Assembly (NCBI RefSeq): GCF_002024805.1
Contig: NZ_CP014337.1
Span: 62,001 to 126,000 of the forward strand
Direction: 5' to 3'
Origin: Elizabethkingia bruuniana
GTDB taxonomy: Bacteria; Bacteroidota; Bacteroidia; Flavobacteriales; Weeksellaceae
Length of the DNA stretch: 64,000 nt
The position numbers and the translations under genes are program-made. Shown in pieces: positions 1 to 64,000 of this stretch. Each line of letters opens with the position of its first letter. The first letter of the stretch is position 1. Under the pieces are notes generated by a model. The model worked only from the letters and a program-made list of their open reading frames with translations, did not search any database and had not been told where the DNA came from.

Positions 1-705
1 AAGGAGCCAGGAATGGTAGTGCATCCAGGATTTGGAAACTGGAGCGGAACTCTTGTCAATGCATTGGCATACCATTTTGAACAAAACGGAGATAAATCGG
101 ACCTGGATCGTGTAGGTCTTGTCCACCGTATAGATAAAGATACTTCTGGGTTATTGGTAATTGCTAAGAATGAATATGCATTAAGCTTTCTTGCAAAACA
201 ATTTTTCGACAGAACGACAAAACGTTTGTATTGGGCTTTTGTATGGGGTAATGTAGATGAGGATGAAGGGACCATCAGAGGGCATATCGGAAGGCATCTT
301 AAAAACCGTATGCAAATGGCCGTGTATGAAGATGGCAGTCATGGAAAACATGCTGTAACGCATTACAAGGTATTGGAACGCTTCCGTTATATGACCTGGG
401 TACAGTGTAAGCTGGAAACCGGAAGAACGCATCAGATCAGAGCACATTTTAAGCATATAGGACATACTTTGTTTAATGACGAACGTTATGAAGGACATAC
501 CATACTGAGAGGAATAAACCTTCCAAAATATAAACAGTTTGTTCAGAATATTTTTGATGTTTTACCACGTCATGCTTTACATGCTCATACCTTAGGATTT
601 ATACATCCGACGACTAAAAAAGAAATGTTCTTTGAAAGTCCTATGCCGGAAGATATGAGTACAGCAGTTGAAAAGTGGCGAAATTATCTGTCCAACAACG
701 GATAA
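1..705 (+). CDS. RluA/RluD-family rRNA pseudouridine synthase, 5'-truncated
   Basis: Isomerises uridine to pseudouridine in rRNA; RluD-type enzymes act on 23S helix 69. The reading frame is open from the first base, so the N-terminus (usually an S4 domain and the start of the catalytic domain) lies outside the window; the first visible ATG at 13 is internal, since KEPGMVVHPG matches the family's NKPaGMVVHPg block. The catalytic-loop motif HRIDKDTSGLLVIAK follows, with its catalytic Asp, and then the GRTHQIRAH block. It ends 15 bp before hemW in the same direction, so co-transcription is likely. RluA, RluC and RluD cannot be told apart without the N-terminus. Confidence 0.93.
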   Translation, partial: KEPGMVVHPGFGNWSGTLVNALAYHFEQNGDKSDLDRVGLVHRIDKDTSGLLVIAKNEYALSFLAKQFFDRTTKRLYWAFVWGNVDEDEGTIRGHIGRHLKNRMQMAVYEDGSHGKHAVTHYKVLERFRYMTWVQCKLETGRTHQIRAHFKHIGHTLFNDERYEGHTILRGINLPKYKQFVQNIFDVLPRHALHAHTLGFIHPTTKKEMFFESPMPEDMSTAVEKWRNYLSNNG

Positions 706-720
706 TTATATATACAGGCT

Positions 721-1839
721 ATGCTTTATTTCCATATACCTTTCTGCAAACAAAAATGCAGTTATTGTAACTTTCATTTCTCAACTTCACTAAACCTGAA
801 GGATGACATGATGAAGGCTATCCATAAGGAAATAGATTCCAGGCATCATGAACTTACTGATAAGCATATTAAAACACTTTATCTTGGCGGAGGTACCCCT
901 TCACTGCTTTCAGTTGATGAAATAAAAGCTTTACTAGATAAGAGTGCACAGTATTATGATTTCGATTCTGAAATAGAAATTACTTTAGAGGCCAATCCCG
1001 ATGATTTGAATGCTTCGTTTCTGAAGGAGCTTTCCAAAAGTGGCGTTAACAGACTAAGCATTGGAACACAATCTTTTTTTGAAGATGATCTTAAGCTTAT
1101 GAATCGCGCACATACTTCCGGAGAGGCCGAAGATTCTATTAAAAGAGCACAGGATTTTGGACTTGAGAATATAAGTATTGACCTTATTTATGGCTCGTCG
1201 TCTATGCCGATATGGAAAGAAAATTTACAGAAGGCAATAACATTGCAGATACCTCATATTTCTTCCTATGCATTGACCGTTGAGCCTAAGACTGCACTTG
1301 CAAAATGGATAAAAGATAAAGTTGTGAAAGCCCCGAATGAAGAAGTCCAGAATGAAGAGTTTTACTACATGTCGGAGTTTTTAAAAGAACAGGGATTCAT
1401 TCATTACGAAATATCCAATTTTGCAAAAGAAGGTTTTTATTCCAAACATAATTCTGCGTATTGGAAAGGACAGCCTTATTTAGGGTTTGGGCCTTCTGCT
1501 CATTCTTACAACGGCGGGAATATACGTTCGTGGAATATCGCTAATAATGCATTGTACATAAAGGGCCTTGTTGAAAATACAAGAAACTTTGAAGAAGAGC
1601 TGCTTTCTCCGAAAGACCAATTGAATGAACTGGTTATGATTGGGCTTCGTACGATATGGGGAGTAGACATGGCTAAAATACAATCGACTTTTGAAAAAGA
1701 TATTCAGGAAGAATTCCTTTATCTTTTGAATTCAAAAAAGGAAGAAGGATTAATTGTTGAAGATTCAGGTTATCTCAAAATTCCTGAAAAACATTGGTTT
1801 TTGGCTGATGGTATAGCTTCTGATTTATTCTTGGTATAA
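721..1839 (+). CDS. hemW: HemW-like radical SAM heme chaperone
   Basis: A radical SAM protein of the HemN/HemW group. The cluster motif CKQKCSYC (C9, C13, C16) is followed by Asn-Phe; true HemN coproporphyrinogen oxidases carry a fourth Cys there (CxxxCxxCxC). That, the start of the protein right at the motif, and the short length (372 aa against about 450 for HemN) favour HemW, which binds heme and passes it to acceptor proteins. GGGTPS and the later GFGPSAHS block fit the family. ATG at 721 leaves the usual few residues before the cluster. It is commonly mislabelled coproporphyrinogen III oxidase. Confidence 0.9.
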   Translation: MLYFHIPFCKQKCSYCNFHFSTSLNLKDDMMKAIHKEIDSRHHELTDKHIKTLYLGGGTPSLLSVDEIKALLDKSAQYYDFDSEIEITLEANPDDLNASFLKELSKSGVNRLSIGTQSFFEDDLKLMNRAHTSGEAEDSIKRAQDFGLENISIDLIYGSSSMPIWKENLQKAITLQIPHISSYALTVEPKTALAKWIKDKVVKAPNEEVQNEEFYYMSEFLKEQGFIHYEISNFAKEGFYSKHNSAYWKGQPYLGFGPSAHSYNGGNIRSWNIANNALYIKGLVENTRNFEEELLSPKDQLNELVMIGLRTIWGVDMAKIQSTFEKDIQEEFLYLLNSKKEEGLIVEDSGYLKIPEKHWFLADGIASDLFLV

Positions 1840-1883
1840 TTCAGGTTTCTGAATGTATTATTCTAACATTCAAAAATCTTCCT

Positions 1884-1891
1884 TATTTTTG
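1884..1891 (+). promoter_or_regulatory. Bacteroidota -7 box (TATTTTTG) for the fucosidase gene
   Basis: Exact match to TAnnTTTG. It lies 48 bp before the ATG at 1940 and places the transcript start near 1898, so the in-frame TTG at 1904 would have almost no leader; this supports the ATG at 1940. Confidence 0.6.
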
Positions 1892-1939
1892 GGAGACTAA
1901 CCTTTGCTGCCAAAGGCTGCAAGAACTAAAAACTTTACC

Positions 1940-3817
1940 ATGAAAAAAATAGTACATGTGGCTCTTTTGATGAGTGCACCTTTTCTCCTTGCTCAGGAGC
2001 TGAAGCCTTACGGAGCTGTTCCTTCGGAAAGACAGCTGAGATGGCACGAAATGGAAACTTATGCATTAATACACTTTACGCCTACAACTTTTCAGAATAA
2101 AGAATGGGGGTTCGGAGATGCTTCACCGGAAATTTTTAATCCCACTTCATTCGATGCAAATCAGATTACCAGAGCTGCTGCATCTGCAGGATTAAAAGGA
2201 TTGATTACGGTAGCAAAACATCATGACGGTTTTTGTCTTTGGCCTACGAAAACAACATCTTATAGTATAGCCTCTTCACCATGGAGGGGAGGAAAAGGAG
2301 ATATGGTAAAGGATTTTATGCAGGCTTCCAAAAATGCACATCTCAAATTTGGTGTTTACCTGTCTGCGTGGGACCGAAATGATGTAAGATACGGAACTTC
2401 CGCCTATGCAGATGCTTACAGGGCACAACTAACAGAGCTTATGACTAATTACGGACCATTATTTACCTCATGGCATGACGGAGCAAACGGAGGAGATGGT
2501 TACTATGGCGGGCGTAATGAGAAGAGAACTATTGATCGTACTACATATTATCAGTGGACGGAGAAAACCTGGCCTATAGTAAGAAAGCTACAACCTGGAG
2601 CTGTAATATTTTCGGATATAGGACCTGATATGAGATGGGTTGGGAATGAGCATGGATATGCAGCAGAAACATCATGGGCAACATTTACACCCATAGGATT
2701 AGACGGAAAGAAACCTGTGCCGGGAGCGGCGGTTTATACAAATGCCGGAACCGGAGACCGAAATGGTAAATACTGGATTCCTGCAGAGTGTGATGTACCT
2801 TTACGACCAGGATGGTTTTATCATAAAGATCAGGATGCTAAAGTAAAAACTCCGGATCAGTTGTTTGATATCTATATGAAGTCTGTTGGGAGAGGAGCTG
2901 ATATGAATTTGGGATTATCGCCTATGCCTTCAGGAATCCTTCATGATAATGATGTAAAATCCCTAAAGGCTTTTGGGGTAAAAATAGCAGAAACTTTTAA
3001 AACTAATTTTGCAGAACGGGCAAGTATTAAGGCATCTGATGTAAGAGGTCAAAATCTGAAAAAATTCGGGACACAGTTTATTCTGGATAAAGACCGCTAT
3101 AGCTACTGGGCAACAAATGACGGAGTAACGAAGGCTCAGTTAGATATTAAATTGGCAAAACAGTCAACATTCGATATTATTCGTTTAAGAGAAAATATTA
3201 AACTGGGACAGCGCATAGACAGTGTGAAAATAGAAGGCTTAGTTAACGGAAAATGGGAAACACTCGGTAAGGCAACCAGTATTGGTGCAAACCGCCTGAT
3301 TAAACTGGATAAACCAGTTAGCCTTACGGACCTCAGAGTTCATATTTATGCGCCCGTAGCAATTACACTAAGTGACTTCGGACTGTATAAAGAATATAAA
3401 GAGGCGTTTGTATTCGATCATACAACAGAAGCTAAAAAGATAAAAATTCCTACCGGAATGGCCAGAATAGACCAGGTTATTCTAAATGAAAACTCCAATA
3501 CATTTGTATCTGTTCCAAAGAGTGAATCTTTGATTTTTAATATTGAAGGCCGGAATATTACAGGTTTAGGATATTTGCCTAGACAGGATGGTAAAACTGA
3601 CGGTATGATTACAAAATATGCTGTTTATACCAGCGATGGTAATTCACGCTGGAAGCTGCTAAAAGAGGGCGAATTTTCCAATATAAAAGCCAACCCTGTA
3701 TGGACGAGAATAAACTTTGATAAACCGGTTGCAGCCAAGTTGATAAAACTCGTTCCAAAAGAGCTTACGGAGGGGCTGCAGTTCACCGTTGCCGGAGTTG
3801 AATTTTATGAAGAATAA
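1940..3817 (+). CDS. Secreted GH29 alpha-L-fucosidase
   Basis: Releases L-fucose from glycans. Residues 1-18 form a signal peptide ending LLAQ, so the protein is periplasmic or outside the cell. The GH29 catalytic barrel follows: AKHHDGFCLWPTKTTSYS near residue 95 and SWHDGANGG near 178, where D180 sits at the family's nucleophile position (usual form WFDGANG; here His replaces Phe). The C-terminal 250 residues look like a discoidin-like/CBM32 module. Start: the frame extends to a TTG at 1904, but the ATG at 1940 begins the signal peptide directly. It is a single gene with its own promoter, not part of the PUL at 38 kb. A role in host mucin glycan use is inference. Confidence 0.9.
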   Translation: MKKIVHVALLMSAPFLLAQELKPYGAVPSERQLRWHEMETYALIHFTPTTFQNKEWGFGDASPEIFNPTSFDANQITRAAASAGLKGLITVAKHHDGFCLWPTKTTSYSIASSPWRGGKGDMVKDFMQASKNAHLKFGVYLSAWDRNDVRYGTSAYADAYRAQLTELMTNYGPLFTSWHDGANGGDGYYGGRNEKRTIDRTTYYQWTEKTWPIVRKLQPGAVIFSDIGPDMRWVGNEHGYAAETSWATFTPIGLDGKKPVPGAAVYTNAGTGDRNGKYWIPAECDVPLRPGWFYHKDQDAKVKTPDQLFDIYMKSVGRGADMNLGLSPMPSGILHDNDVKSLKAFGVKIAETFKTNFAERASIKASDVRGQNLKKFGTQFILDKDRYSYWATNDGVTKAQLDIKLAKQSTFDIIRLRENIKLGQRIDSVKIEGLVNGKWETLGKATSIGANRLIKLDKPVSLTDLRVHIYAPVAITLSDFGLYKEYKEAFVFDHTTEAKKIKIPTGMARIDQVILNENSNTFVSVPKSESLIFNIEGRNITGLGYLPRQDGKTDGMITKYAVYTSDGNSRWKLLKEGEFSNIKANPVWTRINFDKPVAAKLIKLVPKELTEGLQFTVAGVEFYEE

Positions 3818-3875
3818 TCGGAACGAAAACTTAATTAAACCTTCTAATTTTTGTAACTTGCATGCCCAATTTTAG

Positions 3876-4709
3876 ATGAAAACTTTGAATAAAGTAAATA
3901 TACAGGGACTTTCTCCAAACCAGCCGATAGGTGTCTTCGACTCCGGGGTTGGTGGGCTTACTGTGGCTAAAGAAATTAAAAGGCTGCTTCCGAATGAAGA
4001 TTTAATCTATTTCGGAGATACTAAACACCTTCCTTATGGTGAAAAATCGAAGGAAGCTATCGTAGAATATTCTACCAAAATCACCAACTTTTTGCTGGAA
4101 CAAAATTGTAAAGCTATTGTTATAGCCTGTAATACTGCAACAGCTAATGCTCTGAAAGAAGTATTAGAACTGGTGGCGGGCAGAGTTCCGGTAATTGATG
4201 TGATTAATCCTGTCGCAGAAAAAGTAGCATATGAAATACATACTAATGTAGGTGTTATTGCTACAAAGGCAACCGTTAATTCAGGACTTTACAGAAAAAG
4301 TATCAGAAAGCACAATAAATTTATCAAAGTAGACGAACTGGCAACTCCGTTACTGGTTCCTGCAATAGAAGAAGGTTTTAAAAATCATCCTATTACTCAT
4401 GCTATTATTTATAATTATCTGAGTAATAATAAGCTGAAAAATATAGAGACACTTATACTGGGATGTACCCACTATCCTTTGCTGCTTGACGAAATCAAAC
4501 AATACTACGGGAACAGGGTGAGGGTTATCGATTCTCCGAATATTGTGGCTAATCAGCTGAAAATAATTCTGGATAAGTATCATTTGCTTAATGAGCAAAA
4601 TCATACGCCTTCTTATCATTTTTATTTATCAGATATTACAAAGAATTTCGAGAAAATTTCGAGAAAATTTTTCGGAAACAAGATTAGCCTGGAGCTAAAA
4701 GTGTTATAG
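3876..4709 (+). CDS. murI: Glutamate racemase
   Basis: Interconverts L- and D-glutamate to supply D-Glu for peptidoglycan. Diagnostic blocks: PIGVFDSGVGGLTVAKEI near residue 17 (catalytic-loop Asp/Ser), ACNTATANA with the first catalytic Cys, and LGCTHYPLLL with the second Cys-His. At 277 aa it is normal for the family. It is monocistronic, with a terminator directly downstream. The 3' end contains a perfect 11-bp tandem duplication (4645-4666) within the codons of the last 25 residues. Confidence 0.97.
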   Translation: MKTLNKVNIQGLSPNQPIGVFDSGVGGLTVAKEIKRLLPNEDLIYFGDTKHLPYGEKSKEAIVEYSTKITNFLLEQNCKAIVIACNTATANALKEVLELVAGRVPVIDVINPVAEKVAYEIHTNVGVIATKATVNSGLYRKSIRKHNKFIKVDELATPLLVPAIEEGFKNHPITHAIIYNYLSNNKLKNIETLILGCTHYPLLLDEIKQYYGNRVRVIDSPNIVANQLKIILDKYHLLNEQNHTPSYHFYLSDITKNFEKISRKFFGNKISLELKVL

Positions 4710-4732
4710 TAAGAGCTCTTTAAAACATTAAT

Positions 4733-4763
4733 AAAAGCCGGAAGAATTATCTTTCGGCTTTTT
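4733..4763 (+). terminator. Intrinsic terminator after murI
   Basis: Hairpin AAAAGCCGgAAG / CTTtCGGCTTTT with a short AT loop, followed by a T tract. It lies 24 bp after the murI stop. Confidence 0.75.
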
Positions 4764-4811
4764 CATTTTTAAAAACATAGTGTCTTATTCTGATAAACGT
4801 TTTATCTTAAA

Positions 4812-4831
4812 TGTATCATAATTATGATACA
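4812..4831. promoter_or_regulatory. Perfect 20-bp palindromic operator upstream of the quinone reductase
   Basis: TGTATCATAATTATGATACA is fully self-complementary. A second copy of its half-site (TGTATCAT) lies at 4880-4887, overlapping the probable promoter (-7-like GAAATTTG at 4874-4881) of the reductase gene. This is the arrangement of a dimeric repressor or redox regulator site. The regulator is not obvious locally; the HxlR protein at 9.8 kb has differently shaped sites. Confidence 0.6.
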
Positions 4832-4905
4832 AAGTTATAAATTAAATTATTTTTATAATTGATTTTTCTGTCGGAAATTTGTATCATCAAAAAAAACAAT
4901 TAGAA

Positions 4906-5526
4906 ATGGAAAATATATTTATCATCAACGGAGGGCAGACTTTTGCACATTCAGGCGGAGCATTTAATAAATCTATTACAGGATGGACAAAAGAAGTTTT
5001 AGAAAAAGAAGGCTTTAAAGTAAGAGTAAGTAATGTTAACGATGAGTTTGATCCTATGGATGAGGCTGAAAACTTTAAATGGGCAGATGTTATCGTTTAT
5101 CATTTTCCGGTTTGGTGGTTTCAGGTACCTAACAGACTTAAATTTTATATAGATGAGGTATTTACTGCCGGACATAAAAATGGTATCTATGAAAGTGATG
5201 GCCGCTCCCGTACAAATCCGCAGATCAATTATGGGACTGGCGGACTAATGCATGGAAAAAAATATTTTGTGACTTCCAGCTGGAATGCTCCGGATACAGC
5301 ATTTACGATGGAGGGAGAGTTCTTTCAACAGAAATCTGTTGATGAAGGTATTTTATTTGGTTTCCACAGAATGAATGCTTTTGCCGGATTGGCTCATATC
5401 GGAAGTTTTCATTTCCACGATATGGAAAAGAATGCTACCCTGGAAAGAGTTAGTCAGTATGAAACCGATTATAAAGAATACGTACAGAATGTTTTCACAA
5501 AAGAAAAATGTGTTCTTCAGAACTAA
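4906..5526 (+). CDS. MdaB-like NAD(P)H:quinone oxidoreductase (flavodoxin fold)
   Basis: FMN/FAD-dependent two-electron quinone reductase of the MdaB/YwrO group, cytosolic. Evidence: N-terminal FIINGGQTFAHSGGAFN flavin phosphate loop, HFPVWWFQVPNRLKFYIDEVF near residue 75, GGLMHGKKYFVTSSWNAP near 115, and normal length (206 aa). An upstream TTG at 4879 extends the frame but overlaps the promoter-like region; the ATG at 4906 starts directly at MENIFIING. The downstream gene is YgiN-like, the same partner as in the E. coli mdaB-ygiN pair. The palindrome at 4812 suggests induction by a ligand or oxidant. Confidence 0.85.
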   Translation: MENIFIINGGQTFAHSGGAFNKSITGWTKEVLEKEGFKVRVSNVNDEFDPMDEAENFKWADVIVYHFPVWWFQVPNRLKFYIDEVFTAGHKNGIYESDGRSRTNPQINYGTGGLMHGKKYFVTSSWNAPDTAFTMEGEFFQQKSVDEGILFGFHRMNAFAGLAHIGSFHFHDMEKNATLERVSQYETDYKEYVQNVFTKEKCVLQN

Positions 5527-5567
5527 AAACAGAAATGAAAATACAATTATAAATAACACATAATTAT

Positions 5568-5858
5568 ATGAAAATCTATTTAACTGCTATATTAAAAGCT
5601 AAAGGAGAGAAAAAAGAAGAACTGTTGGTACTTCTTCAAAACATGGTAGAAAATACAAGAAAAGAAGACGCTTGTATTAAATACGACCTGCAGCAAGGAG
5701 CAGAGGATGAAAATTTATTTATTTTCCATGAGATATGGGAAAATTCAGAAGGATTAGAGCAACATAATCAACAGGATTATATTAAAGCTTTTATATCCAA
5801 AGCTGATGAGTTGTTGGAAGAGCCGGCACAAATATATTTGGCAAATTTAATTTCGTAA
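5568..5858 (+). CDS. YgiN-like antibiotic-biosynthesis-monooxygenase (ABM) domain protein
   Basis: A 96-aa single-domain ABM-fold protein (dimeric alpha+beta barrel). Visible family features: N-terminal strand IYLTAILKAKGEKKEELL, central CIKYDLQQGAEDENLFIFHEIWEN, and a C-terminal EEPAQIYL strand. E. coli YgiN oxidises quinols and forms a cycle with MdaB; having an MdaB-like reductase 41 bp upstream supports the same job here, detoxifying quinones or cycling menaquinone-like compounds. The family also contains stress proteins of unknown substrate, so the reaction is inference. Confidence 0.8.
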   Translation: MKIYLTAILKAKGEKKEELLVLLQNMVENTRKEDACIKYDLQQGAEDENLFIFHEIWENSEGLEQHNQQDYIKAFISKADELLEEPAQIYLANLIS

Positions 5859-5882
5859 CCTAGTTATAAATAGATTTCTGAT

Positions 5883-5920
5883 AAAAAAGAGGTTTCCATT
5901 ATAATGGAAACCTCTTTTTT
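5883..5920. terminator. Bidirectional terminator
   Basis: Long hairpin AAAAAGAGGTTTCCATT / AATGGAAACCTCTTTTTT between convergent genes (ABM gene and patatin gene). A-rich 5' side and T-rich 3' side let it serve both strands. Confidence 0.85.
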
Positions 5921-5931
5921 ATTAAGTAGTA

Positions 5932-8319
5932 TCAGAATTTGAATCCTATACTGAAATATACTCTCCAAATATCGAGTAAATCATTTTTAGAAACATTAAT
6001 GTTAATAGGGCCTAATAGGGATTCGTAACCTAAATTCAGCCCATATCCAATCATACTGATATTACTTTTGAATGGTGAAAGCTCATCACTGAGTATACTG
6101 TAGCTAAAAGAAGGTGTAAGGTAGAATTTTTTCATAATTCTGTATTGCAGAGATAATCCTGCTTTAGCAACAGAGGTTATAGGTAACTCTTTTTGGCGAA
6201 AACCATTAAATTCCGGATTCATGATGTCATAATTATACTCGCTGCCTCCTAAGTTATACTTTTGATTGAGAAATAGATAAGGGTATTGATCTGTATTTGG
6301 TTTCCGGTTTTGATCTGTTTCTTTACCAACACTGGCACCGAGGAAAAGATTAGCCTTAGCAGTAAGCCTTTTGGTAATGGGTTGTGAATAATTTTCGTTA
6401 AGCGTAAACGAAACTATATTTTTGGTTTCTTTATAATTCTCTGATTTAGGGTCCAGTATTGAATTTAATTCAGGCTGAACTTTTGCCAGGTCATACAAAT
6501 CATACTGATCTCCGTAGTAAAATCTCGTACTTACCTGCAGGTGATTCCCTCTGGTGGAAAAATATCTTTTGTTCAGATTGTTCTGCTCAAAATTTAGAAA
6601 AGTGTTAAAATTACTATGGCTGTATAATTTTTTGCTATAGTTATTTACTCTGATCTGGTCTACTTTGTCCAGAAAACGGTTCATTCTCTCTGCACTAAAC
6701 TCGGTTCCGAAAGAAATAAAAGCATTAGGGTGAATATTATAGTTCAGTGCGATTTTCCCGGTAATATTTCTGTACATATAGTTAGGGAATCTTATATTAT
6801 CGTCATCACTATTGGTATCAATTAATCTGAATGTTAAATCATTACTCCGCAGATATACCATTTTCCCTTCCAGATTCAGCCACCAGCGATGTCCATTGTC
6901 CAAAAATTTCTGATAATCTATTCTGGCTTTAAAACGTTCTGCAGCATCTACGGTTACTAACAATCTGGATTTACTGAAAACAAAATTCCGATAAGTGTAA
7001 TTCACAATAATTCCTACAGACTGCTCATTGTCATAATGCAAAGCCACCTTAAATGCTCCCTTCTTTGCTCTTTTTACAAAAATATTCATTGTAAGAGCAT
7101 CACCCGTATTGGTATAAGTATAATATACTTTTTCGTAATGTCGCATTCCGAATACACGGTCTATTGCCTCGTTTACTGTTTTAGCATCATAATAGTTACC
7201 CTCTTTCAGTTCCATCTGTTTGCGGATATTTTCTATTTCGTTAGTATCCGTAATCGGAGTTCCGTCTTCTTCACTAAATGTAAACTGGGTAGTAGGCAAT
7301 TTTACCTCCTCAATCATTTTGTGCTCATATTTTATTCCCAATCTTCGCTGGGTTTCTGCTAATGCTACGAATTCGGATAAGTGTTTTTTTGCTTCTTTCT
7401 CCCCAATTTTTATAATTTCATCATATTTGGCAAAATCTTTTGTGGTGATATCTCCCAGCGGTTTCACGAAGTCAACCATAATATTGGATAGTGCTTTCTG
7501 ATGTTTGAAATCCTCTACTGAACGTATGGCATGTGTCTGATAAATCATCTTCATGGGATTCTCAATCTCCTTTTTGGTAAAAAGCCTGAATCCGGTATAG
7601 CCGCCAACAACAAAATCAGCTCCCATCTCCCTTACTTCGTTTGCAGGGAAATTTCTGTCCAATCCACCATCTACCAAAAGTTTCCCATCAATATAAACAG
7701 GAGCAAATGCTGCGGGGATAGCCAGTGTAGAGCGAATCGCTAAGGGTAAAGATCCTTTTTTCTGCATCACCAATCCGCCATTTTCAATATCAGAAGAAGT
7801 AAGTTCAACCGGAATTCTTAGTTTGCTGAAATCATTGATATGTTTAGCGTTGAAGGTAAGAGTATTGAGAACTTCGCCCATATATTGTCCTTCGATGTAA
7901 GAGCTTGGGAGGGTAGGGAATCCCTTTACAACAGGGAATTCCAGAATATATTTGTCATATTCGTCCTTTTCGCTGATATTGATTTTGTTATATGGGATTT
8001 TATTACTCAGAATTCTGTTCCAATGTACTTTGTAGACAGTTTCTTTTAACTGATCCGCATTATACCCCATTGCATACAGACCTCCAAGAATTCCGCCCAT
8101 ACTGGTTCCGGTAATGTAATCAATCTTAATTCCTAATGAATCAATCATTTTCAGAATTCCCAGGTGTGCAAAACCTTTTGCACCACCACCACTAAGAGCC
8201 AGACCAAATTTGGTGTCTTTGGTAATGTTTTGTAGTGCTGTGTTCAGTGAATCGTTTTTTTGCTGTGATTTTACTGTGAATGAGAAAACTATGATAAGAA
8301 GTAAGGACAGTCTTTTCAT
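5932..8319 (-). CDS. Patatin-like phospholipase fused to an Omp85-type outer-membrane barrel
   Basis: A 795-aa outer-membrane protein. Signal peptide 1-18 (ends VKSQ). Patatin domain about 37-320: oxyanion loop SGGGAKG (43-49), nucleophile GTSMGG with S73, and catalytic Asp in DGG (D217), so a complete Ser-Asp dyad. A POTRA-like segment follows near 360-440, then a C-terminal Bac_surface_Ag-type beta-barrel ending in Phe. The architecture resembles PlpD of Pseudomonas and is common in Bacteroidota; a role in membrane lipid turnover or delivery of the lipase to the surface is inference. The frame opens 30 codons earlier, but the promoter box at 8346-8353 and the signal peptide fix the start at 8319. 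Confidence 0.9.
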   Translation of the reverse strand: MKRLSLLLIIVFSFTVKSQQKNDSLNTALQNITKDTKFGLALSGGGAKGFAHLGILKMIDSLGIKIDYITGTSMGGILGGLYAMGYNADQLKETVYKVHWNRILSNKIPYNKINISEKDEYDKYILEFPVVKGFPTLPSSYIEGQYMGEVLNTLTFNAKHINDFSKLRIPVELTSSDIENGGLVMQKKGSLPLAIRSTLAIPAAFAPVYIDGKLLVDGGLDRNFPANEVREMGADFVVGGYTGFRLFTKKEIENPMKMIYQTHAIRSVEDFKHQKALSNIMVDFVKPLGDITTKDFAKYDEIIKIGEKEAKKHLSEFVALAETQRRLGIKYEHKMIEEVKLPTTQFTFSEEDGTPITDTNEIENIRKQMELKEGNYYDAKTVNEAIDRVFGMRHYEKVYYTYTNTGDALTMNIFVKRAKKGAFKVALHYDNEQSVGIIVNYTYRNFVFSKSRLLVTVDAAERFKARIDYQKFLDNGHRWWLNLEGKMVYLRSNDLTFRLIDTNSDDDNIRFPNYMYRNITGKIALNYNIHPNAFISFGTEFSAERMNRFLDKVDQIRVNNYSKKLYSHSNFNTFLNFEQNNLNKRYFSTRGNHLQVSTRFYYGDQYDLYDLAKVQPELNSILDPKSENYKETKNIVSFTLNENYSQPITKRLTAKANLFLGASVGKETDQNRKPNTDQYPYLFLNQKYNLGGSEYNYDIMNPEFNGFRQKELPITSVAKAGLSLQYRIMKKFYLTPSFSYSILSDELSPFKSNISMIGYGLNLGYESLLGPININVSKNDLLDIWRVYFSIGFKF

Positions 8320-8345
8320 ATAGTAGTTTATTTGTTTGTGTTTCA

Positions 8346-8353
8346 CAAATTTA
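8346..8353 (-). promoter_or_regulatory. -7 box (TAAATTTG) for the patatin gene
   Basis: Exact TAnnTTTG on the minus strand, 27 nt before the ATG at 8319 and directly after the rsmD terminator. Confidence 0.55.
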
Positions 8354-8354
8354 T

Positions 8355-8390
8355 AAAAAAGCTCCATCCGGTTTTCCGAATGGAGCAAAA
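8355..8390 (-). terminator. Terminator of the DUF3822-rsmD operon
   Basis: On the minus strand: TTTT, then stem GCTCCATtCGG / CCGgATGGAGC with an AAAA loop, then TTTTTT. It separates rsmD from the patatin gene. Confidence 0.8.
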
Positions 8391-8405
8391 TATAATTAAT
8401 TATTA

Positions 8406-8966
8406 TCAATCTGTTTTTTTTGCAAAAAAACTGAAACTTACGTTTCCATACTTTCGTGTTTCCAACAGGTTTGGATGTTCAAACTTCTGCCTGGATTGGT
8501 GTTCTAAAATAAAAACTCCGTTTTCAGCAAGTATATTCTTATTCAGTACAAGGTCTATTAATTCATCGTACTTGGTCTTGTCCATGTCGAATGGTGGATC
8601 TGCAAATACCAGATTGTATAATTTACCATGGTTTCTTTCTTTTTTTACCCAGTCGAATACATCACCGCGACTGATATTAATCTGAGAGTCGAAACCTAAT
8701 TCTTTTGCTGTGGAGTTAATAAATCCACAATGTTTAGGGTTAAGATCCACGGAAGTAATATCTTTTGTATCACGGGAAGCAAATTCTAATGAAATAGAAC
8801 CAATTCCGGCAAAAAGATCCAATACGGATAAATATTCGATGTCGAAGCGGTGTTCGATAATACTGAATAGCGCTTCTTTTGCAAAATCTGTTGTTGGGCG
8901 AACCTCAAAGTTCTTCGGAGCGGCAATTTTTTTACCCTTCCACTTCCCCGATATAATTCTGTACAT
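8406..8966 (-). CDS. rsmD: 16S rRNA (guanine-966 N2)-methyltransferase RsmD
   Basis: SAM-dependent methyltransferase that modifies G966 of 16S rRNA during 30S assembly. It starts with MYRIISGKWKGKKI; the RPTTDFAKEALFSII segment is diagnostic of RsmD. SAM motif I is LDLFAGIGSISLE and the catalytic motif is DPPFD. At 186 aa it is normal length. It starts one base after the stop of the DUF3822 gene, so the two are translated from one transcript. Confidence 0.95.
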   Translation of the reverse strand: MYRIISGKWKGKKIAAPKNFEVRPTTDFAKEALFSIIEHRFDIEYLSVLDLFAGIGSISLEFASRDTKDITSVDLNPKHCGFINSTAKELGFDSQINISRGDVFDWVKKERNHGKLYNLVFADPPFDMDKTKYDELIDLVLNKNILAENGVFILEHQSRQKFEHPNLLETRKYGNVSFSFFAKKTD

Positions 8967-8967
8967 T

Positions 8968-9687
8968 TTATTGAAGGATAAAGTTGTGTTTGTTTTTAAT
9001 GCTTTTCTCTACAATTTTTACCTGATGGGCAAACTTCTGTAATTCGCTAAGGAAGGTCTCATTCTCGTCTATTTCTCCATAAACAAGGAACTGAAGATTC
9101 TTCAGGTCAAAGTTTAGTTTGGAAACAGCAAACATGATAAAGTAAAGAAAGTCTACTTCGGAATTAGCATCCAGATTGTTGTAAAGTAAAATCTTTCCGT
9201 CTTTCATAGCAAAAAACTCTGCCTGATTATGGTAAAGATTAATGTGTATTTGCTCACCATTGGTTTTGGTAAGAGTCTGACTCAGAAATTTCTCTCCGGA
9301 AAAATTAAAAACCGCAGGAATATTAGAAGACTTTATTTTCTGATAAAATTCCTTCGGCATGGTATAATAAAACTGGACGTGAAATTTTTTGTTAATCGCC
9401 AGCATTAATTCTTCATTAGCTTCATCTACCGGAGCATTATAAGAAATAAGTTGGTAGCCCAACTGGTGCTGGTCGAAACCAAAAGGTAACATACTGAAAT
9501 GATTAAGCGCAGAGACTACCTCAATTTTTTTGAGATTCCCTTGTTTTAATACTTCTGTAAGTTTATCGGAAATATAACCTTCAGGCGTTTCTTCATCTTT
9601 GAAAAAAGCGCTCTCAGTGTAAGAAGAGCCCTTGCCTATGGTCCATTGTAAACCGTCTTTTGTGAAAAGTAGAGATAATTTCTGCAT
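8968..9687 (-). CDS. DUF3822 family protein
   Basis: A 239-aa protein of unknown function found mainly in Bacteroidota, typically just upstream of rsmD as here. The visible features (LLFTKDGLQWTIGKG start, alternating beta strands, YNNLDANSEVDFLYFIMFA near 170) suggest an actin-like ATPase-type fold by resemblance of strand pattern only; this is a guess. Start: the frame continues to 9750, but a -7 box lies at 9706-9713 and would place transcription start inside that extension, so the ATG at 9687 is preferred. Confidence 0.75.
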   Translation of the reverse strand: MQKLSLLFTKDGLQWTIGKGSSYTESAFFKDEETPEGYISDKLTEVLKQGNLKKIEVVSALNHFSMLPFGFDQHQLGYQLISYNAPVDEANEELMLAINKKFHVQFYYTMPKEFYQKIKSSNIPAVFNFSGEKFLSQTLTKTNGEQIHINLYHNQAEFFAMKDGKILLYNNLDANSEVDFLYFIMFAVSKLNFDLKNLQFLVYGEIDENETFLSELQKFAHQVKIVEKSIKNKHNFILQ

Positions 9688-9705
9688 GTTTTTCAGCCTA
9701 ATGTG

Positions 9706-9713
9706 CAAATTTA
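9706..9713 (-). promoter_or_regulatory. -7 box (TAAATTTG) for DUF3822-rsmD
   Basis: Exact TAnnTTTG on the minus strand, 18 nt before the ATG at 9687. The leader would be about 12 nt. Confidence 0.55.
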
Positions 9714-9776
9714 AGTATTTTAGTTGGCAGTTGAAAATTATCACCTTCAACGGGGAAAATTATATCAGATAAATCT

Positions 9777-10151
9777 TTATAAGCTATCTACAAATTTCCC
9801 TTTCTTATCCACAATTTGATTTCCCCAGGTGGTAATCGCATCCAATACCGGGATAAAGGTACTTCCAAAATCGGTTAATTTATAAATAACTTTTATTGGT
9901 GGCTTCTTGCCATAAACCTTTCTTGAGATTAGTCCGTCTTTTTCTAGTTGTTTTAATTGTAAGCTCAGCGTCATTTCAGTAACTGAGAACAATTCTTTCC
10001 TTAGCTCACTAAACCTTTTCTCACCATCCTTCAGATGATATAATATAACAGTTTTCCATTTTCCGCCGACTAGATCCATTGCCAAACTTACTGAACAAGG
10101 GTATATTTTATCTTCTATTTTCACATATTTTCCTAGACATTCTTTTTTCAT
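9777..10151 (-). CDS. HxlR-family winged-helix transcription regulator
   Basis: A 124-aa regulator with the HxlR signature: CSVSLAMDLVGGKWKTVILYHL, RFSELRKEL and EMTLSLQLKQLEKDGLISRKVY (recognition helix and wing). Cys5 and Cys18 are candidate redox sensors; several HxlR proteins (YodB, HypR) sense quinones or oxidants through an N-terminal Cys. It is divergent from an NAD(P)H oxidoreductase, and both promoters carry an adjacent CTAT...ATAG inverted repeat, so it probably represses itself and that gene. The inducer is not known. Confidence 0.9.
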   Translation of the reverse strand: MKKECLGKYVKIEDKIYPCSVSLAMDLVGGKWKTVILYHLKDGEKRFSELRKELFSVTEMTLSLQLKQLEKDGLISRKVYGKKPPIKVIYKLTDFGSTFIPVLDAITTWGNQIVDKKGKFVDSL

Positions 10152-10168
10152 ATCCGGTGATTTAAGGC

Positions 10169-10237
10169 CTATCGGAATTGATAGTTATTGCAAATTTAAA
10201 GGACTAAAAATAATTTTGCAACTATAATTTTGATAGT
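10169..10237. promoter_or_regulatory. Divergent promoter/operator region between HxlR and oxidoreductase genes
   Basis: Two exact -7 boxes lie back to back: TAAATTTG on the minus strand (10198-10191) and TAATTTTG on the plus strand (10211-10218). Just downstream of each is an inverted repeat: CTATC-N6-GATAG at 10169-10184 on the HxlR side and ACTAT-N7-ATAGT at 10221-10237 on the oxidoreductase side. Both overlap or follow the predicted transcript start, the position of a repressor site, and resemble known HxlR operators of the TACTnnnnAGTA type. Confidence 0.7.
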
Positions 10238-10258
10238 ACGAAATCTAAATAAAAAACA

Positions 10259-10804
10259 ATGGCATTAATTATTTTAGGACATCCCGATTGGGAAAAATCA
10301 TTAGCGAATAAAGAGATTGTGAATGGATTGGTAAATAGTGAGGCAAATGTCGAAGTCCGAAATCTTCAGCAGTTATATCCCGATTTTAAAATTGATATAA
10401 AGAAAGAACAAGAAGCATTATTAAGACATAAAAATATAGTGTTTCAGTTTCCCTTTTATTGGTATACTATGCCGGCGATTCTAAAACAATGGTTCGATTT
10501 GGTATTGGAATATGGGTTTGCCTACGGCTCGACAGGTGATAAGCTGAAAGGTAAGAATTTCATTCCCAGTTTTACTGTCGGATCAGCTGAGAATGAATAT
10601 AAAACTTTAGGAGAACATCATTTCAGAATTCCTGAATTTTGTAAAAACCTTGAGCAAACAGCTTATTATACACAGATGAATTATATCGAGCCATTTTATT
10701 TTCACGGGACTTCACTAAATGCAGGTTATACAGAAGAGGAGGTAAAGAGCAAAGCTAAAAGACAGGCCGGAAAATTAATTAAACTGTTGAAAACTTTAGA
10801 ATAA
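10259..10804 (+). CDS. NAD(P)H oxidoreductase of the KefF/NQO1 flavodoxin-fold family
   Basis: A 181-aa FMN-dependent reductase. It starts MALIILGHPDWEKSLAN, the usual flavin-binding start, then FQFPFYWYTMPAILKQWFDLVLEYGFAYG near residues 61-90, the family signature of KefF/MdaB/NQO1. It likely reduces quinones or related electrophiles. Divergent from its probable repressor (HxlR), with promoter and operator visible upstream. It is distinct from the MdaB-like gene at 4.9 kb. There is no kefC potassium-efflux gene nearby, so a KefF role is unlikely. Confidence 0.85.
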   Translation: MALIILGHPDWEKSLANKEIVNGLVNSEANVEVRNLQQLYPDFKIDIKKEQEALLRHKNIVFQFPFYWYTMPAILKQWFDLVLEYGFAYGSTGDKLKGKNFIPSFTVGSAENEYKTLGEHHFRIPEFCKNLEQTAYYTQMNYIEPFYFHGTSLNAGYTEEEVKSKAKRQAGKLIKLLKTLE

Positions 10805-10851
10805 AGACGTTATCTTGGCTTAATGTATTTATGATAATTGTAATGGAGAAC

Positions 10852-11346
10852 CTATTTCAGGATTACGGTAATTGTACCGGACTGGTGTTTGAAGAAAGTT
10901 CCATCCTCATACTCCAGGCCTGTTTCTCCACGAAGAACATCCAAAACCATCGACTGTAATACACCGTCACCAATACCATGGATCACATCTAGCTTTTTGA
11001 TGTGATTTTTTCTACAGAAATTAATAGTTTCCTGTAGGCGCTGTTTCTGAATAAAAAGTCGTTCCCATGAATCGTAATCGGACGGATTGTTGACCAATTG
11101 ATCAAAATGAAGATCCAAAACCAAAGCCGGAATTTTATTCTTTTTAGAAATATTTTTTTTGGGTTCCTGTTTTACCGTAACAGGTTGCAAGTTGTATAAA
11201 TCTGCTTCTGCCGGAACAATTTCAGATGATGGATAAGTATGCTCAAAACCATATTCATCTTCTATGGTGATGAGATTTTTGTGAATTTTGATAATCTTTC
11301 CTTTTAAATTATCGTTTAGTACCGAAACTTTATCTCCTGCCTTCAT
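10852..11346 (-). CDS. Smr-domain protein, short form without MutS core
   Basis: A 164-aa protein. N-terminal 50 residues look like a KOW/SH3-type beta barrel (MKAGDKVSVLNDNLKGKIIKI), followed by a linker and a C-terminal Smr domain (about 75-164) with LVLDLHFDQL and the HGIGDGVLQ motif that corresponds to the conserved HGxGxG of Smr nucleases. Smr domains cut nicked or branched nucleic acids, and recently RNA in stalled-ribosome rescue; which applies here is unknown. It starts 6 bp after the phosphoesterase gene stop, so the two form an operon. Confidence 0.85.
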   Translation of the reverse strand: MKAGDKVSVLNDNLKGKIIKIHKNLITIEDEYGFEHTYPSSEIVPAEADLYNLQPVTVKQEPKKNISKKNKIPALVLDLHFDQLVNNPSDYDSWERLFIQKQRLQETINFCRKNHIKKLDVIHGIGDGVLQSMVLDVLRGETGLEYEDGTFFKHQSGTITVILK

Positions 11347-11352
11347 TGTTAT

Positions 11353-11847
11353 TTATTTTGCCCCCAATTCGATAACTTCCAAATCCTTTATTTCGCTCCC
11401 GTCAATTGTAAAACGAAGCATCGTACGGACTTTATGCCAGCCAACTTTACCACAGGCCCCCGGATTAATATGGAGAATATTTCTTTCCTTATCCATCATA
11501 ACTTTTAAAATATGAGAATGCCCTGATATAAATATTTTAGGTGTTTGTTTGTTAATCTCGGCTTTAGCTAAAGGTGAATAACGTCCGGGGTATCCACCGA
11601 TATGGATCATTAATACTTCTACCTCCTCACACTGAAAACGTAAAACCTCCGGAAACTCCTTTCTTATTTCGGTTCCGTCAATATTTCCGTAGACTCCTTT
11701 TAAAGGTTTTATTTTTTGTAAAGCCTCTATTACATCCGTATTTCCGAAATCACCTGCATGCCATATTTCATCTGCCTGTTCAGCATAAGAGAGGATGCGG
11801 TCGTCCATATAAGAATGAGTGTCGGAAAGTAATAATATTTTTTTCAT
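11353..11847 (-). CDS. YfcE/MJ0936-type metallophosphoesterase
   Basis: Calcineurin-like phosphodiesterase of 164 aa. Metal-binding motifs in order: LSDTHS (D9, H11), HAGDFG, GNIDG and GHSH. The short single-domain form matches the YfcE phosphodiesterase family, whose natural substrate is uncertain. The frame extends upstream to 11913, but a minus-strand -7 box at 11903-11910 and the normal family start MKKILLLSDTH fix the ATG at 11847. Confidence 0.9.
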   Translation of the reverse strand: MKKILLLSDTHSYMDDRILSYAEQADEIWHAGDFGNTDVIEALQKIKPLKGVYGNIDGTEIRKEFPEVLRFQCEEVEVLMIHIGGYPGRYSPLAKAEINKQTPKIFISGHSHILKVMMDKERNILHINPGACGKVGWHKVRTMLRFTIDGSEIKDLEVIELGAK

Positions 11848-11877
11848 AAAGAGAACTTTCAGTTGCGATAGAGTTCG

Positions 11878-11910
11878 TATTTTTGCGTATCGAAAATCTA
11901 GACAAAAATA
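11878..11910. promoter_or_regulatory. Overlapping divergent promoters for the phosphoesterase and truA
   Basis: TATTTTTG occurs on the plus strand at 11878-11885 and on the minus strand at 11910-11903, both exact -7 boxes. The plus-strand box overlaps the only in-frame TTG start available to truA at 11883. Confidence 0.5.
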
Positions 11911-12656
11911 CAAACAAATTACGCTATTTCATCGCTTTTTCCTATAACGGCGCATCCTTCTTCGGGTTTCAGATACAACCCAACGAAATTAGTGTCCAGG
12001 AAACTTTGGAAAAAGCATTGAGTACGTTGCTGCGTGAAGACATTAAAATAACAGGTGCCGGAAGAACGGATACCGGAGTTCATGCTAAAAAAATGTATGC
12101 ACATTTTGAAACCAGTAATGTATTGGGAGATCAGCTGGTACATAAGCTAAACAGCTTTTTACCACCAAGTATTGCGGTTCAGGAAGTTTTTCAGGTTTCT
12201 AAAGATCTGCATGCGAGATTCAGCGCGTTATACAGGACTTATGAATATTATATTTCGCTGAAAAAGAATCCGTTTACAGAAAACTCTGCATGGCAGCTTT
12301 GGCGGAAAAAGCTGGATATAGATGCAATGAATAAAGCCTGTGAAATTTTGTTTCAGTATAAAGATTTTACAAGTTTTGCAAAACTGCACACCGATAACAA
12401 AACCAATTTCTGCGAAATGAAAAAAGCGGTGTGGGAGCAACGTGGGGATGAACTGGTATTGACCATTTCAGCTGACCGTTTTTTACGAAATATGGTGCGT
12501 GCAATAGTAGGGACTATGGTGGAAGTGGGTACTGGAAAAATAAAGCCGGAAGATATCCATGATATTATTGAAAAGAAAAACCGGAATGCCGCCGGAACAT
12601 CGGCTCCTGCCCACGGATTGTATCTGGTGGATGTAGGTTATAACTTTGATAATTAA
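11883..12656 (+). CDS. truA: tRNA pseudouridine(38-40) synthase TruA (start uncertain)
   Basis: Modifies the tRNA anticodon arm. Key block GAGRTDTGVHAKKMYAHFET carries the catalytic Asp; RNMVRAIVGTMVEVGTG near residue 200 is the second family block. Length is normal (about 245-257 aa). The usual start, M-R-Y-F-I-x-F-S-Y-N-G, reads L-R-Y-F-I with codon TTA, and there is no ATG or GTG in frame before it. The only common alternative start is TTG at 11883, but this lies within a -7-like promoter box, so either transcription starts further upstream or an unusual start codon is used. Confidence 0.9.
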   Translation: MRIENLDKNTNKLRYFIAFSYNGASFFGFQIQPNEISVQETLEKALSTLLREDIKITGAGRTDTGVHAKKMYAHFETSNVLGDQLVHKLNSFLPPSIAVQEVFQVSKDLHARFSALYRTYEYYISLKKNPFTENSAWQLWRKKLDIDAMNKACEILFQYKDFTSFAKLHTDNKTNFCEMKKAVWEQRGDELVLTISADRFLRNMVRAIVGTMVEVGTGKIKPEDIHDIIEKKNRNAAGTSAPAHGLYLVDVGYNFDN

Positions 12657-12668
12657 GCAGAGGAATAT

Positions 12669-13016
12669 ATGCTGGGAATTTTATTTTTGATCTTTATTTA
12701 TCGGTATTATGCGAACTTAGCAAAACGATATGCTAAAGTTAAATGGCATTATGGGTTACTGGGAAGTATTATTTTTATGGCAGTACAAATGACAGTCGGA
12801 GGTTTGTATGGTTTTTATCTGGCTATTGCAGAACCTGGTGGGCTGGAAGATGAAAGTACTGTTGTAGGGATTACACCACTTAACCTGATTGGCTGGTCAA
12901 TTGCCGGAGGAGCGGTATGGGGAGTTCATAAAATACTTGAACATAAATTGATCAGTGAAAGACAAACCCAGCCCTCTATAGATATAGATCTTATAGGAAA
13001 GAAAGAAACTGAATAA
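12669..13016 (+). CDS. Small integral membrane protein of unknown function
   Basis: 115 aa with three likely membrane segments (about 2-11, 27-50 and 68-86) and a charged C-terminal tail of about 30 residues. No domain recognised. It lies 12 bp after truA and 25 bp before the MsbA-like exporter, all same strand, so it is probably co-transcribed; a link with the exporter is possible but unproven. Confidence 0.65.
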   Translation: MLGILFLIFIYRYYANLAKRYAKVKWHYGLLGSIIFMAVQMTVGGLYGFYLAIAEPGGLEDESTVVGITPLNLIGWSIAGGAVWGVHKILEHKLISERQTQPSIDIDLIGKKETE

Positions 13017-13041
13017 TATAGCCTCTGTTGAGGTAGAAAAT

Positions 13042-14814
13042 ATGAAAAAATTAAGCACTGGAAATATAATTGCCAGACTCTTTAAAATTGGAATGAACTT
13101 CCGGGGTTGGTTTATTTCTGCATTTATTATATCTGTTGTTCTGGCTTTAGTAGGAACATATCGGCCCATACTAACCAAAGATGTTGTGGATAATGACATT
13201 ATTAGGGAGAAGAATTTCGACTTACTAATGCATGATGTTTACCTCCTGATAGGCTTGGTTGCTGCAGAAACAATCCTGAACTTCGGTTTGGTATATCTGT
13301 CCAATTACATTTCGCAAAATGTAATCCGTGATATAAGGGAGCGTTTGTACCGTAAACTTATTTATTTCAAGACTTCATTTTTTGATAAAACAGCTATTGG
13401 TAATTTGGTAACTCGTGCTGTAGGAGATGTGGAAACAATTGCTACTGTATATACAGACGGATTCCTGATGGTTTTTGGAGATGTATTACGTGTAGTTTTG
13501 GTACTGGTAGCTATGTTTAATGTAAACGTTCAGCTCAGCTTTATTGCGCTGGCCATTTTACCGATTATGCTATTGGTTACAAGATTCTTCCAGAAAAGGC
13601 TAAAGAAAGCTTTTGGAGATGAAAGAACCTGGACTGCAACTCAGAATAGCTTTGTACAGGAAAGACTTGCCGGTATGTCTTTAATACAGGTGTTCAACCG
13701 TCAGAAAGCTGAATTTGAAAAATTCGATGATATTAATCAACAATTGAAGGGAGCGCTTTTGCGAACTGTTTTCTTTTTCTCTTTATTTTTCCCGGTAGTA
13801 GAACTTATCTCTTCTGTGTCTATAGGACTTATTCTATTCTATGCAGGTTATAATGCGCTAACAAGTAGTGATGCCAGTCCGGGAGATGTTATTGCATTTA
13901 TTCAGTTTATCAGTATGCTGATTCGTCCGTTGCGTCAGATCGCAGACAGATTCAATAATATTCAGAGAGGTTTGGTTGGTGCGGAACGTGTACTCGGAAT
14001 TATGGACGAGGACAATGCAATGCCTAACAACGGAACTGTTGTAAAAGAAAAGGTTGCGGGGAAAATCGAATTCCAGAAAGTACATTTCTCTTATGATGAG
14101 AAACAAGAAGTATTAAAAGGGATAAGTCTGAAAGTAGAACCTGGACAATCTGTTGCTATTGTCGGGGCTACAGGAGCCGGAAAATCTACCATTATTACGC
14201 TTATTACAAGGTTTTATGATATTAATTCCGGGAAAATATTACTGGATGATATAGATCTTAGGGATTATGAACTTCATCATCTGCGCAGCCATATTGGTGT
14301 TGTATTGCAGGATGTATTTTTGTTCCACGGTTCTATTTACGAGAACCTTACATTAGGTGAAGATATTCCTTTAGAAAGAATAAAACAGGCGGCACAGGAA
14401 ATCGAGGTGGACGAATTTATCGAAAGGTTGCCAGGTGGATATGATTATGTTGTAAGCGAAAGAGGTTCTTCTATTTCATTAGGGCAGCGTCAGCTATTAT
14501 CATTCCTAAGAGCTTATTTAACAAATCCAAGCATTCTGATTCTGGATGAGGCCACATCTTCTATAGACCATGAATCCGAAAAACTGATTCAGAAGGCAAC
14601 TGAAAAAATTACAAAAAACAGAACTTCTATTATTATAGCACACAGACTTTCCACCATTGTAAATGCGGATAAGATTATTGTAATGGATCAGGGTAAAATT
14701 GTAGAGGAAGGAAAACATGAAGAACTGTTGCAAAGAGATGGTTATTATGCTACACTTTACAAGGCACAATTGCACAGAGATGCAGATGATGAGGATGTAA
14801 AAATAGAAGCATAA
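13042..14814 (+). CDS. MsbA-like ABC exporter (fused membrane and ATPase half-transporter)
   Basis: 590-aa half-transporter that works as a homodimer in the inner membrane. Residues 1-325 form a six-helix type IV exporter domain; the ATPase domain follows, with Walker A GATGAGKST, signature SLGQRQ (Leu in place of the usual second Gly: S-L-G-Q), Walker B ILILDEATSSID and the switch AHRLST. MsbA-like proteins flip lipid A or other lipids and export drugs; the substrate here cannot be assigned. Downstream of truA and a small membrane protein. Confidence 0.88.
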   Translation: MKKLSTGNIIARLFKIGMNFRGWFISAFIISVVLALVGTYRPILTKDVVDNDIIREKNFDLLMHDVYLLIGLVAAETILNFGLVYLSNYISQNVIRDIRERLYRKLIYFKTSFFDKTAIGNLVTRAVGDVETIATVYTDGFLMVFGDVLRVVLVLVAMFNVNVQLSFIALAILPIMLLVTRFFQKRLKKAFGDERTWTATQNSFVQERLAGMSLIQVFNRQKAEFEKFDDINQQLKGALLRTVFFFSLFFPVVELISSVSIGLILFYAGYNALTSSDASPGDVIAFIQFISMLIRPLRQIADRFNNIQRGLVGAERVLGIMDEDNAMPNNGTVVKEKVAGKIEFQKVHFSYDEKQEVLKGISLKVEPGQSVAIVGATGAGKSTIITLITRFYDINSGKILLDDIDLRDYELHHLRSHIGVVLQDVFLFHGSIYENLTLGEDIPLERIKQAAQEIEVDEFIERLPGGYDYVVSERGSSISLGQRQLLSFLRAYLTNPSILILDEATSSIDHESEKLIQKATEKITKNRTSIIIAHRLSTIVNADKIIVMDQGKIVEEGKHEELLQRDGYYATLYKAQLHRDADDEDVKIEA

Positions 14815-14864
14815 TTATAGGGATCATTTTAGGAAATTGTTATCTTTAAGAAAGAATTGGACCT

Positions 14865-15314
14865 ATGAAGAAGACGATTTACGATAAAAAGGATATCCGG
14901 AATTATGTAAAAAGCGTTATTGCTGATAAAATCCAAACGCTGGAGAAATTTGTGCATTTTACAAAAGAAGCCAGTAAAGACATTAAAAAAACTCCTAAAT
15001 ACGATAGTGTCCGGGAAGAGGCACATGAAGAAATCTACCAGATGCAAAGGCAGTTGGCAGAACTTCATAAGTTGCAAAACGGAATGGCCCGTGTCCTGAA
15101 TTCTGAAATGTCCGTTATTCAGTTAGGATCATTGGTGATTACCAATAAAGCCCGTTTTTATATTTCTGTTTCCCTGGGAGAATTTTTCTTTGAAGGGGAT
15201 AGAATGTATGCAATCTCTGAAGAGAGTCCTATGGCAAAAATGATGATTGGAAAGAAGGTAGGTGATGAGTTTGTTCTCAATCGGATTCATCAAAAGATTG
15301 AGGAAATATACTAA
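14865..15314 (+). CDS. GreA/GreB-like protein with an altered coiled-coil tip
   Basis: 149 aa. The C-terminal half (about 85-149) matches the FKBP-like domain of Gre factors (FEGDRMYAISEESPMAKMMIGKKVGDEF aligns with the ISxxSPLGxALxGKKVGD block). The N-terminal half is a coiled coil. In GreA the loop at the tip reads DLKENAEY and its Asp and Glu hold the catalytic Mg in RNA polymerase; here the matching residues read DIKKTPKY, keeping Asp but replacing Glu with Lys. RNA cleavage activity may therefore be lost, with binding to RNA polymerase kept. This is my alignment by eye. A terminator follows. Confidence 0.7.
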   Translation: MKKTIYDKKDIRNYVKSVIADKIQTLEKFVHFTKEASKDIKKTPKYDSVREEAHEEIYQMQRQLAELHKLQNGMARVLNSEMSVIQLGSLVITNKARFYISVSLGEFFFEGDRMYAISEESPMAKMMIGKKVGDEFVLNRIHQKIEEIY

Positions 15315-15339
15315 GCCTGATATCCGAGCTGGTAAATAT

Positions 15340-15376
15340 AAAAATGCGTTGTCAATATTATTGACAACGCATTTTT
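15340..15376. terminator. Bidirectional terminator
   Basis: Near-perfect palindrome AAAAATGCGTTGTCAATA / TATTGACAACGCATTTTT between the convergent Gre-like and S41 peptidase genes. Confidence 0.9.
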
Positions 15377-15377
15377 C

Positions 15378-16802
15378 TTAGTTCCAGTTTTTCATTGTAT
15401 TGCTTGTGAAGTCTACCCACTGATCTTCAGGAATTGTCTTGTCAATATAGAAGTCCGGATGAATTCCTAAATCGTCCACAGGAAATTCCGGAATACGGAG
15501 AGATCTGGAGATACAGTATTCAAAGACAAAATCACCAGAAGGAGAGGTTGCCTCAATCATATTGGATACATCAACAGCACCACCGGTTTTTCTTCCAAAG
15601 AATTTTACTTTTCTGCTTTGCTTTGCCAACAGAATAAACTGTTCTGTTGTGCTAAAATTATTTTCGTGAATAATAATTGCTACATTTTTTGGAAAAGGAA
15701 GAACCTGGTCTTTTTTACTAACCGTAACATCTTTCCCATAAATGTTAACAAATTGTCCTAGTTTGCTATTAAGAGTTGACTGAATCTTTTTATATGTTTC
15801 TTTATCCTCTGCGTCGGTATCGGAACTGTTAATCAGTGTATCCCAAATTTTGTTGTTTTGTGGAGTGGAGTACATTTCTGTCATTACAGTACGGATTGGA
15901 TTCGTATAGAGATACTTGATGAGTCCCTGATAATTGGAATCTTGCCCGCCCTGACAGTCTCTTAGATCAATAATGAGGTTTGGAGTAGAAGCTATCAGGT
16001 TATCCAGACTAGCCAATGTACTGTCTATTGCTTTCTTGTTTTGGTGGAAAGCCGGAATTCGGAGATAAACAGTATTGTCATCTTTCTTGTAACCAAATGT
16101 TTTACCGCTGGTTTTTATCTGGTTGTATTCTTTTGTATTGTCCTGATATGTAAAGCTAGGGTAGGATCGCTGGAAAACCGCATCATCAATCTGAAGTAAA
16201 TTTTTTCCAAGATATAAAGCTTTTTTTACAGGAACTGGTTTGAAATTTTTCTGATAATAAGTTCCTGATTTCAGATCCTGATTTAATGAAAATAGAATAT
16301 CATCTTTGTTCCAGTCTTTGTTTTGTGTATTTACAATACTGCCAACAAAAGTGTTTCCTTCTTTTTTTACAGCAATAAGATTACTTCCTCTTGACCATAT
16401 TCCTTCAATATTGTCTTCCTTACTTGTGGCAAGGGTTTTCTTGAATTGTTCGATATTGAAAGCCTTTTGTTTTACCGGCTGAAAGTGCTCGGAGTTTAAT
16501 TGATTTTTTACAGCTTTATCTGTTAATGTAAATCTGAAATGATCGGTGCGGAAAAATTTAATCCATTCTTCCAAAGCTGCTTTGCACTGGTAGAAATCTG
16601 TAATGTTAGTAACTTTATCGTTTGTAATTTTATTATGGAGATCATAGGCTGTTCTTCCCTTTGTATCTAGTATATGACGATAGCCCGCATCATTTTCTTC
16701 AAAAGTCTTTTTAGTCCATTCATAGTTTTCTTTACAGTTGCAATTCTGTGCCTGAATACTCATGGTGCCCATAAGTAATAAAAAAGGAAAGAATAATTTC
16801 AT
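15378..16802 (-). CDS. Secreted S41-family (C-terminal processing-like) peptidase
   Basis: 474 aa with a signal peptide (1-19, ends SIQAQ), so periplasmic or exported. S41 fold: LIIDLRDCQGGQDSN near 277 corresponds to the DLRxNxGG block; NNFSTTEQF carries the likely nucleophile S384, and GRKTGGA the likely general base K405, spaced as in tail-specific proteases. No PDZ domain is visible; the N-terminal 230 residues do not match a domain I know. This PDZ-free form is common in Bacteroidota. The target is unknown. Confidence 0.85.
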   Translation of the reverse strand: MKLFFPFLLLMGTMSIQAQNCNCKENYEWTKKTFEENDAGYRHILDTKGRTAYDLHNKITNDKVTNITDFYQCKAALEEWIKFFRTDHFRFTLTDKAVKNQLNSEHFQPVKQKAFNIEQFKKTLATSKEDNIEGIWSRGSNLIAVKKEGNTFVGSIVNTQNKDWNKDDILFSLNQDLKSGTYYQKNFKPVPVKKALYLGKNLLQIDDAVFQRSYPSFTYQDNTKEYNQIKTSGKTFGYKKDDNTVYLRIPAFHQNKKAIDSTLASLDNLIASTPNLIIDLRDCQGGQDSNYQGLIKYLYTNPIRTVMTEMYSTPQNNKIWDTLINSSDTDAEDKETYKKIQSTLNSKLGQFVNIYGKDVTVSKKDQVLPFPKNVAIIIHENNFSTTEQFILLAKQSRKVKFFGRKTGGAVDVSNMIEATSPSGDFVFEYCISRSLRIPEFPVDDLGIHPDFYIDKTIPEDQWVDFTSNTMKNWN

Positions 16803-16874
16803 AAATTTTATATTAGTTTTTCATTAAGTCTATTCGCAATAACATTTCAGAGAATGTATATTCTATATGTTTGT

Positions 16875-16911
16875 AGTTGGGTTAGTATTTATTTCTGACA
16901 GTTGGGTTAGT
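16875..16911. repeat. Direct repeat AGTTGGGTTAGT, 25-bp period, upstream of S41 gene
   Basis: Two identical 12-mers at 16875-16886 and 16900-16911, 73-109 bp before the S41 peptidase start. The context (TA/AC)AGTTGGG resembles paired binding sites of LytTR-type response regulators, so this may be an activator site. The rest of the 536-bp gap holds a REP-like palindrome (17161-17236) and the rpsP promoter. Confidence 0.45.
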
Positions 16912-17160
16912 TTTTGGGAGTAATCTGCAAATATTCGAAAAAAAAGAGAGACCTGAATCAATTAAATCTGTAAATTTCAATTATTGGTGATTTAATAAGG
17001 TTTACTGACTTGATAATGAGTAGTTTTGGTGATTGATCTATAGAGAATATTTTATAACCGAACAGATATATTCGATGTAGAAATGATTGGCAAATAAGTG
17101 TTGAAAAACTTTGAACGTGTAACTTTAGAGTCTGTTTGAATTTTGATTAAAAAATATTAG

Positions 17161-17236
17161 ACTTCGACAGGCTCAGTCTGACACTCCTAAAAGGAAGATA
17201 TCTTGAACGAGTAATGTCACTCTGAGCCTGTCGAAG
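17161..17236. repeat. REP-like palindrome, family A (CTTCGAC...GTCGAAG)
   Basis: Two arms in inverted orientation, left 17161-17183 and right 17215-17236, match over about 22 bp with two differences (blocks CTTCGACAGGCTCAG and CTGAGCCTGTCGAAG). The same family, with a slightly different centre, flanks the GIY-YIG gene at 31.2 and 31.6 kb. It lies between divergent genes with no coding potential. Confidence 0.85.
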
Positions 17237-17285
17237 AGTATTAACAATAAAATTTAGACAGGCTTTAGAATTGAAAGTTTTTTTA

Positions 17286-17293
17286 TATCTTTG
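17286..17293 (+). promoter_or_regulatory. -7 box (TATCTTTG) for rpsP-rimM
   Basis: Exact TAnnTTTG 46 bp before the rpsP ATG; the leader would be about 39 nt. Confidence 0.65.
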
Positions 17294-17338
17294 CAGCTTA
17301 AAATTAACCGGGACGAGTTCCCTCAAAATTAATTATTT

Positions 17339-17911
17339 ATGTCAGTAAAAATTAGATTACAAAGACACGGTAAAAAAGGGAAGCCTTTTTTCCACATTGT
17401 TGTAGCAGATTCAAGAGCTAGAAGAGATGGTAGATTCATCGAAAGACTAGGATCTTACAACCCAATTACTAACCCTGCAACTATCGACTTAAATGTTGAT
17501 GCTGCTGTAAAGTGGTTAAACAACGGTGCTCAGCCAACTGACACTGCAAGAGCTATTCTTTCTTACAAAGGAGCTCTTTACAAAAAACACCTTCAAGGTG
17601 GTGTAGCTAAAGGAGCATTTGACGAAGCTGAAGCTGAAAAAAGATTCAACGCTTGGTTAGAAGCTAAAGAAACTAAAGTACAAGGTAAAGTAGATGGTTT
17701 ATCTCAAGCTAAGGCTGACGCTAAGAAAGCTGCTTTAGAAGCTGAAGCTAAAGTAAACGAAGCTAGATTAGCTGCTGTTGCTCAAGCTGAGGCAGACGCT
17801 AAAGCTGCTGAGGAGGCTGCTAACGCACCTGTTGCTGAAGAAGTAGTTGCTGAAGAGACAACTGAAGAAACTCCAGCTGCTGATGCTTCTGAAGAAAACG
17901 CTGAAGCTTAA
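17339..17911 (+). CDS. rpsP: 30S ribosomal protein S16 with long Ala/Glu-rich C-terminal extension
   Basis: The first 80 residues are a standard S16 ([31 protein letters not shown] then IERLGSYNP), which binds 16S rRNA in the 30S body. The protein continues to 190 aa, twice the usual 80-90; from about residue 115 it is rich in Ala, Glu, Lys and Val and predicted helical, with an acidic end. Such extensions are known in Bacteroidota S16; their role is unclear. The codons are strongly biased to GCT and AAA, as expected for a highly expressed gene. rimM follows 15 bp downstream. Confidence 0.97.
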
Positions 17912-17926
17912 TACAAAATTTGCCTG

Positions 17927-18469
17927 ATGCGTAAAGAAGAATGTTATTTTCTTGGTAGAATTACCCGCAGACATGGCCTTTCGGGCAACGTAATCCTGAA
18001 AATGGATACAGATCAACCCGAATTTTACAGTAAAATGGAATCAATGTTCATTGAAATCAATGGACTATTGGTTCCGTTTTTTGTTGATAAACTGTCATGG
18101 AGTAAAGGTGATTCTTTAAATATCCTGTTTAAAAACTCTACCGAGGCTTTGGTAGATCAGGTGATCGGAAAGGAGGTATACCAACCTCTTTCTTCCCTGC
18201 CAAAACTATCCGGAAAACAATTCTATTACCACGAAATTGTTGGTTACGAGATTAAAGATACCGAAGGGAAATCTTATGGTCTTATCCGCTCTGTGAATGA
18301 TCAGACGGCACAACACTATTTCATTTTGGTACTTAATGATAAAGAAGTTGTAGTTCCTATAATTAAAGACTGGATTATTGCTCTGGACCGAGAAGAAAAA
18401 GTTATGACAATGCAGTTGCCGGAAGGGCTTCTGGATGTGTTTACAACCTCTTCAAAGAAAGATGAGTAA
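17927..18469 (+). CDS. rimM: 16S rRNA processing protein RimM
   Basis: Assembly factor that binds S19 and helps 30S head maturation. N-terminal barrel begins ECYFLGRITRRHGLSGNVILK, close to the family GxIxxxhGlkGev block; the second half carries YYHEIVGYEI, the PRC-barrel start, and VPIIKDWIIALDRE near the end. 180 aa is normal. Linked to rpsP as in most bacteria; trmD and rplS do not follow here. Confidence 0.93.
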   Translation: MRKEECYFLGRITRRHGLSGNVILKMDTDQPEFYSKMESMFIEINGLLVPFFVDKLSWSKGDSLNILFKNSTEALVDQVIGKEVYQPLSSLPKLSGKQFYYHEIVGYEIKDTEGKSYGLIRSVNDQTAQHYFILVLNDKEVVVPIIKDWIIALDREEKVMTMQLPEGLLDVFTTSSKKDE

Positions 18470-18478
18470 TTATAAGAT

Positions 18479-18509
18479 ATGATCGGAAGAAATTTCGATC
18501 ATTTTTTTT
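18479..18509 (+). terminator. Terminator of rpsP-rimM
   Basis: Hairpin ATGATCG / CGATCAT followed by eight T, 10 bp after the rimM stop. Confidence 0.8.
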
Positions 18510-18539
18510 GCTGTGTTCTCAACTATAAATGCAGTATTA

Positions 18540-18587
18540 AACCTTGTCAGGGTTATTATTGAATACAGTACTAACCCTGACAAGGTT
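18540..18587. repeat. Palindromic repeat, family B (AACCTTGTCAGGGTT)
   Basis: Perfect 15-bp inverted arms, AACCTTGTCAGGGTT at 18540-18554 and AACCCTGACAAGGTT at 18573-18587, around an 18-bp spacer. It sits between two convergent genes and differs from the rimM terminator; it has the look of a dispersed REP-type element. No second copy was noticed in this window. Confidence 0.75.
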
Positions 18588-18671
18588 TTCCGAAGGGATA
18601 CTATTTTAGAGGAATACTGGTCTCAAAATTAATACAGTCATGCTTCTCCGAATTTTATTACTGATCCGGGA

Positions 18672-19607
18672 TTATTTCAACTTAATCATTTCCTTCAATT
18701 TTTCTATTTTTTCCAACATCGAATTAAAAAAGGCTTTTCTGTCTCTGTTACCAGAAGTATTCAGTGATTTTGAATTTTTAATCTGATGTTCAAAATAGCT
18801 TAGAGTTTCTGCGCAGACTGCAGGGTCATTCATCATAATGTAGCCAAACATATTGAACGGAAGAAAGTAAGAACTTTGTTTTCCGTTTTTCAAAAGAATA
18901 CTGTTATTCAGAATAACCAGATCGTTTACATAGATTTGAAAGTTGGGATTCTGCAATGTTTTCTTTTCCAGATTTGTAATCAGTTCCTGTAATTCTTCCA
19001 GAATATGTAGTATAGTTGTGGTGTCTAGCATTCTGATTTCATAATAAAAAGAGACCTGCTGAAGGATGCTGTTAATTGTTGTCTCATTCCATATTTCAGT
19101 AACATTTTGCTGTTCATAGAACTCTTCAAGAGCCTCATTTTTACCGGAATGGTATTGCAAACTGAATTCACTGAAAGGGCTTAGAAATTTGTCCTGATTC
19201 AGGAGATTCATCCAGACATAAAACTTGAATCTTGATAAAACAGAATCAGAAATAGTATAAAAAAAAGGGATGTCTTTTGCGGAATAATAGACTTGTGAGT
19301 TTTCAGTTTCCTGAAATACATGGAGTACTTTAAGCGAGTTCTCAAAATAACTCAATAAATCTTCGGTAGTCCTTACCGGTTGAGTACGTTTTACGACCAT
19401 TTGATTTTCTGCGCCCAGAAACTGATCCAGAGAAATCTGGTAATATTTTGCCAGTTCAAGAGCTTCTTCAAAGCTAAATTTTGCCTTTGACGAGGATCTT
19501 CTGTGTGCAGCATCATAGCTAATGTTGAGAATATTAGCGATTTCATCATTCAAAGATTTTTCACCAATCTTTTTACGGATTTCTCTCAGTAAATATTCCT
19601 GATACAT
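18672..19607 (-). CDS. HTH-domain transcription regulator, Bacteroidota-type with long C-terminal domain
   Basis: 311 aa. The N-terminal 65 residues look like an XRE-type helix-turn-helix (EIANILNISYDAAHRR, then FSFEEALELAKYYQISLDQFL). The remaining 240 residues are mostly helical and not a domain I can name, perhaps a sensor or oligomerisation unit. It is divergent from the lipoprotein gene at 19711, with promoter boxes for both within 57 bp, so it may regulate that gene. The first ATG is used; a -7 box lies 16 nt upstream. Confidence 0.75.
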   Translation of the reverse strand: MYQEYLLREIRKKIGEKSLNDEIANILNISYDAAHRRSSSKAKFSFEEALELAKYYQISLDQFLGAENQMVVKRTQPVRTTEDLLSYFENSLKVLHVFQETENSQVYYSAKDIPFFYTISDSVLSRFKFYVWMNLLNQDKFLSPFSEFSLQYHSGKNEALEEFYEQQNVTEIWNETTINSILQQVSFYYEIRMLDTTTILHILEELQELITNLEKKTLQNPNFQIYVNDLVILNNSILLKNGKQSSYFLPFNMFGYIMMNDPAVCAETLSYFEHQIKNSKSLNTSGNRDRKAFFNSMLEKIEKLKEMIKLK

Positions 19608-19622
19608 AATTTGCGTTTTTCA

Positions 19623-19686
19623 CAAATGTATAATTTTTATTAATGCTTTTCCACATTTAGTATCGTGGTTTTCACATTTAGCTTTG
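19623..19686. promoter_or_regulatory. Divergent promoters: regulator (minus) and lipoprotein (plus)
   Basis: Minus-strand TACATTTG at 19630-19623 precedes the HTH gene; plus-strand TAGCTTTG at 19679-19686 precedes the lipoprotein gene. Both are exact TAnnTTTG. The plus box contains the TTG at 19684, ruling that out as a start. Confidence 0.55.
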
Positions 19687-19710
19687 GAGTATAATTTTAA
19701 ATATAAGGCA

Positions 19711-20280
19711 ATGAAAAAAATTATGATATTATTGGTACTATGCTTGGTCTTTGGTTCTTGTGTGAGTTTTAACAAAAGAATGATAAAAGATGATTTGACA
19801 GTTATAAAAAAGAATAATGTGAATTTAATAGAAGGAAAATACTATTCCGCAGGATATGAACATATTGATTCGAACCGGAATAAATCTGAAAAAGTAGAAG
19901 GATTTTCTAAAATGTTGAGTCAGAAAAGTAAAGTGAGATCCGAAGAGAATGATAAAGTAGATATAAAATTAAAACCTCTAGCTAAAAATAAATCCTATCA
20001 ATTAGAGTTTAGAATGACAAAAAATGATTCGGTGAAATATGTCTTTAGACACAATGCAAAACTAAAAAAAGGCTTGTTTCTATTGGACAATTATACATCG
20101 GAATGTCATGGAATTCCTTATTTGTTTGGAGGTTGTCAAAATTTTCAGTCGAGGATAGGGCTTACAAAAGATAATCATCTTTTAATACAGGATTATTATG
20201 AAAATTCTGGAGCTGCATTGTTAATTATGTGGGCTGGTTTTAGTATTAATTATGCGGAGAAATATAAGAGAATTCAATAA
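19711..20280 (+). CDS. Hypothetical lipoprotein
   Basis: 189 aa. Signal peptide with lipobox VFGSC (C17), so membrane-anchored. No domain recognised; a Lys-rich central part is followed by a Cys-containing stretch (CHGIPYLFGGCQNF) that could form a disulfide, and a hydrophobic C-terminal segment (ALLIMWAGFSINY). The frame runs back to a TTG at 19684 but that lies in the promoter box. Divergent from an HTH regulator. The next gene starts 16 bp downstream. Confidence 0.7.
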   Translation: MKKIMILLVLCLVFGSCVSFNKRMIKDDLTVIKKNNVNLIEGKYYSAGYEHIDSNRNKSEKVEGFSKMLSQKSKVRSEENDKVDIKLKPLAKNKSYQLEFRMTKNDSVKYVFRHNAKLKKGLFLLDNYTSECHGIPYLFGGCQNFQSRIGLTKDNHLLIQDYYENSGAALLIMWAGFSINYAEKYKRIQ

Positions 20281-20296
20281 TTATAAAAATGAAGTC

Positions 20297-20899
20297 ATGA
20301 AAAATATGCCATATATTCTTATTGCAACTCGGTTTATCCTTGCTCCGCTTATTTTGGACCTCGCTTATATAAAAGGAGATGAATCGCGAATATTGCTTCT
20401 AATACTAATGTATTTTGGGCTATTTACTGACATTTTCGATGGTATTATTGCCCGGAAAACGGGAATGTCCTCGGAAAAACTCCGGCGATTGGATAGTCAG
20501 ACAGATTTAATTTTTTGGTTATGTATTGGTTTTGCAGCTTATCTGCTGAATCCGGAATTGATAAAAGTACACTGGAGAGGTATTGCATTAATTTTTATAA
20601 TGGAAGCCTTGTGTTATATTATAAGCCTTGCCAGATTTGGAAGAGAAACTTGTACACACGCTTTCCTGTCCAAGCTGTGGGGGTTGAGTTTATTATTCGC
20701 ATTTACAGCTTTAATAGGTTTTCAGCAGGCAGGGTTCTTCTTTTATCTGGCTATTATTTTAGGGTTTGTATCGCATATAGATGTTATTCTTATTGTTTTA
20801 TTTCTTCCGAAATGGCAGCATGATGTACCTAGTTCTTATCATGCGTGGCGAATCCGAAAAGGAAAAGATATTAAAAAGAACATTTATCTGAACAGCTAA
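20297..20899 (+). CDS. CDP-alcohol phosphatidyltransferase family membrane protein (degenerate motif)
   Basis: About 200 aa with several membrane helices. It would transfer a phospho-alcohol group between CDP-diacylglycerol and an alcohol in phospholipid synthesis. The motif DxxDGxxARx8GxxxDxxxD is seen as [21 protein letters not shown] then LDSQTD: all acidic residues are kept, but the invariant central Gly is replaced by Leu. The metal site therefore looks intact while the substrate pocket differs; the substrate is unknown. Start at 20297 ([13 protein letters not shown]) is preferred to 20252, which would overlap the lipoprotein gene. Confidence 0.8.
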
Positions 20900-20924
20900 A
20901 GCCCAAAGAACTATATAATTTTCT

Positions 20925-20932
20925 TAACTTTG
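20925..20932 (+). promoter_or_regulatory. -7 box (TAACTTTG) for asnS
   Basis: Exact TAnnTTTG, 21 bp before the asnS ATG at 20953. Confidence 0.6.
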
Positions 20933-20952
20933 CGAACGTTAATTTTTACATC

Positions 20953-22401
20953 ATGCATAAGCAGACAATTAAAGAAGTTTTAGAAAATTACAAAAAATTC
21001 TTGCATCACGATATCACCGTGTATGGGTGGGTACGTGCGTTTCGTTCAAACAGGTTTATTGCCTTAAACGATGGTTCAACAATCAATAATTTGCAAATCG
21101 TAGTTGATTTCGAAAATATTGATGAGAATCTTATCAAGAATATAAATACGGCTTCTTCACTTAAAATTGTTGGCGAAGTGGTGGAAAGTCAGGGTGCCGG
21201 ACAAACGGTTGAAATTATCGCTAAGAAAATTATAGTACTTGGAGATAACTTTACAGAAGAATTGCAGAATACTATACTTCAACCAAAGAAGCATAGCCTG
21301 GAAAAGCTTCGTGAGCAAGCTCACCTAAGATTCAGAACGAACTTATTTGGCGCTGTTTTCAGAGTACGTCATGCTGTTAGCTTTGCTATTCACTCTTTCT
21401 TCAACGACAGACAGTTTTTCTATCTGAATACACCTGTAATTACGGGAGCAGATGCTGAAGGTGCGGGAGAAATGTTCGGTGTTACCAACTTTGATCTGGA
21501 TAATATTCCAAGAGATGAAGAAGGAGCTATAGATTATGCTCAGGATTTCTTCGGAAGAAAGACCAACCTTACTGTTTCAGGACAATTAGAAGGAGAAACT
21601 GCAGCAATGGGATTAGGAAGAATTTATACATTCGGACCTACTTTCCGTGCAGAAAACTCTAATACAACACGTCACCTTGCAGAATTCTGGATGGTGGAGC
21701 CTGAAGTAGCTTTTAATAATCTGGAAGATAACATTGACCTTGCTGAAGATTTCTTAAAATATGTAATTCAGTATGTTTTAGATAAATGTAAGGACGATTT
21801 AGAATTCCTGGATAAGCGTTTTGCTGAAGAGCAAAAACAAAAGCCAGAAAAGGAAAGAGCAAAAGAAGGTCTTATTGAGAAGCTGGAAAATGTAGTTGCG
21901 AAGAGATTTAAGCGTGTAAGCTATACTGAAGCAATCGACATTCTTCTGAATTCGAAAGAAAATAAAAAAGGAAAATTCGTATATCCTGTGGAAAAATGGG
22001 GTGCAGACCTTCAGTCTGAACATGAAAGATACCTTGTTGAAAAGCATTTTGAATGTCCTGTAGTGTTATTTGATTACCCTGCAGAGATTAAAGCGTTCTA
22101 CATGCGTCTGAATGAAGATGACAAAACTGTCGCTGCGATGGATGTCCTTTTCCCTGGTATTGGTGAGATTATCGGAGGTTCTCAGAGAGAAGAGAGACTA
22201 GATGTTCTGAAGAAGAAAATGGAGGATATGCATGTAGATCAGGAAGAACTTTGGTGGTATTTAGATACTCGTAAGTTTGGTTCTGTTCCGCATTCAGGAT
22301 TCGGTTTAGGACTGGAAAGATTAGTTCTTTTTGTTACAGGAATGACCAACATCCGTGATGTGATCCCTTTCCCAAGAACGCCTAAGAGCGCAGAATTCTA
22401 A
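20953..22401 (+). CDS. asnS: Asparaginyl-tRNA synthetase
   Basis: Charges tRNA-Asn. Residues 1-110 form the OB-fold anticodon-binding domain ([22 protein letters not shown]). The class II core follows: motif 2 [21 protein letters not shown] and motif 3 [15 protein letters not shown] close to the end ([15 protein letters not shown]). 482 aa is normal for the bacterial type. The promoter box and terminator show a single-gene unit. Confidence 0.97.
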
Positions 22402-22412
22402 AAAATAATAAA

Positions 22413-22447
22413 TAAAAAGCCCTTAGAGATTTCTCTAAGGGCCTTTT
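22413..22447 (+). terminator. Terminator of asnS
   Basis: Hairpin AAAAAGCCCTTAGAG / CTCTAAGGGCcTTTTT, directly after the stop. Confidence 0.85.
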
Positions 22448-22554
22448 TATGAAAACGAATTTCCATAGCAAAAATCGTGCAATTTTATTTTTTTTAAAAT
22501 AAAAATGTTTAATTTCGTAGAGTTAATCTACAATGTAGTTAAGGAGAAATACCT

Positions 22555-24018
22555 ATGCTGAAACAAAATTTACAGATAAAACTTGGCCAGAAAATGGCAC
22601 CACAACAAATTCAGTTAATGAAGCTTATCCAGCTCCATACTCTTGAATTTGAAGAAGAATTACAACGGGAGCTGGAAGAAAATCCGGCGTTAGAAAAAGC
22701 TGTGGACGAGGCCAAGGAAGATGATTATTCGGATATTGATAGTAGTTATGATGATGAAGGAACAGAGTCTATAGAAACTGATTTCGATGTAAATGAATAC
22801 CTGTTTGATGACGAACCTTCTTATAAAACTGCGGCAAGTAATTACTCGCCGGACGATGAGGAATTCGATAACCAGTCGTTGCTTACAGAAGGACAATCCT
22901 TGTACGATTATCTTATAGAGCAGATCCGATTGACGAAGATCGGCGAAGAGGATCTGAAAATAGCAGAATATATTATAGGTAACCTGGACAATGACGGTTA
23001 TCTGAGAAGAGATATAAAGTCTTTGGTTAATGATATGGCTTTTTCATTAGGAGTATATACTACACCTGAAAATGTAGAAGATGTATTAACCAATTATGTA
23101 CAAAAGCTGGATCCGCCAGGGGTAGCTGCAAGAGATCTGAAAGAATGCCTTCTGCTACAGATTGAGAAAAAAGTAAGCGGAAATCCGGCAGTGTCATTGG
23201 CTCATAATATTTTGCTTCACCAGTTTGATGCTTTAAGTAACAAGCATTATAACAAAATCATGCATAAGTATGATGTGGAGGAGGATGATCTGAAAGATGC
23301 GCTGGATGAAATCTCTAAATTATCTCCGAAAGTAGGGGGTAATTTCGACACGCAGACCATTACAATCAATCAGGAAATTATTCCGGATTTCGTCATCAAT
23401 GTAAAAGACGGAAAAGTTACAGCAGCACTTAACAGTAAGAATGCTCCGCAGCTACGTGTTTCAGATGAGTATAAAGAAATTCTGACAACTTACTCACACG
23501 ATAAAACATCTCAGGAACATAAGCAGGCAGCTTTGTTTATCAAACAAAAGCTGGATGCTGCAAAATGGTATATAGATGCTATTAATCAGCGCCAGAATAC
23601 ATTGATGCAAACCATTAATGCTATTATAAAGCTGCAGAAAGATTATTTTATTACCGGAGACGACAAAAGTATAAAGCCTATGATTCTGAAAGATGTAGCA
23701 GATATTACAGGTTTTGATATTTCTACAATTTCCCGTGTAGTAAAAAGTAAATATGCAGATACACCTAACGGTATTGTTTATCTGAAGAATCTTTTCTCAG
23801 ATAGTCTTACAAATGATGACGGTGAAGAGGTTTCAACCAAAGAGATTAAAAATCACCTGCAGGATATTATAGACAAGGAAAATAAAAGAAAACCTTATAC
23901 TGATGATGCATTAGTAGGAATGCTGAAAGATAAAGGATACAATATTGCCCGACGTACGATTGCTAAATACAGGGAGCAGCTAAATATTCCGGTAGCAAGA
24001 TTAAGAAAAGAGTTATAA
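22555..24018 (+). CDS. rpoN: RNA polymerase sigma-54 factor
   Basis: 487 aa. Region I starts LKQNLQIKLGQKMAPQQIQLMKLIQL (activator contact), then an acidic region II (40-110), the core-binding domain (IAEYIIGNLDNDGYL and DPPGVAARDLKECLL), the helix-turn-helix DITGFDISTISRVVKSKYADTP, and the C-terminal RpoN box ARRTIAKYRE that reads the -24 element. It is complete. A near-consensus -7 box TAATTTCG lies at 22510-22517. No sigma-54 activator gene is in the window, so its targets are elsewhere. Confidence 0.97.
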   Translation: MLKQNLQIKLGQKMAPQQIQLMKLIQLHTLEFEEELQRELEENPALEKAVDEAKEDDYSDIDSSYDDEGTESIETDFDVNEYLFDDEPSYKTAASNYSPDDEEFDNQSLLTEGQSLYDYLIEQIRLTKIGEEDLKIAEYIIGNLDNDGYLRRDIKSLVNDMAFSLGVYTTPENVEDVLTNYVQKLDPPGVAARDLKECLLLQIEKKVSGNPAVSLAHNILLHQFDALSNKHYNKIMHKYDVEEDDLKDALDEISKLSPKVGGNFDTQTITINQEIIPDFVINVKDGKVTAALNSKNAPQLRVSDEYKEILTTYSHDKTSQEHKQAALFIKQKLDAAKWYIDAINQRQNTLMQTINAIIKLQKDYFITGDDKSIKPMILKDVADITGFDISTISRVVKSKYADTPNGIVYLKNLFSDSLTNDDGEEVSTKEIKNHLQDIIDKENKRKPYTDDALVGMLKDKGYNIARRTIAKYREQLNIPVARLRKEL

Positions 24019-24021
24019 AAA

Positions 24022-24051
24022 TAAAAAGCGCTGAATTCAGCGCTTTTTTTA
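24022..24051. terminator. Bidirectional terminator
   Basis: Perfect palindrome AAAAAGCGCTGAA / TTCAGCGCTTTTT between rpoN and the convergent membrane-protein gene. It overlaps the stop of the latter by a few bases. Confidence 0.9.
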
Positions 24052-24723
24052 TTGTTCGTTTTCGATGTTTTTCAGTTGCTGAAGATTTCTGGAAAGCTTC
24101 TTCATCAATATGCCGTATATAAGCTTGTAGTATAATAATATTAGAAGTACACATACAATACAGGAAATAATAATTCCTACAATAAAGCCGGCGTATTTAC
24201 TATCACTAATCTGTATATGCTGCTGTTGTATATAGATTACCGGGAACAAAGTTATGAGCAGCAAGAAGCATAATAAAAACAGAATATTAACCAGTATAAA
24301 ACGGTTAACCGACTTCTTGAAAGAAATAATCTGCAGGATAAAGCTTTTCAGGTTACTTTCTACATCTATCTTTTTATATTTCCGGAAGAAAACCCACACA
24401 TAGAAAAGAATAATGAAAAGACTTATCATTTTAAATACAAAGTAAATGTTGTGGAAGGTAGCTTTTACACTTTCGTTAATCTGTATTCCCAGCTGAGAAA
24501 GCTGAGTGAAATAAGCATCTCCGTTCTCATGACGCAGCCACGCAGAAATATTAAGGATAAGAAAAAGTGCAAATTCAGCAACACTAACCCAAAAAATAAA
24601 TTTCACATAGTTACGCGACTTTTTATTCAGAATTTCCAATATTTCCGAATCCTGATATTTAGGACCTGTCTCCTGTTTTTGCCAGGCATTTTTCAGTTGG
24701 TCTATGTCAAAATCATTCTGCAT
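24049..24723 (-). CDS. Membrane protein coupled to ECF sigma factor; probable anti-sigma (pair 1)
   Basis: 224 aa with about four membrane segments (near 40-60, 92-112, 138-160, 175-200). The start codon overlaps the end of the sigma gene by 11 bp, so translation is coupled. It begins MQNDFDIDQLKNAWQKQ, an N-terminal cytosolic helix resembling that of the protein in ECF pair 2 (MQDFNDIQQLWKQND), while the rest is only loosely alike. A short Trp-containing N-terminal helix that binds the sigma factor, with the membrane part as a sensor, is my inference from position and the shared motif. Confidence 0.65.
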   Translation of the reverse strand: MQNDFDIDQLKNAWQKQETGPKYQDSEILEILNKKSRNYVKFIFWVSVAEFALFLILNISAWLRHENGDAYFTQLSQLGIQINESVKATFHNIYFVFKMISLFIILFYVWVFFRKYKKIDVESNLKSFILQIISFKKSVNRFILVNILFLLCFLLLITLFPVIYIQQQHIQISDSKYAGFIVGIIISCIVCVLLILLYYKLIYGILMKKLSRNLQQLKNIENEQ

Positions 24724-25207
24724 GTTGGGTCATTAAGTCTTTTAGAGTTTTTTTCAATCGGTTCATCTTTACACGGGCATTCACTTCTGTAATCCCAATA
24801 TTTTCAGCAATATCTTTATATGGCACATCGTCCAGATACATCATTACAATAGCTCTGTCAATATCTCCCAGCATTTTAATAACTTTATAAAGCAGGCTTA
24901 TTTGTTGCTGGTTGTCATCATTATCATCATCTATTGGCTGATGAAAATCCGCCAGTTCATCTGTTTTAACAGTTCTGGTTGTCTTTCTGAATAATGTAAT
25001 GGCTGTATTAAGTGCTACACGATACATCCAGGTTGATATTTTAGAGTTTCCTTTGAATGTGTCGTAAGAACGCCACAATTGTAACACGATTTCCTGAAAA
25101 AGATCTTGCTGATCATCGGGCGTGTTGGTATACATCCTCGCCACTTTAATGATCAGGCCTTGGTTTTCTTTAACCAGTTTGGAGAAATCTTTTTCCTTCT
25201 GTGACAT
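24713..25207 (-). CDS. ECF-type RNA polymerase sigma factor (pair 1)
   Basis: 164 aa with region 2 (DLFQEIVLQLWRSYDTFKGNSKISTWMYRVALNTAI) and region 4 (DIDRAIVMMYLDDVPYKDIAENIGITEVNARVKMNRLKKTL); the linker is acidic (DDDNDDN). It directs polymerase to a specialised promoter set, not identifiable here. No regulatory extension. The partner membrane protein overlaps the 3' end. It shares architecture with the ECF at 34.9 kb. Confidence 0.92.
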   Translation of the reverse strand: MSQKEKDFSKLVKENQGLIIKVARMYTNTPDDQQDLFQEIVLQLWRSYDTFKGNSKISTWMYRVALNTAITLFRKTTRTVKTDELADFHQPIDDDNDDNQQQISLLYKVIKMLGDIDRAIVMMYLDDVPYKDIAENIGITEVNARVKMNRLKKTLKDLMTQHAE

Positions 25208-25383
25208 TTATTTTTTTCAGAAAGTGATGAATGGTGAAATTTTTTCACGAAGATAGAAAAAAAGACATAATTACTTGCCAGTTTATGACTGATACTTTAT
25301 AGTTTTTGTGAAATAGCTAATATAGCGACAATCTTTAGATTTTGTAATTCGTCGTTCCGACTCTGTAATTGGGATGAAAACTC

Positions 25384-25391
25384 TATCTTTG
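25384..25391 (+). promoter_or_regulatory. -7 box (TATCTTTG) for rnpB
   Basis: Exact TAnnTTTG ending 6 nt before the predicted 5' end of the RNA. The agreement with the P1 helix start supports the transcript start at about 25397. Confidence 0.7.
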
Positions 25392-25396
25392 CAGCC

Positions 25397-25698
25397 GACA
25401 AGCGCAGCCTGTTGATCCGTAAGGGTAGGAAAGTCCGGACACCGTAGGGCAGCATAGCGGTTAATGGCCGCCATCCGTGAGGGTAGGACAAGTGCAACAG
25501 AAAGCAAGTACAGTTCGGCTGTAGTGAAACCAGGTAAACTCTATGCGGTGCAATGCTATGTATACCGGCAATTAAGGGCGGCTCGTCCATGTCGGGGGGT
25601 AAGCAGCTACATCGTATCGGCAACGGTACGGGCAGATAAATAACAGGCATCCCGCTCCCTTGGGAGCGGGATACAGAATCCGGCTTATAGCGCTTGTC
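25397..25698 (+). ncRNA. rnpB: RNase P RNA, type A
   Basis: Catalytic RNA that trims tRNA 5' ends. The ends pair as helix P1: GACAAGCGC at 25397-25405 and GCGCTTGTC at 25690-25698. Conserved core elements are present in order: GGAAAGTCCGGAC, AGTGCAACAGAAAGCA, GTGAAACCAGGTAAACTC, AGATAAAT and ACAGAATCCGGCTTAT. A GC-rich hairpin ATCCCGCTC / GAGCGGGAT lies just before the last element. A T-rich tract after P1 (25699-25708) is the terminator and overlaps the PPK2 stop codon. Start and end are estimates from pairing. Confidence 0.96.
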
Positions 25699-25701
25699 TT
25701 T

Positions 25702-26571
25702 TTATTTTTCGTTTTCCAGACTAGTCTTAGAAGCTTCCAACTCACTGGCTTCTTCATCGCTAAGGACAGGAAACTTTAAATCCATTTTTTCCAGAGTTTG
25801 TGTTATAATCTGACAGGCGGTAAGTCTTGTAAACCATTTCTGATCGGCTGGTAATATATGCCAAGGTGCATATTCTGTAGATGTTTCATTAATGGCTTCT
25901 TCATATGCCTTTTGATATTTATCCCAAAGTGCTCTTTCTTTAAGGTCGCCTGAGGAAAATTTCCAGTTTTTTTCCGGCTCATTAATACGGTCTAAGAGAC
26001 GCTTTTTCTGCTCATCTTTAGAAACATGAAGGAAGAACTTTATGACTTTTGTCCCATTTTCGGATAGGTGCTTTTCAAAATTGCGGATACTTTCGTAGCG
26101 GTTGTTCCAGAATTTATCATCAAAGTCTTTAACATCTTTCCATACTTTTTCACTCAGATTGTATTCCGGATGCACTTTACAGATTAGAACACTTTCATAA
26201 TGTGAACGGTTGAAAATTCCGATTTTACCCTTTTCAGGTAGTGCAAGATAATGTCTCCATAGAAAATCGTGTGTATATTCTTTTGAGCTCGGCGTTTTAA
26301 AACTGGTAACCTGACAGCCTTGTGGGTTAATACCACTCATAACATGTTCTATAAGGCTGTCTTTTCCTGCTGCATCCATAGCCTGAATGATAATCAGAAG
26401 AGACTTACTTCCGTCTGCATATAGTTTTTCCTGCAGTTTATGAAGTTTCTTTTTTTCTTCATCCAGTAAAGCTATCCCTTCGTCTTTGACCATTTTACCC
26501 TCATATCGGGTTGATGTTTTTTTTATAGAAAACTTGTCTTCAGCAATAAAGTCGTTAAAATCTTTACTCAT
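25702..26571 (-). CDS. Polyphosphate kinase 2 (PPK2) family protein
   Basis: 289 aa. Uses inorganic polyphosphate to phosphorylate a nucleotide (AMP, ADP or GDP), cytosolic. Walker A-type loop QAMDAAGKDS (63-72), the PPK2-specific FKTPSSKEYTHDFLWRH, Walker B GIFNRSHYE, and the lid region with basic residues. A single domain, so a class I or III enzyme; which nucleotide is used cannot be decided by eye. Convergent with rnpB, whose terminator overlaps the stop. Confidence 0.92.
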   Translation of the reverse strand: MSKDFNDFIAEDKFSIKKTSTRYEGKMVKDEGIALLDEEKKKLHKLQEKLYADGSKSLLIIIQAMDAAGKDSLIEHVMSGINPQGCQVTSFKTPSSKEYTHDFLWRHYLALPEKGKIGIFNRSHYESVLICKVHPEYNLSEKVWKDVKDFDDKFWNNRYESIRNFEKHLSENGTKVIKFFLHVSKDEQKKRLLDRINEPEKNWKFSSGDLKERALWDKYQKAYEEAINETSTEYAPWHILPADQKWFTRLTACQIITQTLEKMDLKFPVLSDEEASELEASKTSLENEK

Positions 26572-26730
26572 ATATTTTTGTATTTATATAAAGATAAAAA
26601 TATTTTTTAAGAAATACTTTGAAATTACAGGTTCGGAGGTAATATCCGAATATTCTTTTGTTATTAGTGAATAGAGTATCCCTAATGAAAATATCATTTT
26701 TTGAAAGGTAGTAATACTCAGGTTTTATAA

Positions 26731-27927
26731 TCACTTATATAGTGCCTGCTTTATCCGCTTTGTATATTTTGAGGGGTTAACCTTTGTCAGTGTTATAGAA
26801 TCACAGCCATTAAAATGGGCAAAGCGTTCTATAGCTTCAGCAAAAACTCCTATCCATACTTCAATATCAATGTTGGTATTCTCAATATGCATGTTTATAA
26901 GTTCAAACTTTTTAATGCTTCTATGTGCCTTACAGTCGACCCTGCCAATAAATATATTTCCGTACAAAATAGGCAAACAGAAATAGCCATATTGCCTTTT
27001 TTCCTTAGGTAAGTAACATTCAAGACGAAAGTCAAAATTAAAAAGTTGTTTAAAACGATCGCGATGGATAAGAGAGTTATCAAAAGGAGATAAAAGTTTA
27101 ATTTCTGAGGCAGAAGAGTCTGTTTCTTTTTCGATTAAATCCTTTCGGATATACATCGGAGAAATTCCGTCAATTTCTGTTTTTTGTATCTCTTTATTCT
27201 CAACCATCGATTGTAAGACATGTTCCACATTTTTTCTTAAAGCACGGTCTGATCTAAGGTGAGTTATTTGCTTTAAGGTCGTGAGTCCATAGGCACGAAG
27301 ATGTGTTTTGACCAGATATTCTGCAAGTTCAATGGGCGTTGGTATTGTTAAGTCGGTCGTTTCGGGCAATACTCTTTCACTAATATCATATATTTTCTGC
27401 ATACCATCCCGGCCGCTAATCATTAGATCACCTTGCATGAAAAGTCTTTCGAGGGCAAGTTTTGCAGGTTTCCAATTCCACCAGCTTCCCGCAGTCTTTC
27501 CTTCATTCTCAAAATCTTTAGCCTTTTTAGGGCCCTCAGTGCGTATTGTATCTATTACATATTGCATGACTTTGGGGTCAGCATTATAATATTGAGACTG
27601 ATTCTGTTTGAAACTCAACATTTGAGGTAAAGCATACCGATAGTCTTTTATGGGGAGATATGATGCTGCATGAAACCAATATTCAAATACTTTGCGTTCT
27701 TTTAGTAAATCGTCCAGATAATGTGTTTTGTAATCATCTATTCTTGACCATAAGGTATGATGATGAGCACGTTCAACAACTGATAAGGTATCTATTTGTA
27801 CATAGCCAAGATGTTCCAAAGCATTGAGTACAGCATTCTTTCCTGTTCCGAATATAGGGGTTTGAGCCAATCCCTGGCTTTCTAAAGTTATTCGTTGGAG
27901 ATCTTGTAGTGTCAGTGTTTTTTTCAT
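26731..27927 (-). CDS. YcaQ/AlkX-type winged-helix DNA glycosylase
   Basis: 398 aa of the HTH_42 superfamily. The N-terminal tandem winged helices contain the catalytic QID motif (Q44, I45, D46, in GYVQIDTLSVVERAHHHTLWSR); the QxD form is that of E. coli YcaQ (AlkX), which unhooks nitrogen-mustard interstrand crosslinks, while AlkZ-type toxin-resistance enzymes carry QxQ. A C-terminal beta-rich domain (SPFDNSLIHRDR, then FIGRVDCKAHR) completes the fold. The substrate range here is inferred from the motif. It stands alone, so there is no biosynthetic cluster next to it. Confidence 0.85.
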   Translation of the reverse strand: MKKTLTLQDLQRITLESQGLAQTPIFGTGKNAVLNALEHLGYVQIDTLSVVERAHHHTLWSRIDDYKTHYLDDLLKERKVFEYWFHAASYLPIKDYRYALPQMLSFKQNQSQYYNADPKVMQYVIDTIRTEGPKKAKDFENEGKTAGSWWNWKPAKLALERLFMQGDLMISGRDGMQKIYDISERVLPETTDLTIPTPIELAEYLVKTHLRAYGLTTLKQITHLRSDRALRKNVEHVLQSMVENKEIQKTEIDGISPMYIRKDLIEKETDSSASEIKLLSPFDNSLIHRDRFKQLFNFDFRLECYLPKEKRQYGYFCLPILYGNIFIGRVDCKAHRSIKKFELINMHIENTNIDIEVWIGVFAEAIERFAHFNGCDSITLTKVNPSKYTKRIKQALYK

Positions 27928-28021
27928 ATTTTCTTTTGTCTGCTGTTTAGCAAAGCTAAAATACTATTGTGACAACAATATGTCAGTAAAAAAAATGGAT
28001 TTAGAATATCATGTTACTGAA

Positions 28022-28052
28022 AATAAAAAAGCACCTTAAAAAGGCGCTTTAA
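28022..28052 (-). terminator. Terminator of the DUF1573 gene
   Basis: On the minus strand a hairpin AAAGCGCCTT / AAGGTGCTTT (with one G-T pair) followed by T-rich sequence, 20-50 bp after the DUF1573 stop. Confidence 0.65.
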
Positions 28053-28073
28053 TATATCTTTTTCTGATCTTTT

Positions 28074-28445
28074 TTATTTTTTACCGGTTACATTCCCCGC
28101 AATCCAAATTACACTTCTTTGGCTTTCCGGATCATTGGAATAAACCTCGATAAGCTTTTTAAAAGTTCCTGTAAATTTAGTGTCATACCCAACTTTTAGC
28201 TTCGCACTTTTCCCTGGAAGGATAGGATCCTTACTCCATTGTGGGGTCGTACACCCGCAAGAAGCTTTTACGTTTGTAAGAATAAGAGGCTTGTCTCCTG
28301 TATTGGTAATGGTGAAGAATCTTTCTCCGTTAGAGTTCTGTGCGATATCACCATATTCTAATGTCGTTTTGTCAAAGGCTATAGACTGAGCAGAAACTGC
28401 TGCGAATGCACCAGTTAAAAACAATCCTAAAAATAATTTTTTCAT
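28074..28445 (-). CDS. Secreted DUF1573-domain protein
   Basis: 123 aa: a signal peptide (1-19, ending AVSAQ) and one DUF1573 domain (about 22-120), an immunoglobulin-like ASPM/SPD-2/Hydin-related fold, with the typical FTITNTGDKPLILTNVKASCGCTTPQW block. Very common in Bacteroidota as a periplasmic or envelope protein of unknown function. The CGC pair is conserved in the family. Confidence 0.88.
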   Translation of the reverse strand: MKKLFLGLFLTGAFAAVSAQSIAFDKTTLEYGDIAQNSNGERFFTITNTGDKPLILTNVKASCGCTTPQWSKDPILPGKSAKLKVGYDTKFTGTFKKLIEVYSNDPESQRSVIWIAGNVTGKK

Positions 28446-28531
28446 TTCGAATGAATTTTTATAAGGTTAGTTTAAATAACAAAATTAGTCAATTATTTGG
28501 TACTGAGTTTTTATTTTCATCTCGTTTCCCG

Positions 28532-28539
28532 TATTTTTG
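28532..28539 (+). promoter_or_regulatory. -7 box (TATTTTTG) for valS
   Basis: Exact TAnnTTTG, 36 bp before the ATG at 28575, downstream of the longer open frame's apparent start at 28497 and so incompatible with that start. Confidence 0.6.
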
Positions 28540-28574
28540 CAACTTATCTCATAAAAACATTAATTATCAAACTA

Positions 28575-31190
28575 ATGGAAATTTCCGACAAGTACAATCC
28601 GCAACAAGCAGAACAAAAGTGGTACCAATATTGGCAGGAAAATAAATTTTTTCATTCCGAGCCAGATGAAAGAGAGCCATATACTGTCGTCATACCACCT
28701 CCAAATGTGACAGGGATTTTGCACATGGGGCATATGCTAAATAATACATTGCAGGATGTACTAGTTCGCCGTGCACGTATGCGTGGTTATAATGCATGCT
28801 GGATTCCCGGAACCGATCATGCCTCTATTGCTACAGAAGCTAAAGTAGTAGCTAAATTGAAAGCTGAAGGAATTTCTAAGCAGGATATCGGACGCGAGAA
28901 GTTTTTAGAGCATGCCTGGGACTGGACGCATCAATATGGTGGAACAATTCTGGAGCAGCTAAAAAAATTAGGATGCTCTTGTGACTGGGACAGAACCCGC
29001 TTCACAATGGAAGATGATTTGTCTAAAGCAGTTATCAAAGTATTCGTGGATCTTTATAATAAAGGACTTGTTTACCGTGGTTATAAAATGGTAAACTGGG
29101 ATCCGGAGGCAAAGACAAATATCTCTGACGAGGAGGTAATCTATAAAGAGCAAAACGGAAAATTATACTTCCTTAAATATCAGATTGTTGGTTCAGATGA
29201 GTTCCTGACAGTTGCTACAACACGTCCGGAAACAATATTCGGTGATACAGCTGTATGTATCAATCCTAATGACGAACGTTACACACACCTGAAAGGTAAA
29301 AAAGTAATCGTGCCAATTGTAGGACGTGAAGTTCCTATTATTGAAGACGATTATGTTGATATAGAATTTGGTACCGGAGCATTGAAGATTACTCCTGCTC
29401 ATGATATCAATGACTACGAAATTGGTCAGCGTCACCAGTTAGAGATTATAGACTCTATGGACGATAATGCTGTTCTTAATGAAAACGGAAAGCACTATCA
29501 AGGCAAAGACAGATTTACAGTAAGAAAAGAGATTGCTAAAGAACTTGAAGAGAAAGGTCTTTTGTTAAAATCTGAAGACTATCTGAATAAAGTAGGTACA
29601 TCCGAAAGAACAGGGGCTGTAATAGAGCCAAAAATCTCTGTACAGTGGTTCCTGAAGATGAGTGAAATGGCAAAGCCTGCATTGGATGTTGTAATGGATG
29701 ATGAAGTTAAATTCTATCCGGAAAAATTCAAGAATACATACAGACACTGGATGGAGAATGTACACGACTGGAATATATCCCGCCAGCTATGGTGGGGGCA
29801 CAGAATTCCGGCCTATTACTATGCATCTGGTGAGAACGATTTTGTAGTTGCTGAAACAATTGAAGCAGCATTAGAACTTGCAAAACAAAAAACGGGTAAT
29901 ACAGAACTAACAACTGATAACCTAAGACAGGATGAAGATGCGCTAGATACATGGTTCTCTGCATGGTTATGGCCAATGTCAGTATTCGATGGTATTACAG
30001 CACCAGATAATAAAGATATCAATTACTATTATCCAACTTCGGATTTGGTAACTGGACCAGATATTATCTTCTTCTGGGTAGCCCGTATGATTATGGCCGG
30101 ATTAGAGTTCAAAAACCAGGTTCCGTTTAAAAATGTATACTTTACCGGAATTGTAAGAGATAAGCAGCGTCGTAAGATGTCTAAATCTTTAGGAAACTCT
30201 CCGGACCCAATTGAATTAATGGACAAATATGGTTCTGATGGAGTAAGAGTAGGAATTTTGTTAAGTTCAGCGGCAGGTAATGACCTTATGTTCGATGAAG
30301 ATCTAATGCTTCAGGGACGTAATTTTGCAACCAAAATATGGAATGCATTCAAGCTGACACAAAGCTGGAAGAAAGAGGATAAAGAGATTTCTGAGGAAAA
30401 TGCGCAAGCTATTGAATGGTTTGAAGCAGAATTCAATAAGACTGTTGCTGCTATCAATGACCAGTTTGAAAAGTTCAGAATTTCTGATGCATTACATTTA
30501 TTGTATAAATTAGTTTGGGACGATTTCTGTTCATGGTATCTGGAAATTGTAAAACCAAACTATGGTGAGGCTATCAGTCAGCAGGTATATGACAAAACAA
30601 TAGAATTCTTCGGAAATTTAATGAAGTTCCTGCATCCTTTCATGCCATTCCTGACAGAAGAAATTTGGCAGGCGATTGCAGAGAGACAAACTTCTGAAGC
30701 ATTAATTATTACCCAACAAAATAAAGAAACAGCTTTTGATGCTGATGTTCTTAAAAACTTCGAGCAAACGAAAGAAATCGTTTCAGGAGTAAGAAATTAC
30801 CGCCAGAGCAAAGGTATTTCTCCAAGAGAAGAGGTTGAAGTTTATACCAATGTTTCTCAGTTCGAAAACGAAGCTGTTATCAAAAAACTGGCTAATGTTT
30901 CGGAGATTCATTATGCACAAAAAACGGATAAGCCAAGCTTTACATTCCTTGTAGGTGCAGTGGAATGCTCTATTCCGTTGAGTGAGAATCTTGATCTTGG
31001 TGAGGAGAAAACCAAAACAGAAGAAGAACTGAAGTATCTGAAAGGTTTCCTTATCTCTGTTGAAAAGAAGCTTAGTAATGAAAAATTCATGGCTGGAGCT
31101 CCACAACAAGTTGTAGATAATGAGCTGAAAAAACAAAAAGATGCTCAGGATAAAATAACATTATTGGAAGAGAAACTGAAAACTCTTTAA
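28575..31190 (+). CDS. valS: Valyl-tRNA synthetase
   Basis: 871 aa, class Ia. The HIGH motif appears as HMGH in PPPNVTGILHMGHMLN, KMSKS in RRKMSKSLGNSP; the CP1 editing domain contains TTRPETIFGD. The anticodon-binding domain and a C-terminal coiled coil (last 65 residues, Lys/Glu-rich with leucine heptads) complete the enzyme. Start: the frame extends to 28497, but the promoter box at 28532 and the standard family start MEISDKYNPQQAEQKWYQYW support 28575. The terminator hairpin downstream is built from a REP-like repeat. Confidence 0.97.
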   Translation: MEISDKYNPQQAEQKWYQYWQENKFFHSEPDEREPYTVVIPPPNVTGILHMGHMLNNTLQDVLVRRARMRGYNACWIPGTDHASIATEAKVVAKLKAEGISKQDIGREKFLEHAWDWTHQYGGTILEQLKKLGCSCDWDRTRFTMEDDLSKAVIKVFVDLYNKGLVYRGYKMVNWDPEAKTNISDEEVIYKEQNGKLYFLKYQIVGSDEFLTVATTRPETIFGDTAVCINPNDERYTHLKGKKVIVPIVGREVPIIEDDYVDIEFGTGALKITPAHDINDYEIGQRHQLEIIDSMDDNAVLNENGKHYQGKDRFTVRKEIAKELEEKGLLLKSEDYLNKVGTSERTGAVIEPKISVQWFLKMSEMAKPALDVVMDDEVKFYPEKFKNTYRHWMENVHDWNISRQLWWGHRIPAYYYASGENDFVVAETIEAALELAKQKTGNTELTTDNLRQDEDALDTWFSAWLWPMSVFDGITAPDNKDINYYYPTSDLVTGPDIIFFWVARMIMAGLEFKNQVPFKNVYFTGIVRDKQRRKMSKSLGNSPDPIELMDKYGSDGVRVGILLSSAAGNDLMFDEDLMLQGRNFATKIWNAFKLTQSWKKEDKEISEENAQAIEWFEAEFNKTVAAINDQFEKFRISDALHLLYKLVWDDFCSWYLEIVKPNYGEAISQQVYDKTIEFFGNLMKFLHPFMPFLTEEIWQAIAERQTSEALIITQQNKETAFDADVLKNFEQTKEIVSGVRNYRQSKGISPREEVEVYTNVSQFENEAVIKKLANVSEIHYAQKTDKPSFTFLVGAVECSIPLSENLDLGEEKTKTEEELKYLKGFLISVEKKLSNEKFMAGAPQQVVDNELKKQKDAQDKITLLEEKLKTL

Positions 31191-31199
31191 AAATTATAA

Positions 31200-31264
31200 G
31201 AACGTTTCGACTTAGTAAAGTGTAGACTTTGTGTCACGCTGAGCGAAGTCGAAGCGTTTTTTTT
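31200..31264 (+). repeat. REP-like family A repeat forming the valS terminator; left flank of GIY-YIG unit
   Basis: Hairpin arms AACGTTTCGACTT (31201-31213) and AAGTCGAAGCGTT (31246-31258) followed by T8 form a terminator 10 bp after valS. Within it, 31232-31256 (TGTCACGCTGAGCG then AAGTCGAAGCG) matches, in inverted orientation and with 22 of 25 bases, the segment 31638-31662 at the end of the GIY-YIG gene, and also the solo repeat at 17161. Confidence 0.8.
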
Positions 31265-31316
31265 ATCATAAAATATTTTGTAAATTTCTTTCATATTCCT
31301 GATTAATAGTCGGATA

Positions 31317-31676
31317 TTGAAAGAGTATTATGTTTATATTATTAAGTGTGCAGATAACTCCTATTATACAGGAGTTACAAGAGATTTGTTACAACGTTTG
31401 CAACAACATGAATCAGGATATAATTCCAAAAGCTATACACATAATCGTAGACCCGTTAGATTAGTCTATTATTGTGTGTTTTCAGATATAAATGATGCAA
31501 TTTTATTTGAAAAGCAAATTAAAGGTTGGAGTAGAAAAAAGAAAGAAGCATTAATAGATGGAAATTTTAATAAGCTTAAAGAATTATCCATTTGTACAAA
31601 CGGTACACACTTTAATAACTATCAAAAAGACAAAGAAGGCTTCGACTCCGCTCAGCCTGACAATTCTGCTGAATAA
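31317..31676 (+). CDS. GIY-YIG family endonuclease (UvrC N-terminal-like, single domain)
   Basis: 119 aa. GIY-YIG core: YYVYIIKCADNSYYTGVTRDL (VYI and YTG elements), catalytic Arg in RLQQHESG, and catalytic Glu in FEKQIKGWSRKKKEALI. Such single-domain proteins (YhbQ/SLX1-like) are plausible DNA nucleases. The start is TTG at 31317, since no ATG is in frame there. The last 14 residues (GFDSAQPDNSAE) are encoded by the family A repeat itself (31638-31662), so the gene's end has fused with a repeat. The function of this copy is unknown; the repeat link suggests a part in repeat spread. Confidence 0.85.
   Translation: MKEYYVYIIKCADNSYYTGVTRDLLQRLQQHESGYNSKSYTHNRRPVRLVYYCVFSDINDAILFEKQIKGWSRKKKEALIDGNFNKLKELSICTNGTHFNNYQKDKEGFDSAQPDNSAE
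31638..31662. repeat. Family A repeat, right flank of GIY-YIG unit
   Basis: Blocks CTTCGACTCCGCTCAG and CTGACA; the inverted complement of 31232-31256 with three mismatches in 25. It lies inside the last codons of the GIY-YIG gene, 13 bp before its stop. Confidence 0.85.
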
Positions 31677-31729
31677 TTTTGGCGGGATAGTTGTAAATAA
31701 ACATTATCTTTAATTATTATTGAATCGTA

Positions 31730-32371
31730 ATGAATCATATAGAAAACATACAGAAGCTTTTTTCTAAGAATTTTGTAGAGTCACCTTTGCTGGAAAGTTT
31801 TGATGCAGGAAAACTGGTAATTACTACAGGAGAAATTGTGGCCAGTGATCCGCTGATTACACCAGATAAGGAAGCTTTTGATCAACAGTTTCCAACAGGG
31901 GAATTTGCTGTAAATATCCATAAAGAAAGAGAAAGTAATTGTGTTGCTTATGCTGAAGTTGTATTTCAGGAGGCTAAGATTACAGATTGGAAACTAGCAA
32001 CAACAAAAGGGCAGAATGTAAAAGATTTAGCCGAAGGAGAAGTATTCGGATATCCTGTAGAAAGCGGAATGGGCTGTTTTATGGACTATGAAACCCAGAA
32101 GCTACTCAATGCTTTAGAGCAGGAAATTTTTCAGAAAAAAGCAGATGATTTTGAAGGAATTTATGCAGAGTTTTTCCATGAACATTTTTATGAGCAGGAT
32201 GGTGCAGTACATCAATATACACTGCTAAAGCCTTACCTGGATAAAGCTAATAACATCTTTGCCTTTGAAACTGGATTCGGAGAAGGCTTTTATGCGAGTT
32301 ATATAGCCTATGATGTAAATGGGATTCCTGTAAAATTAATTACCGAATTTATCGAAATAGTAGTAGATTAG
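31730..32371 (+). CDS. DUF4241-domain protein
   Basis: 213 aa cytosolic. It shows the DUF4241 pattern: GKLVITTGEIVASDPLITPD at about 26-45, FPTGEFAVNIH, and GMGCFMDYETQKLL in the middle. This domain is found alone or next to polymorphic-toxin genes in some genomes as a possible immunity protein, but no toxin gene is present here, so no function is assigned. Next gene is 28 bp downstream, same strand. Confidence 0.75.
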   Translation: MNHIENIQKLFSKNFVESPLLESFDAGKLVITTGEIVASDPLITPDKEAFDQQFPTGEFAVNIHKERESNCVAYAEVVFQEAKITDWKLATTKGQNVKDLAEGEVFGYPVESGMGCFMDYETQKLLNALEQEIFQKKADDFEGIYAEFFHEHFYEQDGAVHQYTLLKPYLDKANNIFAFETGFGEGFYASYIAYDVNGIPVKLITEFIEIVVD

Positions 32372-32399
32372 TCCTTGAAATTTTTTTGATAGTATTATA

Positions 32400-33290
32400 A
32401 TGAAATTTTCAAATCATATACCCAAAATTGTAGTAGTAGGAAGTTCATCAATAGATTTGGTGCTTACAACCGAGCATCACCCGCGTATCAATGAAACAGT
32501 ATTGGCTACCCAAACTGAAAATTTCTTTGGTGGTAAGGGAGCAAATCAGGCTGTAGGAGCCAGCAGGTTGGGAGCTAAGGTACATTTTGTAGGGTGTGTT
32601 GGTAAAGATACTAACGGCAAACATGTACTGGAAAATCTTGTAAATGAAGGGGTAAACGTCAATTTTGTAGAGGAAAATTCAGATTACCCTACTGGTACGG
32701 CTTATGTTACTTCTGCACATGGTAAAATCAGTATTATAGTAGCGCCGGCTGCTAATAATTTTATAACCACAGCTGATATAGACAAAGCAGAAGCAGAAAT
32801 TGCAGAAGCAGATATCGTATTAACACAACTGGAAATTCCGGTTGAGGTAGTAGAATATCTTTTTGAAATTTGCAAAAAGCATAATACCAGAATTGGGCTG
32901 TATGCTTCACCTGCAAAGTTTATAGGAGAGGATATTGCTGAGAAAGCAGATTTTATTGTTATTAAAAGCAATGATTTGTCTGTTGTATTTGGAGAAGAGG
33001 GACGCGATAAAGTCCTGAAAAAACTGCCGAATAAATTATTTATTCGCGATGATACTAACTCTACCGTTTATTTTAATGGTGAGGAAATGAAGTACTACCG
33101 TAATGCTCCGGATACTATTGCATATAAAATGGGAATGGGAGATGCATTTACTTCAGGTTTTGCAATTGCTCTTTGCCATGGAAATGAAATAGACGAATGT
33201 GTAAGATTTGGTAATGAAGTATCCCTGAAAGCATCTGCTAATAAAGGTTCTCAAAAAGGATTACCATATCTGAAAGATTTCAGCTTTTAA
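32400..33290 (+). CDS. PfkB-family carbohydrate kinase (ribokinase-like)
   Basis: 296 aa. N-terminal signature VVVGSSSIDLVLTTEHHP, first PfkB block FFGGKGANQAVGASRLGA near 41-58, second block KMGMGDAFTSGFA, where the catalytic Asp is kept and the usual GAGD becomes GMGD. The phosphate acceptor is a sugar, probably ribose by resemblance; other PfkB substrates (nucleosides, fructose) cannot be excluded. The normally well-conserved N-x-A-P motif reads LYASPAKF. It is near DUF4241 (28 bp), but no ribose transporter lies nearby. Confidence 0.85.
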   Translation: MKFSNHIPKIVVVGSSSIDLVLTTEHHPRINETVLATQTENFFGGKGANQAVGASRLGAKVHFVGCVGKDTNGKHVLENLVNEGVNVNFVEENSDYPTGTAYVTSAHGKISIIVAPAANNFITTADIDKAEAEIAEADIVLTQLEIPVEVVEYLFEICKKHNTRIGLYASPAKFIGEDIAEKADFIVIKSNDLSVVFGEEGRDKVLKKLPNKLFIRDDTNSTVYFNGEEMKYYRNAPDTIAYKMGMGDAFTSGFAIALCHGNEIDECVRFGNEVSLKASANKGSQKGLPYLKDFSF

Positions 33291-33340
33291 GCTATTTACT
33301 GCATACTGAAAGTCTGAATAAAATATAATATATTGAGAAT

Positions 33341-33368
33341 AAAAATCCACCTTTAAGTGGATTTTTTC
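33341..33368 (+). terminator. Terminator after the PfkB gene
   Basis: Hairpin AAAAATCCAC / GTGGATTTTTT with a CTTTAA loop. Confidence 0.85.
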
Positions 33369-33381
33369 TTTTACCAACGAT

Positions 33382-34221
33382 ATGAAGGAAGTAATTCTGA
33401 AAACCCGGGATGGCGTAAATATTATAGCTCATCTCTTTCAACCCGATAAAAGTAATGGGAAATTAGTACTGATTAATTCTGCAACAGGAGTGAAGCAGCA
33501 GGTTTATTTTGCTATTGCCCAATATTTTGCCGAGAATTTTTTTACCGTCATTACCTATGATTATCGGGGAATAGGACTCTCTAAACCTCCAGATATGCGC
33601 AACTTCAATTCCGATGCTGTTTTATGGGGTAAAGAAGACTTTGGAATTATTACAACTTATATCAAAGAAAACTTTTCTGATTATCAAAAATACTGTTTGG
33701 GGCATTCTGTAGGTGCTCTAATACTAGGTATGAATGCTGATTCAGAGATATTTGAAAAATTTATTTTTGTGGGAACCCAGAATGCGTATGTCGGAAATCT
33801 TAAATGGAAAACCAGAATTGAAGCATATCTGGGCTTCGGAGTGGTACAGCCTTTAATCACAAGACTATTCGGTTATTTCCCTGCACAATGGTTTGGTTTG
33901 GGAGAAAGTCTGCCAAAAGGAAATGCTTTCGATTGGCGAAAATTAATTCTGAATAAAAAGTCTACTAATAAACTTCTGGAGCGTACAGAAAGCTTTGCCG
34001 AAAGTCTTAACCATAAAGTTTTTGTAATTCGTGCAGAGGATGATGTATGGCTAACAGAAAAAGGTGTTAAGAGTCTGCTGAATGATACATATCCGAATAT
34101 GAAGCCTACCTACAGACTGATAAAGGTATCAGAATCTGAAAAAGGAGAAATAGGACACATCAATTTTTTCCGCAGCTACAACCGAAAACTATGGGGAATT
34201 ATTCTGCAGGAAATAAAATAA
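33382..34221 (+). CDS. Alpha/beta hydrolase, cytosolic
   Basis: 279 aa with nucleophile elbow LGHSVG (S109), likely acid Asp in RAEDDVW near 225 and His in GEIGHINFFR near 262. This is the COG4757 predicted alpha/beta-hydrolase type. Substrate unknown. No signal peptide. A GC-rich hairpin without T tract lies between this gene and the convergent anti-sigma gene. Confidence 0.8.
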   Translation: MKEVILKTRDGVNIIAHLFQPDKSNGKLVLINSATGVKQQVYFAIAQYFAENFFTVITYDYRGIGLSKPPDMRNFNSDAVLWGKEDFGIITTYIKENFSDYQKYCLGHSVGALILGMNADSEIFEKFIFVGTQNAYVGNLKWKTRIEAYLGFGVVQPLITRLFGYFPAQWFGLGESLPKGNAFDWRKLILNKKSTNKLLERTESFAESLNHKVFVIRAEDDVWLTEKGVKSLLNDTYPNMKPTYRLIKVSESEKGEIGHINFFRSYNRKLWGIILQEIK

Positions 34222-34245
34222 CTAAAGCGGATATTCCCGCTTTAG
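34222..34245. terminator. Hairpin between convergent genes
   Basis: CTAAAGCGG / CCGCTTTAG, nine-bp perfect arms and a six-base loop, directly after the hydrolase stop. Without a T tract it is a weak terminator candidate. Confidence 0.4.
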
Positions 34246-34294
34246 CTATTGAAGATTATATAGCTTGTCAGGCTCAATACTGACCCGGAGTCGG

Positions 34295-34888
34295 TTATTT
34301 AAATTGTTTTTCCAGATTTTGTAACTCTGAAATAATAGTGTTGATTTTGAGGTCTGTTTTTGCTAAACTTTTTTTACCAAGATAAAAATAGGTAAAAAAC
34401 ATCCAACCAAAAGTAAGAAATAAAGCAACAAGTTTATAGGTAATACTGACATCCTTTAAAACTTCCAGTAAGTAAATAACAAGAGCTGAGCCTAACAGAA
34501 GATAATATACAGGCATATTCCAGCGGATTTGTTTTTTCCTAAACTCATTGTACTCCTGCCATTGTTTTAAATGTTCAGAGGGTGGTGCGGCAGCGTTAAT
34601 CTGTGCAATTTTTTTTACAGTTAGCAGCAGCAATACAGCCTGTATAAAGCAGATTAAAGAAATTGCACCCATTGAAATGTATAAGGCAGATGTTTTGTAT
34701 CTGAAGTCTAGGAAATATGCCATGATAAGAATGATAATTCCGGTAGCGATTAATACTGTAGCTAAAAAAAGCTCTTTGTTTTTCATCTTCTGTCGGGTAT
34801 TTTTTACCGCGCTAAGGTTCATTTTAGGTATGGAAACAGAAGTGTCATTTTGTTTCCAAAGTTGTTGAATGTCATTAAAGTCTTGCAT
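34295..34888 (-). CDS. Membrane protein coupled to ECF sigma factor; probable anti-sigma (pair 2)
   Basis: 197 aa with about four membrane segments (near 41-61, 69-90, 121-141, 148-168), an N-terminal cytosolic helix MQDFNDIQQLWKQND and a C-terminal helical tail. The start overlaps the sigma gene by 14 bp. Layout and N-terminal motif match the pair-1 partner at 24.0 kb. Anti-sigma action is inferred from these; no known zinc anti-sigma domain is present. Confidence 0.62.
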   Translation of the reverse strand: MQDFNDIQQLWKQNDTSVSIPKMNLSAVKNTRQKMKNKELFLATVLIATGIIILIMAYFLDFRYKTSALYISMGAISLICFIQAVLLLLTVKKIAQINAAAPPSEHLKQWQEYNEFRKKQIRWNMPVYYLLLGSALVIYLLEVLKDVSITYKLVALFLTFGWMFFTYFYLGKKSLAKTDLKINTIISELQNLEKQFK

Positions 34889-35372
34889 GTTGTTGAAAAA
34901 TTTCGGTGAGTTCTTTTTTTATTCTGTGAATTTTTACTCTCAGATTATTTTCTGTAATTCCCGTAATCTCGGCTATTTCTTCATAAGGTTTTTCATCTAG
35001 TACAAGTGTGATAATAACCCTGTCAGCCTCTTTTAATTCACTGATACATTTGTATAAAAGCTCTGTATCTTGTGTCTTATCCTGCTGGACTTCATCGGGG
35101 AGACCAACTATTTTTTCTTCAGAGATCCTACTTATATTTTTTTGTTTGCGCAGGGTCATAAGGCAATTGTTCACAGCAATCCGATAAATCCAGGTACTCA
35201 GTTTAGAATCGTTTCGGAATTTATTCAGGTTTTTCCATACTGTGATAAATGTTTCCTGAAGCAGATCCTCCGCATTGTCCATGTCTCCAGTGTAACTAAG
35301 GCATAACTTTCGTATTCCCGGGGCATACTGTCTATAGATATTCTCGAAGTTTTCCTGAGTATTCATATTCAT
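34875..35372 (-). CDS. ECF-type RNA polymerase sigma factor (pair 2)
   Basis: 165 aa. Region 2 contains AEDLLQETFITVWKNLNKFRNDSKLSTWIYRIAVNNCL, region 4 EADRVIITLVLDEKPYEEIAEITGITENNLRVKIHRIKKEL. Of the same type as the sigma at 24.7 kb. It starts 4 bp after the stop of a secreted hydrolase gene (35377-36273), so all three genes are probably one transcript. Confidence 0.92.
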   Translation of the reverse strand: MNMNTQENFENIYRQYAPGIRKLCLSYTGDMDNAEDLLQETFITVWKNLNKFRNDSKLSTWIYRIAVNNCLMTLRKQKNISRISEEKIVGLPDEVQQDKTQDTELLYKCISELKEADRVIITLVLDEKPYEEIAEITGITENNLRVKIHRIKKELTEIFQQHARL

Positions 35373-35376
35373 GGGA

Positions 35377-36273
35377 TTATTTTAAGAAAGTATCCAGTTC
35401 CTGAAAGAACCATTCGGGCTGGTCATACATAATGAAATGTTTACTGTCTGCAATGTGTAAAATTAGGTTTTTTACATTCTTATACTGTTCAGCAAATTGC
35501 TTTTTTGAATTTTCTAATGTTTCAAATTTACTACCCAATACCAAAACCGGAGCAGTAATTTTAGAGAGATCGCTTCGGATGTCAGTTGTCATCATTTCAT
35601 AAAATGCACCAGCCAAAGTATTTCTGTCGCTCTTTGCCTGCCATTCTGCAATTAATTTTGCCTTTTCCAAATCTGTTACTAATTGTTTTGCAATATTTTC
35701 TGCATAGGTTTTCAGTTGTTCGTTGGTCATGGCAGCATATTGTTTTGAGAAAGTCTCTTTATTAATGAGCTGCTTTGCTTGTTCAGATGTTATATCAGGA
35801 TTTTGTAAGGCTGTGTAGAAAGGAACTCCGTCTACTACAATAACCTTCTTAAATAATTCAGGGCTTGTGCTTGATACCCAAAGACTGAGAAATCCTCCCA
35901 GGCTATGTCCTATGATAACAGGATTTTTTAATTTTTTATCTTTTGCATAAGCAATGATCTCATTCTTCGTAGTTTCTAATAAAGGTTCTTTTATAGAAGG
36001 CTGACCGGCAAAGCCCGCAAGAGTAAGGATATGGCACTCGAATTTATTTTTTAAGTGATCTACCGTTTCTTTCCATACATCGCTACTACAGCTGTAGCCA
36101 GGGATCATAATAACCGGAGTTCCTTTTCCTATAACTTTTACATCAAAGGAATATTTGTTTTGGGCGAAAGAAACGGTAAACCCAAAAAACATAACTGCTA
36201 AAAAAAAAATTTTAAATATTTTTTTAAAAGGACTAAATGTATCTTTGTTGTAACTGAAAAATGTAATTTCCAT
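35377..36273 (-). CDS. Secreted alpha/beta hydrolase in ECF operon
   Basis: 298 aa. A long N-terminal region (1-38, ends SFAQ) includes a hydrophobic core at about 21-36 and looks like a signal peptide with an extended n-region, or a later unrecognised start. Nucleophile elbow IGHSLGG (S124), oxyanion region MIPGYSCSSDVW, His near the end in DSKHFIMYD. It resembles lactonase/esterase-type hydrolases. The tight linkage (4 bp) to an ECF sigma/anti-sigma pair suggests it makes or removes the signal sensed, or is regulated by it; this is inference. Confidence 0.75.
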   Translation of the reverse strand: MEITFFSYNKDTFSPFKKIFKIFFLAVMFFGFTVSFAQNKYSFDVKVIGKGTPVIMIPGYSCSSDVWKETVDHLKNKFECHILTLAGFAGQPSIKEPLLETTKNEIIAYAKDKKLKNPVIIGHSLGGFLSLWVSSTSPELFKKVIVVDGVPFYTALQNPDITSEQAKQLINKETFSKQYAAMTNEQLKTYAENIAKQLVTDLEKAKLIAEWQAKSDRNTLAGAFYEMMTTDIRSDLSKITAPVLVLGSKFETLENSKKQFAEQYKNVKNLILHIADSKHFIMYDQPEWFFQELDTFLK

Positions 36274-36407
36274 TGTGACTAATTTAAAGGTTGATAAACT
36301 TATTTCTTAGAATATTCTGTATATAGGATGATAAGAGTTGATGTTTATTACAGAAAAATTTAAAATATCTTTCAAATAATTGATAATCAAACAATAAAAT
36401 TTAATTC

Positions 36408-37055
36408 ATGAGTGATTTAATTTCTAAAACAATTGAATTTGTAAAGAAAAAACTTGAAGGGGCAGAAGCAGGACATGACTGGTTCCATATTGAAAGAGTA
36501 TGGAAACTTTCTAAAAAGATTGCCGAGGCTGAAGAATGTAATATTGAAGTTGTAGAATTAGGAGCATTATTACATGATATTGCGGACCCTAAATTTCATA
36601 ATGGTGATGAAAATATAGGACCAGATACTGCAAGAGGGTTTTTAGAAAACCATAATGTAAATGAAGATATTATTCGGCAGGTAATCTTTATTATCAGAAA
36701 TATATCCTTTAAGAACAGAAATGAAGCACCTAAAGAAAAGCCAATAGAATTACAGGTGGTTCAGGATGCAGATCGTCTGGATGCTATCGGGGCGATAGGA
36801 ATAGCAAGGGTTTTTAATTTCGGAGGATTTAAGAATAATCCTATTTATATTCCTGGAGAAGAACCAAAACTAAATTTATCTAAAGAGGAGTATAAGAAGT
36901 CCAACGGAACCTCAATTAATCATTTTTATGAGAAGCTTTTATTATTGGGGGGCTTGATGAATACTGAAAAAGGAAAAGAAATGGCAGCAATAAGGCACCA
37001 GTATATGGAAAATTTTTTGCAGCAATTTTATGACGAATGGAACGCAGTAGTGTAG
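36408..37055 (+). CDS. HD-domain phosphohydrolase (YedJ-like)
   Basis: 215 aa. Metal-binding residues: H27 in GHDWFHIERVWKL, H56-D57 in LLHDIAD, and Asp in QDADRLDAIGAIGIAR. Members hydrolyse nucleotides or other phosphates; the substrate is unknown. The frame and the common start MSDLI fit. It runs in the same direction as the next membrane protein, which has its own promoter box. Confidence 0.88.
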   Translation: MSDLISKTIEFVKKKLEGAEAGHDWFHIERVWKLSKKIAEAEECNIEVVELGALLHDIADPKFHNGDENIGPDTARGFLENHNVNEDIIRQVIFIIRNISFKNRNEAPKEKPIELQVVQDADRLDAIGAIGIARVFNFGGFKNNPIYIPGEEPKLNLSKEEYKKSNGTSINHFYEKLLLLGGLMNTEKGKEMAAIRHQYMENFLQQFYDEWNAVV

Positions 37056-37075
37056 AGCTATTCCGTAGAAAATCT

Positions 37076-37083
37076 TATTTTTG
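37076..37083 (+). promoter_or_regulatory. -7 box (TATTTTTG)
   Basis: Exact TAnnTTTG 10 bp before the ATG at 37093; it contains the TTG codon at 37081 that begins the longer open frame, so that start is unlikely. The transcript would be nearly leaderless. Confidence 0.5.
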
Positions 37084-37092
37084 TTGAAAATT

Positions 37093-37701
37093 ATGATGTA
37101 CGCTATTACCATAATACTCTTTATATTTCTGTGTCTTTCGTTATTGTTATCCACAATACGAACAGGAAGGCTGGCACTATCTATAAAAATACTTCGCTGG
37201 GTTATTACTATCGGAGGTATTACTTTCTTTAGCTGGTGGTTTTTCAAAAAGAGCTTTCCAAGACTTACGGATAACTCTTTATCGGTTCAGATTATCAATA
37301 ATTTACAGCAACCTATAGATTTCTATACGGTAAGAATTAATAAAGGCCCGGATGCCGGAGATGTTATTAATCATTTGGGTATAATTAGATCCGGATACTA
37401 CAGAATAGAATATTTTAATGTGAAAAATTCTGATGAATACTGGTTAATGGGCTTCATTGGAAAGAAAAAGCTGGTATATTTTTCTCAGCATGCTGTTGTG
37501 AACAAAAATGAAGACCAGCTGGTAGAGGTACGAAATTATATTAATCAAAGTCAGCGTTTGTCCGATCTGGGTGTCAAAAAAGTGAATGCTTATGTTAATG
37601 ATACAGTTACAGAAGCCATTTGGATTACTTTAGATTTTCTTCTTATATTCCTTAATCTGGTATTGCTTCTTCGCAAAAGAACACTCAGAGTGGAACATTA
37701 A
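37093..37701 (+). CDS. Membrane protein of unknown function
   Basis: About 202 aa: two N-terminal membrane segments, a periplasmic or cytosolic middle of about 110 residues with many Asn, Tyr and Val (beta-type), and one C-terminal segment (WITLDFLLIFLNLVLLL) ending in a basic tail. No domain recognised. The terminator 23 bp downstream closes the unit. Confidence 0.6.
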   Translation: MMYAITIILFIFLCLSLLLSTIRTGRLALSIKILRWVITIGGITFFSWWFFKKSFPRLTDNSLSVQIINNLQQPIDFYTVRINKGPDAGDVINHLGIIRSGYYRIEYFNVKNSDEYWLMGFIGKKKLVYFSQHAVVNKNEDQLVEVRNYINQSQRLSDLGVKKVNAYVNDTVTEAIWITLDFLLIFLNLVLLLRKRTLRVEH

Positions 37702-37723
37702 TTATTTGGCTTACAGAACAATA

Positions 37724-37750
37724 TAAAACCCCTTTTTAAGGGGTTTTTAT
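37724..37750 (+). terminator. Terminator before the PUL
   Basis: Hairpin AAAACCCCTT / AAGGGGTTTT with T-rich tail. Confidence 0.85.
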
Positions 37751-37804
37751 TTTTTTATAATAAAATGTTAAAAAAAGTTGTTGTAATGTTAAGAAAAATT
37801 AATA

Positions 37805-37812
37805 TATATTTG
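37805..37812 (+). promoter_or_regulatory. -7 box (TATATTTG) of the SusC/SusD locus
   Basis: Exact TAnnTTTG with a GTTGTTG -33-like element ending 21 bp upstream (37778-37783). Leader of about 48 nt before the susC ATG. Confidence 0.65.
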
Positions 37813-37866
37813 ATATAGTCTTTTTTGGAGACAATTGAATGTAAGTTAAAGTAAAGAAGTATTAGT

Positions 37867-40695
37867 ATGAACAAAAAAGTGTTACAGGTTTCGTGCCTTG
37901 TAGCGGCATTTTATTTTAGTGCCGACGTACATGCTCAAACCAAAAAAAATGACACTGTAACCAAAGAAAAAGCTATCGAAGAGGTGGTTATGATTGGTTA
38001 TGGTAGTCAGAAGAAGGAAAATGTTACCGGAAGTATTGGTGTAATTAGTGCCAAAGATCTTGCGGATAAGCCTAACCCTAATCCAATTAGTTCTATTCAG
38101 GGAAAAGTTGCCGGGGTTCAGATTCAGAACTCTGGAGCTCCCGGAGGATCACCCAGGGTAGATATTCGGGGAGTTAGCTCCCTTTCCGGGAAGACCGTAT
38201 TTATTGTTGACGGAATGATTACAGATGATATTTCTTTTCTTAATCCACAGGATGTAGAATCGATGAGTATTCTGAAGGATCCTTCCAGTTTGGCAATCTT
38301 CGGTGCAAGAGCTACAAATGGTGCGGTTATTATCAAAACGAAATCAGGAAAAAATAAAACAGTATTCAACTTTAGCTCTTATATAGGCGTTAAAACAGTA
38401 ACGAATGTTCCTAAAATGGCTAACTCCGATCAGTATGTGGAGCTTTATAATGAAAAACTGAGAAATGAAGGCGTTACTGATCCTACCAAATTTATTTCAA
38501 GAGCTAATTATCCGGCGAATACCAATTGGTTTGATGAAGTGCTGAAAACCGGTTTTATCAGTTCTAATGATTTTTCTGCTTCAGGTACTATAGCTAAAAA
38601 ATTAAACTATTTTGGAAGTATTGGTTATTTAGATGATGGCGGAACATTAGCAGCGGGCAGAGGTGTTAGTTCCGGTAATAATTTTAAAAGACTAAACACA
38701 AGATTAAATCTTACTTATAAAATTAATGATAATATTTCCATAGGTAACAATTTTACATGGTCACATATTAATACCAACAATGCTAATAATCCTTTATTAA
38801 CAGCTTATTCAGCACCTCCGGTTTATTATCCGATAAATCCGGCAATTAATAATTATGATTATTTTTCACTTATTTCTGCTGCTAACCCAAGAGCTGTGCT
38901 CGATTTGTTCAGATCAAAAGATAAGCAGGACAGAATTCTGAATAATGTCTGGGGAGAAGTTAAATTCTTAAAAGATTTTAGTTTTAAAGTTAGTTATACC
39001 ATAGATAATACAAATCTGTATAAATACGAATATACTGCGATTAGTGACTATAATCCGAACAAGCCGGCTATACCATCCAATCTTGTGACAAGAGATACAA
39101 GAACCGAGGGATATGTATGGGATAACATTTTGTCATGGAAGAAAAATTTCAACAAACATCATTTCGAAGTTTTAGGAGGTTTTTCCCGTACACAAAATTA
39201 TTATCACGGAGTCTATACCAAAGTACTGAACGTTCCTTATACCGGAAGCGATAAAGATCTGGTAACAACTAACGGAACAGATCTGGTAACTTTTACATTT
39301 AATAAAGATGCTGAAGTAAATATGGTCCCATACAAAAATCGTATTGAGTCTTTATTCGGAAGATTAAACTACGATTATGCGGGTAAATATTTAGTAAATG
39401 CTTCTGTCCGTAGAGATGGAGCTACAGGTTTCTCCTCTAATAACAGATTTAAAATTTTCCCTGCAGTTAGTGTAGGCTGGGTAATCAGTAAAGAAGGCTT
39501 TATGAGTAATCAGAATCTTTTTAATCTGTTGAAGCTAAGAGCCAGTTGGGGTAAATTGGGGAATCCTGATGTTCGAAGAGATTATGATAAGTTAACAACC
39601 ATCATTAACTCTGGTGCTTATTTTGGCGGTACAGGAAATCCTGCTGAAACTGTGACCAGAGTTGTTGATCCTAACATTGACTGGGAAACAACAACAGGTC
39701 GTGATATTGGTGTAGAAATGGCATTGCTGAATAATAAATTAAAAATTGAGGCAACTTATTTTGATAAGGATTCCAAAAATGTAGTTTATGCCATTAACCA
39801 GCCGTCAATTTCCGGAGCAAGCAACTGGAACGATTTTGTAACCAACGCGTATTCATTCAACAACAGAGGTTTTGAGGCTTCTGTAAATTATGACGCTAAG
39901 ATTAGCGAAAATATAAGATTAGGTGTTTATGCTAATATTACTACGATTAAAAATAAAATAACAAGTGTTTATTTAGATTCTTTTAATGAGCCGGGAGCTC
40001 ATTTATTTGGTAGTACAATTATCAGGTTACAGGCAGGACAGCCTGTAGGATCTTATTATGGCTATGAGGTAGCAGGAGTATTCCAGAATCAGTCTGAAAT
40101 CAACGGGGCACCACAGCAGACAAATGCGGCAGTCGGAGGATTCAGATTTGCAGATTTAGATGGTAATGGAGTTATTGATGCCAGAGATAAAACGTTCTTA
40201 GGAAGTCCGATTCCGAAGTACACTTATGGTTTTGGATTTAACCTTAGCGTTTATGATTTCGATTTTGCGATGGACTTCCAGGGAGTTCAGGGTAATAAGA
40301 TCTATAATTATAACAGAGAACAACGTTACGGAAACGAAAACTGGGATTTGGATTTCTACAAAAACAGATGGCAGGGGGCAGGAACTTCCAACTCTTACCC
40401 AATGACAACAAATAATCAGGCAATTATATTGCCAAGTAGTTTCTTTGTTGAAGACGGAAGTTTCTTCAGAATCAGAAATATTCAGTTAGGTTATACACTG
40501 CCTAAAGAGTTTACAAAGCAGTTATCTGTTCAGAAGCTAAGATTGTATTTCAGTGCACAAAACCCGTGGACAAGCTTTAAATACAATGGATTCTCTCCGG
40601 AGATTATGAACAGTGACAGAGTGCAGATGGGTATTGATAATAATATCTATCCGATTTCGGCGATTTATACTTTTGGTATGAACCTAACCTTTTAA
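37867..40695 (+). CDS. SusC/RagA-family TonB-linked outer-membrane transporter
   Basis: 942 aa. Signal peptide 1-23 (ends VHAQ), TonB-box/SusC signature EEVVMIGYGSQKKENVTGSI (38-57), plug domain up to about 155 (VDGMITDD, ATNGAVIIKTKSG), then the barrel, ending in an aromatic Phe. The carboxypeptidase-regulatory-like N-terminal domain usual in SusC proteins is missing: only about 15 residues separate signal peptide and TonB box. It imports oligosaccharides captured by SusD; the glucanase genes downstream suggest beta-glucan oligomers. Confidence 0.95.
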   Translation: MNKKVLQVSCLVAAFYFSADVHAQTKKNDTVTKEKAIEEVVMIGYGSQKKENVTGSIGVISAKDLADKPNPNPISSIQGKVAGVQIQNSGAPGGSPRVDIRGVSSLSGKTVFIVDGMITDDISFLNPQDVESMSILKDPSSLAIFGARATNGAVIIKTKSGKNKTVFNFSSYIGVKTVTNVPKMANSDQYVELYNEKLRNEGVTDPTKFISRANYPANTNWFDEVLKTGFISSNDFSASGTIAKKLNYFGSIGYLDDGGTLAAGRGVSSGNNFKRLNTRLNLTYKINDNISIGNNFTWSHINTNNANNPLLTAYSAPPVYYPINPAINNYDYFSLISAANPRAVLDLFRSKDKQDRILNNVWGEVKFLKDFSFKVSYTIDNTNLYKYEYTAISDYNPNKPAIPSNLVTRDTRTEGYVWDNILSWKKNFNKHHFEVLGGFSRTQNYYHGVYTKVLNVPYTGSDKDLVTTNGTDLVTFTFNKDAEVNMVPYKNRIESLFGRLNYDYAGKYLVNASVRRDGATGFSSNNRFKIFPAVSVGWVISKEGFMSNQNLFNLLKLRASWGKLGNPDVRRDYDKLTTIINSGAYFGGTGNPAETVTRVVDPNIDWETTTGRDIGVEMALLNNKLKIEATYFDKDSKNVVYAINQPSISGASNWNDFVTNAYSFNNRGFEASVNYDAKISENIRLGVYANITTIKNKITSVYLDSFNEPGAHLFGSTIIRLQAGQPVGSYYGYEVAGVFQNQSEINGAPQQTNAAVGGFRFADLDGNGVIDARDKTFLGSPIPKYTYGFGFNLSVYDFDFAMDFQGVQGNKIYNYNREQRYGNENWDLDFYKNRWQGAGTSNSYPMTTNNQAIILPSSFFVEDGSFFRIRNIQLGYTLPKEFTKQLSVQKLRLYFSAQNPWTSFKYNGFSPEIMNSDRVQMGIDNNIYPISAIYTFGMNLTF

Positions 40696-40704
40696 TTAAA
40701 GATC

Positions 40705-42126
40705 ATGAAAAAAATATTTTTGTCAATAGCGGTTGTTTCGTTTCTCGCAGGATGTAAGAACGACAGCTTTTTAGATATACCAGTTGAAGGCCAGACTGAA
40801 GAATCTGCCTTCTTCAAAACACAGGATGACGCATTGAAGGCAACCAATGCTATCTATAGTTTTTTAAGAGGTTGGGAAAACTCAGCCTTTCCTTACCAGT
40901 TTATATTTGGTGTGCCAGCGGATGATGTAATTAAAGGCTCTAATCCCGGAGATGCTTCATTTATTAATGCATACGACCAATTTACCTATACAGCCAGTGA
41001 TGGTGGTGTAGAAGGGTACTGGACAGGACAGTGGCAGGCCGTTTCGCGTTCTAATCAGGTTATTACAAGGGTTCCTGAAATTAATATGGATGCTACTATG
41101 AAAGGTAGATTAATTGCTGAAGCTAAATTCCTTAGAGCTTACTTTTACTTTAACTTGGTGAGAATTTATGGTGGAGTTCCTATTTTTGATGGCCTCCAGG
41201 AGAATTATAATAAACCAAGAAATACTCAGGATGAAGTGTATAATTTCATTATATCGGACCTTTTAAGTGCGTCACAGGCTCTTCCTGATAAGTATGGTGC
41301 TTCTGATTTAGGAAGAGCAACAAAAGGAGCGGCTTTAGGCCTATTATCAAAAGTTTATTTGTATAAAAAAGACTGGCAGAAAGCTTATGATACTTCAAAT
41401 CAGGTAATGGCAATGGGATATTCTCTGGATCCGGATTTCAATCACTTGTTCCGTGTGAAAGGGGAATTTGGACCAGAATCAGTATTCGAAGTTGACTGCT
41501 CATGTAGCGCACAATATGGAGGAAGCCAATATGCCGAGGTACAAGGTGTAAGAAATCAATTCGGCTGGGGATTCTTTACTCCGTCACAGGCTTTAGAAGA
41601 TGCCTTTGAACCAGGAGATTTCAGAAAACAATTTACAATACTGAGAGAAGGGCAGACTACTCCGGAAGGAGATCTGATTAAGAAAGGAGATCCACTTTCT
41701 GTAGATACATACAGCTATAAAGCTTATGTTCCTAAGGCAGATCAAAATCCAACATGTGGTCAGGGATCTGTACAAAATATAAGAGTATTAAGATTTGCTG
41801 AAATTCTTCTGATTAATGCTGAAGCTGCAAATGAATTAGGGAATACAGGTGCAGCTCAGGCTTCTCTGAATAAAGTGAGAAACAGAGCAAAATTAGGAGA
41901 TACAACGGCTTCATCTCAGGCAGGATTAAGAACTGCAATTTGGCATGAACGCAGAGTTGAGCTGGCGATGGAAGGTGACCGTTTTGTAGATCTTGTGAGA
42001 ACAGGTCAAGCGGCAACTGTTTTAGCTTCTTATGGCTTTAAAGCAGGTAAAAATGAATTGTTCCCAATACCATTTAATGCGATTACACAAAGTCAGAATG
42101 TTCTGACTCAAAACCCAGGTTACTAA
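40705..42126 (+). CDS. SusD/RagB-family nutrient-binding lipoprotein
   Basis: 473 aa surface lipoprotein, lipobox FLAGC (C17) followed by Lys-Asn-Asp, a plausible surface-export signal. SusD-like TPR fold (AEAKFLRAYFYFNLVRIYGGVPIFDG is the diagnostic block near 130-155; GRATKGAALGLLSKVYLYKKDW near 205) and C-terminal RWE/ELAMEGDRFVDLVRTG. It caps the SusC transporter. The stop overlaps the next ATG (TAATG), so the glycosidase is translationally coupled. Confidence 0.95.
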   Translation: MKKIFLSIAVVSFLAGCKNDSFLDIPVEGQTEESAFFKTQDDALKATNAIYSFLRGWENSAFPYQFIFGVPADDVIKGSNPGDASFINAYDQFTYTASDGGVEGYWTGQWQAVSRSNQVITRVPEINMDATMKGRLIAEAKFLRAYFYFNLVRIYGGVPIFDGLQENYNKPRNTQDEVYNFIISDLLSASQALPDKYGASDLGRATKGAALGLLSKVYLYKKDWQKAYDTSNQVMAMGYSLDPDFNHLFRVKGEFGPESVFEVDCSCSAQYGGSQYAEVQGVRNQFGWGFFTPSQALEDAFEPGDFRKQFTILREGQTTPEGDLIKKGDPLSVDTYSYKAYVPKADQNPTCGQGSVQNIRVLRFAEILLINAEAANELGNTGAAQASLNKVRNRAKLGDTTASSQAGLRTAIWHERRVELAMEGDRFVDLVRTGQAATVLASYGFKAGKNELFPIPFNAITQSQNVLTQNPGY

Positions 42127-43517
42127 TGAGGTTTAAAAACATATTAATATTCACTTTGGCTATTGCAGGGATTACCTGCAGTAGCCAAAGTCCTGTTAGG
42201 GAGAATAAGAACCCAGATGCTAAAAAGCTAACGGATGACCAGCTACTGGATAAAGTTCAGAGACAGACTTTCCGGTATTTTTGGGATTTTGCCGAGCCAC
42301 ATTCAGGAATGGCAAGGGAGCGTTATCATCCCGATGGTAATTATCCGGATCGTGATGCGAATATTGTTACCACTGGAGGTTCAGGATTTGGACTAATGTC
42401 TATTATTTCTGCTACAAACAGAGGCTATATTAAGAAGAAAGAAGCTGTAGAACGTCTAAATAAAATAGCAGATTTTCTGACGAAAGCAGATCGCTTTCAT
42501 GGAGCCTGGTCCCACTGGATAGACGGAGAAACTGGAAAAGTAAAACCATTCGGAACCAAAGATAATGGTGGAGATCTTGTAGAAACATCATTTCTGGCCC
42601 AAGGCTTCCTTGTTGTGCGGGAGTATTTCAAAAATGGAACTGCTGAAGAAAAAGCTTTGGCAGGGAAGTATGACAAACTGTGGAAGGGTATAGAATGGAA
42701 TTGGTACACAAAGGGTGGTGAAAATGCTCTGTACTGGCACTGGTCTCCAAATTATGCATGGGATATGAACTTCAAATTGGAAGGTTATAATGAATGTTTA
42801 ATTACATATGTAATGGCCGCTTCATCTCCAACTCATACGATAAGCAGAGATGCATATGATAAAGGCTGGGCACGTAATGGTAAAATTATTTCCGATAAGG
42901 TAGCTTATAATTTTCCCTTGGTATTGAAACATAATGGAGCCGAGAAAATGGGAGGGCCCCTATTTTGGGCACATTATTCCTATCTTGGTTTGGATCCGAA
43001 CGGACTAAAAGATCAGTATGCAGACTATCAGAAACTGAATTATGATCACTCTATGATCAATTATTCCTATGCTGTAGAAAACCCTAAGGCTTATAAGGCC
43101 TATGGAAAAGATTTCTGGGGATTAACAGCATCTTATTCCAGAAATGAGGACGGAAGTACAGGTTATAATGCGCATATGCCGGGAAATGATGTAGGTGTTG
43201 TTTCTCCAACTGCGGCAATTAGCTCCATCGTGTATACACCCAAAGAGTCTATAGCTTTCATACGCAACCTGTATGAAAACTATCCTGATTCATGGGGACT
43301 AGCGGGGTTCTATGATGCGTTGAGTCCTCAATACAAATGGACTGCCAAATGGTATCTGGCGATAGATCAGGGGCCGGAAGTTGTTATGCTGGAGAACTAC
43401 CGTTCCGGATTAATCTGGAAACTTTTTATGAACGCTCCGGAGGTTCAGCAAGGTTTGAAAAAACTAGGATTTACTACTTCAAAATACCCTTCGAAAGGGA
43501 GAAAAGCAGTAAAATAA
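42126..43517 (+). CDS. GH144-type glucoamylase-like lipoprotein, probable endo-beta-1,2-glucanase
   Basis: 463 aa with lipobox GITC (C18). The body belongs to the 'glucoamylase' family PF10091/COG5368: QRQTFRYFWDFAEPHSGMARER near residue 45-66, then GSGFGLMSIISATNRGYI, HGAWSHWIDGETG, NDVGVVSPTAA and WGLAGFYDAL. Characterised members of this family from Bacteroidota (Chitinophaga pinensis) are endo-beta-1,2-glucanases of family GH144. It sits directly behind susD and before a GH3 beta-glucosidase, the same trio as in other beta-1,2-glucan loci. Substrate inferred by family; the active-site acids were not placed by eye. Confidence 0.85.
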   Translation: MRFKNILIFTLAIAGITCSSQSPVRENKNPDAKKLTDDQLLDKVQRQTFRYFWDFAEPHSGMARERYHPDGNYPDRDANIVTTGGSGFGLMSIISATNRGYIKKKEAVERLNKIADFLTKADRFHGAWSHWIDGETGKVKPFGTKDNGGDLVETSFLAQGFLVVREYFKNGTAEEKALAGKYDKLWKGIEWNWYTKGGENALYWHWSPNYAWDMNFKLEGYNECLITYVMAASSPTHTISRDAYDKGWARNGKIISDKVAYNFPLVLKHNGAEKMGGPLFWAHYSYLGLDPNGLKDQYADYQKLNYDHSMINYSYAVENPKAYKAYGKDFWGLTASYSRNEDGSTGYNAHMPGNDVGVVSPTAAISSIVYTPKESIAFIRNLYENYPDSWGLAGFYDALSPQYKWTAKWYLAIDQGPEVVMLENYRSGLIWKLFMNAPEVQQGLKKLGFTTSKYPSKGRKAVK

Positions 43518-43582
43518 AATTTTGTATATTAGTCTTAATTTTTAATGTCTTTATTTGAGACAATAAATAAACTAAAAATAAT

Positions 43583-45904
43583 ATGAAGAAACTATCAATT
43601 ATAGCCGGGCTTATTCTTGCACCTCTGTTTTCAGCACAGCTGGTACATCAGCCGGTACAAAGCTTTCGAACAGAAGCTTATACTTCTAAAAAGAAGGCAT
43701 TTGTAGATCAGTTAATCGCAAAAATGACTCTGGATGAGAAAATCGGACAGCTTAATCTACCGTCATCCGGAGATTTTACAACAGGACAGGCTCAGAGTTC
43801 TGATATAGGTAAAAAAATTGAACAGGGATTAGTAGGAGGATTATTCAACATAAAAGGTGTTGGTAAAATAAGAGATGTACAAAAAGTAGCTGTAGAAAAA
43901 AGCCGTCTGAAGATTCCAATGATTTTCGGAATGGATGTTATACATGGTTATGAGACAACATTTCCAATTCCTTTAGGTCTTTCTGCATCATGGGATATGG
44001 ATCTTATTCAGAGATCTGCACAGATTGCAGCACAGGAAGCTTCGGCAGATGGTATTAACTGGACATTCTCACCAATGGTAGATGTTTCCAGAGAGCCAAG
44101 ATGGGGAAGAGTTTCTGAAGGATCGGGAGAAGACCCATACCTTGGAAGCCAGATTGCAAAAGCCATGGTTTATGGTTATCAGGGAAAAGACTTATCTCTT
44201 AAAAATACCATATTGGCATGTGTAAAACATTTTGCACTGTATGGAGCACCGGAAGGAGGGCGTGACTATAATACGGTTGACATGAGCCATATAAGAATGT
44301 TCAACGAGTATTTTCCACCATATAAAGCTGCTGTAGATGCTGGAGTAGGTTCTGTAATGGCTTCATTTAACGAAGTAGATGGTATCCCGGCTACAGGTAA
44401 TAAATGGTTGATGGATGATGTGTTGCGTAAACAATGGGGCTTTAATGGTTTTATTGTAACGGATTACACCGGAATCAATGAAATGATTCAGCATGGAATG
44501 GGAGATCTGCAACAAGTATCGGCTTTAGCAATGAATGCAGGTATTGATATGGATATGGTAGGTGAAGGTTTTTTAACAACACTGAAAAAATCCATAAGTG
44601 AAGGAAAAGTAACAGAACAGCAAATCACTACTGCAGCCAGAAGAATTCTGGAAGCTAAGTATGATCTGGGGCTTTTTGATGATCCGTATCGATATACTGA
44701 TGAGAAAAGATCTAAAACTGAAGTTTTCAATAAAGCCAATCGCGAAGAAGCCAGAAATATTGCAGCGCAGTCAATGGTTCTGCTTAAAAATGATAAACAA
44801 ATTCTGCCTCTGAAAGCATCAGGAACAGTTGCTGTTATTGGACCTTTAGCCAATAATAATGAGAACATGACCGGAACATGGAGTGTGGCTTCACGTACAA
44901 AGGATGCTGTTTCTATAATGACAGGACTTAAAGAAACTGTAAAAGGGGTCAATTTCATTTATGCAAAAGGGAGCAATGTTTTCTATGATGCTAAAATGGA
45001 AGAAAAGGCGACAATGTTTGGTAAAGTATCCAACAGAGATAGCCGATCTAAAGAAGCACTGCTGAAAGAAGCTGTAGAAACGGCTAAAAAAGCAGATGTT
45101 GTAGTATTGGCTATGGGTGAAACAGCTGAACTAAGTGGAGAATCTAGTTCCAGAGCGAATATAGAGATCCCTCAGGCTCAGAAAGATTTATTGGCAGAGC
45201 TTAAAAAGACAGGGAAACCAATTGTGATGGTGCTCTTTACGGGACGTCCGTTGGTCTTAAATGATGAAAATAAGCAGGCTGATGCTATCGTTAATGCTTG
45301 GTTTGCAGGAAGCGAAGCAGGTTATGCAATTGCAGATGTATTGTATGGTAAAGTCAATCCGTCCGGAAAACTGCCAATGACATTCCCAAGGAGTGTAGGG
45401 CAGGTTCCAATCTATTACAATGCTAAAAATACAGGCCGCCCATTGAGCGATGACAAATCGGATAAATGTGAATTCGAAAAATTCAGATCTAACTATATAG
45501 ACGAATGTAATACACCGCTTTTCCCGTTTGGTTATGGTTTGAGTTATACTTCATTTGGATATTCAGATGTACAGCTGAGTAAAACGCAACTAAGTGGTAA
45601 CGATCAGCTAACAGCAAGTATAACATTGACGAATAATGGTAAATACGATGGAAATGAAGTAGTACAATTGTATATTCGTGATATGGTAGGCTCGGTGACA
45701 CGTCCGGTAAAAGAGCTGAAAGGTTTCCAAAAAGTGTTTTTAAAGGCTGGTGAATCTAAAAAAGTAAGCTTTACAATTACACCGGAAGATCTGAAGTTTT
45801 ATAACTCGGAACTGAAGTATGATTGGGAGGCCGGAGAATTCGATATTATGATAGGAACAAATTCTCATGATGTAAAACATGCGAAAATAAACTGGAATAA
45901 ATAA
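43583..45904 (+). CDS. GH3 beta-glucosidase, periplasmic
   Basis: 773 aa. Signal peptide 1-18 (LFSAQ). GH3 barrel about 35-380: KHFALYGAPEGGRDYN and the nucleophile in GFNGFIVTDYTG (D294). The alpha/beta sandwich (400-640) and a C-terminal fibronectin III-like domain (about 680-765, EVVQLYIRDMVGSVTRPVKELKGFQKV) complete the BglX-like form. With GH144 it would cut sophoro-oligosaccharides to glucose; B. thetaiotaomicron BT_3567 is a GH3 of this kind. A terminator follows, closing the operon. Confidence 0.94.
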   Translation: MKKLSIIAGLILAPLFSAQLVHQPVQSFRTEAYTSKKKAFVDQLIAKMTLDEKIGQLNLPSSGDFTTGQAQSSDIGKKIEQGLVGGLFNIKGVGKIRDVQKVAVEKSRLKIPMIFGMDVIHGYETTFPIPLGLSASWDMDLIQRSAQIAAQEASADGINWTFSPMVDVSREPRWGRVSEGSGEDPYLGSQIAKAMVYGYQGKDLSLKNTILACVKHFALYGAPEGGRDYNTVDMSHIRMFNEYFPPYKAAVDAGVGSVMASFNEVDGIPATGNKWLMDDVLRKQWGFNGFIVTDYTGINEMIQHGMGDLQQVSALAMNAGIDMDMVGEGFLTTLKKSISEGKVTEQQITTAARRILEAKYDLGLFDDPYRYTDEKRSKTEVFNKANREEARNIAAQSMVLLKNDKQILPLKASGTVAVIGPLANNNENMTGTWSVASRTKDAVSIMTGLKETVKGVNFIYAKGSNVFYDAKMEEKATMFGKVSNRDSRSKEALLKEAVETAKKADVVVLAMGETAELSGESSSRANIEIPQAQKDLLAELKKTGKPIVMVLFTGRPLVLNDENKQADAIVNAWFAGSEAGYAIADVLYGKVNPSGKLPMTFPRSVGQVPIYYNAKNTGRPLSDDKSDKCEFEKFRSNYIDECNTPLFPFGYGLSYTSFGYSDVQLSKTQLSGNDQLTASITLTNNGKYDGNEVVQLYIRDMVGSVTRPVKELKGFQKVFLKAGESKKVSFTITPEDLKFYNSELKYDWEAGEFDIMIGTNSHDVKHAKINWNK

Positions 45905-45907
45905 TAA

Positions 45908-45935
45908 CAAAAGCAGCTGAAAAGCTGCTTTTTTA
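45908..45935 (+). terminator. Terminator after the GH3 gene
   Basis: Hairpin AAAAGCAGCT / AGCTGCTTTTTT with a GAAA loop, between the GH3 and esterase genes. Confidence 0.85.
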
Positions 45936-45947
45936 TATTTTTGAAAT

Positions 45948-46745
45948 ATGATAAAAAAGATAGGTTTCGTTTTAGCATTAATGTGGGTAAGTTTTCTTTT
46001 TGCTCAGGATTTCTCATTGTTCAAGAAATTCAGATTTTCACAAGGAGAACAGATTTTGCCTTACAGGGTATTATTACCTGAAAACTTCGATCCAGGGAAA
46101 AAATATCCGTTGGTTATTTTTCTGCATGGGAGAGGGGAAAGTGGGAATGATAATGAGAAGCAGCTGACTCATGGAGGGAAGTTGTTTTTGAATGATAGTA
46201 ATCGGAAAAATTTCCCGGCAATTGTAGTTTTTCCACAATGCCCTGAGGATTCTTATTGGAGCAACGTGCAAATCGTATCCGATGATGTTGGGCAAAGAAA
46301 ATTTTATTTCACCAATAATGATGTTCCAACAAAAGCGATGTCACTATTATCTGGCCTTTTTGGAAATCTTCAAAAGCAGTATAATATAAAACAGGATCAG
46401 ATTTATATTATGGGGCTTAGTATGGGGGGTATGGGAACTTTTGAGCTGGTGAACCGCAAGCCGGGAGTATTTGCCGGAGCTATCGCAATATGTGGTGGAG
46501 CGGAACCGTCCACAGCTTCTAATCTGAAAGCTACAAACTGGTGGGTTTTTCATGGTGGAAAAGATGATGTAGTGCCTTCAGGGTTTTCAGATGCTATGGT
46601 AAAAGCAATGAAATTGAACGGAGTAAAGGTAAAGTATACTTTGTACCCCGAAGCAAATCATAACAGCTGGGATTCGGCATTTGCAGAACCTGACTTGTTG
46701 AAATGGCTGTTTAGCCAGAGGATTCAAAGAACTATAAGTAAGTAA
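45948..46745 (+). CDS. Secreted esterase (PHB-depolymerase/CE1-like alpha/beta hydrolase)
   Basis: 265 aa: signal peptide 1-19 (ends FAQ), then an esterase with LVIFLHGRGESGNDNEKQL (oxyanion), IYIMGLSMGGMGTFEL (nucleophile Ser in GLSMGG), Asp in FHGGKDDVVP and His in ANHNSWDSAF. Family members remove acyl or feruloyl groups from polysaccharides. It may strip substituents from the glucan handled by the PUL, though a terminator separates it from GH3; a -7-like box TATTTTTG lies just before its ATG (45936-45943). Confidence 0.85.
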   Translation: MIKKIGFVLALMWVSFLFAQDFSLFKKFRFSQGEQILPYRVLLPENFDPGKKYPLVIFLHGRGESGNDNEKQLTHGGKLFLNDSNRKNFPAIVVFPQCPEDSYWSNVQIVSDDVGQRKFYFTNNDVPTKAMSLLSGLFGNLQKQYNIKQDQIYIMGLSMGGMGTFELVNRKPGVFAGAIAICGGAEPSTASNLKATNWWVFHGGKDDVVPSGFSDAMVKAMKLNGVKVKYTLYPEANHNSWDSAFAEPDLLKWLFSQRIQRTISK

Positions 46746-46764
46746 TTATCTGATTATATAATTC

Positions 46765-46800
46765 AGAAGCGCCGCAGACAAAGTCCGCGGCGCTTCTTTT
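46765..46800. terminator. Terminator between convergent genes
   Basis: GC-rich hairpin GAAGCGCCGC / GCGGCGCTTC plus TTTT, between the esterase gene and the adaptor gene. Confidence 0.85.
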
Positions 46801-46819
46801 AACAATATCTAATTTAAAC

Positions 46820-48016
46820 TTATTTAGCGTTTTTTTGCTTTAATTCCTCCTTATCCTTTTCAGAAGGATTCCATACTTTGATTTCAGAATCTTTAGTGAT
46901 ACCAGAAAGTACCTGTACGTTGATACCATCACTAGCACCAAGAGTTATATATACTTTTTTAAACTTACCGTCTTTTTGTTTTACTTCTACGAAAGCTTTG
47001 TCTTTGTTATTTTGTTTTTCATACTGGATAAGAGATTCATCCAAAAGAAGAGCATTTTTCTGGCTGTTCATAATGATTTCACCATTGGCAGAGAATCCTG
47101 CGCGGATATACTCGTTGTTAGGATTGAATACATCTGCTTCCAGAGGGAATTTAATACTTCCTGTTTCATCCTTTCCTTTAGGAGCAATTAACGTTAGCTT
47201 TCCAGGGAAAGTTTTATTTTGTAAAGCCCCGATGATGATATTCATATTCATTCCTTCTTTTAGTCTTCCAGCCTGTGCTTCGTCGATAGTACCTTTAAAA
47301 ATAAGTGAATTAAGGTCAGCGACAGTACAAATAGTTGTCCCAGCATTGAAGTTATTTGCTTCGATAACCTGGCTACCCTCTTTTACAGGAATTTCCAGAA
47401 TAGTACCATTAAGCTTGGAACGAACTTGGGTTGTTGCCAGACTTTGTAATTCTGGTGTAGATCCGGTTCTGGCAATCTGAAGGCGCTTTTCAGCAGTTCT
47501 TAACTGTTGCTCTGCAATTGATACAGATTGTGCTGCACCTTTATATTGTTGTTCAGCATTGTAATATTCCTGTTTAGAAATTACACCTTGTGCAAAAAGC
47601 CTTTTTTGCATATCATACTGCTTTTGCTGATTGTTTAAAGTAATTTTAGCATTGCCAATCTGCAATTCGGCGTCCTTTATAGACTGTTGTGCAGCATTCA
47701 TCTCAGAAATACTAGGTACAACATTAATTGTAGCGATTAACTGCCCCGCTGTAACTTTATCTCCTTGTTTTACGTGAATAGATTTTATAATCCCGGGAAT
47801 ATTTGGTTTTATCTCAACCTCCCTGCGTGGTACAATTGTACCAGTTGCAAGTACTTTATCCTCCAGTGTTTGTATAGTAGGTTTACGTGTTAAGAAGGCC
47901 TCTTCCTTTGCAGAATTGGACGAGATCATATAACTGATACCTTTAAAAAGAACCAGCAATAGGATAATTCCTAAGATGATATAAATGATTTTTTTGAAGT
48001 TGAGCTTCTTTTTCAT
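46820..48016 (-). CDS. MacA-like periplasmic adaptor (membrane-fusion protein)
   Basis: 398 aa. N-terminal membrane anchor (about 10-30), a biotinyl-lipoyl-like barrel half (IKPNIPGIIKSIHVKQGDKVTAGQLIATI, near 65-95), a long helical hairpin (105-185, Gln/Ala-rich coiled coil), then the second half of the lipoyl domain and a beta-barrel. It bridges the MacB-like permeases to an outer-membrane channel. It is the last gene of the minus-strand operon after the permeases; no TolC gene is in the window. Confidence 0.92.
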   Translation of the reverse strand: MKKKLNFKKIIYIILGIILLLVLFKGISYMISSNSAKEEAFLTRKPTIQTLEDKVLATGTIVPRREVEIKPNIPGIIKSIHVKQGDKVTAGQLIATINVVPSISEMNAAQQSIKDAELQIGNAKITLNNQQKQYDMQKRLFAQGVISKQEYYNAEQQYKGAAQSVSIAEQQLRTAEKRLQIARTGSTPELQSLATTQVRSKLNGTILEIPVKEGSQVIEANNFNAGTTICTVADLNSLIFKGTIDEAQAGRLKEGMNMNIIIGALQNKTFPGKLTLIAPKGKDETGSIKFPLEADVFNPNNEYIRAGFSANGEIIMNSQKNALLLDESLIQYEKQNNKDKAFVEVKQKDGKFKKVYITLGASDGINVQVLSGITKDSEIKVWNPSEKDKEELKQKNAK

Positions 48017-48069
48017 ATAATTATTATTTTTTTATTAATAGAAATTAATGGGTAATGAATCAGTCGTTT

Positions 48070-48093
48070 GTGAATGTGTCAATGAGTGAATTG
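48070..48093. repeat. Inverted repeat, left end of four-helix-bundle unit
   Basis: 24 bp with blocks GTGAATG, GTCAATG and AGTGAATTG. It matches the reverse complement of 48491-48514 at 22 of 24 positions. Confidence 0.85.
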
Positions 48094-48107
48094 TGAATAA
48101 TTAATTT

Positions 48108-48461
48108 TTATGATTTTAAAAGATTACTTAGTAAAATGAATGTTGATATGATATAATTTCCTAATTCTGTCAATTCTTCTGGTTTTATATAATTTCTTTC
48201 AATAATAACCTCGCAGCAGGTATCGATTTCTACTATTGAGCCTCTTGCGATTTTATAAAATCTGTTTCTTTCTGTTTTTGATTTTCTGGATGAACCTTCG
48301 GATATATTTAATAGTACTGATGTTGATGCTCGTTTCAGTTGGCTTTTTAAATTAAAATTTTCAGAATCAGGTAATTTTTCAAGAATATCATAAGATGCAT
48401 TAAGTAGCTTCTTTGCTGATTTATAAACTTCCAGATTTTGATGATTCAATTTTAAAAACAT
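48108..48461 (-). CDS. Four-helix-bundle protein (23S rRNA-IVP / S23 family)
   Basis: 117 aa, predicted four antiparallel helices, with the family blocks NLEVYKSAKKLL, FNLKSQLKRASTSVLLNISEGSSRKSKTER, FYKIARGSIVEIDT. Related in fold to Avd proteins of diversity-generating retroelements, but no reverse transcriptase is nearby. It lies inside the MacAB-type operon between permease and adaptor, bracketed by 24-bp inverted repeats (48070-48093 and 48491-48514). Its own function is unknown; position and repeats point to insertion as a small mobile unit. Confidence 0.9.
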   Translation of the reverse strand: MFLKLNHQNLEVYKSAKKLLNASYDILEKLPDSENFNLKSQLKRASTSVLLNISEGSSRKSKTERNRFYKIARGSIVEIDTCCEVIIERNYIKPEELTELGNYIISTFILLSNLLKS

Positions 48462-48490
48462 AACATACTATTTTATTGATATATTCACCT

Positions 48491-48514
48491 CAATTCACTT
48501 ATTGACCCATTCAC
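48491..48514. repeat. Inverted repeat, right end of four-helix-bundle unit
   Basis: Reverse-complement partner of 48070-48093, two mismatches. Read on the minus strand it forms part of an 8-bp array (AGTGAATA, GGTGAATG, GGTCAATA, AGTGAATT) at 48491-48523. Confidence 0.85.
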
Positions 48515-48526
48515 CTATTCACTGTT

Positions 48527-49798
48527 TTATTCTGTTCTTAATGCTTCAATAGGTTTTATTCTTACTGCTCTTTGTGCCGGAATAAGTCCGATAATCAGTC
48601 CCAGGAATACCATCACAAACATGGCAGAGAATACATTGGAATAATTAACACTCGGATTATAAAACGGGAATGAATCATTGTTTTCCGTAAGAGCATTAAT
48701 CCCCATAAGCAGGAATATACCCAGGAAGAAACCAATAAGGCCTGAGCTAAGTGTGATAACGACACTCTCCAAGAGGATTTGGTTACGAACTTCCGAAGGT
48801 TTGGCTCCCAATGCACGACGAATACCAATCTCTTTAGTACGTTCTTTCACTGTAATCAGAAGAATATTGGAAATGGCAATAACTCCGGCAATAATAGTAA
48901 GTGTTCCTACAATAATGGTCAAAAACTGCATTCCGGTAAGAAAACCCGTTAGCTTTTTGAATTCTTTCCCCAGATTAAAACTTCCATAGGCGTTTTCATC
49001 TTCAGGAGATACATGGTATTTTTCTTTTAATACTCTTTTTGCATTATCTTCTATCTGAGCAAGATCTGCATTGTCTTTTCCTACAACAGCAAACATTTCG
49101 GCAACATCTCCGTTATTAAACATTTTATTGTATGTTGTGAAAGGGATAAAGACCATATCATTGCTTTCCATTCTGGGGCCATTTGTCGCCACTTTAAAAA
49201 CTCCGATAACAGTAAAATATATTCCTTTTATTGTTACTGTTTTACCAACAGGGTTTTCTCTTTTTTTAGCATCAAAAAAAGATTCATAGACCTCATTTCC
49301 GATTACTACTACATTTTTGTTGCCCGAGATATCAGGATCGTTTATATAACGCCCGAATGTTAATTTCTTTTTACTGATGGCATCTCCAATAGGATAGTCT
49401 CCGGTGATTCCATAATTACCTTTTTTTCCGTTGCGTACTAATGGTTCGGGTTTCCCAAAACGTGCTCCACGACTGTTTTGTGGTGAAATGTACTTAATGC
49501 CCGGAACTTTATTTTTCAACATTTCTATGTCGTTGGTATGCAGCTTCATTAATTTTCCTTTTGGGAATCCTCCATAGGGAATAGAAGTGCTCTGCGCCCA
49601 CATAAAAATAGAATTGGTAGCAAAGCCATTGAAAGTTTTATTAAAACCGTTTTCAACACCTTTGGCAGCTCCCAGAAGACTTACATACAGGAACATACCC
49701 CAGCCTACGCCAATCATGGTAAGGAAAGTTCTGAGTTTGTTATTACGCAGTGAGTAATAAATCTCCTGCCATGTATCTAAACTAAATAATAATTTCAC
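48527..49798 (-). CDS. MacB/FtsX-type ABC permease 2
   Basis: 423 aa. MacB_PCD architecture: one N-terminal membrane helix (about 20-45), a large periplasmic domain (50-290), three C-terminal membrane helices with the conserved ISNILLITVKERTKEIGIRRALGAKPSEV loop (about 310-340), ending PIEALRTE. It is paralogous to permease 1 (12 bp upstream), so the transporter is probably a heterodimer driven by the ATPase upstream. Confidence 0.93.
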   Translation of the reverse strand: MKLLFSLDTWQEIYYSLRNNKLRTFLTMIGVGWGMFLYVSLLGAAKGVENGFNKTFNGFATNSIFMWAQSTSIPYGGFPKGKLMKLHTNDIEMLKNKVPGIKYISPQNSRGARFGKPEPLVRNGKKGNYGITGDYPIGDAISKKKLTFGRYINDPDISGNKNVVVIGNEVYESFFDAKKRENPVGKTVTIKGIYFTVIGVFKVATNGPRMESNDMVFIPFTTYNKMFNNGDVAEMFAVVGKDNADLAQIEDNAKRVLKEKYHVSPEDENAYGSFNLGKEFKKLTGFLTGMQFLTIIVGTLTIIAGVIAISNILLITVKERTKEIGIRRALGAKPSEVRNQILLESVVITLSSGLIGFFLGIFLLMGINALTENNDSFPFYNPSVNYSNVFSAMFVMVFLGLIIGLIPAQRAVRIKPIEALRTE

Positions 49799-49810
49799 TT
49801 TGTCAGGTTT

Positions 49811-51040
49811 TTATTCTGTTCGTAATGCTTCGATTGGTTTTATCTTGGAGGCACGGTAAGCCGGAACGAATCCCGCAATAGCACCTGCAATTACAAGGCA
49901 TAAGAAGGCGAAAATTACCATTCCTGTGCCTACTTTTGGCTCTTTTATAAAATATGGTTCCAGGCTATTTCCTAACAGATTAAGTGTTAATAGGCCGAAT
50001 AATACACCAACTAGTCCGGAGATTACTGTGATAACCACACTTTCCTGTAATATAAGAGCAACAATACTGTTTGGTCTGGCGCCAATAGCTTTCCTTACAC
50101 CTATTTCTTTTGTTCGCTCTTTGATAATATACACCATAATATTGCTGATCCCGATGATTCCGGCGATTAGTGTTCCGCCGCCAATAACCCCTACAATAAC
50201 AGTTAGTACAAGCATAAACTGTAAGGTATCTTTCATATTTTCAGCATTATTTCTTACAATAATACCATTGTCATCCGTAGGATCTATACGGTGCTTACTT
50301 TTCATGTCTTTTTTTATGTCATTTCCCAGATCAATAGCTTGTTGGGTAGACATTTTTTTGTCGTAGGTAACGAAAATAGTATTCAGCGTATCCGAACTTT
50401 TTTTCATCATCTGTAAAGTACTTACCGGAACAGTAATCATACGCTCGTCCCAGTCGCCACCATTATCAGAGAATACTCCGACTACAGTAAAGCTGGTTCC
50501 GTTAATATTGATTCTTTTACCAATAGGACTTCCATTTTTGATGAGGTCTTTCTGAACCAGCCGGCCAATTACCGCAACATTTTGCTGACGTGTTACATCC
50601 GATGCATTAATATACCTGCCATCTGTAACGAGTCTGTTTTCTATTTTTATTTCGTCGCTATTGGTACCGGAAATCTGATAATTACCACTTTCTTTTCCAT
50701 ATTTTACCATCATATTGGCACTATAACGCGGGGCAGCAGATTCAATCTGAGTTTTATTTTTATCAGTGATCTCTTTATAATCGCTGTTCCGCATGATAAT
50801 TTTACGATTGGACTGCATCCCCGCATAAGGCTTGGAAGTCTGTGTACTGAATATCGTAATAAGATTTGCAGCATCTCCGTTAAATTCATTTTGAAATGAA
50901 TTTTGTAATCCGTTACCAATACCAAAAAGAACAATAAAAATAAAGAGTCCTAAAGCGACAGTTACTCCCGACAAAATCGTCCGGAGTATATTACTTCGGA
51001 TAGAACTGAATATTTCGTGCCAGCGGTCTATATCGAACAT
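49811..51040 (-). CDS. MacB/FtsX-type ABC permease 1
   Basis: 409 aa, same design as permease 2: helix at about 20-45, periplasmic domain, and C-terminal helices with NIMVYIIKERTKEIGVRKAIGARPNS, ending KPIEALRTE. The two permeases differ enough that each may have its own role, as in other Bacteroidota two-permease MacB systems. The substrate (toxic peptide, lipid, siderophore or antibiotic) cannot be told from sequence. Confidence 0.93.
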   Translation of the reverse strand: MFDIDRWHEIFSSIRSNILRTILSGVTVALGLFIFIVLFGIGNGLQNSFQNEFNGDAANLITIFSTQTSKPYAGMQSNRKIIMRNSDYKEITDKNKTQIESAAPRYSANMMVKYGKESGNYQISGTNSDEIKIENRLVTDGRYINASDVTRQQNVAVIGRLVQKDLIKNGSPIGKRININGTSFTVVGVFSDNGGDWDERMITVPVSTLQMMKKSSDTLNTIFVTYDKKMSTQQAIDLGNDIKKDMKSKHRIDPTDDNGIIVRNNAENMKDTLQFMLVLTVIVGVIGGGTLIAGIIGISNIMVYIIKERTKEIGVRKAIGARPNSIVALILQESVVITVISGLVGVLFGLLTLNLLGNSLEPYFIKEPKVGTGMVIFAFLCLVIAGAIAGFVPAYRASKIKPIEALRTE

Positions 51041-51143
51041 ATTTTGTTATATTTTGTATGTTAATAGTGAATAAAGCTTATTAGTTGGAGGTGAAGTGCA
51101 ATCATTTTGTTATCAAATTCACTTATCCACATTTATGTATTCA

Positions 51144-51836
51144 TTATTCTAACACTAATTGTTTGATAAATTCGTCACTTTCAATAACGCCATCTTTCAG
51201 GACAACATTACGCTTGGTTTGTGCGGCAACATCAGGTTCATGGGTTACAACTACAATTGTTTTTCCTTCGTTATTAATCTCCTGCAATAGCTTCATAATA
51301 TCGTATGTTGTTTTGGAATCCAACGCACCTGTAGGCTCATCCGCCAGAATTACTTTTGGATTAGTAATAAGGGCTCTGGCAATAGCTACCCTTTGTTTTT
51401 GTCCTCCGGAAAGTTCGCTGGGTAAGTGATCTGCCCACTGAGCAAGACCTACTTTCTCCAGATATTCCAGTGCTTTTTTATTTCTTTCCTTTCTGGAAAT
51501 GTTTTGATAATAGAGTGGTAGCGCTACGTTTTCCAATGCTGTTTTATAAGAGATCAGGTTGAATGACTGGAAAATAAAACCTAAGAATTTACTTCTGTAG
51601 TCTGCTGCTTTTACCTCGTTAAGATTTTTAATGGGAACCCCTGCCAATTCGTAAACTCCTGAATCAGCTTCATCTAGTATTCCTATAATATTAAGTAACG
51701 TAGATTTTCCTGAGCCGGATGACCCCATAATAGATACAAACTCACCTTCTTTAATATTCAGGTTGATCCCTTTCAGAACATGAAGTTTGCTTTTTCCGGT
51801 GTCATAAGATTTTTCAAGATTCTCAATTGTAATCAT
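51144..51836 (-). CDS. MacB/LolD-type ABC ATPase
   Basis: 230 aa. Walker A GSSGSGKST, signature LSGGQKQR, Walker B VILADEPTGALDS, H-loop VTHEPDVA. It powers the permeases downstream. The open frame extends to 52001 but the conserved start MITIENLEKSYDTG at 51836 is chosen, since the extra 55 residues are not conserved in LolD/MacB ATPases. The 103-bp gap before permease 1 contains GTGAAT-like words, perhaps degraded repeat material. Confidence 0.93.
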   Translation of the reverse strand: MITIENLEKSYDTGKSKLHVLKGINLNIKEGEFVSIMGSSGSGKSTLLNIIGILDEADSGVYELAGVPIKNLNEVKAADYRSKFLGFIFQSFNLISYKTALENVALPLYYQNISRKERNKKALEYLEKVGLAQWADHLPSELSGGQKQRVAIARALITNPKVILADEPTGALDSKTTYDIMKLLQEINNEGKTIVVVTHEPDVAAQTKRNVVLKDGVIESDEFIKQLVLE

Positions 51837-52118
51837 TTCACGAGTTTTACTAATTGGTAGTATAGAAAGCCAGTTTGTTACACGAAAAATGTTTTTGAGA
51901 ATAATTTTAAAATGTTTAACCGATAAGTGCTTTAATTCAGGCAAAAAAAAATAAGTGTTTAATATATAGTACGTAATTAGGCATTTTCTAATAATATCCA
52001 CCTCTTAATTAGCGTAAACATAGGTACTTAGGTATAAATGTGGATAACTTTTTTACGAGAAATAAGGCTTTGACGGGGATGACGGCTTTTTCCACTTTTT
52101 ATTGTAAGGACCTTTTGA

Positions 52119-52126
52119 TAAATTTG
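52119..52126 (+). promoter_or_regulatory. -7 box (TAAATTTG) of the nrd operon
   Basis: Exact TAnnTTTG 64 bp before the nrdB ATG. A small inverted repeat TAACT-N4-AGTTA lies just downstream (52132-52145) in the leader. Confidence 0.6.
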
Positions 52127-52189
52127 TAATCTAACTTTACAGTTAAAGAAAAGTTTTTGGTTGAACTCAGTTAAAATACACAAATCATT

Positions 52190-53164
52190 ATGGGAATTTT
52201 CGATAAACGAATCAGTTACAAGCCTTTTGAGTACCCAGAGGTCTTACAATTTATAGAAGCGATTAACAAATCATTTTGGGTACATTCCGAGGTAGATTTT
52301 ACAGCAGACGTGCAGGATTTCCATTCACAATTGGAGCCTCATGAGAAACATGCGGTAAAAAATGCATTGTTGGCAATTGCACAAATTGAAGTATCGGTAA
52401 AGACTTTTTGGGGGAATTTATATAATCACTTGCCGAAGCCTGAATTAAATGGTTTAGGAGCTACTTTTGCAGAGTGTGAATTCCGTCACTCAGAAGCTTA
52501 TTCACGTTTATTGGAGGTATTAGGCTATAATGATGAGTTCATGAACGTAGTAGAAATTCCTGCAGTAAAGAAAAGAATCGATTTCCTTTCTAATGTGCTA
52601 AAGCATGCAAATTCTGCAACACCTAAAGAGTATGTTTCTTCTCTATTGTTGTTTAGTATTTTAATTGAAAACGTTTCATTATTCTCTCAGTTTGCCATTA
52701 TTCTTTCGTTTACAAGATTTAAAGGCTACATGAAAAATGTATCCAACATTATTGCATGGACATCTGTGGATGAGCAAATACATGCTAATGCCGGGATCTA
52801 TTTAATTAACAAAATCAGAGAAGAGCAACCTGAATTGCTTACAGATTCTGATATCGAAGATATTTATACATTAGTAGACCAGTCTGTAGAATTGGAAGCT
52901 GAAATCCTTGACTGGATATTCGAACTGGGTGAGCTAAGTAATTTCTCTAAAGAAGATTTACTGAACTTTATGAAGTACCGTGTAGATGACAGTTTGAAAA
53001 AAATCAACATGGCAACACGTTACAATGTTTCTCCAGAGCAGTATCGTCCAATGATGTGGTTTGAAGAAGAAGTGTTTGCTAATTCTATGGATGACTTCTT
53101 TGCAAAGAGACCGGTGGATTATACTAAACACGATAAGAGTATTACCGCAAACGATTTGTTTTAA
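52190..53164 (+). CDS. nrdB: Ribonucleotide reductase small subunit (class I, compact Bacteroidota type)
   Basis: 324 aa di-metal protein that makes the radical for dNTP synthesis. By eye the metal ligands are E67 (usual Asp replaced by Glu), E97, H100 in ECEFRHSEAY, E160, E195 and H198 in SVDEQIHANAG; Y104 sits four residues after H100, the place of the radical Tyr. The length and ligand spacing resemble NrdF-type R2 proteins. It is close in design to the Flavobacterium johnsoniae enzyme described as a dimanganese (class Id) type; that assignment is from memory. No nrdI gene is nearby. nrdA follows after a small gene. Confidence 0.93.
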   Translation: MGIFDKRISYKPFEYPEVLQFIEAINKSFWVHSEVDFTADVQDFHSQLEPHEKHAVKNALLAIAQIEVSVKTFWGNLYNHLPKPELNGLGATFAECEFRHSEAYSRLLEVLGYNDEFMNVVEIPAVKKRIDFLSNVLKHANSATPKEYVSSLLLFSILIENVSLFSQFAIILSFTRFKGYMKNVSNIIAWTSVDEQIHANAGIYLINKIREEQPELLTDSDIEDIYTLVDQSVELEAEILDWIFELGELSNFSKEDLLNFMKYRVDDSLKKINMATRYNVSPEQYRPMMWFEEEVFANSMDDFFAKRPVDYTKHDKSITANDLF

Positions 53165-53179
53165 TTAATCCGAGAAACT

Positions 53180-53467
53180 ATGATTAATGTATTGGTTAGC
53201 TATACAGTAAAGCCTGAATATGTTGAAGAAAATAAAACCAACATTAAAAAGTTTCTGGAGGATTTTAAACAACTTGATCAGTCTAAGTTTGAATATAAAG
53301 TTTATTTAAAGGAAGACGGAATAACATTTTTACATTATTCCAACTATGAAAACGAAGGAGTACAGCATGAAGTGCTGAATGTACCTTCCTTTAAAGAGTT
53401 CCAAAGGCTGAGAGATGAGAGCGGATTAAATGGCTCGCATCAGGTTAATTTTTTACAATCAATATAA
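53180..53467 (+). CDS. Small ABM-like protein between nrdB and nrdA
   Basis: 95 aa, a ferredoxin-like dimeric alpha+beta barrel type: INVLVSYTVKPEYVEENKTNIKKFLEDF, then FEYKVYLKEDGITFLHYSNYENEGVQHE. No Cys or His pair. It starts 15 bp after nrdB and ends 58 bp before nrdA, so it is in the operon. Function unknown; ABM-fold proteins bind small molecules or quinones, and a helper role in RNR activation or electron supply is conceivable but unproven. Confidence 0.8.
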   Translation: MINVLVSYTVKPEYVEENKTNIKKFLEDFKQLDQSKFEYKVYLKEDGITFLHYSNYENEGVQHEVLNVPSFKEFQRLRDESGLNGSHQVNFLQSI

Positions 53468-53525
53468 CAAAAACAGAATTTCGGCGGGGTTGTGATTAAC
53501 CGGAATTCGTAAAAATAAAAATATT

Positions 53526-55178
53526 ATGGAAGAACAAAACATATGGTGGCTGAATGAAGAGTCCGAGCAAATGCTGAACAGAGGATATTTGCTGAAAGGA
53601 GAAACTGTAAAAGGTGCCATCGAAAGAATTACAACTGCTGCGGCAAAAAGACTGTATAAGCCAGAATTGCAACCGGCTTTTGAAGAAATGATTACAAAAG
53701 GCTGGATAAGCTTTTCTTCTCCGGTATGGGCTAATATGGGAACGCAGAGAGGTTTGCCTATTTCATGTTTTAATGTTCATATTCCTGACAGTATAGAAGG
53801 TATCACTCACAAAATGGGAGAGGTTATTATGCAGACGAAGATTGGTGGAGGTACTTCAGGGTACTTTGGAGAACTTCGTAATCGTGGTACTGCAGTAACT
53901 GACAACGGAAAATCTTCCGGCGCAGTTTCTTTTATGAAGCTTTTCGATACAGCCATGGATGTAGTTTCTCAGGGTGGAGTTCGTCGTGGAGCTTTCGCTG
54001 CGTATCTTGATATAGACCATGGTGATATTGAAGAATTCCTTTCCATTAAAGATATAGGTAGTCCAATCCAGAACTTGTTTACCGGTGTTTGTGTACCAGA
54101 TTATTGGATGCAGGATATGATTGATGGAGACAATGAAAAGCGTAAAATCTGGGCGAGAGTATTAGAGAGTCGCCAACAGAAAGGATTACCATATATTTTC
54201 TTCAGTGATAACGTAAACAGAAATAAACCTCAGGTATATAAAGATTTAGGATTAACAGTTAATGCAAGTAACCTTTGCTCTGAAATTATGTTGCCTTCTT
54301 CTATGGAAGAATCATTTATTTGCTGTTTGTCTTCTATGAATCTTGAATTATATGATGAATGGAAAGATACAGATGCTGTAAAGCTTGCAATTTACTTCCT
54401 GGATGCTGTTTTATCTGAGTTTATTGATAAAACCGAGGGTAACTACTATCTACAGGGTGCAAGAAACTTTGCAATGCGTCACAGAGCTTTAGGTTTAGGT
54501 GTGTTAGGATACCACTCTTACTTGCAGAAGAACATGATTCCATTTGAAAGCTTCGAGGCTACTCAGTTCAATGCAAGAGCGTTTAGACATATTAAAGAGC
54601 AAGCGGAACAAGCTTCAAGAGAATTGGCTAATATTTATGGTGAGCCTGAATTGCTAAAAGGTTATGGTGTAAGAAATACAACCACTATGGCTATTGCTCC
54701 GACAACATCCAGTTCAGCAATTTTAGGACAAACATCTCCGGGAATTGAGCCATTTGCTTCTAACTATTATAAGGCAGGTCTTGCGAAAGGTAACTTTATG
54801 CGTAAGAACAAATATCTGGCAAAGTTACTGGGGGAAAAAGGTATTGATAATGAAGAAACATGGAGAACAATTATGTTAAACCATGGTTCTGTTCAGCATC
54901 TTGCGGAACTTACGGAGGAAGAAAAAGCGGTATTCAAGACCTTTAAAGAAATTTCCCCAATGGAGATTATTTCTCAGGCTGCACAAAGACAACAATATAT
55001 TGATCAGGCACAGTCACTTAATTTACAAATACCATCTACAATGCCTGTTAAGGATGTTAATTATCTTTATATAGAGGCATGGAAGAAAGGAGTAAAAACA
55101 TTATACTACCAGAGAAGTTCTTCAGTTTCTAAAGAATTAATGGTAAACTTTGTTTCTTGTTCTTCATGTGAAGCGTAA
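53526..55178 (+). CDS. nrdA: Ribonucleotide reductase large subunit, minimal (no ATP cone)
   Basis: 550 aa against 700-760 for usual NrdA/NrdE. Catalytic residues are visible: C81 in LPISCFNV (C225 in E. coli), NLCSEI with the thiyl-radical C251 and E253, C266/C267 in SFICCLSS (C462), LYYQRS near 528 (Tyr-Tyr radical relay), and the C-terminal thiol pair CSSCEA (C545, C548). There is no N-terminal ATP-cone: residues 1-80 go directly into the catalytic barrel, so activity control by dATP is likely absent or done differently. It forms the holoenzyme with NrdB upstream. Confidence 0.95.
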   Translation: MEEQNIWWLNEESEQMLNRGYLLKGETVKGAIERITTAAAKRLYKPELQPAFEEMITKGWISFSSPVWANMGTQRGLPISCFNVHIPDSIEGITHKMGEVIMQTKIGGGTSGYFGELRNRGTAVTDNGKSSGAVSFMKLFDTAMDVVSQGGVRRGAFAAYLDIDHGDIEEFLSIKDIGSPIQNLFTGVCVPDYWMQDMIDGDNEKRKIWARVLESRQQKGLPYIFFSDNVNRNKPQVYKDLGLTVNASNLCSEIMLPSSMEESFICCLSSMNLELYDEWKDTDAVKLAIYFLDAVLSEFIDKTEGNYYLQGARNFAMRHRALGLGVLGYHSYLQKNMIPFESFEATQFNARAFRHIKEQAEQASRELANIYGEPELLKGYGVRNTTTMAIAPTTSSSAILGQTSPGIEPFASNYYKAGLAKGNFMRKNKYLAKLLGEKGIDNEETWRTIMLNHGSVQHLAELTEEEKAVFKTFKEISPMEIISQAAQRQQYIDQAQSLNLQIPSTMPVKDVNYLYIEAWKKGVKTLYYQRSSSVSKELMVNFVSCSSCEA

Positions 55179-55202
55179 ATAAGCGTTTAGTTTAATTATA
55201 CT

Positions 55203-55236
55203 AAAAAAAGCACGGAAATTATTTCCGTGCTTTTTT
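55203..55236 (+). terminator. Terminator of the nrd operon
   Basis: Hairpin AAAAAAGCACGGAAA / TTTCCGTGCTTTTTT, 25 bp after the nrdA stop. Confidence 0.9.
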
Positions 55237-55574
55237 ATTTGATGTAGAAATAGATTTGTGAATTTTCTGTTTTTATCCTTTTAAAATGACTTATAAAATG
55301 AGGATTTGGTATGATGAATTATATCATGTCCAATATTGAAAAACTACATATCTATGTTTAAAATGCTTGTTGGCAGGGTGTTGCTTTATTTTTATTTTAA
55401 AAGGTTATTTTTATTAATTATTCATATATTTAAGTTATTGTGTTGTTGTATTGTTAAATTAATGGATTTTAAAATATGTTATTTATATTGCATTGTACTG
55501 CAATAGCTAATTAAATTGATTTGCAATTTTTAGAAAGTGATAATAATCACATTTTTATTTAGATAAGCTTTAAA

Positions 55575-55582
55575 TAAATTTG
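55575..55582 (+). promoter_or_regulatory. Orphan -7 box (TAAATTTG)
   Basis: Exact TAnnTTTG on the plus strand with no open reading frame on that strand downstream for over 4 kb, but with a two-hairpin element that ends in a T tract directly after it. Confidence 0.5.
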
Positions 55583-55587
55583 CAGTG

Positions 55588-55670
55588 TTAATTAGTTTTT
55601 CATATCAAGTTAGAGCATCCTTTATAGGATTGCTGTACTAAAGGCTTCCATTGGGAGCCTTTAGTATTTT
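55588..55670 (+). ncRNA. Candidate small RNA (about 83 nt) with terminator hairpin
   Basis: Predicted start about 55588 (6 nt after the -7 box). Hairpin 1 at 55614-55634 pairs AGCATCCT with AGGATTGCT (one bulge). Hairpin 2 at 55636-55666 pairs TACTAAAGGCTTCC with GGGAGCCTTTAGTA around ATT, followed by TTTT. It has no coding potential, and the gene on its 3' side is convergent with a separate terminator. The AT-rich rest of the 508-bp gap before it (55237-55574) shows nothing else. Confidence 0.5.
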
Positions 55671-55676
55671 ATAACT

Positions 55677-55710
55677 AAAAATCCCTACAACTATTTGTTG
55701 TAGGGATTTT
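55677..55710 (-). terminator. Terminator of the Oar-like receptor gene
   Basis: Hairpin ATCCCTACAAC / GTTGTAGGGAT with a five-base loop, T-rich on both sides, 35 bp after the receptor's stop on the minus strand. Confidence 0.85.
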
Positions 55711-55744
55711 CTCTGTAAAATAAAATGAAAAATTATTCTGAAAC

Positions 55745-58700
55745 CTAGAAGTTGTATCTGATTCCTAGTTGTCCCTGGAATCTGGATGCAAACTGATCTA
55801 TTGTATATGGGGTTCCAGGGGTTTTGAAGTTGTAGGTTGGGTCTCCGGCTTCCGGAACATTACCTGTAACATTACCTACTTTAGTTAAGCCTACACTTGC
55901 TGTAGAGTTGAATGTATTTGGTACGAAGTATACTTTACCCCAATCTTTGTTAAGTAAATTGGTAATATTCATAATGCTGAATGAGATCTGAATCGTATTT
56001 TTATTCTTATTGCTCAGTTTTATCTCGTCCATTATTCTAAAGTCAGCCTGAACATTCCAAGGTGTGAAGTCACCATTACGTTCAGTAAATTTACCTCTTC
56101 TGCTGCTTAGGTATTTGTTGCTGTTGATGAAGTTTTCATAATCGGATACCTGTTGTTGTACGCTTACTGTATTACCTGCTCCGTCTTTGTAGGAAACAAG
56201 GTATTTAGCAGCTTCTGCAGCATCTTTGAAGATATAAGCTAAACCAGCTGCTTGTCCTGTATTGGCAATGGTACTGTTAACAAATCCCCAAGAGAATGGG
56301 TTACCAGACTGTGCATTGAAGTAAACGTTAGCAGAAAGTCTGTTAGTCTCAGATAAATTGATGCCATAACCTAAATTAGCAACAATTCTGTTTTTGATAG
56401 CAAAGTTAGATGTTGCCAATGCTGGGTTGTTAGGTGTTAAAGATTGGTTCATCTGCCAGTTACTTTCCATTGAGTTTCTGATACCGTTGGTAATATCTTT
56501 AGCATCACCATAAGTATAGGCTGCGAAGAAATTGAAACCAAAGTTATATGATTTAGCCAACTGTACTGTCAGGTTATAACGGTATCCTTCTTTGGTATTG
56601 GACAGCATGTATGCATTAGAGAAGTTACTGTTGATGTTGGTTGTGTAAACCGGCATCTCATGATTGGTATCATAGCTGAAGTAAGTAACCTTGTCTGTTT
56701 TGTTTACCTGCTGGAACATTAGATCATATATTACTTTAGTATAGATACCTTCTAATGTCAGCTTATAGCCTGCAAGTGTATAATCTAAAGCAAGTGAACT
56801 TCTCCATACACGTGGCATTTTGAAATTATTGTCAATTAAGTCTACCTGAACTTTAGATGAGTTTTGCCATTTTGCGAAGTTTCCGCTTACTAAAGGGTCT
56901 CCATTTGTCGTTAGTTGAGCTGGTGTAGGTGGGTTGTAATCGTAGCTTCCAAATCCTACGCCATCATTGTAATATGCATATCCAAGCCATGCAAATGGAA
57001 TTCTTCCTACAAAAATCCCAGAACCTCCTCTTAATACAACAGATTTGTTTTCTGTAATATCTAAATTGAAACCAAGTCTTGGAGATAAAGTTGGTTTGCT
57101 AAGGTATTTGTTGGTAAGTTGGCTAAGCGGCGTATAGGTATAAGTATTGCCATAATTTGGATCGTTTGGAGAGGCGTTTACCAATGAACTTAATTGTGGC
57201 TTGTTTGGAAGGTCTGTATAGTCAACTCTGATACCAGGTGATAATCTCAGTCTTCCTAAATTGATTTCATCCTGAAGGTATAGAGAGAACATATTAACCT
57301 TGTAATGTGCATAAGGATTGTTGAATAGTGTTTCTCTGTTGTCACCATTAAAAGGATATGTTCCTCTTATTCTGGCAGGCTTTGATGCAAAGAAATCATC
57401 TAGATTTTTATAAGATATTCTTCCGTTTAATGCATTTACAAAACCATAATCGATATTGTATAATTCGTTATGGGTTCCTAATAAGAAATTGTGTATACCT
57501 GTTTTGTATGTTAAGTTATTCGTGATTTCGAAAGTTTTCTGTTTCATATTGAACACAGTTGCTTCTCTATCGTTTCCAAATAATATTGTTCCACCATTGT
57601 AAGATACTTCAACTTGAGGGAACATCTTGTTCTGAGAAGATGGATCTCTGTAATCATGGATAGATGAATATCCCACGATTAAGTTGTTGCTCCATTTGCT
57701 GTTGAAACGGCTTTTTAGTTCTAATGTTGTTGTTGATGCAGTATTTCTTTGTGTGAAATCTATGCTTGAAAAACGGAAGTTTGCTCCATCCCTTTCCAGG
57801 TTTGATGCTTGAGAGAATACAGTGTTGTTTTTGATGGAAAGGGAATGTTTGTCGTTTAATTTCCAGTCCAATTTTGTGAAAAGCTTTCCACTTTCAGAAA
57901 AGTTATTGTACTGATTGTAGCTTCCAATATCAAACCCATAACGATTTTGTACGTCTCTCGCTATTCTTGCTGCTGTAGCATTGTCGACTAAAGATCCGGG
58001 ATCACCCGCGTTATAAAAAACAGGATCCGTTCTTTTAGTGTATTCAAAGTTTGTGAATAAAAATACTTTGTCTTTTACAACAGGTAGCCCTATTCTTCCA
58101 CCGGCAATATAGTCTTCAAAAGAACTTGGCATTTTAGAATTGTCACCTACTCTGTTTTTACCAGTAATAGCTGCATTTCTTCCATAGAAATAAATAGATC
58201 CGTCAACATTGTTGCTTCCGCTTCGGGTTACAGCATTTATACTACCACCTAAGAAGTTTCCTAGTTTTACATCGTAAGGAGCGATATATACCTGTACATC
58301 CTGAATAGCGTCCAAGCTGATAGAATTGGAACGTGTACTGCTTCCAGGCATTCCGGAAGTTCCTGTCTGTCCTCCTAATGATGGGCTGAAGCCAATTGCA
58401 TCATTGTTTATAGATCCGTCTATGGTAACATTGTTGTAGCGGAAGTTGGTTCCGTTAAAAGAGTTGTTTGCACTCTGAGGAATTAATTTTGTAACATCCT
58501 GTATACCTCTGTTGATGTTTGGAAGTCCAGATATTTGAGACTGGCTAATTCCTACTCCGTATTTTACTGCTGTTTTTTTGTTAGCAGTCAGCTTTACTTC
58601 GTCAATTGTTTTTTCTTTAGAAGAATTTACTTCTACTACAGGTAAATCGTTGTTTCCTAATGAAAGCTGAAGGTTGCTGTTGGAGTAGATAAGATTAGAG

Positions 58701-58933
58701 CCTTCAGTGATCTCAATCTTGTACGGTCCACCAGGCTGGAGGTTGTCCAGGCTGTATATTCCTTTGTTGTTGCTTTTTGTTTCGAAAGTACTGTTAGTAG
58801 GTAAGTGAGTTACTCTTACTGTTACTTCCGAACCGGAACCTTTTAGTCTTCCAAGAATTTTGGAAGTAGTTTCCTGTGAGAATGCTATGCCAAAAGATAA
58901 AAGGGCAATAGCGCAAATAATTCTTTTCTTCAT
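55745..58933 (-). CDS. Oar-like TonB-dependent outer-membrane receptor
   Basis: 1062 aa. Signal peptide 1-19 (FSQ), carboxypeptidase-regulatory-like domain (about 22-110, GSEVTVRVTHLPTNST, NNKGIYSLDNLQPGGPY), plug domain (IQDVTKLIPQSANN, VQVYIAPYDVKLGNFLGGSINAVTRSGSN), and a large barrel ending in Phe. The IAPYDVKLGNFLGGSINAVTRSG block is typical of the Oar family, named for a Myxococcus envelope protein and common in Bacteroidota. The substrate is unknown. A -7 box is 23 nt before the ATG. Confidence 0.92.
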   Translation of the reverse strand: MKKRIICAIALLSFGIAFSQETTSKILGRLKGSGSEVTVRVTHLPTNSTFETKSNNKGIYSLDNLQPGGPYKIEITEGSNLIYSNSNLQLSLGNNDLPVVEVNSSKEKTIDEVKLTANKKTAVKYGVGISQSQISGLPNINRGIQDVTKLIPQSANNSFNGTNFRYNNVTIDGSINNDAIGFSPSLGGQTGTSGMPGSSTRSNSISLDAIQDVQVYIAPYDVKLGNFLGGSINAVTRSGSNNVDGSIYFYGRNAAITGKNRVGDNSKMPSSFEDYIAGGRIGLPVVKDKVFLFTNFEYTKRTDPVFYNAGDPGSLVDNATAARIARDVQNRYGFDIGSYNQYNNFSESGKLFTKLDWKLNDKHSLSIKNNTVFSQASNLERDGANFRFSSIDFTQRNTASTTTLELKSRFNSKWSNNLIVGYSSIHDYRDPSSQNKMFPQVEVSYNGGTILFGNDREATVFNMKQKTFEITNNLTYKTGIHNFLLGTHNELYNIDYGFVNALNGRISYKNLDDFFASKPARIRGTYPFNGDNRETLFNNPYAHYKVNMFSLYLQDEINLGRLRLSPGIRVDYTDLPNKPQLSSLVNASPNDPNYGNTYTYTPLSQLTNKYLSKPTLSPRLGFNLDITENKSVVLRGGSGIFVGRIPFAWLGYAYYNDGVGFGSYDYNPPTPAQLTTNGDPLVSGNFAKWQNSSKVQVDLIDNNFKMPRVWRSSLALDYTLAGYKLTLEGIYTKVIYDLMFQQVNKTDKVTYFSYDTNHEMPVYTTNINSNFSNAYMLSNTKEGYRYNLTVQLAKSYNFGFNFFAAYTYGDAKDITNGIRNSMESNWQMNQSLTPNNPALATSNFAIKNRIVANLGYGINLSETNRLSANVYFNAQSGNPFSWGFVNSTIANTGQAAGLAYIFKDAAEAAKYLVSYKDGAGNTVSVQQQVSDYENFINSNKYLSSRRGKFTERNGDFTPWNVQADFRIMDEIKLSNKNKNTIQISFSIMNITNLLNKDWGKVYFVPNTFNSTASVGLTKVGNVTGNVPEAGDPTYNFKTPGTPYTIDQFASRFQGQLGIRYNF

Positions 58934-58956
58934 ATCGAATAGTTCAAATTCTAGCG

Positions 58957-58964
58957 CAAAAATA
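58957..58964 (-). promoter_or_regulatory. -7 box (TATTTTTG) for the Oar-like receptor
   Basis: Exact TAnnTTTG on the minus strand, 23 nt upstream of the ATG at 58933. Confidence 0.55.
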
Positions 58965-59923
58965 AATGGCTGTATTAAAGAATTAGGAAACTGAAAATTA
59001 ACATTGTGTAAATGATAATTTAACTTTTTCTTAAAAAAAACTTAATGATTATGAAAACTGATAAATGAATAATGTTTGGTAATACATCCTGTATAGTAGT
59101 ATATAGCATAGTTATTAGTGATTTATTGATTTCGTAATTTAATTTTACGAATTGGTTAATGAAGTTATAAATATGATTTTTTGTATTGTATTTAATTATT
59201 ATTTAGCTATTATCTATTTGTTATTAAGTGTTTCGTTAGTTTTTTATTTGACTGTTTAATTATTTTAATATTCAATTTTTAAGTTCTTTTATTCTCTTGT
59301 TTTATCTTGAAAAGTGCCTATTTTAGGTGGTTTATGATTGTGTATTATTTAATAATATTTGTTTATATATATTGTTATTTATAAATATATCTATAATTAA
59401 TTATTAAATATTTAAAATAAATATTTTGCGTATTGTTTTTTTTATTAATTTTATTGAGAATTCAGTGTAATTACTTTATTAGTTAATAATATTTATAAAT
59501 AAGAATATATGTTTAATAATGTTTCATTATAGAAACGTCGTAATTTAGACTGCTTATGGGGGATACTATATTTTAAGATTTCTGAAAACTGTTTGACAAT
59601 TTCATATTATTTCTGTCAAACTTATAGAGTTAAAGAAAAAAATAACATACGTTTCGTGTATGTTTTGTTTCTGGTTTGATTTTTTACGCTGATGATTATG
59701 TTTCCGTGGTATATTTTATTGTCTTGGAGTCGGATAGTTATCAGGTCGAATTTTTAGAGGTTTATCCTATGCTGTTTTTATTGAATGCTTTAAAAAAAAA
59801 TTATTACATGGATGTTATTACTAACTGGTGAATGAGAGTGAAGATGATGAATAGCATCTTGTATAAGTGTTTTTATTTATTGCATATAATAATTGTCAAC
59901 ACCTTTTTACAAATAAATAATAA
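58965..59923. other. AT-rich non-coding region (about 960 bp) with several inverted repeats
   Basis: No open reading frame with coding character. It holds three perfect short inverted repeats: TTCGTAA-N7-TTACGAA at 59131-59151, GTTTGACA-N15-TGTCAAAC at 59591-59621, and AACATAC-N7-GTATGTT at 59644-59664 followed by TTGTTT, the last resembling a terminator. AT content is far above the neighbours. The downstream peptide and fimbrillin-like genes presumably have their promoter here, but no exact -7 box stands directly before 59924. Long AT-rich upstream zones are common before surface-structure genes. Confidence 0.6.
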
Positions 59924-60118
59924 ATGAAAGAAATGAATAATAATACTAAAAGAGAATACATTGCTCCTGAGCTAAATTGTGTTCTCATAGAAATTGAACA
60001 AGGAATTGCAGCTGGTTCAGCCACACTTAGAATCGGGGCTGCAGGGTCTGAAGATACACCTCAGGTAGATGACTGGAATAATGGCGGTTCATGGGGAAGT
60101 GGAGATTCTGATTTGTAA
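59924..60118 (+). CDS. Small 'GIAAGSAT' peptide upstream of fimbrillin-like gene
   Basis: 64 aa (or 61 from ATG 59933). Composition and order resemble a precursor: basic start MNNNTKREYIAPELN, amphipathic VLIEIEQGIAAGSATLRIG, then an acidic Gly/Trp/Ser/Asp-rich end (WNNGGSWGSGDSDL). From memory, small proteins with the Y-x-x-P-E...E-x-G-I-A-A-G-S pattern recur beside surface-protein genes in Bacteroidota; no function is established. No signal peptide. It is 41 bp before the fimbrillin-like gene, so co-transcribed. Confidence 0.75.
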   Translation: MKEMNNNTKREYIAPELNCVLIEIEQGIAAGSATLRIGAAGSEDTPQVDDWNNGGSWGSGDSDL

Positions 60119-60159
60119 AGTTTTAGAAGCTAAATTTTATTAATTAAAAATGAATTGAA

Positions 60160-61917
60160 ATGAAATCTATATCTGAAAACTTTACAAAAATAATAAAAGG
60201 AATAGCACTTGGAAGTGTTGTTTTTATAAGTGTTAACTCGTGTTCTTCCAGAGACGATAAGTCTGAAGAACTCGTCCCTACTGCTAAAGCTACATTGAAT
60301 TTTAATATCGTAGGTATCGAAGGGGGGGATATATCTGCAAATGCTTCCGTTGGTAGGCAAGGGAGTGTTTTGGCAGGTTCTTCTGTTATTGCAAAGGAAA
60401 ATATGGTTTCCCTTAAAGATTTTGATGTGCTAACCAGTATGGAGAAGGTTGGTGGTTTAGGTGCAGTAGCTTCATCAAATGGAGTGAAAGGTGCTCTGGC
60501 GGCAACTCAACCAATGGCCGCAGGTGTTAAATATCTTATCCAGGTTTATGTTGCAGGAACGACTACGAATCCCGTTGTTAGCCAGGTGGCTACGGCTGGT
60601 ACAACGCCAAGTCCTGCAATTACTGTACCTGCAGGGCAGTCTTATGACTGGTATGTGTTTTCTACGAATGACGCTACAGCACCTGTTATTAATAATGGGG
60701 TTATAAGTAGTTCAACGATTGCTAATAAAGATGTATTATATGCTAAAAGTGCTGCTCCTGTTAGTGTTCAGAACGGGCAAAATGATTTAGCTGTTTCCTT
60801 TCACCGTAATACGGTTCGGGTAGATGTAAATGTAGATACCCGGGGGCTTTTTGGTAAAGTCGATAACTCGACAACTGTAGAGCTTGGTACAGGGACAGGA
60901 GGGTCGTTTGCAAGTGTTGTTAAATCCGGAGACCTGAATATATTTACGGGTGCTTATACTAATATACAGGCTGTAACTGCGTTGATACCGGGTAGTAGTC
61001 TGGTGAATACTGTGGGAGCACAAGGCGATGTCGGTGCAACAAAAACAGCTTCTTTTTATACGGTGGATGCCAGTGCTAATGCTATACCTGCTAGTCTTAG
61101 TGTAAGACTCGGTACGTTAGGGGTGAATATGGACGATAATACTCTCAGAACTTTTACAGGAGCATCAGTTGTCTATACTAATAGTGCAATAACACCAGTA
61201 ATTGGTACTCAATATTCATTAAGCGCCCGAATGATAGAATCAGGGATTCAACAGGGAACAGCTACATGGGCACGTACAAATTTACAGTATATGGATAGTG
61301 CTGTGGATAAGTACCGTTTTCTTCCCACTAATGATATTCCAATAAATGCATTGCTTAATATTCTTGATCTGGTGCAATTAGGGTTGAATGGAAATACATT
61401 TAACAATAAGATTACAAATCTATATTGGAACTGGAATGCTACAACGCCTACGGGAACGGCAGGAAGTGGTGATCCATGTGCTTTAGTGTATCCGGCAGGT
61501 AAATGGAGAACTCCTACGCAGGCAGAATTTACTTCTTTAGGATCGGATAACACCGCTTCAGGACGTTATGTCGATGTAGGGAATGGAGTAATTGCTAATG
61601 CTCTTTTTGGGGGGGTATGGCCAATTCCAGGGACTGTTGATTCTGCTTTTCCGGTACATTCTCAACGGTTGTTTATGCCAATGTATGGCTATCGTGCATC
61701 AACTGGTACTATTATGGATACACCAAGTAGTCTTATTCCGCTTGTTGCAGCTTCTGTTACCTCTAATTATTGGTCTTCAGGCTCAACGGGAAATGGAGTG
61801 AAATTTTTCAGAAGTTTGACTACAGTATTGGCTGTTGTATGTCTAGATTCCGGATATTCTACTCCTGTTGAGGGAGCACCCGGTAAGGGGATGAGTGTCC
61901 GCTGTGTAAGAAGTTAA
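60160..61917 (+). CDS. Fimbrillin-like lipoprotein with FISUMP-like C-terminus
   Basis: 585 aa. Lipobox VNSC (C28) followed by Ser-Ser-Arg-Asp-Asp, an acidic surface-export type sequence. The N-terminal half (ATLNFNIVGIEGGDI and later beta-rich, Ala/Val/Thr/Asn-rich repeats) resembles Mfa1/FimA-like fimbrillins. The C-terminal 150 residues look like a FISUMP domain: WRTPTQAEFTSLGSDN, NYWSSGSTGN, ending MSVRCVRS, with paired Cys. It may be a pilus-tip or surface adhesin. GC content is higher than the flanks, and the preceding small peptide gene is linked. Confidence 0.75.
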   Translation: MKSISENFTKIIKGIALGSVVFISVNSCSSRDDKSEELVPTAKATLNFNIVGIEGGDISANASVGRQGSVLAGSSVIAKENMVSLKDFDVLTSMEKVGGLGAVASSNGVKGALAATQPMAAGVKYLIQVYVAGTTTNPVVSQVATAGTTPSPAITVPAGQSYDWYVFSTNDATAPVINNGVISSSTIANKDVLYAKSAAPVSVQNGQNDLAVSFHRNTVRVDVNVDTRGLFGKVDNSTTVELGTGTGGSFASVVKSGDLNIFTGAYTNIQAVTALIPGSSLVNTVGAQGDVGATKTASFYTVDASANAIPASLSVRLGTLGVNMDDNTLRTFTGASVVYTNSAITPVIGTQYSLSARMIESGIQQGTATWARTNLQYMDSAVDKYRFLPTNDIPINALLNILDLVQLGLNGNTFNNKITNLYWNWNATTPTGTAGSGDPCALVYPAGKWRTPTQAEFTSLGSDNTASGRYVDVGNGVIANALFGGVWPIPGTVDSAFPVHSQRLFMPMYGYRASTGTIMDTPSSLIPLVAASVTSNYWSSGSTGNGVKFFRSLTTVLAVVCLDSGYSTPVEGAPGKGMSVRCVRS

Positions 61918-62086
61918 TAATTTATTTACAATCACTTCACAATATATATATCATAAATGGGGTAATTTGGAGTTTCCAATTACTCCATTTATTGTTAATT
62001 GGAAGAGTGTTTTGAATAAATGGTAAATAACGAGAGGAAAAAGGTTAAAAATTGATAATATTTTTTCTAGTCAGGGAAATAATATG

Positions 62087-62094
62087 TAGTTTTG
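62087..62094 (+). promoter_or_regulatory. -7 box (TAGTTTTG) for thioredoxin-like lipoprotein
   Basis: Exact TAnnTTTG. The transcript would begin near 62101 and carry a 14-codon upstream frame (62109-62153) overlapping the start of the main gene at 62137. Confidence 0.55.
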
Positions 62095-62136
62095 CGCCAA
62101 ACAAAAATATGATGAAAGAAAATATGAAAAAAAATA

Positions 62137-63042
62137 ATGAAATTAAAACTTAATAGTTTTTCAGTTTTTTATTGCTCCTGTGTACTGCTTTTTTCATGTA
62201 CTAAAAAAGAAGAGCAAAAAATAACACAACAACAAGAAATTGCCGGGAACGAAACTGATATATCCAAGGATAATGTAAGTCGTTCAGTTGCTAATTACTG
62301 GGATCATTACAATTTTGCCGATACAAATGCTATTAAAGATCCTGCTCAGGCAGAACAGGCTCTGGTAGATTTTATTGCCTTGTTTCCGGATGCAAACCAG
62401 AAACAGATTTCTCAGTCTATCAATGCAATGTTTGAAAAGGCTTCTGTAAATAAAGAGGTATTCAGTTTTTTCAAAGATGGATATGAAAAGTATCTTTATG
62501 ATCCTAATTCTCCGTTACATAATGATGTGTATTTTTTGCCAGTACTAGAGTACTTGGTAAATACAAAGCATCTTAATGATACGGAAAAAATAAGATACAG
62601 AATGTTGCTGAAACTGGTGAATAAGAATATGCCGGGATCAGTAGCAACTGATTTTGAATTTATAGATTCTTCAGGTAAAAGCCAAAATCTTCATGAGATT
62701 AAAGCACCGGAAAAATTACTTGTTTTTTATGATCCTGAATGTTCACACTGCGCAGAAGCTATTAAGCAAATGAGTCAGGACGTGAGGATTAATACGCTTC
62801 TTAATCAGGCAAAGCTGAAAGTTGTTGCAGTGAGTCCTGTTGAAGATATTAATAAATGGAAAGCATATCAGGCTAATATACCCACAAAGTGGATTAATGG
62901 TTTTGATAAGAAAGGCGATTTGAAACAAAAAGAGCTTTACGATATCAAGGCTTTTCCTACTATCTATCTGCTTGATGAAAATAATGAAGTTGTTCTGAAA
63001 GATACTAGTCTGGAACAAGTTTTGAGTTTGTTTAAGATCTGA
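62137..63042 (+). CDS. DUF5106/thioredoxin-like lipoprotein
   Basis: 301 aa. Lipobox LFSC (C21), then a DUF5106-like helical domain (about 45-170) and a TlpA/thioredoxin-like domain with the active pair CSHC in YDPECSHCAEAI and the cis-Pro in KAFPTIYLLDENN. Faces the periplasm or surface; probably a thiol-disulfide reductase. Spaced 219 bp after the fimbrillin-like gene, with its own promoter. A role in folding Cys-containing fimbrial domains is possible but unproven. Confidence 0.85.
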   Translation: MKLKLNSFSVFYCSCVLLFSCTKKEEQKITQQQEIAGNETDISKDNVSRSVANYWDHYNFADTNAIKDPAQAEQALVDFIALFPDANQKQISQSINAMFEKASVNKEVFSFFKDGYEKYLYDPNSPLHNDVYFLPVLEYLVNTKHLNDTEKIRYRMLLKLVNKNMPGSVATDFEFIDSSGKSQNLHEIKAPEKLLVFYDPECSHCAEAIKQMSQDVRINTLLNQAKLKVVAVSPVEDINKWKAYQANIPTKWINGFDKKGDLKQKELYDIKAFPTIYLLDENNEVVLKDTSLEQVLSLFKI

Positions 63043-63210
63043 AGATGATTTTATAATAAACGATTATTTTTTTTAATTATTGATTTTAATTTTATAAATT
63101 TCTGTTACTTCTTCAGTTAAGTAACTTTACTAACATTTTAATGCTCTGAAAATGCAGAAGATAGTGTACAGAGTGAAATGCAGCACTTTTTTGTTAGTAG
63201 TTTATCTTTA

Positions 63211-64000
63211 ATGGATATGAAATTATTAATAGTATTTGTACCTTTTATTATTGCCATGTTACTAAGCGGGGTAATGATTCCGTATATTCTTCTCATTTCG
63301 TATAAAAAGAGACTTTTCGATCCTATCGATTCAAGAAAATTACATAAACGGATAGTCCCCAGGCTAGGTGGTGTTGCTTTTGCTCCAATACAGTGCTGTT
63401 TATTAGTTATTACATTTATGAGTATCTATAAACTTAATATAATTAATGTAAACTTACAAATTGAATCGTGGGCGTTAGTGCCTAGTATAATGATGCTTTT
63501 GTGTGGTTTGGTAATTTTGTTTATTGTAGGCCTTGGGGATGATCTAATAGGGGTAAATTACAGAACGAAATTTTTGACACAGATATTTGTAGCAAGTCTT
63601 TTCCCACTAAGTGATCTTTGGATTAATGATTTATACGGATTAGGTTTTCTTATCTCTTTGCCAGCCTGGGCTGGAATGCCTTTGACCGTATTTGTCGTGG
63701 TACTTATTATCAATGCAATAAATCTTATGGATGGCCTAGATGGATTATGCTCAGGGTTAGTAGGGCTAGGATGTATTGTGCTAGGAAGTTTGTTTATATA
63801 TTATGGCGCATGGTTACATGCATTGTTTGCGTTTATTACTGCAGGAGTTTTGGTGCCATTCTTTTATTATAATGTCTATGGAACCGCTCGACGCCGACGT
63901 CAAATATTTATGGGAGACACTGGTAGTATGACATTAGGATATTCTGTTGCTTTTCTGGCAATAAGTTTTGCAATGAATAATCATTATATAAAGCCCTTCT
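63211..64000 (+). CDS. WecA/TagO-type undecaprenyl-phosphate sugar-1-phosphate transferase, 3'-truncated
   Basis: At least 263 residues of a polytopic membrane protein running off the right edge. Family motifs: KLHKRIVPRLGGVA after the first helix, GLGDDLIG with the paired Asp, NLMDGLDGL, and FMGDTGSMTLG. It transfers a sugar-1-phosphate (GlcNAc or similar) from UDP-sugar to undecaprenyl phosphate, the first step in O-antigen, capsule or other surface-glycan synthesis. MraY is less likely since peptidoglycan genes are absent. ATG at 63211 or 63217 (MKLL). It probably opens a polysaccharide operon. Confidence 0.92.
   Translation, partial: MDMKLLIVFVPFIIAMLLSGVMIPYILLISYKKRLFDPIDSRKLHKRIVPRLGGVAFAPIQCCLLVITFMSIYKLNIINVNLQIESWALVPSIMMLLCGLVILFIVGLGDDLIGVNYRTKFLTQIFVASLFPLSDLWINDLYGLGFLISLPAWAGMPLTVFVVVLIINAINLMDGLDGLCSGLVGLGCIVLGSLFIYYGAWLHALFAFITAGVLVPFFYYNVYGTARRRRQIFMGDTGSMTLGYSVAFLAISFAMNNHYIKPF

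Follow-up and report, generated by a model that had tools for sequence, protein, structure and literature searches.

The GIY-YIG family Ssn, reportedly described in Nature Communications in 2025, is said to cut single-stranded DNA at a repeat of Neisseria (NTS), to affect transformation, and to have thousands of homologues. REP-like sequences rank among the most common bacterial repeats, and in proteobacteria REPs and RAYT transposases constitute an established pair. Another group, the CGTC-tagged REPs, was defined by Di Nocera et al. in 2013 as repeats with a tag that is often TGTC and a stem that starts with AT; they are intergenic, form head-to-head dimers, and include repeats of Bacteroidetes and the dRS3 repeat of Neisseria (PMC3733652). 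Neither an associated transposase gene nor any other enzyme gene was reported for these repeats, which were concluded in 2013 to be apparently without a dedicated transposase (PMC3733652).

The window analyzed here, by which we mean the whole 64-kb stretch of DNA (G000:C1:62001-126000), comes from an Elizabethkingia genome of 4.43 Mb. Downstream of valS, an ORF with a TTG start (31317..31676, plus strand) encodes a protein of 119 aa that matches the Pfam GIY-YIG domain (PF01541) at 3.6e-20, in agreement with an earlier note on this DNA, in which the gene had been called a GIY-YIG nuclease. The catalytic residues Y7, Y17, R27, H31 and E65 are conserved in homologues, and Y17, R27, H31 and E65 are invariant among 24 of them; the protein is a small, single-domain GIY-YIG enzyme with conserved catalytic residues, as is characteristic of the Ssn/NTS system. 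Its predicted structure is a good model (pLDDT 85) that matches UPF0213 and Slx1-type GIY-YIG structures, the nearest solved ones being PDB 1zg2 and 1ywl, and searches of PADLOC and NCBIfam returned no family for it. A second close homologue in the same genome (G000:C1:660097, L067) has no flanking repeats and is possibly domesticated or decaying.

The nuclease gene is bracketed by two 26-nt REPs in inverted orientation, both of the form TGTC-ANNCT-loop-AGNNT. The left REP (31232..31257, plus strand) is composed of the TGTC tag, an ACGCT stem, the loop GAGCGAAGTCGA and an AGCGT stem, and its tag is directed away from the gene; the right REP (31637..31662, minus strand) reads TGTCAGGCTGAGCGGAGTCGAAGCCT on the minus strand and overlaps the 3' end of the nuclease ORF. 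The earlier note had recognized segments 31232-31256 and 31638-31662 as inverted complements at 22 of 25 positions, which we confirmed, and the inverted pairing extends to 31 nt at 87%. It had also proposed that the right copy supplies the last codons of the nuclease (ending in EGFDSAQPDNSAE before the stop codon), and this was borne out by the sequence, in which the final 13 codons lie largely inside the right REP. A search of Rfam gave nothing at the gathering level. Inverted pairs of such a match at a spacing of 300-500 bp occur at only two loci in the 64-kb window. The other 22/25 pair (48069-48515) brackets a gene for a 117-aa 23S rRNA intervening-sequence protein (48108-48461, minus strand; PF05635, 7e-28), with genes for an efflux-type adaptor and an ABC permease as its neighbours.

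The repeats of the window resemble the CGTC-tagged REPs in having a CGTC or TGTC tag, a stem that starts with an A-T pair, a short loop and an intergenic location, and the genome also contains head-to-head dimers (five 60-bp pairs), which are here located inside a MITE. The window REP differs in its stem and loop from the CGTC-tagged REPs of 2013, which have stems of 8-9 bp and loops of 4-5 nt. As in REP/RAYT systems, imperfect hairpins with a tag lie in inverted orientation on either side of the enzyme gene, non-autonomous copies occur singly and in pairs, and enzyme and repeat co-vary; unlike in those systems, the enzyme is a GIY-YIG protein and not a Y1/HUH transposase, and the tag is TGTC or CGTC instead of GTAG. 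The type of enzyme and the TGTC tag rule out the window gene as a RAYT. The likeness to Ssn/NTS, the characterized relative, lies in a small, single-domain GIY-YIG enzyme and a multi-copy, cognate, short hairpin repeat, but the repeat sequence and the host phylum are different. The inverted-copy bracket, the co-diversification of repeat and nuclease, and the gain and loss of units were derived from sequence for the window system; by its sequence and context, the window gene appears to belong with the Ssn kind.

Recurrence of the bracket was examined in three samples of Bacteroidota. A PF01541 search of 59 relatives yielded dozens of small GIY-YIG genes, and stretches of 4-20 kb around most of them formed sample 1, with stretches around UvrC genes as a control. 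We scored a hairpin motif with a [TC]GTC tag, a 5-bp stem starting from A and a loop length of 3-20, within 200 bp upstream and 300 bp downstream. In these order-level relatives, hairpins were found upstream of 20 of the 75 small GIY-YIG genes (1.9 expected) and downstream of 20 (2.9 expected), and 15 genes had them in both positions, where chance would give well under 1; the 19 UvrC controls had one upstream hairpin, one downstream, and none on both sides. When flanking inverted repeats were scored without the motif, a score of at least 14 was reached by 35 of 74 GIY-YIG genes against 0.33 expected, and by 0 of 19 UvrC genes. Sample 2, which is phylum-wide and shares a few of its 89 loci with sample 1, gave both-sided hairpins at 51 loci (about 0.5 expected) and motif-free scores of at least 14 at 43 (0.10 expected). 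Sample 3 comprised 79 loci of the window gene's closest clade, taken from GTDB genomes; the same repeat core was detected upstream in 66 (3.0 expected) and downstream in 61 (4.3 expected), and 53 loci had it in both positions. In this clade both tags pointed outward in 37 of 53 nearest REP pairs, and overlap of the downstream core with the end of the ORF was common (24 of 53 downstream cores).

Within the same Bacteroidota loci, both-sided tagged hairpins flanked 49 of 134 small GIY-YIG genes and 0 of 464 other ORFs (p about 5e-36), a comparison in which the reach differs slightly, the GIY-YIG windows being set from domain edges and the ORF windows from ORF ends. This p value is nominal, because the genes are not independent by descent, and the spread over genera is the stronger point. 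The earlier note had held that its hypothesis, in which the nuclease or its relatives spread or process the repeats, would fail if the homologues of other genomes were not flanked beyond chance; they are flanked far above chance in all three samples, and the ORF and UvrC controls are not. Chance or plain intergenic clustering is ruled out by the UvrC, random-placement and ORF controls, and the bracket observation is real and general.

The repeats differ among clades of the nuclease. Repeats of the TGTCATTCCGNAGGAATCT class accompany 'IEFTEGIY' proteins, TGTCATTGCGAGGNACGAAGCAATCT accompanies 'MKPGFIYILTNK' proteins, and TGTCATTTCGACGNAGGAGAAATC accompanies 'GYHTYYVYI' proteins; CTGAA-type hairpins are found in another group and CTGAGC-type hairpins in the clade of the window gene. 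On a tree of 216 nuclease proteins, 140 of which had a repeat assigned to one of nine classes, the classes required 22 changes, compared with a mean of 66 and a minimum of 61 in 300 shuffles. Paralogues within one genome may have different repeats: Elizabethkingia miricola (G001), the sister of the window genome, has a GNAG repeat at valS and a YTG repeat at its second copy, and G011 has TCCGNAGGA twice and GCGAGG once. In each case the differing repeats match the clade of the paralogue, and since paralogues of one genome carry different classes, host ancestry alone is insufficient to account for the match between nuclease and repeat. A single universal repeat was ruled out, as most loci have a class of their own. 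A further trait shared by gene-near hairpins is a loop that opens with GA and, in most cases, closes with GA or AA (128/192), ends that are compatible with tandem G.A pairs.

Tandem arrays of three to four small GIY-YIG genes at a spacing of 345-410 bp were also observed (G014:C1:870969-872299, G034:C13:15040-16279 and G016:C8:1965-2994), and in G014 and G034 palindromes such as TCTCGGCTNAGCCGAGA and TCCGCCAATGGCGGA lie between the genes of the array. The tandem arrays (G014, G034, G016 and G009) belong to other clades and are without tagged REPs. Kilobase-scale arrays of tandem repeats are present near GIY-YIG genes with CGTC hairpins at L171 (G253:C1:1478000-1494000; positions 2330-6740 and 12270-14870) and at L327 (G129), as if the repeat had been amplified locally.

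The core CTGAGCGNAGTCGAAG has 8 exact copies in the window genome and the sister core CTGAGCYTGTCGAAG has 25; two of the core copies are at the nuclease gene. Nearly all genome copies consist of an unpaired TGTC tag, a 5-bp stem that starts with A, the loop and the returning stem. The stem occurs as ACGCT/AGCGT, AGGCT/AGCCT, ACTCT/AGAGT, ATGCT/AGCAT, ACATT/AATGT and other variants, so that stem bases vary by compensation while the tag and loop are constant. Among 27 distinct copies from this genome, 96% of the stem cells are paired, 35 cells are changed on both sides of the stem (11.3 in shuffles and 0-6 in slid controls), and an A-T pair opens the stem in 22. Compensated stems with a fixed tag and loop are the pattern of a hairpin that would be recognized as single-stranded nucleic acid, and the predicted DNA hairpin of the repeat is compatible with single-strand recognition. 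The folding energy of single 28-mers, calculated for DNA, was not below that of shuffles for the window repeat class, and the case for the hairpin therefore rests on covariation.

The earlier note had reported the same repeat family alone, as a palindrome, at 17161-17236. Related REPs do exist there, but they are of another subtype (CTGAGCCTGTCGAAG). A REP of the CTGAGCYTGTCGAAG subtype (17159..17183, minus strand), which has lone copies in this genome and is cognate to another nuclease lineage, is accompanied by a second, inverted REP of that subtype 60 bp away (17215..17239, plus strand), forming a REPIN-like pair. Both lie in a MITE-like element (17124..17268, no strand assigned) of about 145 bp with terminal inverted repeats of about 17 bp (AGAGYCTGTTTRAATTT); the element has five copies in the genome, each with two head-to-head REPs 60 bp apart. 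The MITE rather than the nuclease may be the spreader of REPs of the 17124-17268 type.

A comparison of strains at valS found the REP-nuclease unit to be present in some Elizabethkingia and absent in others: it is carried by the window genome, G001 and G005, and is missing from G003, where the next gene is 99% identical, and from G004. In G005 the nuclease gene of this unit is frame-shifted, and the right repeat has decayed in both G001 and G005. At a second site, a unit of 448 bp is present in G001 and a decayed copy of it in G005, as against 19 bp in the window genome and G003. No lone REP was detected at the two Elizabethkingia empty sites, from which we conclude that repeats and gene were gained or lost together; the edges of the empty sites are not exactly at the REP ends. 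In G194 the similarity of two dispersed copies runs from the outer CTGTCACCCTGAGC to the outer GCTCAGGGTGACAG, which are TGTC tags, and the sequences beyond are unrelated; the within-genome duplicates of G108 and G242 are also alike, but are inside REP clusters. Elizabethkingia genomes with the gene or a remnant contain 51, 33 and 32 copies of the repeat, and those without it 7, 1 and 0. Among the 59 genomes, with kinship ignored, carriers of a strict-clade nuclease have 8-51 copies and the others a median of 0; many copies in the absence of a strict-clade nuclease are found in G008 (94), G052 (38) and G017 (30).

The bracket, its recurrence, the match between repeat class and nuclease lineage, the constraint on the stem, the link to copy number, and the gain and loss of units are all observed in the sequence analysis. 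Because the bracket recurs across Bacteroidota and beyond, and the type of repeat changes along with the type of enzyme, it is very probable that the enzyme acts on the repeats; their co-diversification strongly implies that the nuclease would process or bind them, and it is a plausible candidate for the agent that spreads them. We consider it probable that the REP-nuclease-REP unit encodes a small, site-specific, Ssn-like GIY-YIG endonuclease between inverted copies of the very sequence on which it acts. That substrate would be a [C/T]GTC-tagged hairpin formed in single-stranded DNA, and is predicted to be TGTCACGCTGAGCGAAGTCGAAGCGT for the window nuclease. The enzyme would bind the TGTC tag and the hairpin loop in single-stranded DNA and then nick; less certainly, the nick would lead host repair or recombination to copy the hairpin, or the whole two-hairpin unit, to new places. 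Lone REPs and head-to-head pairs would be its non-autonomous derivatives, comparable to the REPs and REPINs of RAYT systems. We have high confidence in one part of the proposal, namely that the tagged hairpin is recognized and nicked in single-stranded form, and movement of the unit and its repeats through such nicks and host repair is a part that we put forward only tentatively. GIY-YIG enzymes hydrolyze DNA and form no covalent intermediate, and for this reason they cannot transpose alone. Other points that speak against the proposal are the missing lone REP and the inexact edges at the empty sites, the second close homologue of the window genome with its repeat-free flanks, and the many copies in G008, G052 and G017.

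One could envisage instead that the repeats are mobilized by a RAYT-type Y1 transposase encoded elsewhere and that the GIY-YIG gene is enclosed by two REPs only as a bystander. The proteobacterial pair is a precedent, and the window genome does have one Y1_Tnp gene (G000:C1:2846204; L049, L139); however, this gene is flanked by an inverted palindrome of its own, CCCGATAGCGCGGATTTGTAATCCGTG, in RAYT-like fashion, and no REP core of the window type lies closer to it than about 16 kb. Both-sided tagged hairpins were found at none of 27 Y1_Tnp loci of relatives, 17 of which have other inverted repeats of their own, which argues that RAYTs keep their own REPs and that the TGTC repeats go with GIY-YIG. 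The CGTC REPs, moreover, are without a transposase according to Di Nocera et al. (PMC3733652). The 27 loci largely refute a RAYT as the mobilizer, which we regard as scarcely credible. The view of the earlier note that the arrangement resembles REP/RAYT, with a GIY-YIG nuclease in place of the Y1 enzyme, is supported. A still weaker case can be made for ordinary bidirectional terminators or intergenic repeats that by chance lie near a short gene. REPs are generally intergenic, and the left copy, which the earlier note took for the valS terminator, has a 5-bp stem and a 12-nt loop followed by T8, but a terminator scan called no intrinsic terminator there. The absence of both-sided tagged hairpins from the 464 control ORFs and the tracking of nuclease phylogeny by repeat class are also at odds with this explanation, which is refuted by the controls and has a negligible probability.

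A free-standing homing endonuclease, spreading by cutting gene-less alleles and using the flanking repeats as homology arms or terminators, would suit the classical homing fold that GIY-YIG represents and the presence or absence of the gene at two sites. Homing enzymes, however, keep one conserved site, whereas these genes are at unrelated sites that have the flanking repeat alone in common; the REP is missing at empty sites, and tens of repeat copies have no gene, so that homing seems very unlikely. More deserving of attention, although in our judgment still rather unlikely, is a nuclease for which the repeats are a substrate without mobility: it would cut REPs in single-stranded DNA that is incoming or exposed and so control transformation or recombination, the repeats would have spread otherwise, and the bracket would reflect retention of the gene at places that have its sites. 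This is the role reported for Ssn/NTS in Neisseria, GIY-YIG chemistry fits cutting and not transposition, and the repeats of the window genome are also carried by a MITE. It does not by itself explain why, in most genomes of the clade, inverted copies enclose the gene, why duplicates are alike only to the outer tags, or why units are gained and lost.

If the REP-nuclease-REP unit does spread through its own nicks, it would be a hydrolytic counterpart of REP/RAYT that moves hairpins by way of single-strand nicks and host repair. We offer as a conjecture that REP-GIY-YIG-REP is autonomous and that small GIY-YIG nucleases may be the missing mobilizers of CGTC/TGTC REPs across phyla. The CGTC/TGTC superfamily, which had no known enzyme in 2013, is now tied to one small nuclease family (PMC3733652 for the former). 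The nine repeat classes, each linked to enzyme lineages, provide ready pairs of enzyme and substrate with which the spread or use of the repeats can now be put to a direct test, both in vitro and in tractable Flavobacteria, and they could yield site-specific single-strand cutters with differing recognition sequences.

Homologues outside Bacteroidota were taken from records of a plasmid collection. The window nuclease has the fold and family of YhbQ/YazA (UPF0213), but, unlike the window gene, the Klebsiella yhbQ and B. subtilis yazA loci are without flanking repeats on both sides, as are the R. tumorigenes and S. paeninsulae loci. CGTC or TGTC REPs flank GIY-YIG genes in Azospirillum, Shinella, Rhizobium sp. 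CIAT894, Novosphingobium, Sphingobium and Planktothrix, and the GIY-YIG flanks of Sphingomonas parapaucimobilis carry the identical core CTGAGCGAAGTCGAAG. In N. gonorrhoeae the gene is flanked by CGTCATTCCCGCGCAGGCGGGAATC, which is dRS3 (CGTC-1); its product, which we take to be Ssn itself, is 37% identical to the window nuclease over 79 aa. The flanked genes outside Bacteroidota are those of alphaproteobacteria, cyanobacteria and Neisseria. On plasmid AZO_p3 of Azospirillum lipoferum (L312), a GIY-YIG gene with CGTC REPs is located between sufB and sufC, which are normally within one operon, and this position suggests that the unit was inserted there.

What the first reader, a model, noticed from the sequence alone, without database searches (positions are those of the whole stretch)
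48070..48514. Four-helix-bundle gene inside an ABC export operon is flanked by 24-bp terminal inverted repeats
48070-48093 and 48491-48514 match as inverted repeats at 22 of 24 bases and enclose only the four-helix-bundle gene, which splits the permease and adaptor genes of a MacAB-type operon. The right flank belongs to an 8-bp GTGAATnn array. With no transposase inside, it looks like a non-autonomous element of about 445 bp whose passenger is a four-helix-bundle protein of unknown function.
Basis: partly seen in the sequence, partly recalled or inferred. Interest (0 to 1): 0.68.

Follow-up and report, generated by a model that had tools for sequence, protein, structure and literature searches.

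The report
Helix-bundle gene inside paired repeat arrays
A small gene of unknown function sits between two mirror-image runs of a short repeated DNA word, and nearly all of its relatives that we looked at do the same with words of their own, which suggests that this protein family is the missing partner of a widespread but unexplained class of bacterial repeats.

Summary
The inverted repeat is real (22 of 24; flank score 23, 0 of 2000 shuffles), but it is not an ordinary transposon end. It is one case of an architecture I find around most S23/23S-rRNA-IVP (PF05635/TIGR02436) genes examined: an ORF of about 117 aa between two arms built of short tandem units (7 bp, sometimes 8-9) that point inward. 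In 98 Weeksellaceae loci the arms are locus-specific (matched against mismatched arms, p = 3e-19, 36 site representatives). Close S23 relatives at unrelated sites share the motif, and "solo" hairpins without S23 occur elsewhere. The window's S23 lineage, with GTGAATnn arms, occupies three different gaps of the same MacAB-type operon in different genera; the window's gap is clean in Elizabethkingia sp. YR214. S23 is under purifying selection (dN/dS 0.03-0.13) and lies in the operon sense in 91 of 96 loci. Reverse transcriptase is absent from most S23-rich genomes. The design recurs across Bacteroidota and on cyanobacterial plasmids, and a published Coxiella 23S rRNA IVS also has heptamers before S23. 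Best reading: an IVS-type S23 element whose ring protein recognises its own repeat arrays, working like RAYT/REP. How it moves is not shown.

The parts
48070..48522 (-). whole element: S23 ORF between two inward-pointing GTGAATnn arrays
48483..48522 (-). 5' array on the sense strand: GTGAATAG GTGAATGG GTCAATAA GTGAATTGAG GTGAAT (one 8-bp unit fewer in E. miricola)
48108..48461 (-). S23 / 23S rRNA-IVP four-helix-bundle gene, 117 aa
   Evidence: PF05635 E 7e-28, TIGR02436 E 1e-24; predicted four helices, mean pLDDT 91.3, best fold match 2GSC
48070..48098 (-). 3' array: on + strand GTGAATGT GTCAATGA GTGAATT GTGAAT, i.e. inverted relative to the 5' array in the sense strand
48070..48093 (+). left arm of the reported 24-bp inverted repeat
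48491..48514 (-). right arm of the reported 24-bp inverted repeat
51066..51131 (-). possible decayed S23-less GTGAAT hairpin in the ATPase|permease-1 gap, the gap that holds the S23 gene in some Chryseobacterium
   Evidence: weak: hairpin score 8
46820..48016 (-). host operon: MacA-type adaptor
48527..49798 (-). host operon: MacB-type permease 2
49811..51040 (-). host operon: MacB-type permease 1
51144..52001 (-). host operon: ABC ATPase

Best explanation
This is a compact S23 repeat element. It is a gene for a ring-forming four-helix-bundle protein (S23) lying in the loop of a hairpin whose two arms are tandem arrays of a short cognate unit, here GTGAATnn/GTCAATnn. The proposed working: S23 is expressed from the host operon, binds the units of its own arms as a folded single strand (hairpin DNA or RNA), and so helps copies of the hairpin, with or without the gene, to be copied or moved into gaps between co-directional genes. 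Solo hairpins are the non-autonomous form, as REPs are for RAYT (TnpA-REP). Shown here: the anatomy, the locus-specific arms, sharing of motif by close S23 relatives at unrelated sites, solo hairpins, gap-to-gap change within the macAB operon, sense orientation and purifying selection. Inferred: that S23 itself contacts the units, that the element is mobilised rather than only inherited and lost, and which nucleic acid is recognised. Unknown: the enzyme that cuts or copies; S23 has no recognised catalytic motif and reverse transcriptase is not required by distribution.
For: Arms: 98 Weeksellaceae S23 loci (30 of 33 genus loci, three contig-edge or fragment loci dropped; 68 family loci). Arm score >=14 in 88.8% against 6.5% of 138 control small genes; tandem arrays (score >=12) in 71% against 6.8% of 74 co-directional gaps. 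Matched arms beat mismatched, p = 3e-19, 29 of 36 site representatives at or above the 95% quantile; self-match peaks at lags 7 and 14. Inverted beats direct in 90 of 98. Motif with protein: at different sites in different genomes, motif similarity 0.42 for 65 pairs with protein similarity >0.6 against 0.21-0.26 for 3,297 less similar pairs. Solo hairpins: GTGAAT hairpin without S23 in G000, G002, G003 (L262-L264); CAAGAnn arrays in 10 of 10 genomes with the cognate S23 clade against 11 of 50 others. Gap change: the S23 lineage (55-64% identical to the window's in complete genes outside Elizabethkingia) lies in gap 1, 2 or 3 of the macAB operon in 11 of 30 operons, GTGAAT arms visible in most. 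States without S23: YR214; two Elizabethkingia genomes at the L002 site. Selection: dN/dS 0.03-0.13 in 11 pairs. Orientation: 91 of 96 co-directional with both neighbours against 47 of 90 small genes, p = 8e-12. Beyond the family: 21 of 30 Bacteroidota loci over the 95% null; 7 of 10 plasmid loci, nine of the ten cyanobacterial.
Against: No transposition event, target duplication or enzyme was seen. The all-range Mantel correlation is weak (r 0.10-0.20, p <= 0.05 in 13 of 20 draws): the motif tracks the protein only among close relatives. The cognate counts partly include the S23 genes' own arms; counting only the 6 of 10 genomes whose listed rows show arrays away from S23, p = 0.024. Several genomes have many arrays without a close cognate S23 (G035 42, G054 35, G036 27 for CAAGA; G060 205 for TTAGA), and G057 (65% identity) has the protein without that motif. 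5 of 19 genus groups do not beat their mismatched arms; one cyanobacterial locus has direct, not inverted, arrays (L281). GxxExxY genes have similar arms, so S23 is not the only gene found in such hairpins.
Confidence: 0.55

Rival explanations
1. IVS-like RNA processing or regulation: the arms pair in the operon mRNA, RNase III or S23 binding removes or protects the S23 segment, and the element acts as an operon spacer or autoregulator rather than a mobile element; solo hairpins form a regulon.
For: Published Coxiella IVS: 28-bp terminal stem, RNase III excision, S23 ORF, heptamers upstream (PMC4990558). Sense orientation in operons (91 of 96) and purifying selection. Some sites kept across genera (the site of L002).
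Against: Mismatches in the arms are not biased to G-U in the sense RNA: 108 G-U type against 169 A-C type over 110 loci, p = 3e-4 in the opposite direction. The element is gained, lost and relocated in one operon. Does not by itself explain why close S23 relatives at unrelated sites share units.
Confidence: 0.25
2. Pre-existing hairpins are hotspots: tandem arrays arise by slippage and template switching, and S23 genes merely land or survive in their loops (or are swapped in by recombination between similar arrays), with no recognition by S23.
For: Solo arrays are common; unit number varies (L010 against window); GxxExxY genes sit in similar hairpins and replace S23 at the L001 site.
Against: S23 flanks carry arrays about ten times as often as other co-directional gaps (71% against 6.8%); close S23 relatives share units at unrelated sites; the cognate-array association.
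Confidence: 0.15
3. One reading: a non-autonomous MITE-like transposon with 24-bp terminal inverted repeats and a passenger gene, moved in trans by a conventional transposase.
For: Inverted ends, no transposase inside, YR214 lacks it.
Against: Ends differ between copies in one genome; no target duplication identified; the enclosed gene, not the ends, is the constant part.
Confidence: 0.03
4. Retroelement: S23, like Avd, works with a reverse transcriptase supplied in trans.
For: The fold resembles Avd of diversity-generating retroelements (8UB7, 4DWL, TM about 0.75, Foldseek E 0.1-0.3); G000 has 3 RVT_1 genes.
Against: 46 of 60 family genomes have no RVT_1 match at E <= 1e-5, among them S23-rich ones (G009 and G031 with 11 S23 each, G056 10, G040 9).
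Confidence: 0.02

Closest known systems
23S rRNA intervening sequence (IVS) with S23 ORF, e.g. Coxiella burnetii (PMC4990558)
   Same: S23 ORF in sense orientation inside an element of about 430-450 nt bordered by complementary ends; three tandem heptamers (GACAGAT) before the ORF, number variable between strains; mobility of the ORF has been suggested before (Ralph and McClelland 1993, as cited there).
   Different: Here the element lies in the gap between protein genes, not in rRNA; S23 is under purifying selection rather than decaying; both arms are repeat arrays with clade-specific units; solo hairpins occur. RNase III excision untested.
RAYT (TnpA-REP) / REP and REPIN systems (PMC8266576 abstract; PMC2817692 and PMC3116915 in search listings only)
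   Same: One gene beside inverted palindromic repeats, with many solo repeats between genes and co-evolution of protein and repeat (reported for TnpA-REP, suggested here).
   Different: RAYT is a HuH tyrosine nuclease; S23 is a four-helix-bundle ring without recognised catalytic motif. Repeats here are tandem 7-9-mers.
Heptamer repeats of Xanthomonas and Nostoc (GGGAATC class, PMC4692102) and TAACTGA repeats (PMC4679880)
   Same: Intergenic heptamer arrays; in Xanthomonas 70 convergent pairs in Xcc, mostly between aligned ORFs.
   Different: The passages I searched do not mention S23; the repeats were treated as sequence features with no protein partner of this kind. X. campestris is also the source of the solved S23 structure 2GSC.
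Avd of diversity-generating retroelements
   Same: Fold resemblance; weak sequence match to NF033474 (20.1 bits against cut-off 80).
   Different: No neighbouring reverse transcriptase; below the family cut-off.

Membership tests
S23 / 23S rRNA-IVP protein family (PF05635, TIGR02436) | sequence over curated cut-off and four-helix bundle | tested here: met
   97.3 bits against 33.8, 86.6 against 24; predicted fold matches 2GSC and 2RLD
S23 / 23S rRNA-IVP protein family (PF05635, TIGR02436) | pentameric ring | not testable with these tools
   2GSC pentamer known from PMC4990558 text; only the monomer was predicted
23S rRNA IVS | located inside an rRNA gene | tested here: not met
   intergenic in a MacAB-type operon
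23S rRNA IVS | complementary ends bordering the S23 ORF, with heptamer-like units | tested here: met
   units here are 8 bp
23S rRNA IVS | excised from RNA by RNase III | not testable with these tools
   needs RNA mapping
RAYT/REP | HuH tyrosine transposase domain | tested here: not met
   only PF05635 found in the ORF
RAYT/REP | solo copies of the cognate repeat elsewhere in the genome | tested here: met
   L262-L264 for GTGAAT
RAYT/REP | protein and repeat co-vary | tested here: inconclusive
   clear among close relatives, weak overall
MITE with terminal inverted repeats | same terminal inverted repeat in different copies | tested here: not met
   nine S23 loci of one genome show different arms
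MITE with terminal inverted repeats | target-site duplication at an empty site | tested here: inconclusive
   YR214 gap too diverged; the L002 state without S23 keeps two 5' units
Diversity-generating retroelement Avd | over the NF033474 cut-off, next to a reverse transcriptase | tested here: not met
   20.1 bits against 80; the flanking genes are ABC-transporter genes

The most novel reading that the evidence does not exclude
S23 proteins are the cognate partners of bacterial short tandem (7-9-mer) repeat arrays in general: a class of gene-plus-hairpin elements that spreads without a recognised transposase or reverse transcriptase, of which the rRNA IVS is a special case, and whose solo arrays make up at least part of the heptanucleotide repeats of Bacteroidota, Cyanobacteria and perhaps Xanthomonas.
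Probability: 0.35. Interest if true: 0.93.

Novelty: new variant of a known kind. Interest (0 to 1): 0.82.

Why it matters
S23/IVP genes are very common (51 of 60 genomes of this family; 85 of 118 of the phylum) and have no known function, and the origin of heptamer repeats in bacteria is an open question. Linking the two gives both a testable partner: a solved protein fold, a defined set of cognate sequences, and a simple binding experiment. If S23 promotes spread, it would do so with no recognised nuclease, transposase or polymerase domain of its own.

Tried and rejected
Classical terminal repeats: rejected, arms differ between copies. Reverse-transcriptase partner: tested over 60 genomes, disfavoured. 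Sense-RNA stem under selection: G-U test went the other way; the unit-shuffle test (20.8 observed, 17.0 shuffled, 61 loci) is biased because the observed arms were chosen as best alignments, so I do not lean on it. First chance test let short hairpins count twice; replaced. Rfam: nothing over threshold in 47900-48700 (best 20.6 bits against gathering 40). L001-site 'empty' genomes turned out to hold a GxxExxY gene instead. Literature: ten library searches gave no paper, as far as their listings show, linking S23/four-helix-bundle genes outside rRNA with flanking repeat arrays; subscription journals and preprints are not held.

Full report
What is there. The reported inverted repeat is real and more than chance. 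On the sense (minus) strand the order is: MacB-type permease 2, an array GTGAATAG GTGAATGG GTCAATAA GTGAATTGAG GTGAAT, the S23 ORF of 117 aa, the inverted array, and the MacA-type adaptor. The ORF is a clear S23/23S rRNA-IVP protein; AlphaFold gives four helices at mean pLDDT 91.3 and the best solved matches are 2GSC and 2RLD, with Avd further off.

The same design at the other S23 genes. The genome has nine TIGR02436 genes. Most sit between inverted arms made of short tandem units, but each with its own unit: TTAGAAG, TTTTAAA, TTAATTG, GTGAATnn, ATTGATA and others; L003 has only a plain short repeat. I extended this to the genus (33 loci from 5 of 6 genomes; L048, L057 and L063 dropped as cut or fragmentary) and the family (28 loci returned plus 40 more taken from the listed rows, whose list is itself truncated), 98 loci in all. 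Grouped by flanking genes they fall into 36 sites; with one representative each, matched arms score a median of 18.5 against 10 for mismatched arms, p = 3e-19, and self-match peaks at lags 7 and 14. Not every locus fits: in the genus, 14 of 19 protein groups beat all mismatches and five do not (L001, L004, L044, L047, L060). Controls: arm score of at least 14 in 88.8% of 98 S23 loci against 6.5% of 138 small genes of the same genome; arrays in 71% against 6.8% of 74 co-directional gaps. Inverted beats direct in 90 of 98.

Motif and protein. In the S23 tree, neighbours often carry the same unit even at unrelated sites (poorly resolved in places, with long branches including the window's own S23). 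Counted over 87 of 98 loci with clear arms, pairs at different sites in different genomes have motif similarity 0.42 when protein similarity exceeds 0.6 (65 pairs) and 0.21-0.26 otherwise; the overall Mantel r is only about 0.15 and reaches p <= 0.05 in 13 of 20 draws. Flanking proteins printed for eleven such loci differ as expected; read by eye, not from a database call, they look like carA/carB, pyrB/carA, trpE/trpG, hsdS/hsdR, groES/groEL and others.

Arrays without S23. Sampled stretches contain hairpins of the same kinds of units without the gene. For the window's own unit, a hairpin GTCAATGGGTCAATAAGTGAAT-loop-ATTCACCCATTCACTTATTCACC lies elsewhere in the genome, with counterparts in two related genomes (L262-L264); the pattern count in the genus is 11, 10 and 5 in G000, G002 and G003, 2 in G004 and 0 in G001 and G005. 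CAAGAnn arrays occur in 21 of 60 family genomes: all 10 with the cognate S23 clade (>=68% identity to L098) and 11 of 50 others, p = 4.7e-6. Two cautions: the S23 gene's own arms are part of these counts, and only 6 of the 10 are shown by the listed rows to have arrays away from it (p = 0.024 on that count); and G057, at 65%, has the protein but not this motif (p = 4e-5 if counted as a miss). TTAGAnn arrays: median 22.5 in 8 cognate genomes against 2.0 in 52 others, p = 2e-4, though 32 of those 52 have some and one has 205; the reversed-pattern control is not empty there. The nine genomes without S23 at the threshold have none (CAAGA) or 0-3 (TTAGA).

The macAB operon itself. Among 30 operons (window plus 29 named loci; L039 dropped as a distant match), 11 carry an S23 of the window's lineage: in the ATPase|permease-1 gap (L016, L023, L025, L030), the permease-1|permease-2 gap (L027, L033, L034, L035) or the permease-2|adaptor gap (window, E. 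miricola L010, E. occulta L011). L016 and L033 lie at a locus edge, so their gap is inferred and arms not scored; the L016 match is a partial one at 42.5% identity, so its place in the lineage is less sure. Identity to the window is 55-64% for the complete genes outside Elizabethkingia, against at most 37% for the five paralogues of the same genome that I aligned. GTGAAT arms are visible in L023, L027, L030, L034 and L035; L025 is weak (score 11). GTGAAT arrays without the gene lie in other gaps, for example 15 + 15 units in L016. The window's gap is clean in YR214, and no S23 lies there in the 26 operons outside Elizabethkingia, so this position is most simply a gain within Elizabethkingia.

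Gain, loss and replacement elsewhere. At the L002 site two related genomes lack S23 and keep two 5' units; since related S23 genes sit there in several genera this looks like loss. At the L001 site two genomes carry a GxxExxY gene with its own inverted CACAAAAG arms.

Constraint. dN/dS is 0.03-0.13 in 11 close pairs (stop codons in two copies were skipped); the window against L010 and L011 differs by only 3 and 4 bases, too few to judge. S23 is co-directional with both neighbours in 91 of 96 loci against 47 of 90 small genes. So the protein is probably made from the host transcript and is kept.

Beyond the family. 21 of 30 loci across Bacteroidota exceed the 95% null. Of 31 plasmid records with S23 I fetched ten; 7 of 10 exceed the null, with near-perfect heptamers such as GGGAACA, GGTGACA and TAGGGAG beside cyanobacterial genes, two of the ten lying in cas6|cas4 gaps; in L281 the arrays are direct, not inverted. 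In the Coxiella 23S IVS three GACAGAT heptamers precede the S23 ORF and vary in number between strains, inside an element with a 28-bp terminal stem (PMC4990558: abstract, introduction, discussion and passages read). Heptamer repeats of Xanthomonas, often in convergent pairs between aligned ORFs, are described without S23 in the passages I saw (PMC4692102: abstract and passages); likewise TAACTGA repeats (PMC4679880: passages).

Mechanism. The protein-to-repeat link, solo repeats and inverted arms resemble RAYT/REP (PMC8266576 abstract) in working, but S23 is not a HuH enzyme, so this is likeness and not membership. Reverse transcriptase is missing from 46 of 60 genomes. Sense-RNA pairing is not favoured by the mismatch types, which leaves folded single-stranded DNA, or protein reading of units, as likely substrates; this step is inference. 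I put 0.55 on the S23-recognises-its-arrays element, 0.25 on an RNA processing or regulatory role without mobility, and 0.15 on passive hotspots.

Noticed in passing
L176-L190; L161-L164 at the L001 site: GxxExxY (TIGR04256) genes of Elizabethkingia also sit between inverted short arrays (matched arms p = 9e-7 over 15 loci, 6 of 15 over the 95% null) and hold the L001 site in two genomes where relatives have S23.
   Followed up: partly
L153; L268, L269, L271, L272: CAAGAnn arrays lie in or beside rRNA operons (16S-tRNA spacer; sequence that reads like 5S rRNA, judged by eye).
   Followed up: no
L261 1700-11900 (G000:C1 about 1956700-1966900): Several long intergenic 8-mer arrays (GTGAATnn grading into GTTAATnn and GTTTTACA), some repeated at 99-bp spacing, without S23.
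   Followed up: no
L281, L282: S23 gene with heptamer arrays between cas6 and cas4 on plasmids of Pseudanabaena and Anabaena.
   Followed up: no
L002 and L006 (G000:C1 1520065-1521988): Two different S23 genes with different units flank one gene of what looks by eye like a fatty-acid-oxidation operon; a similar pairing of S23 genes about 1.6 kb apart is seen in other family genomes.
   Followed up: no
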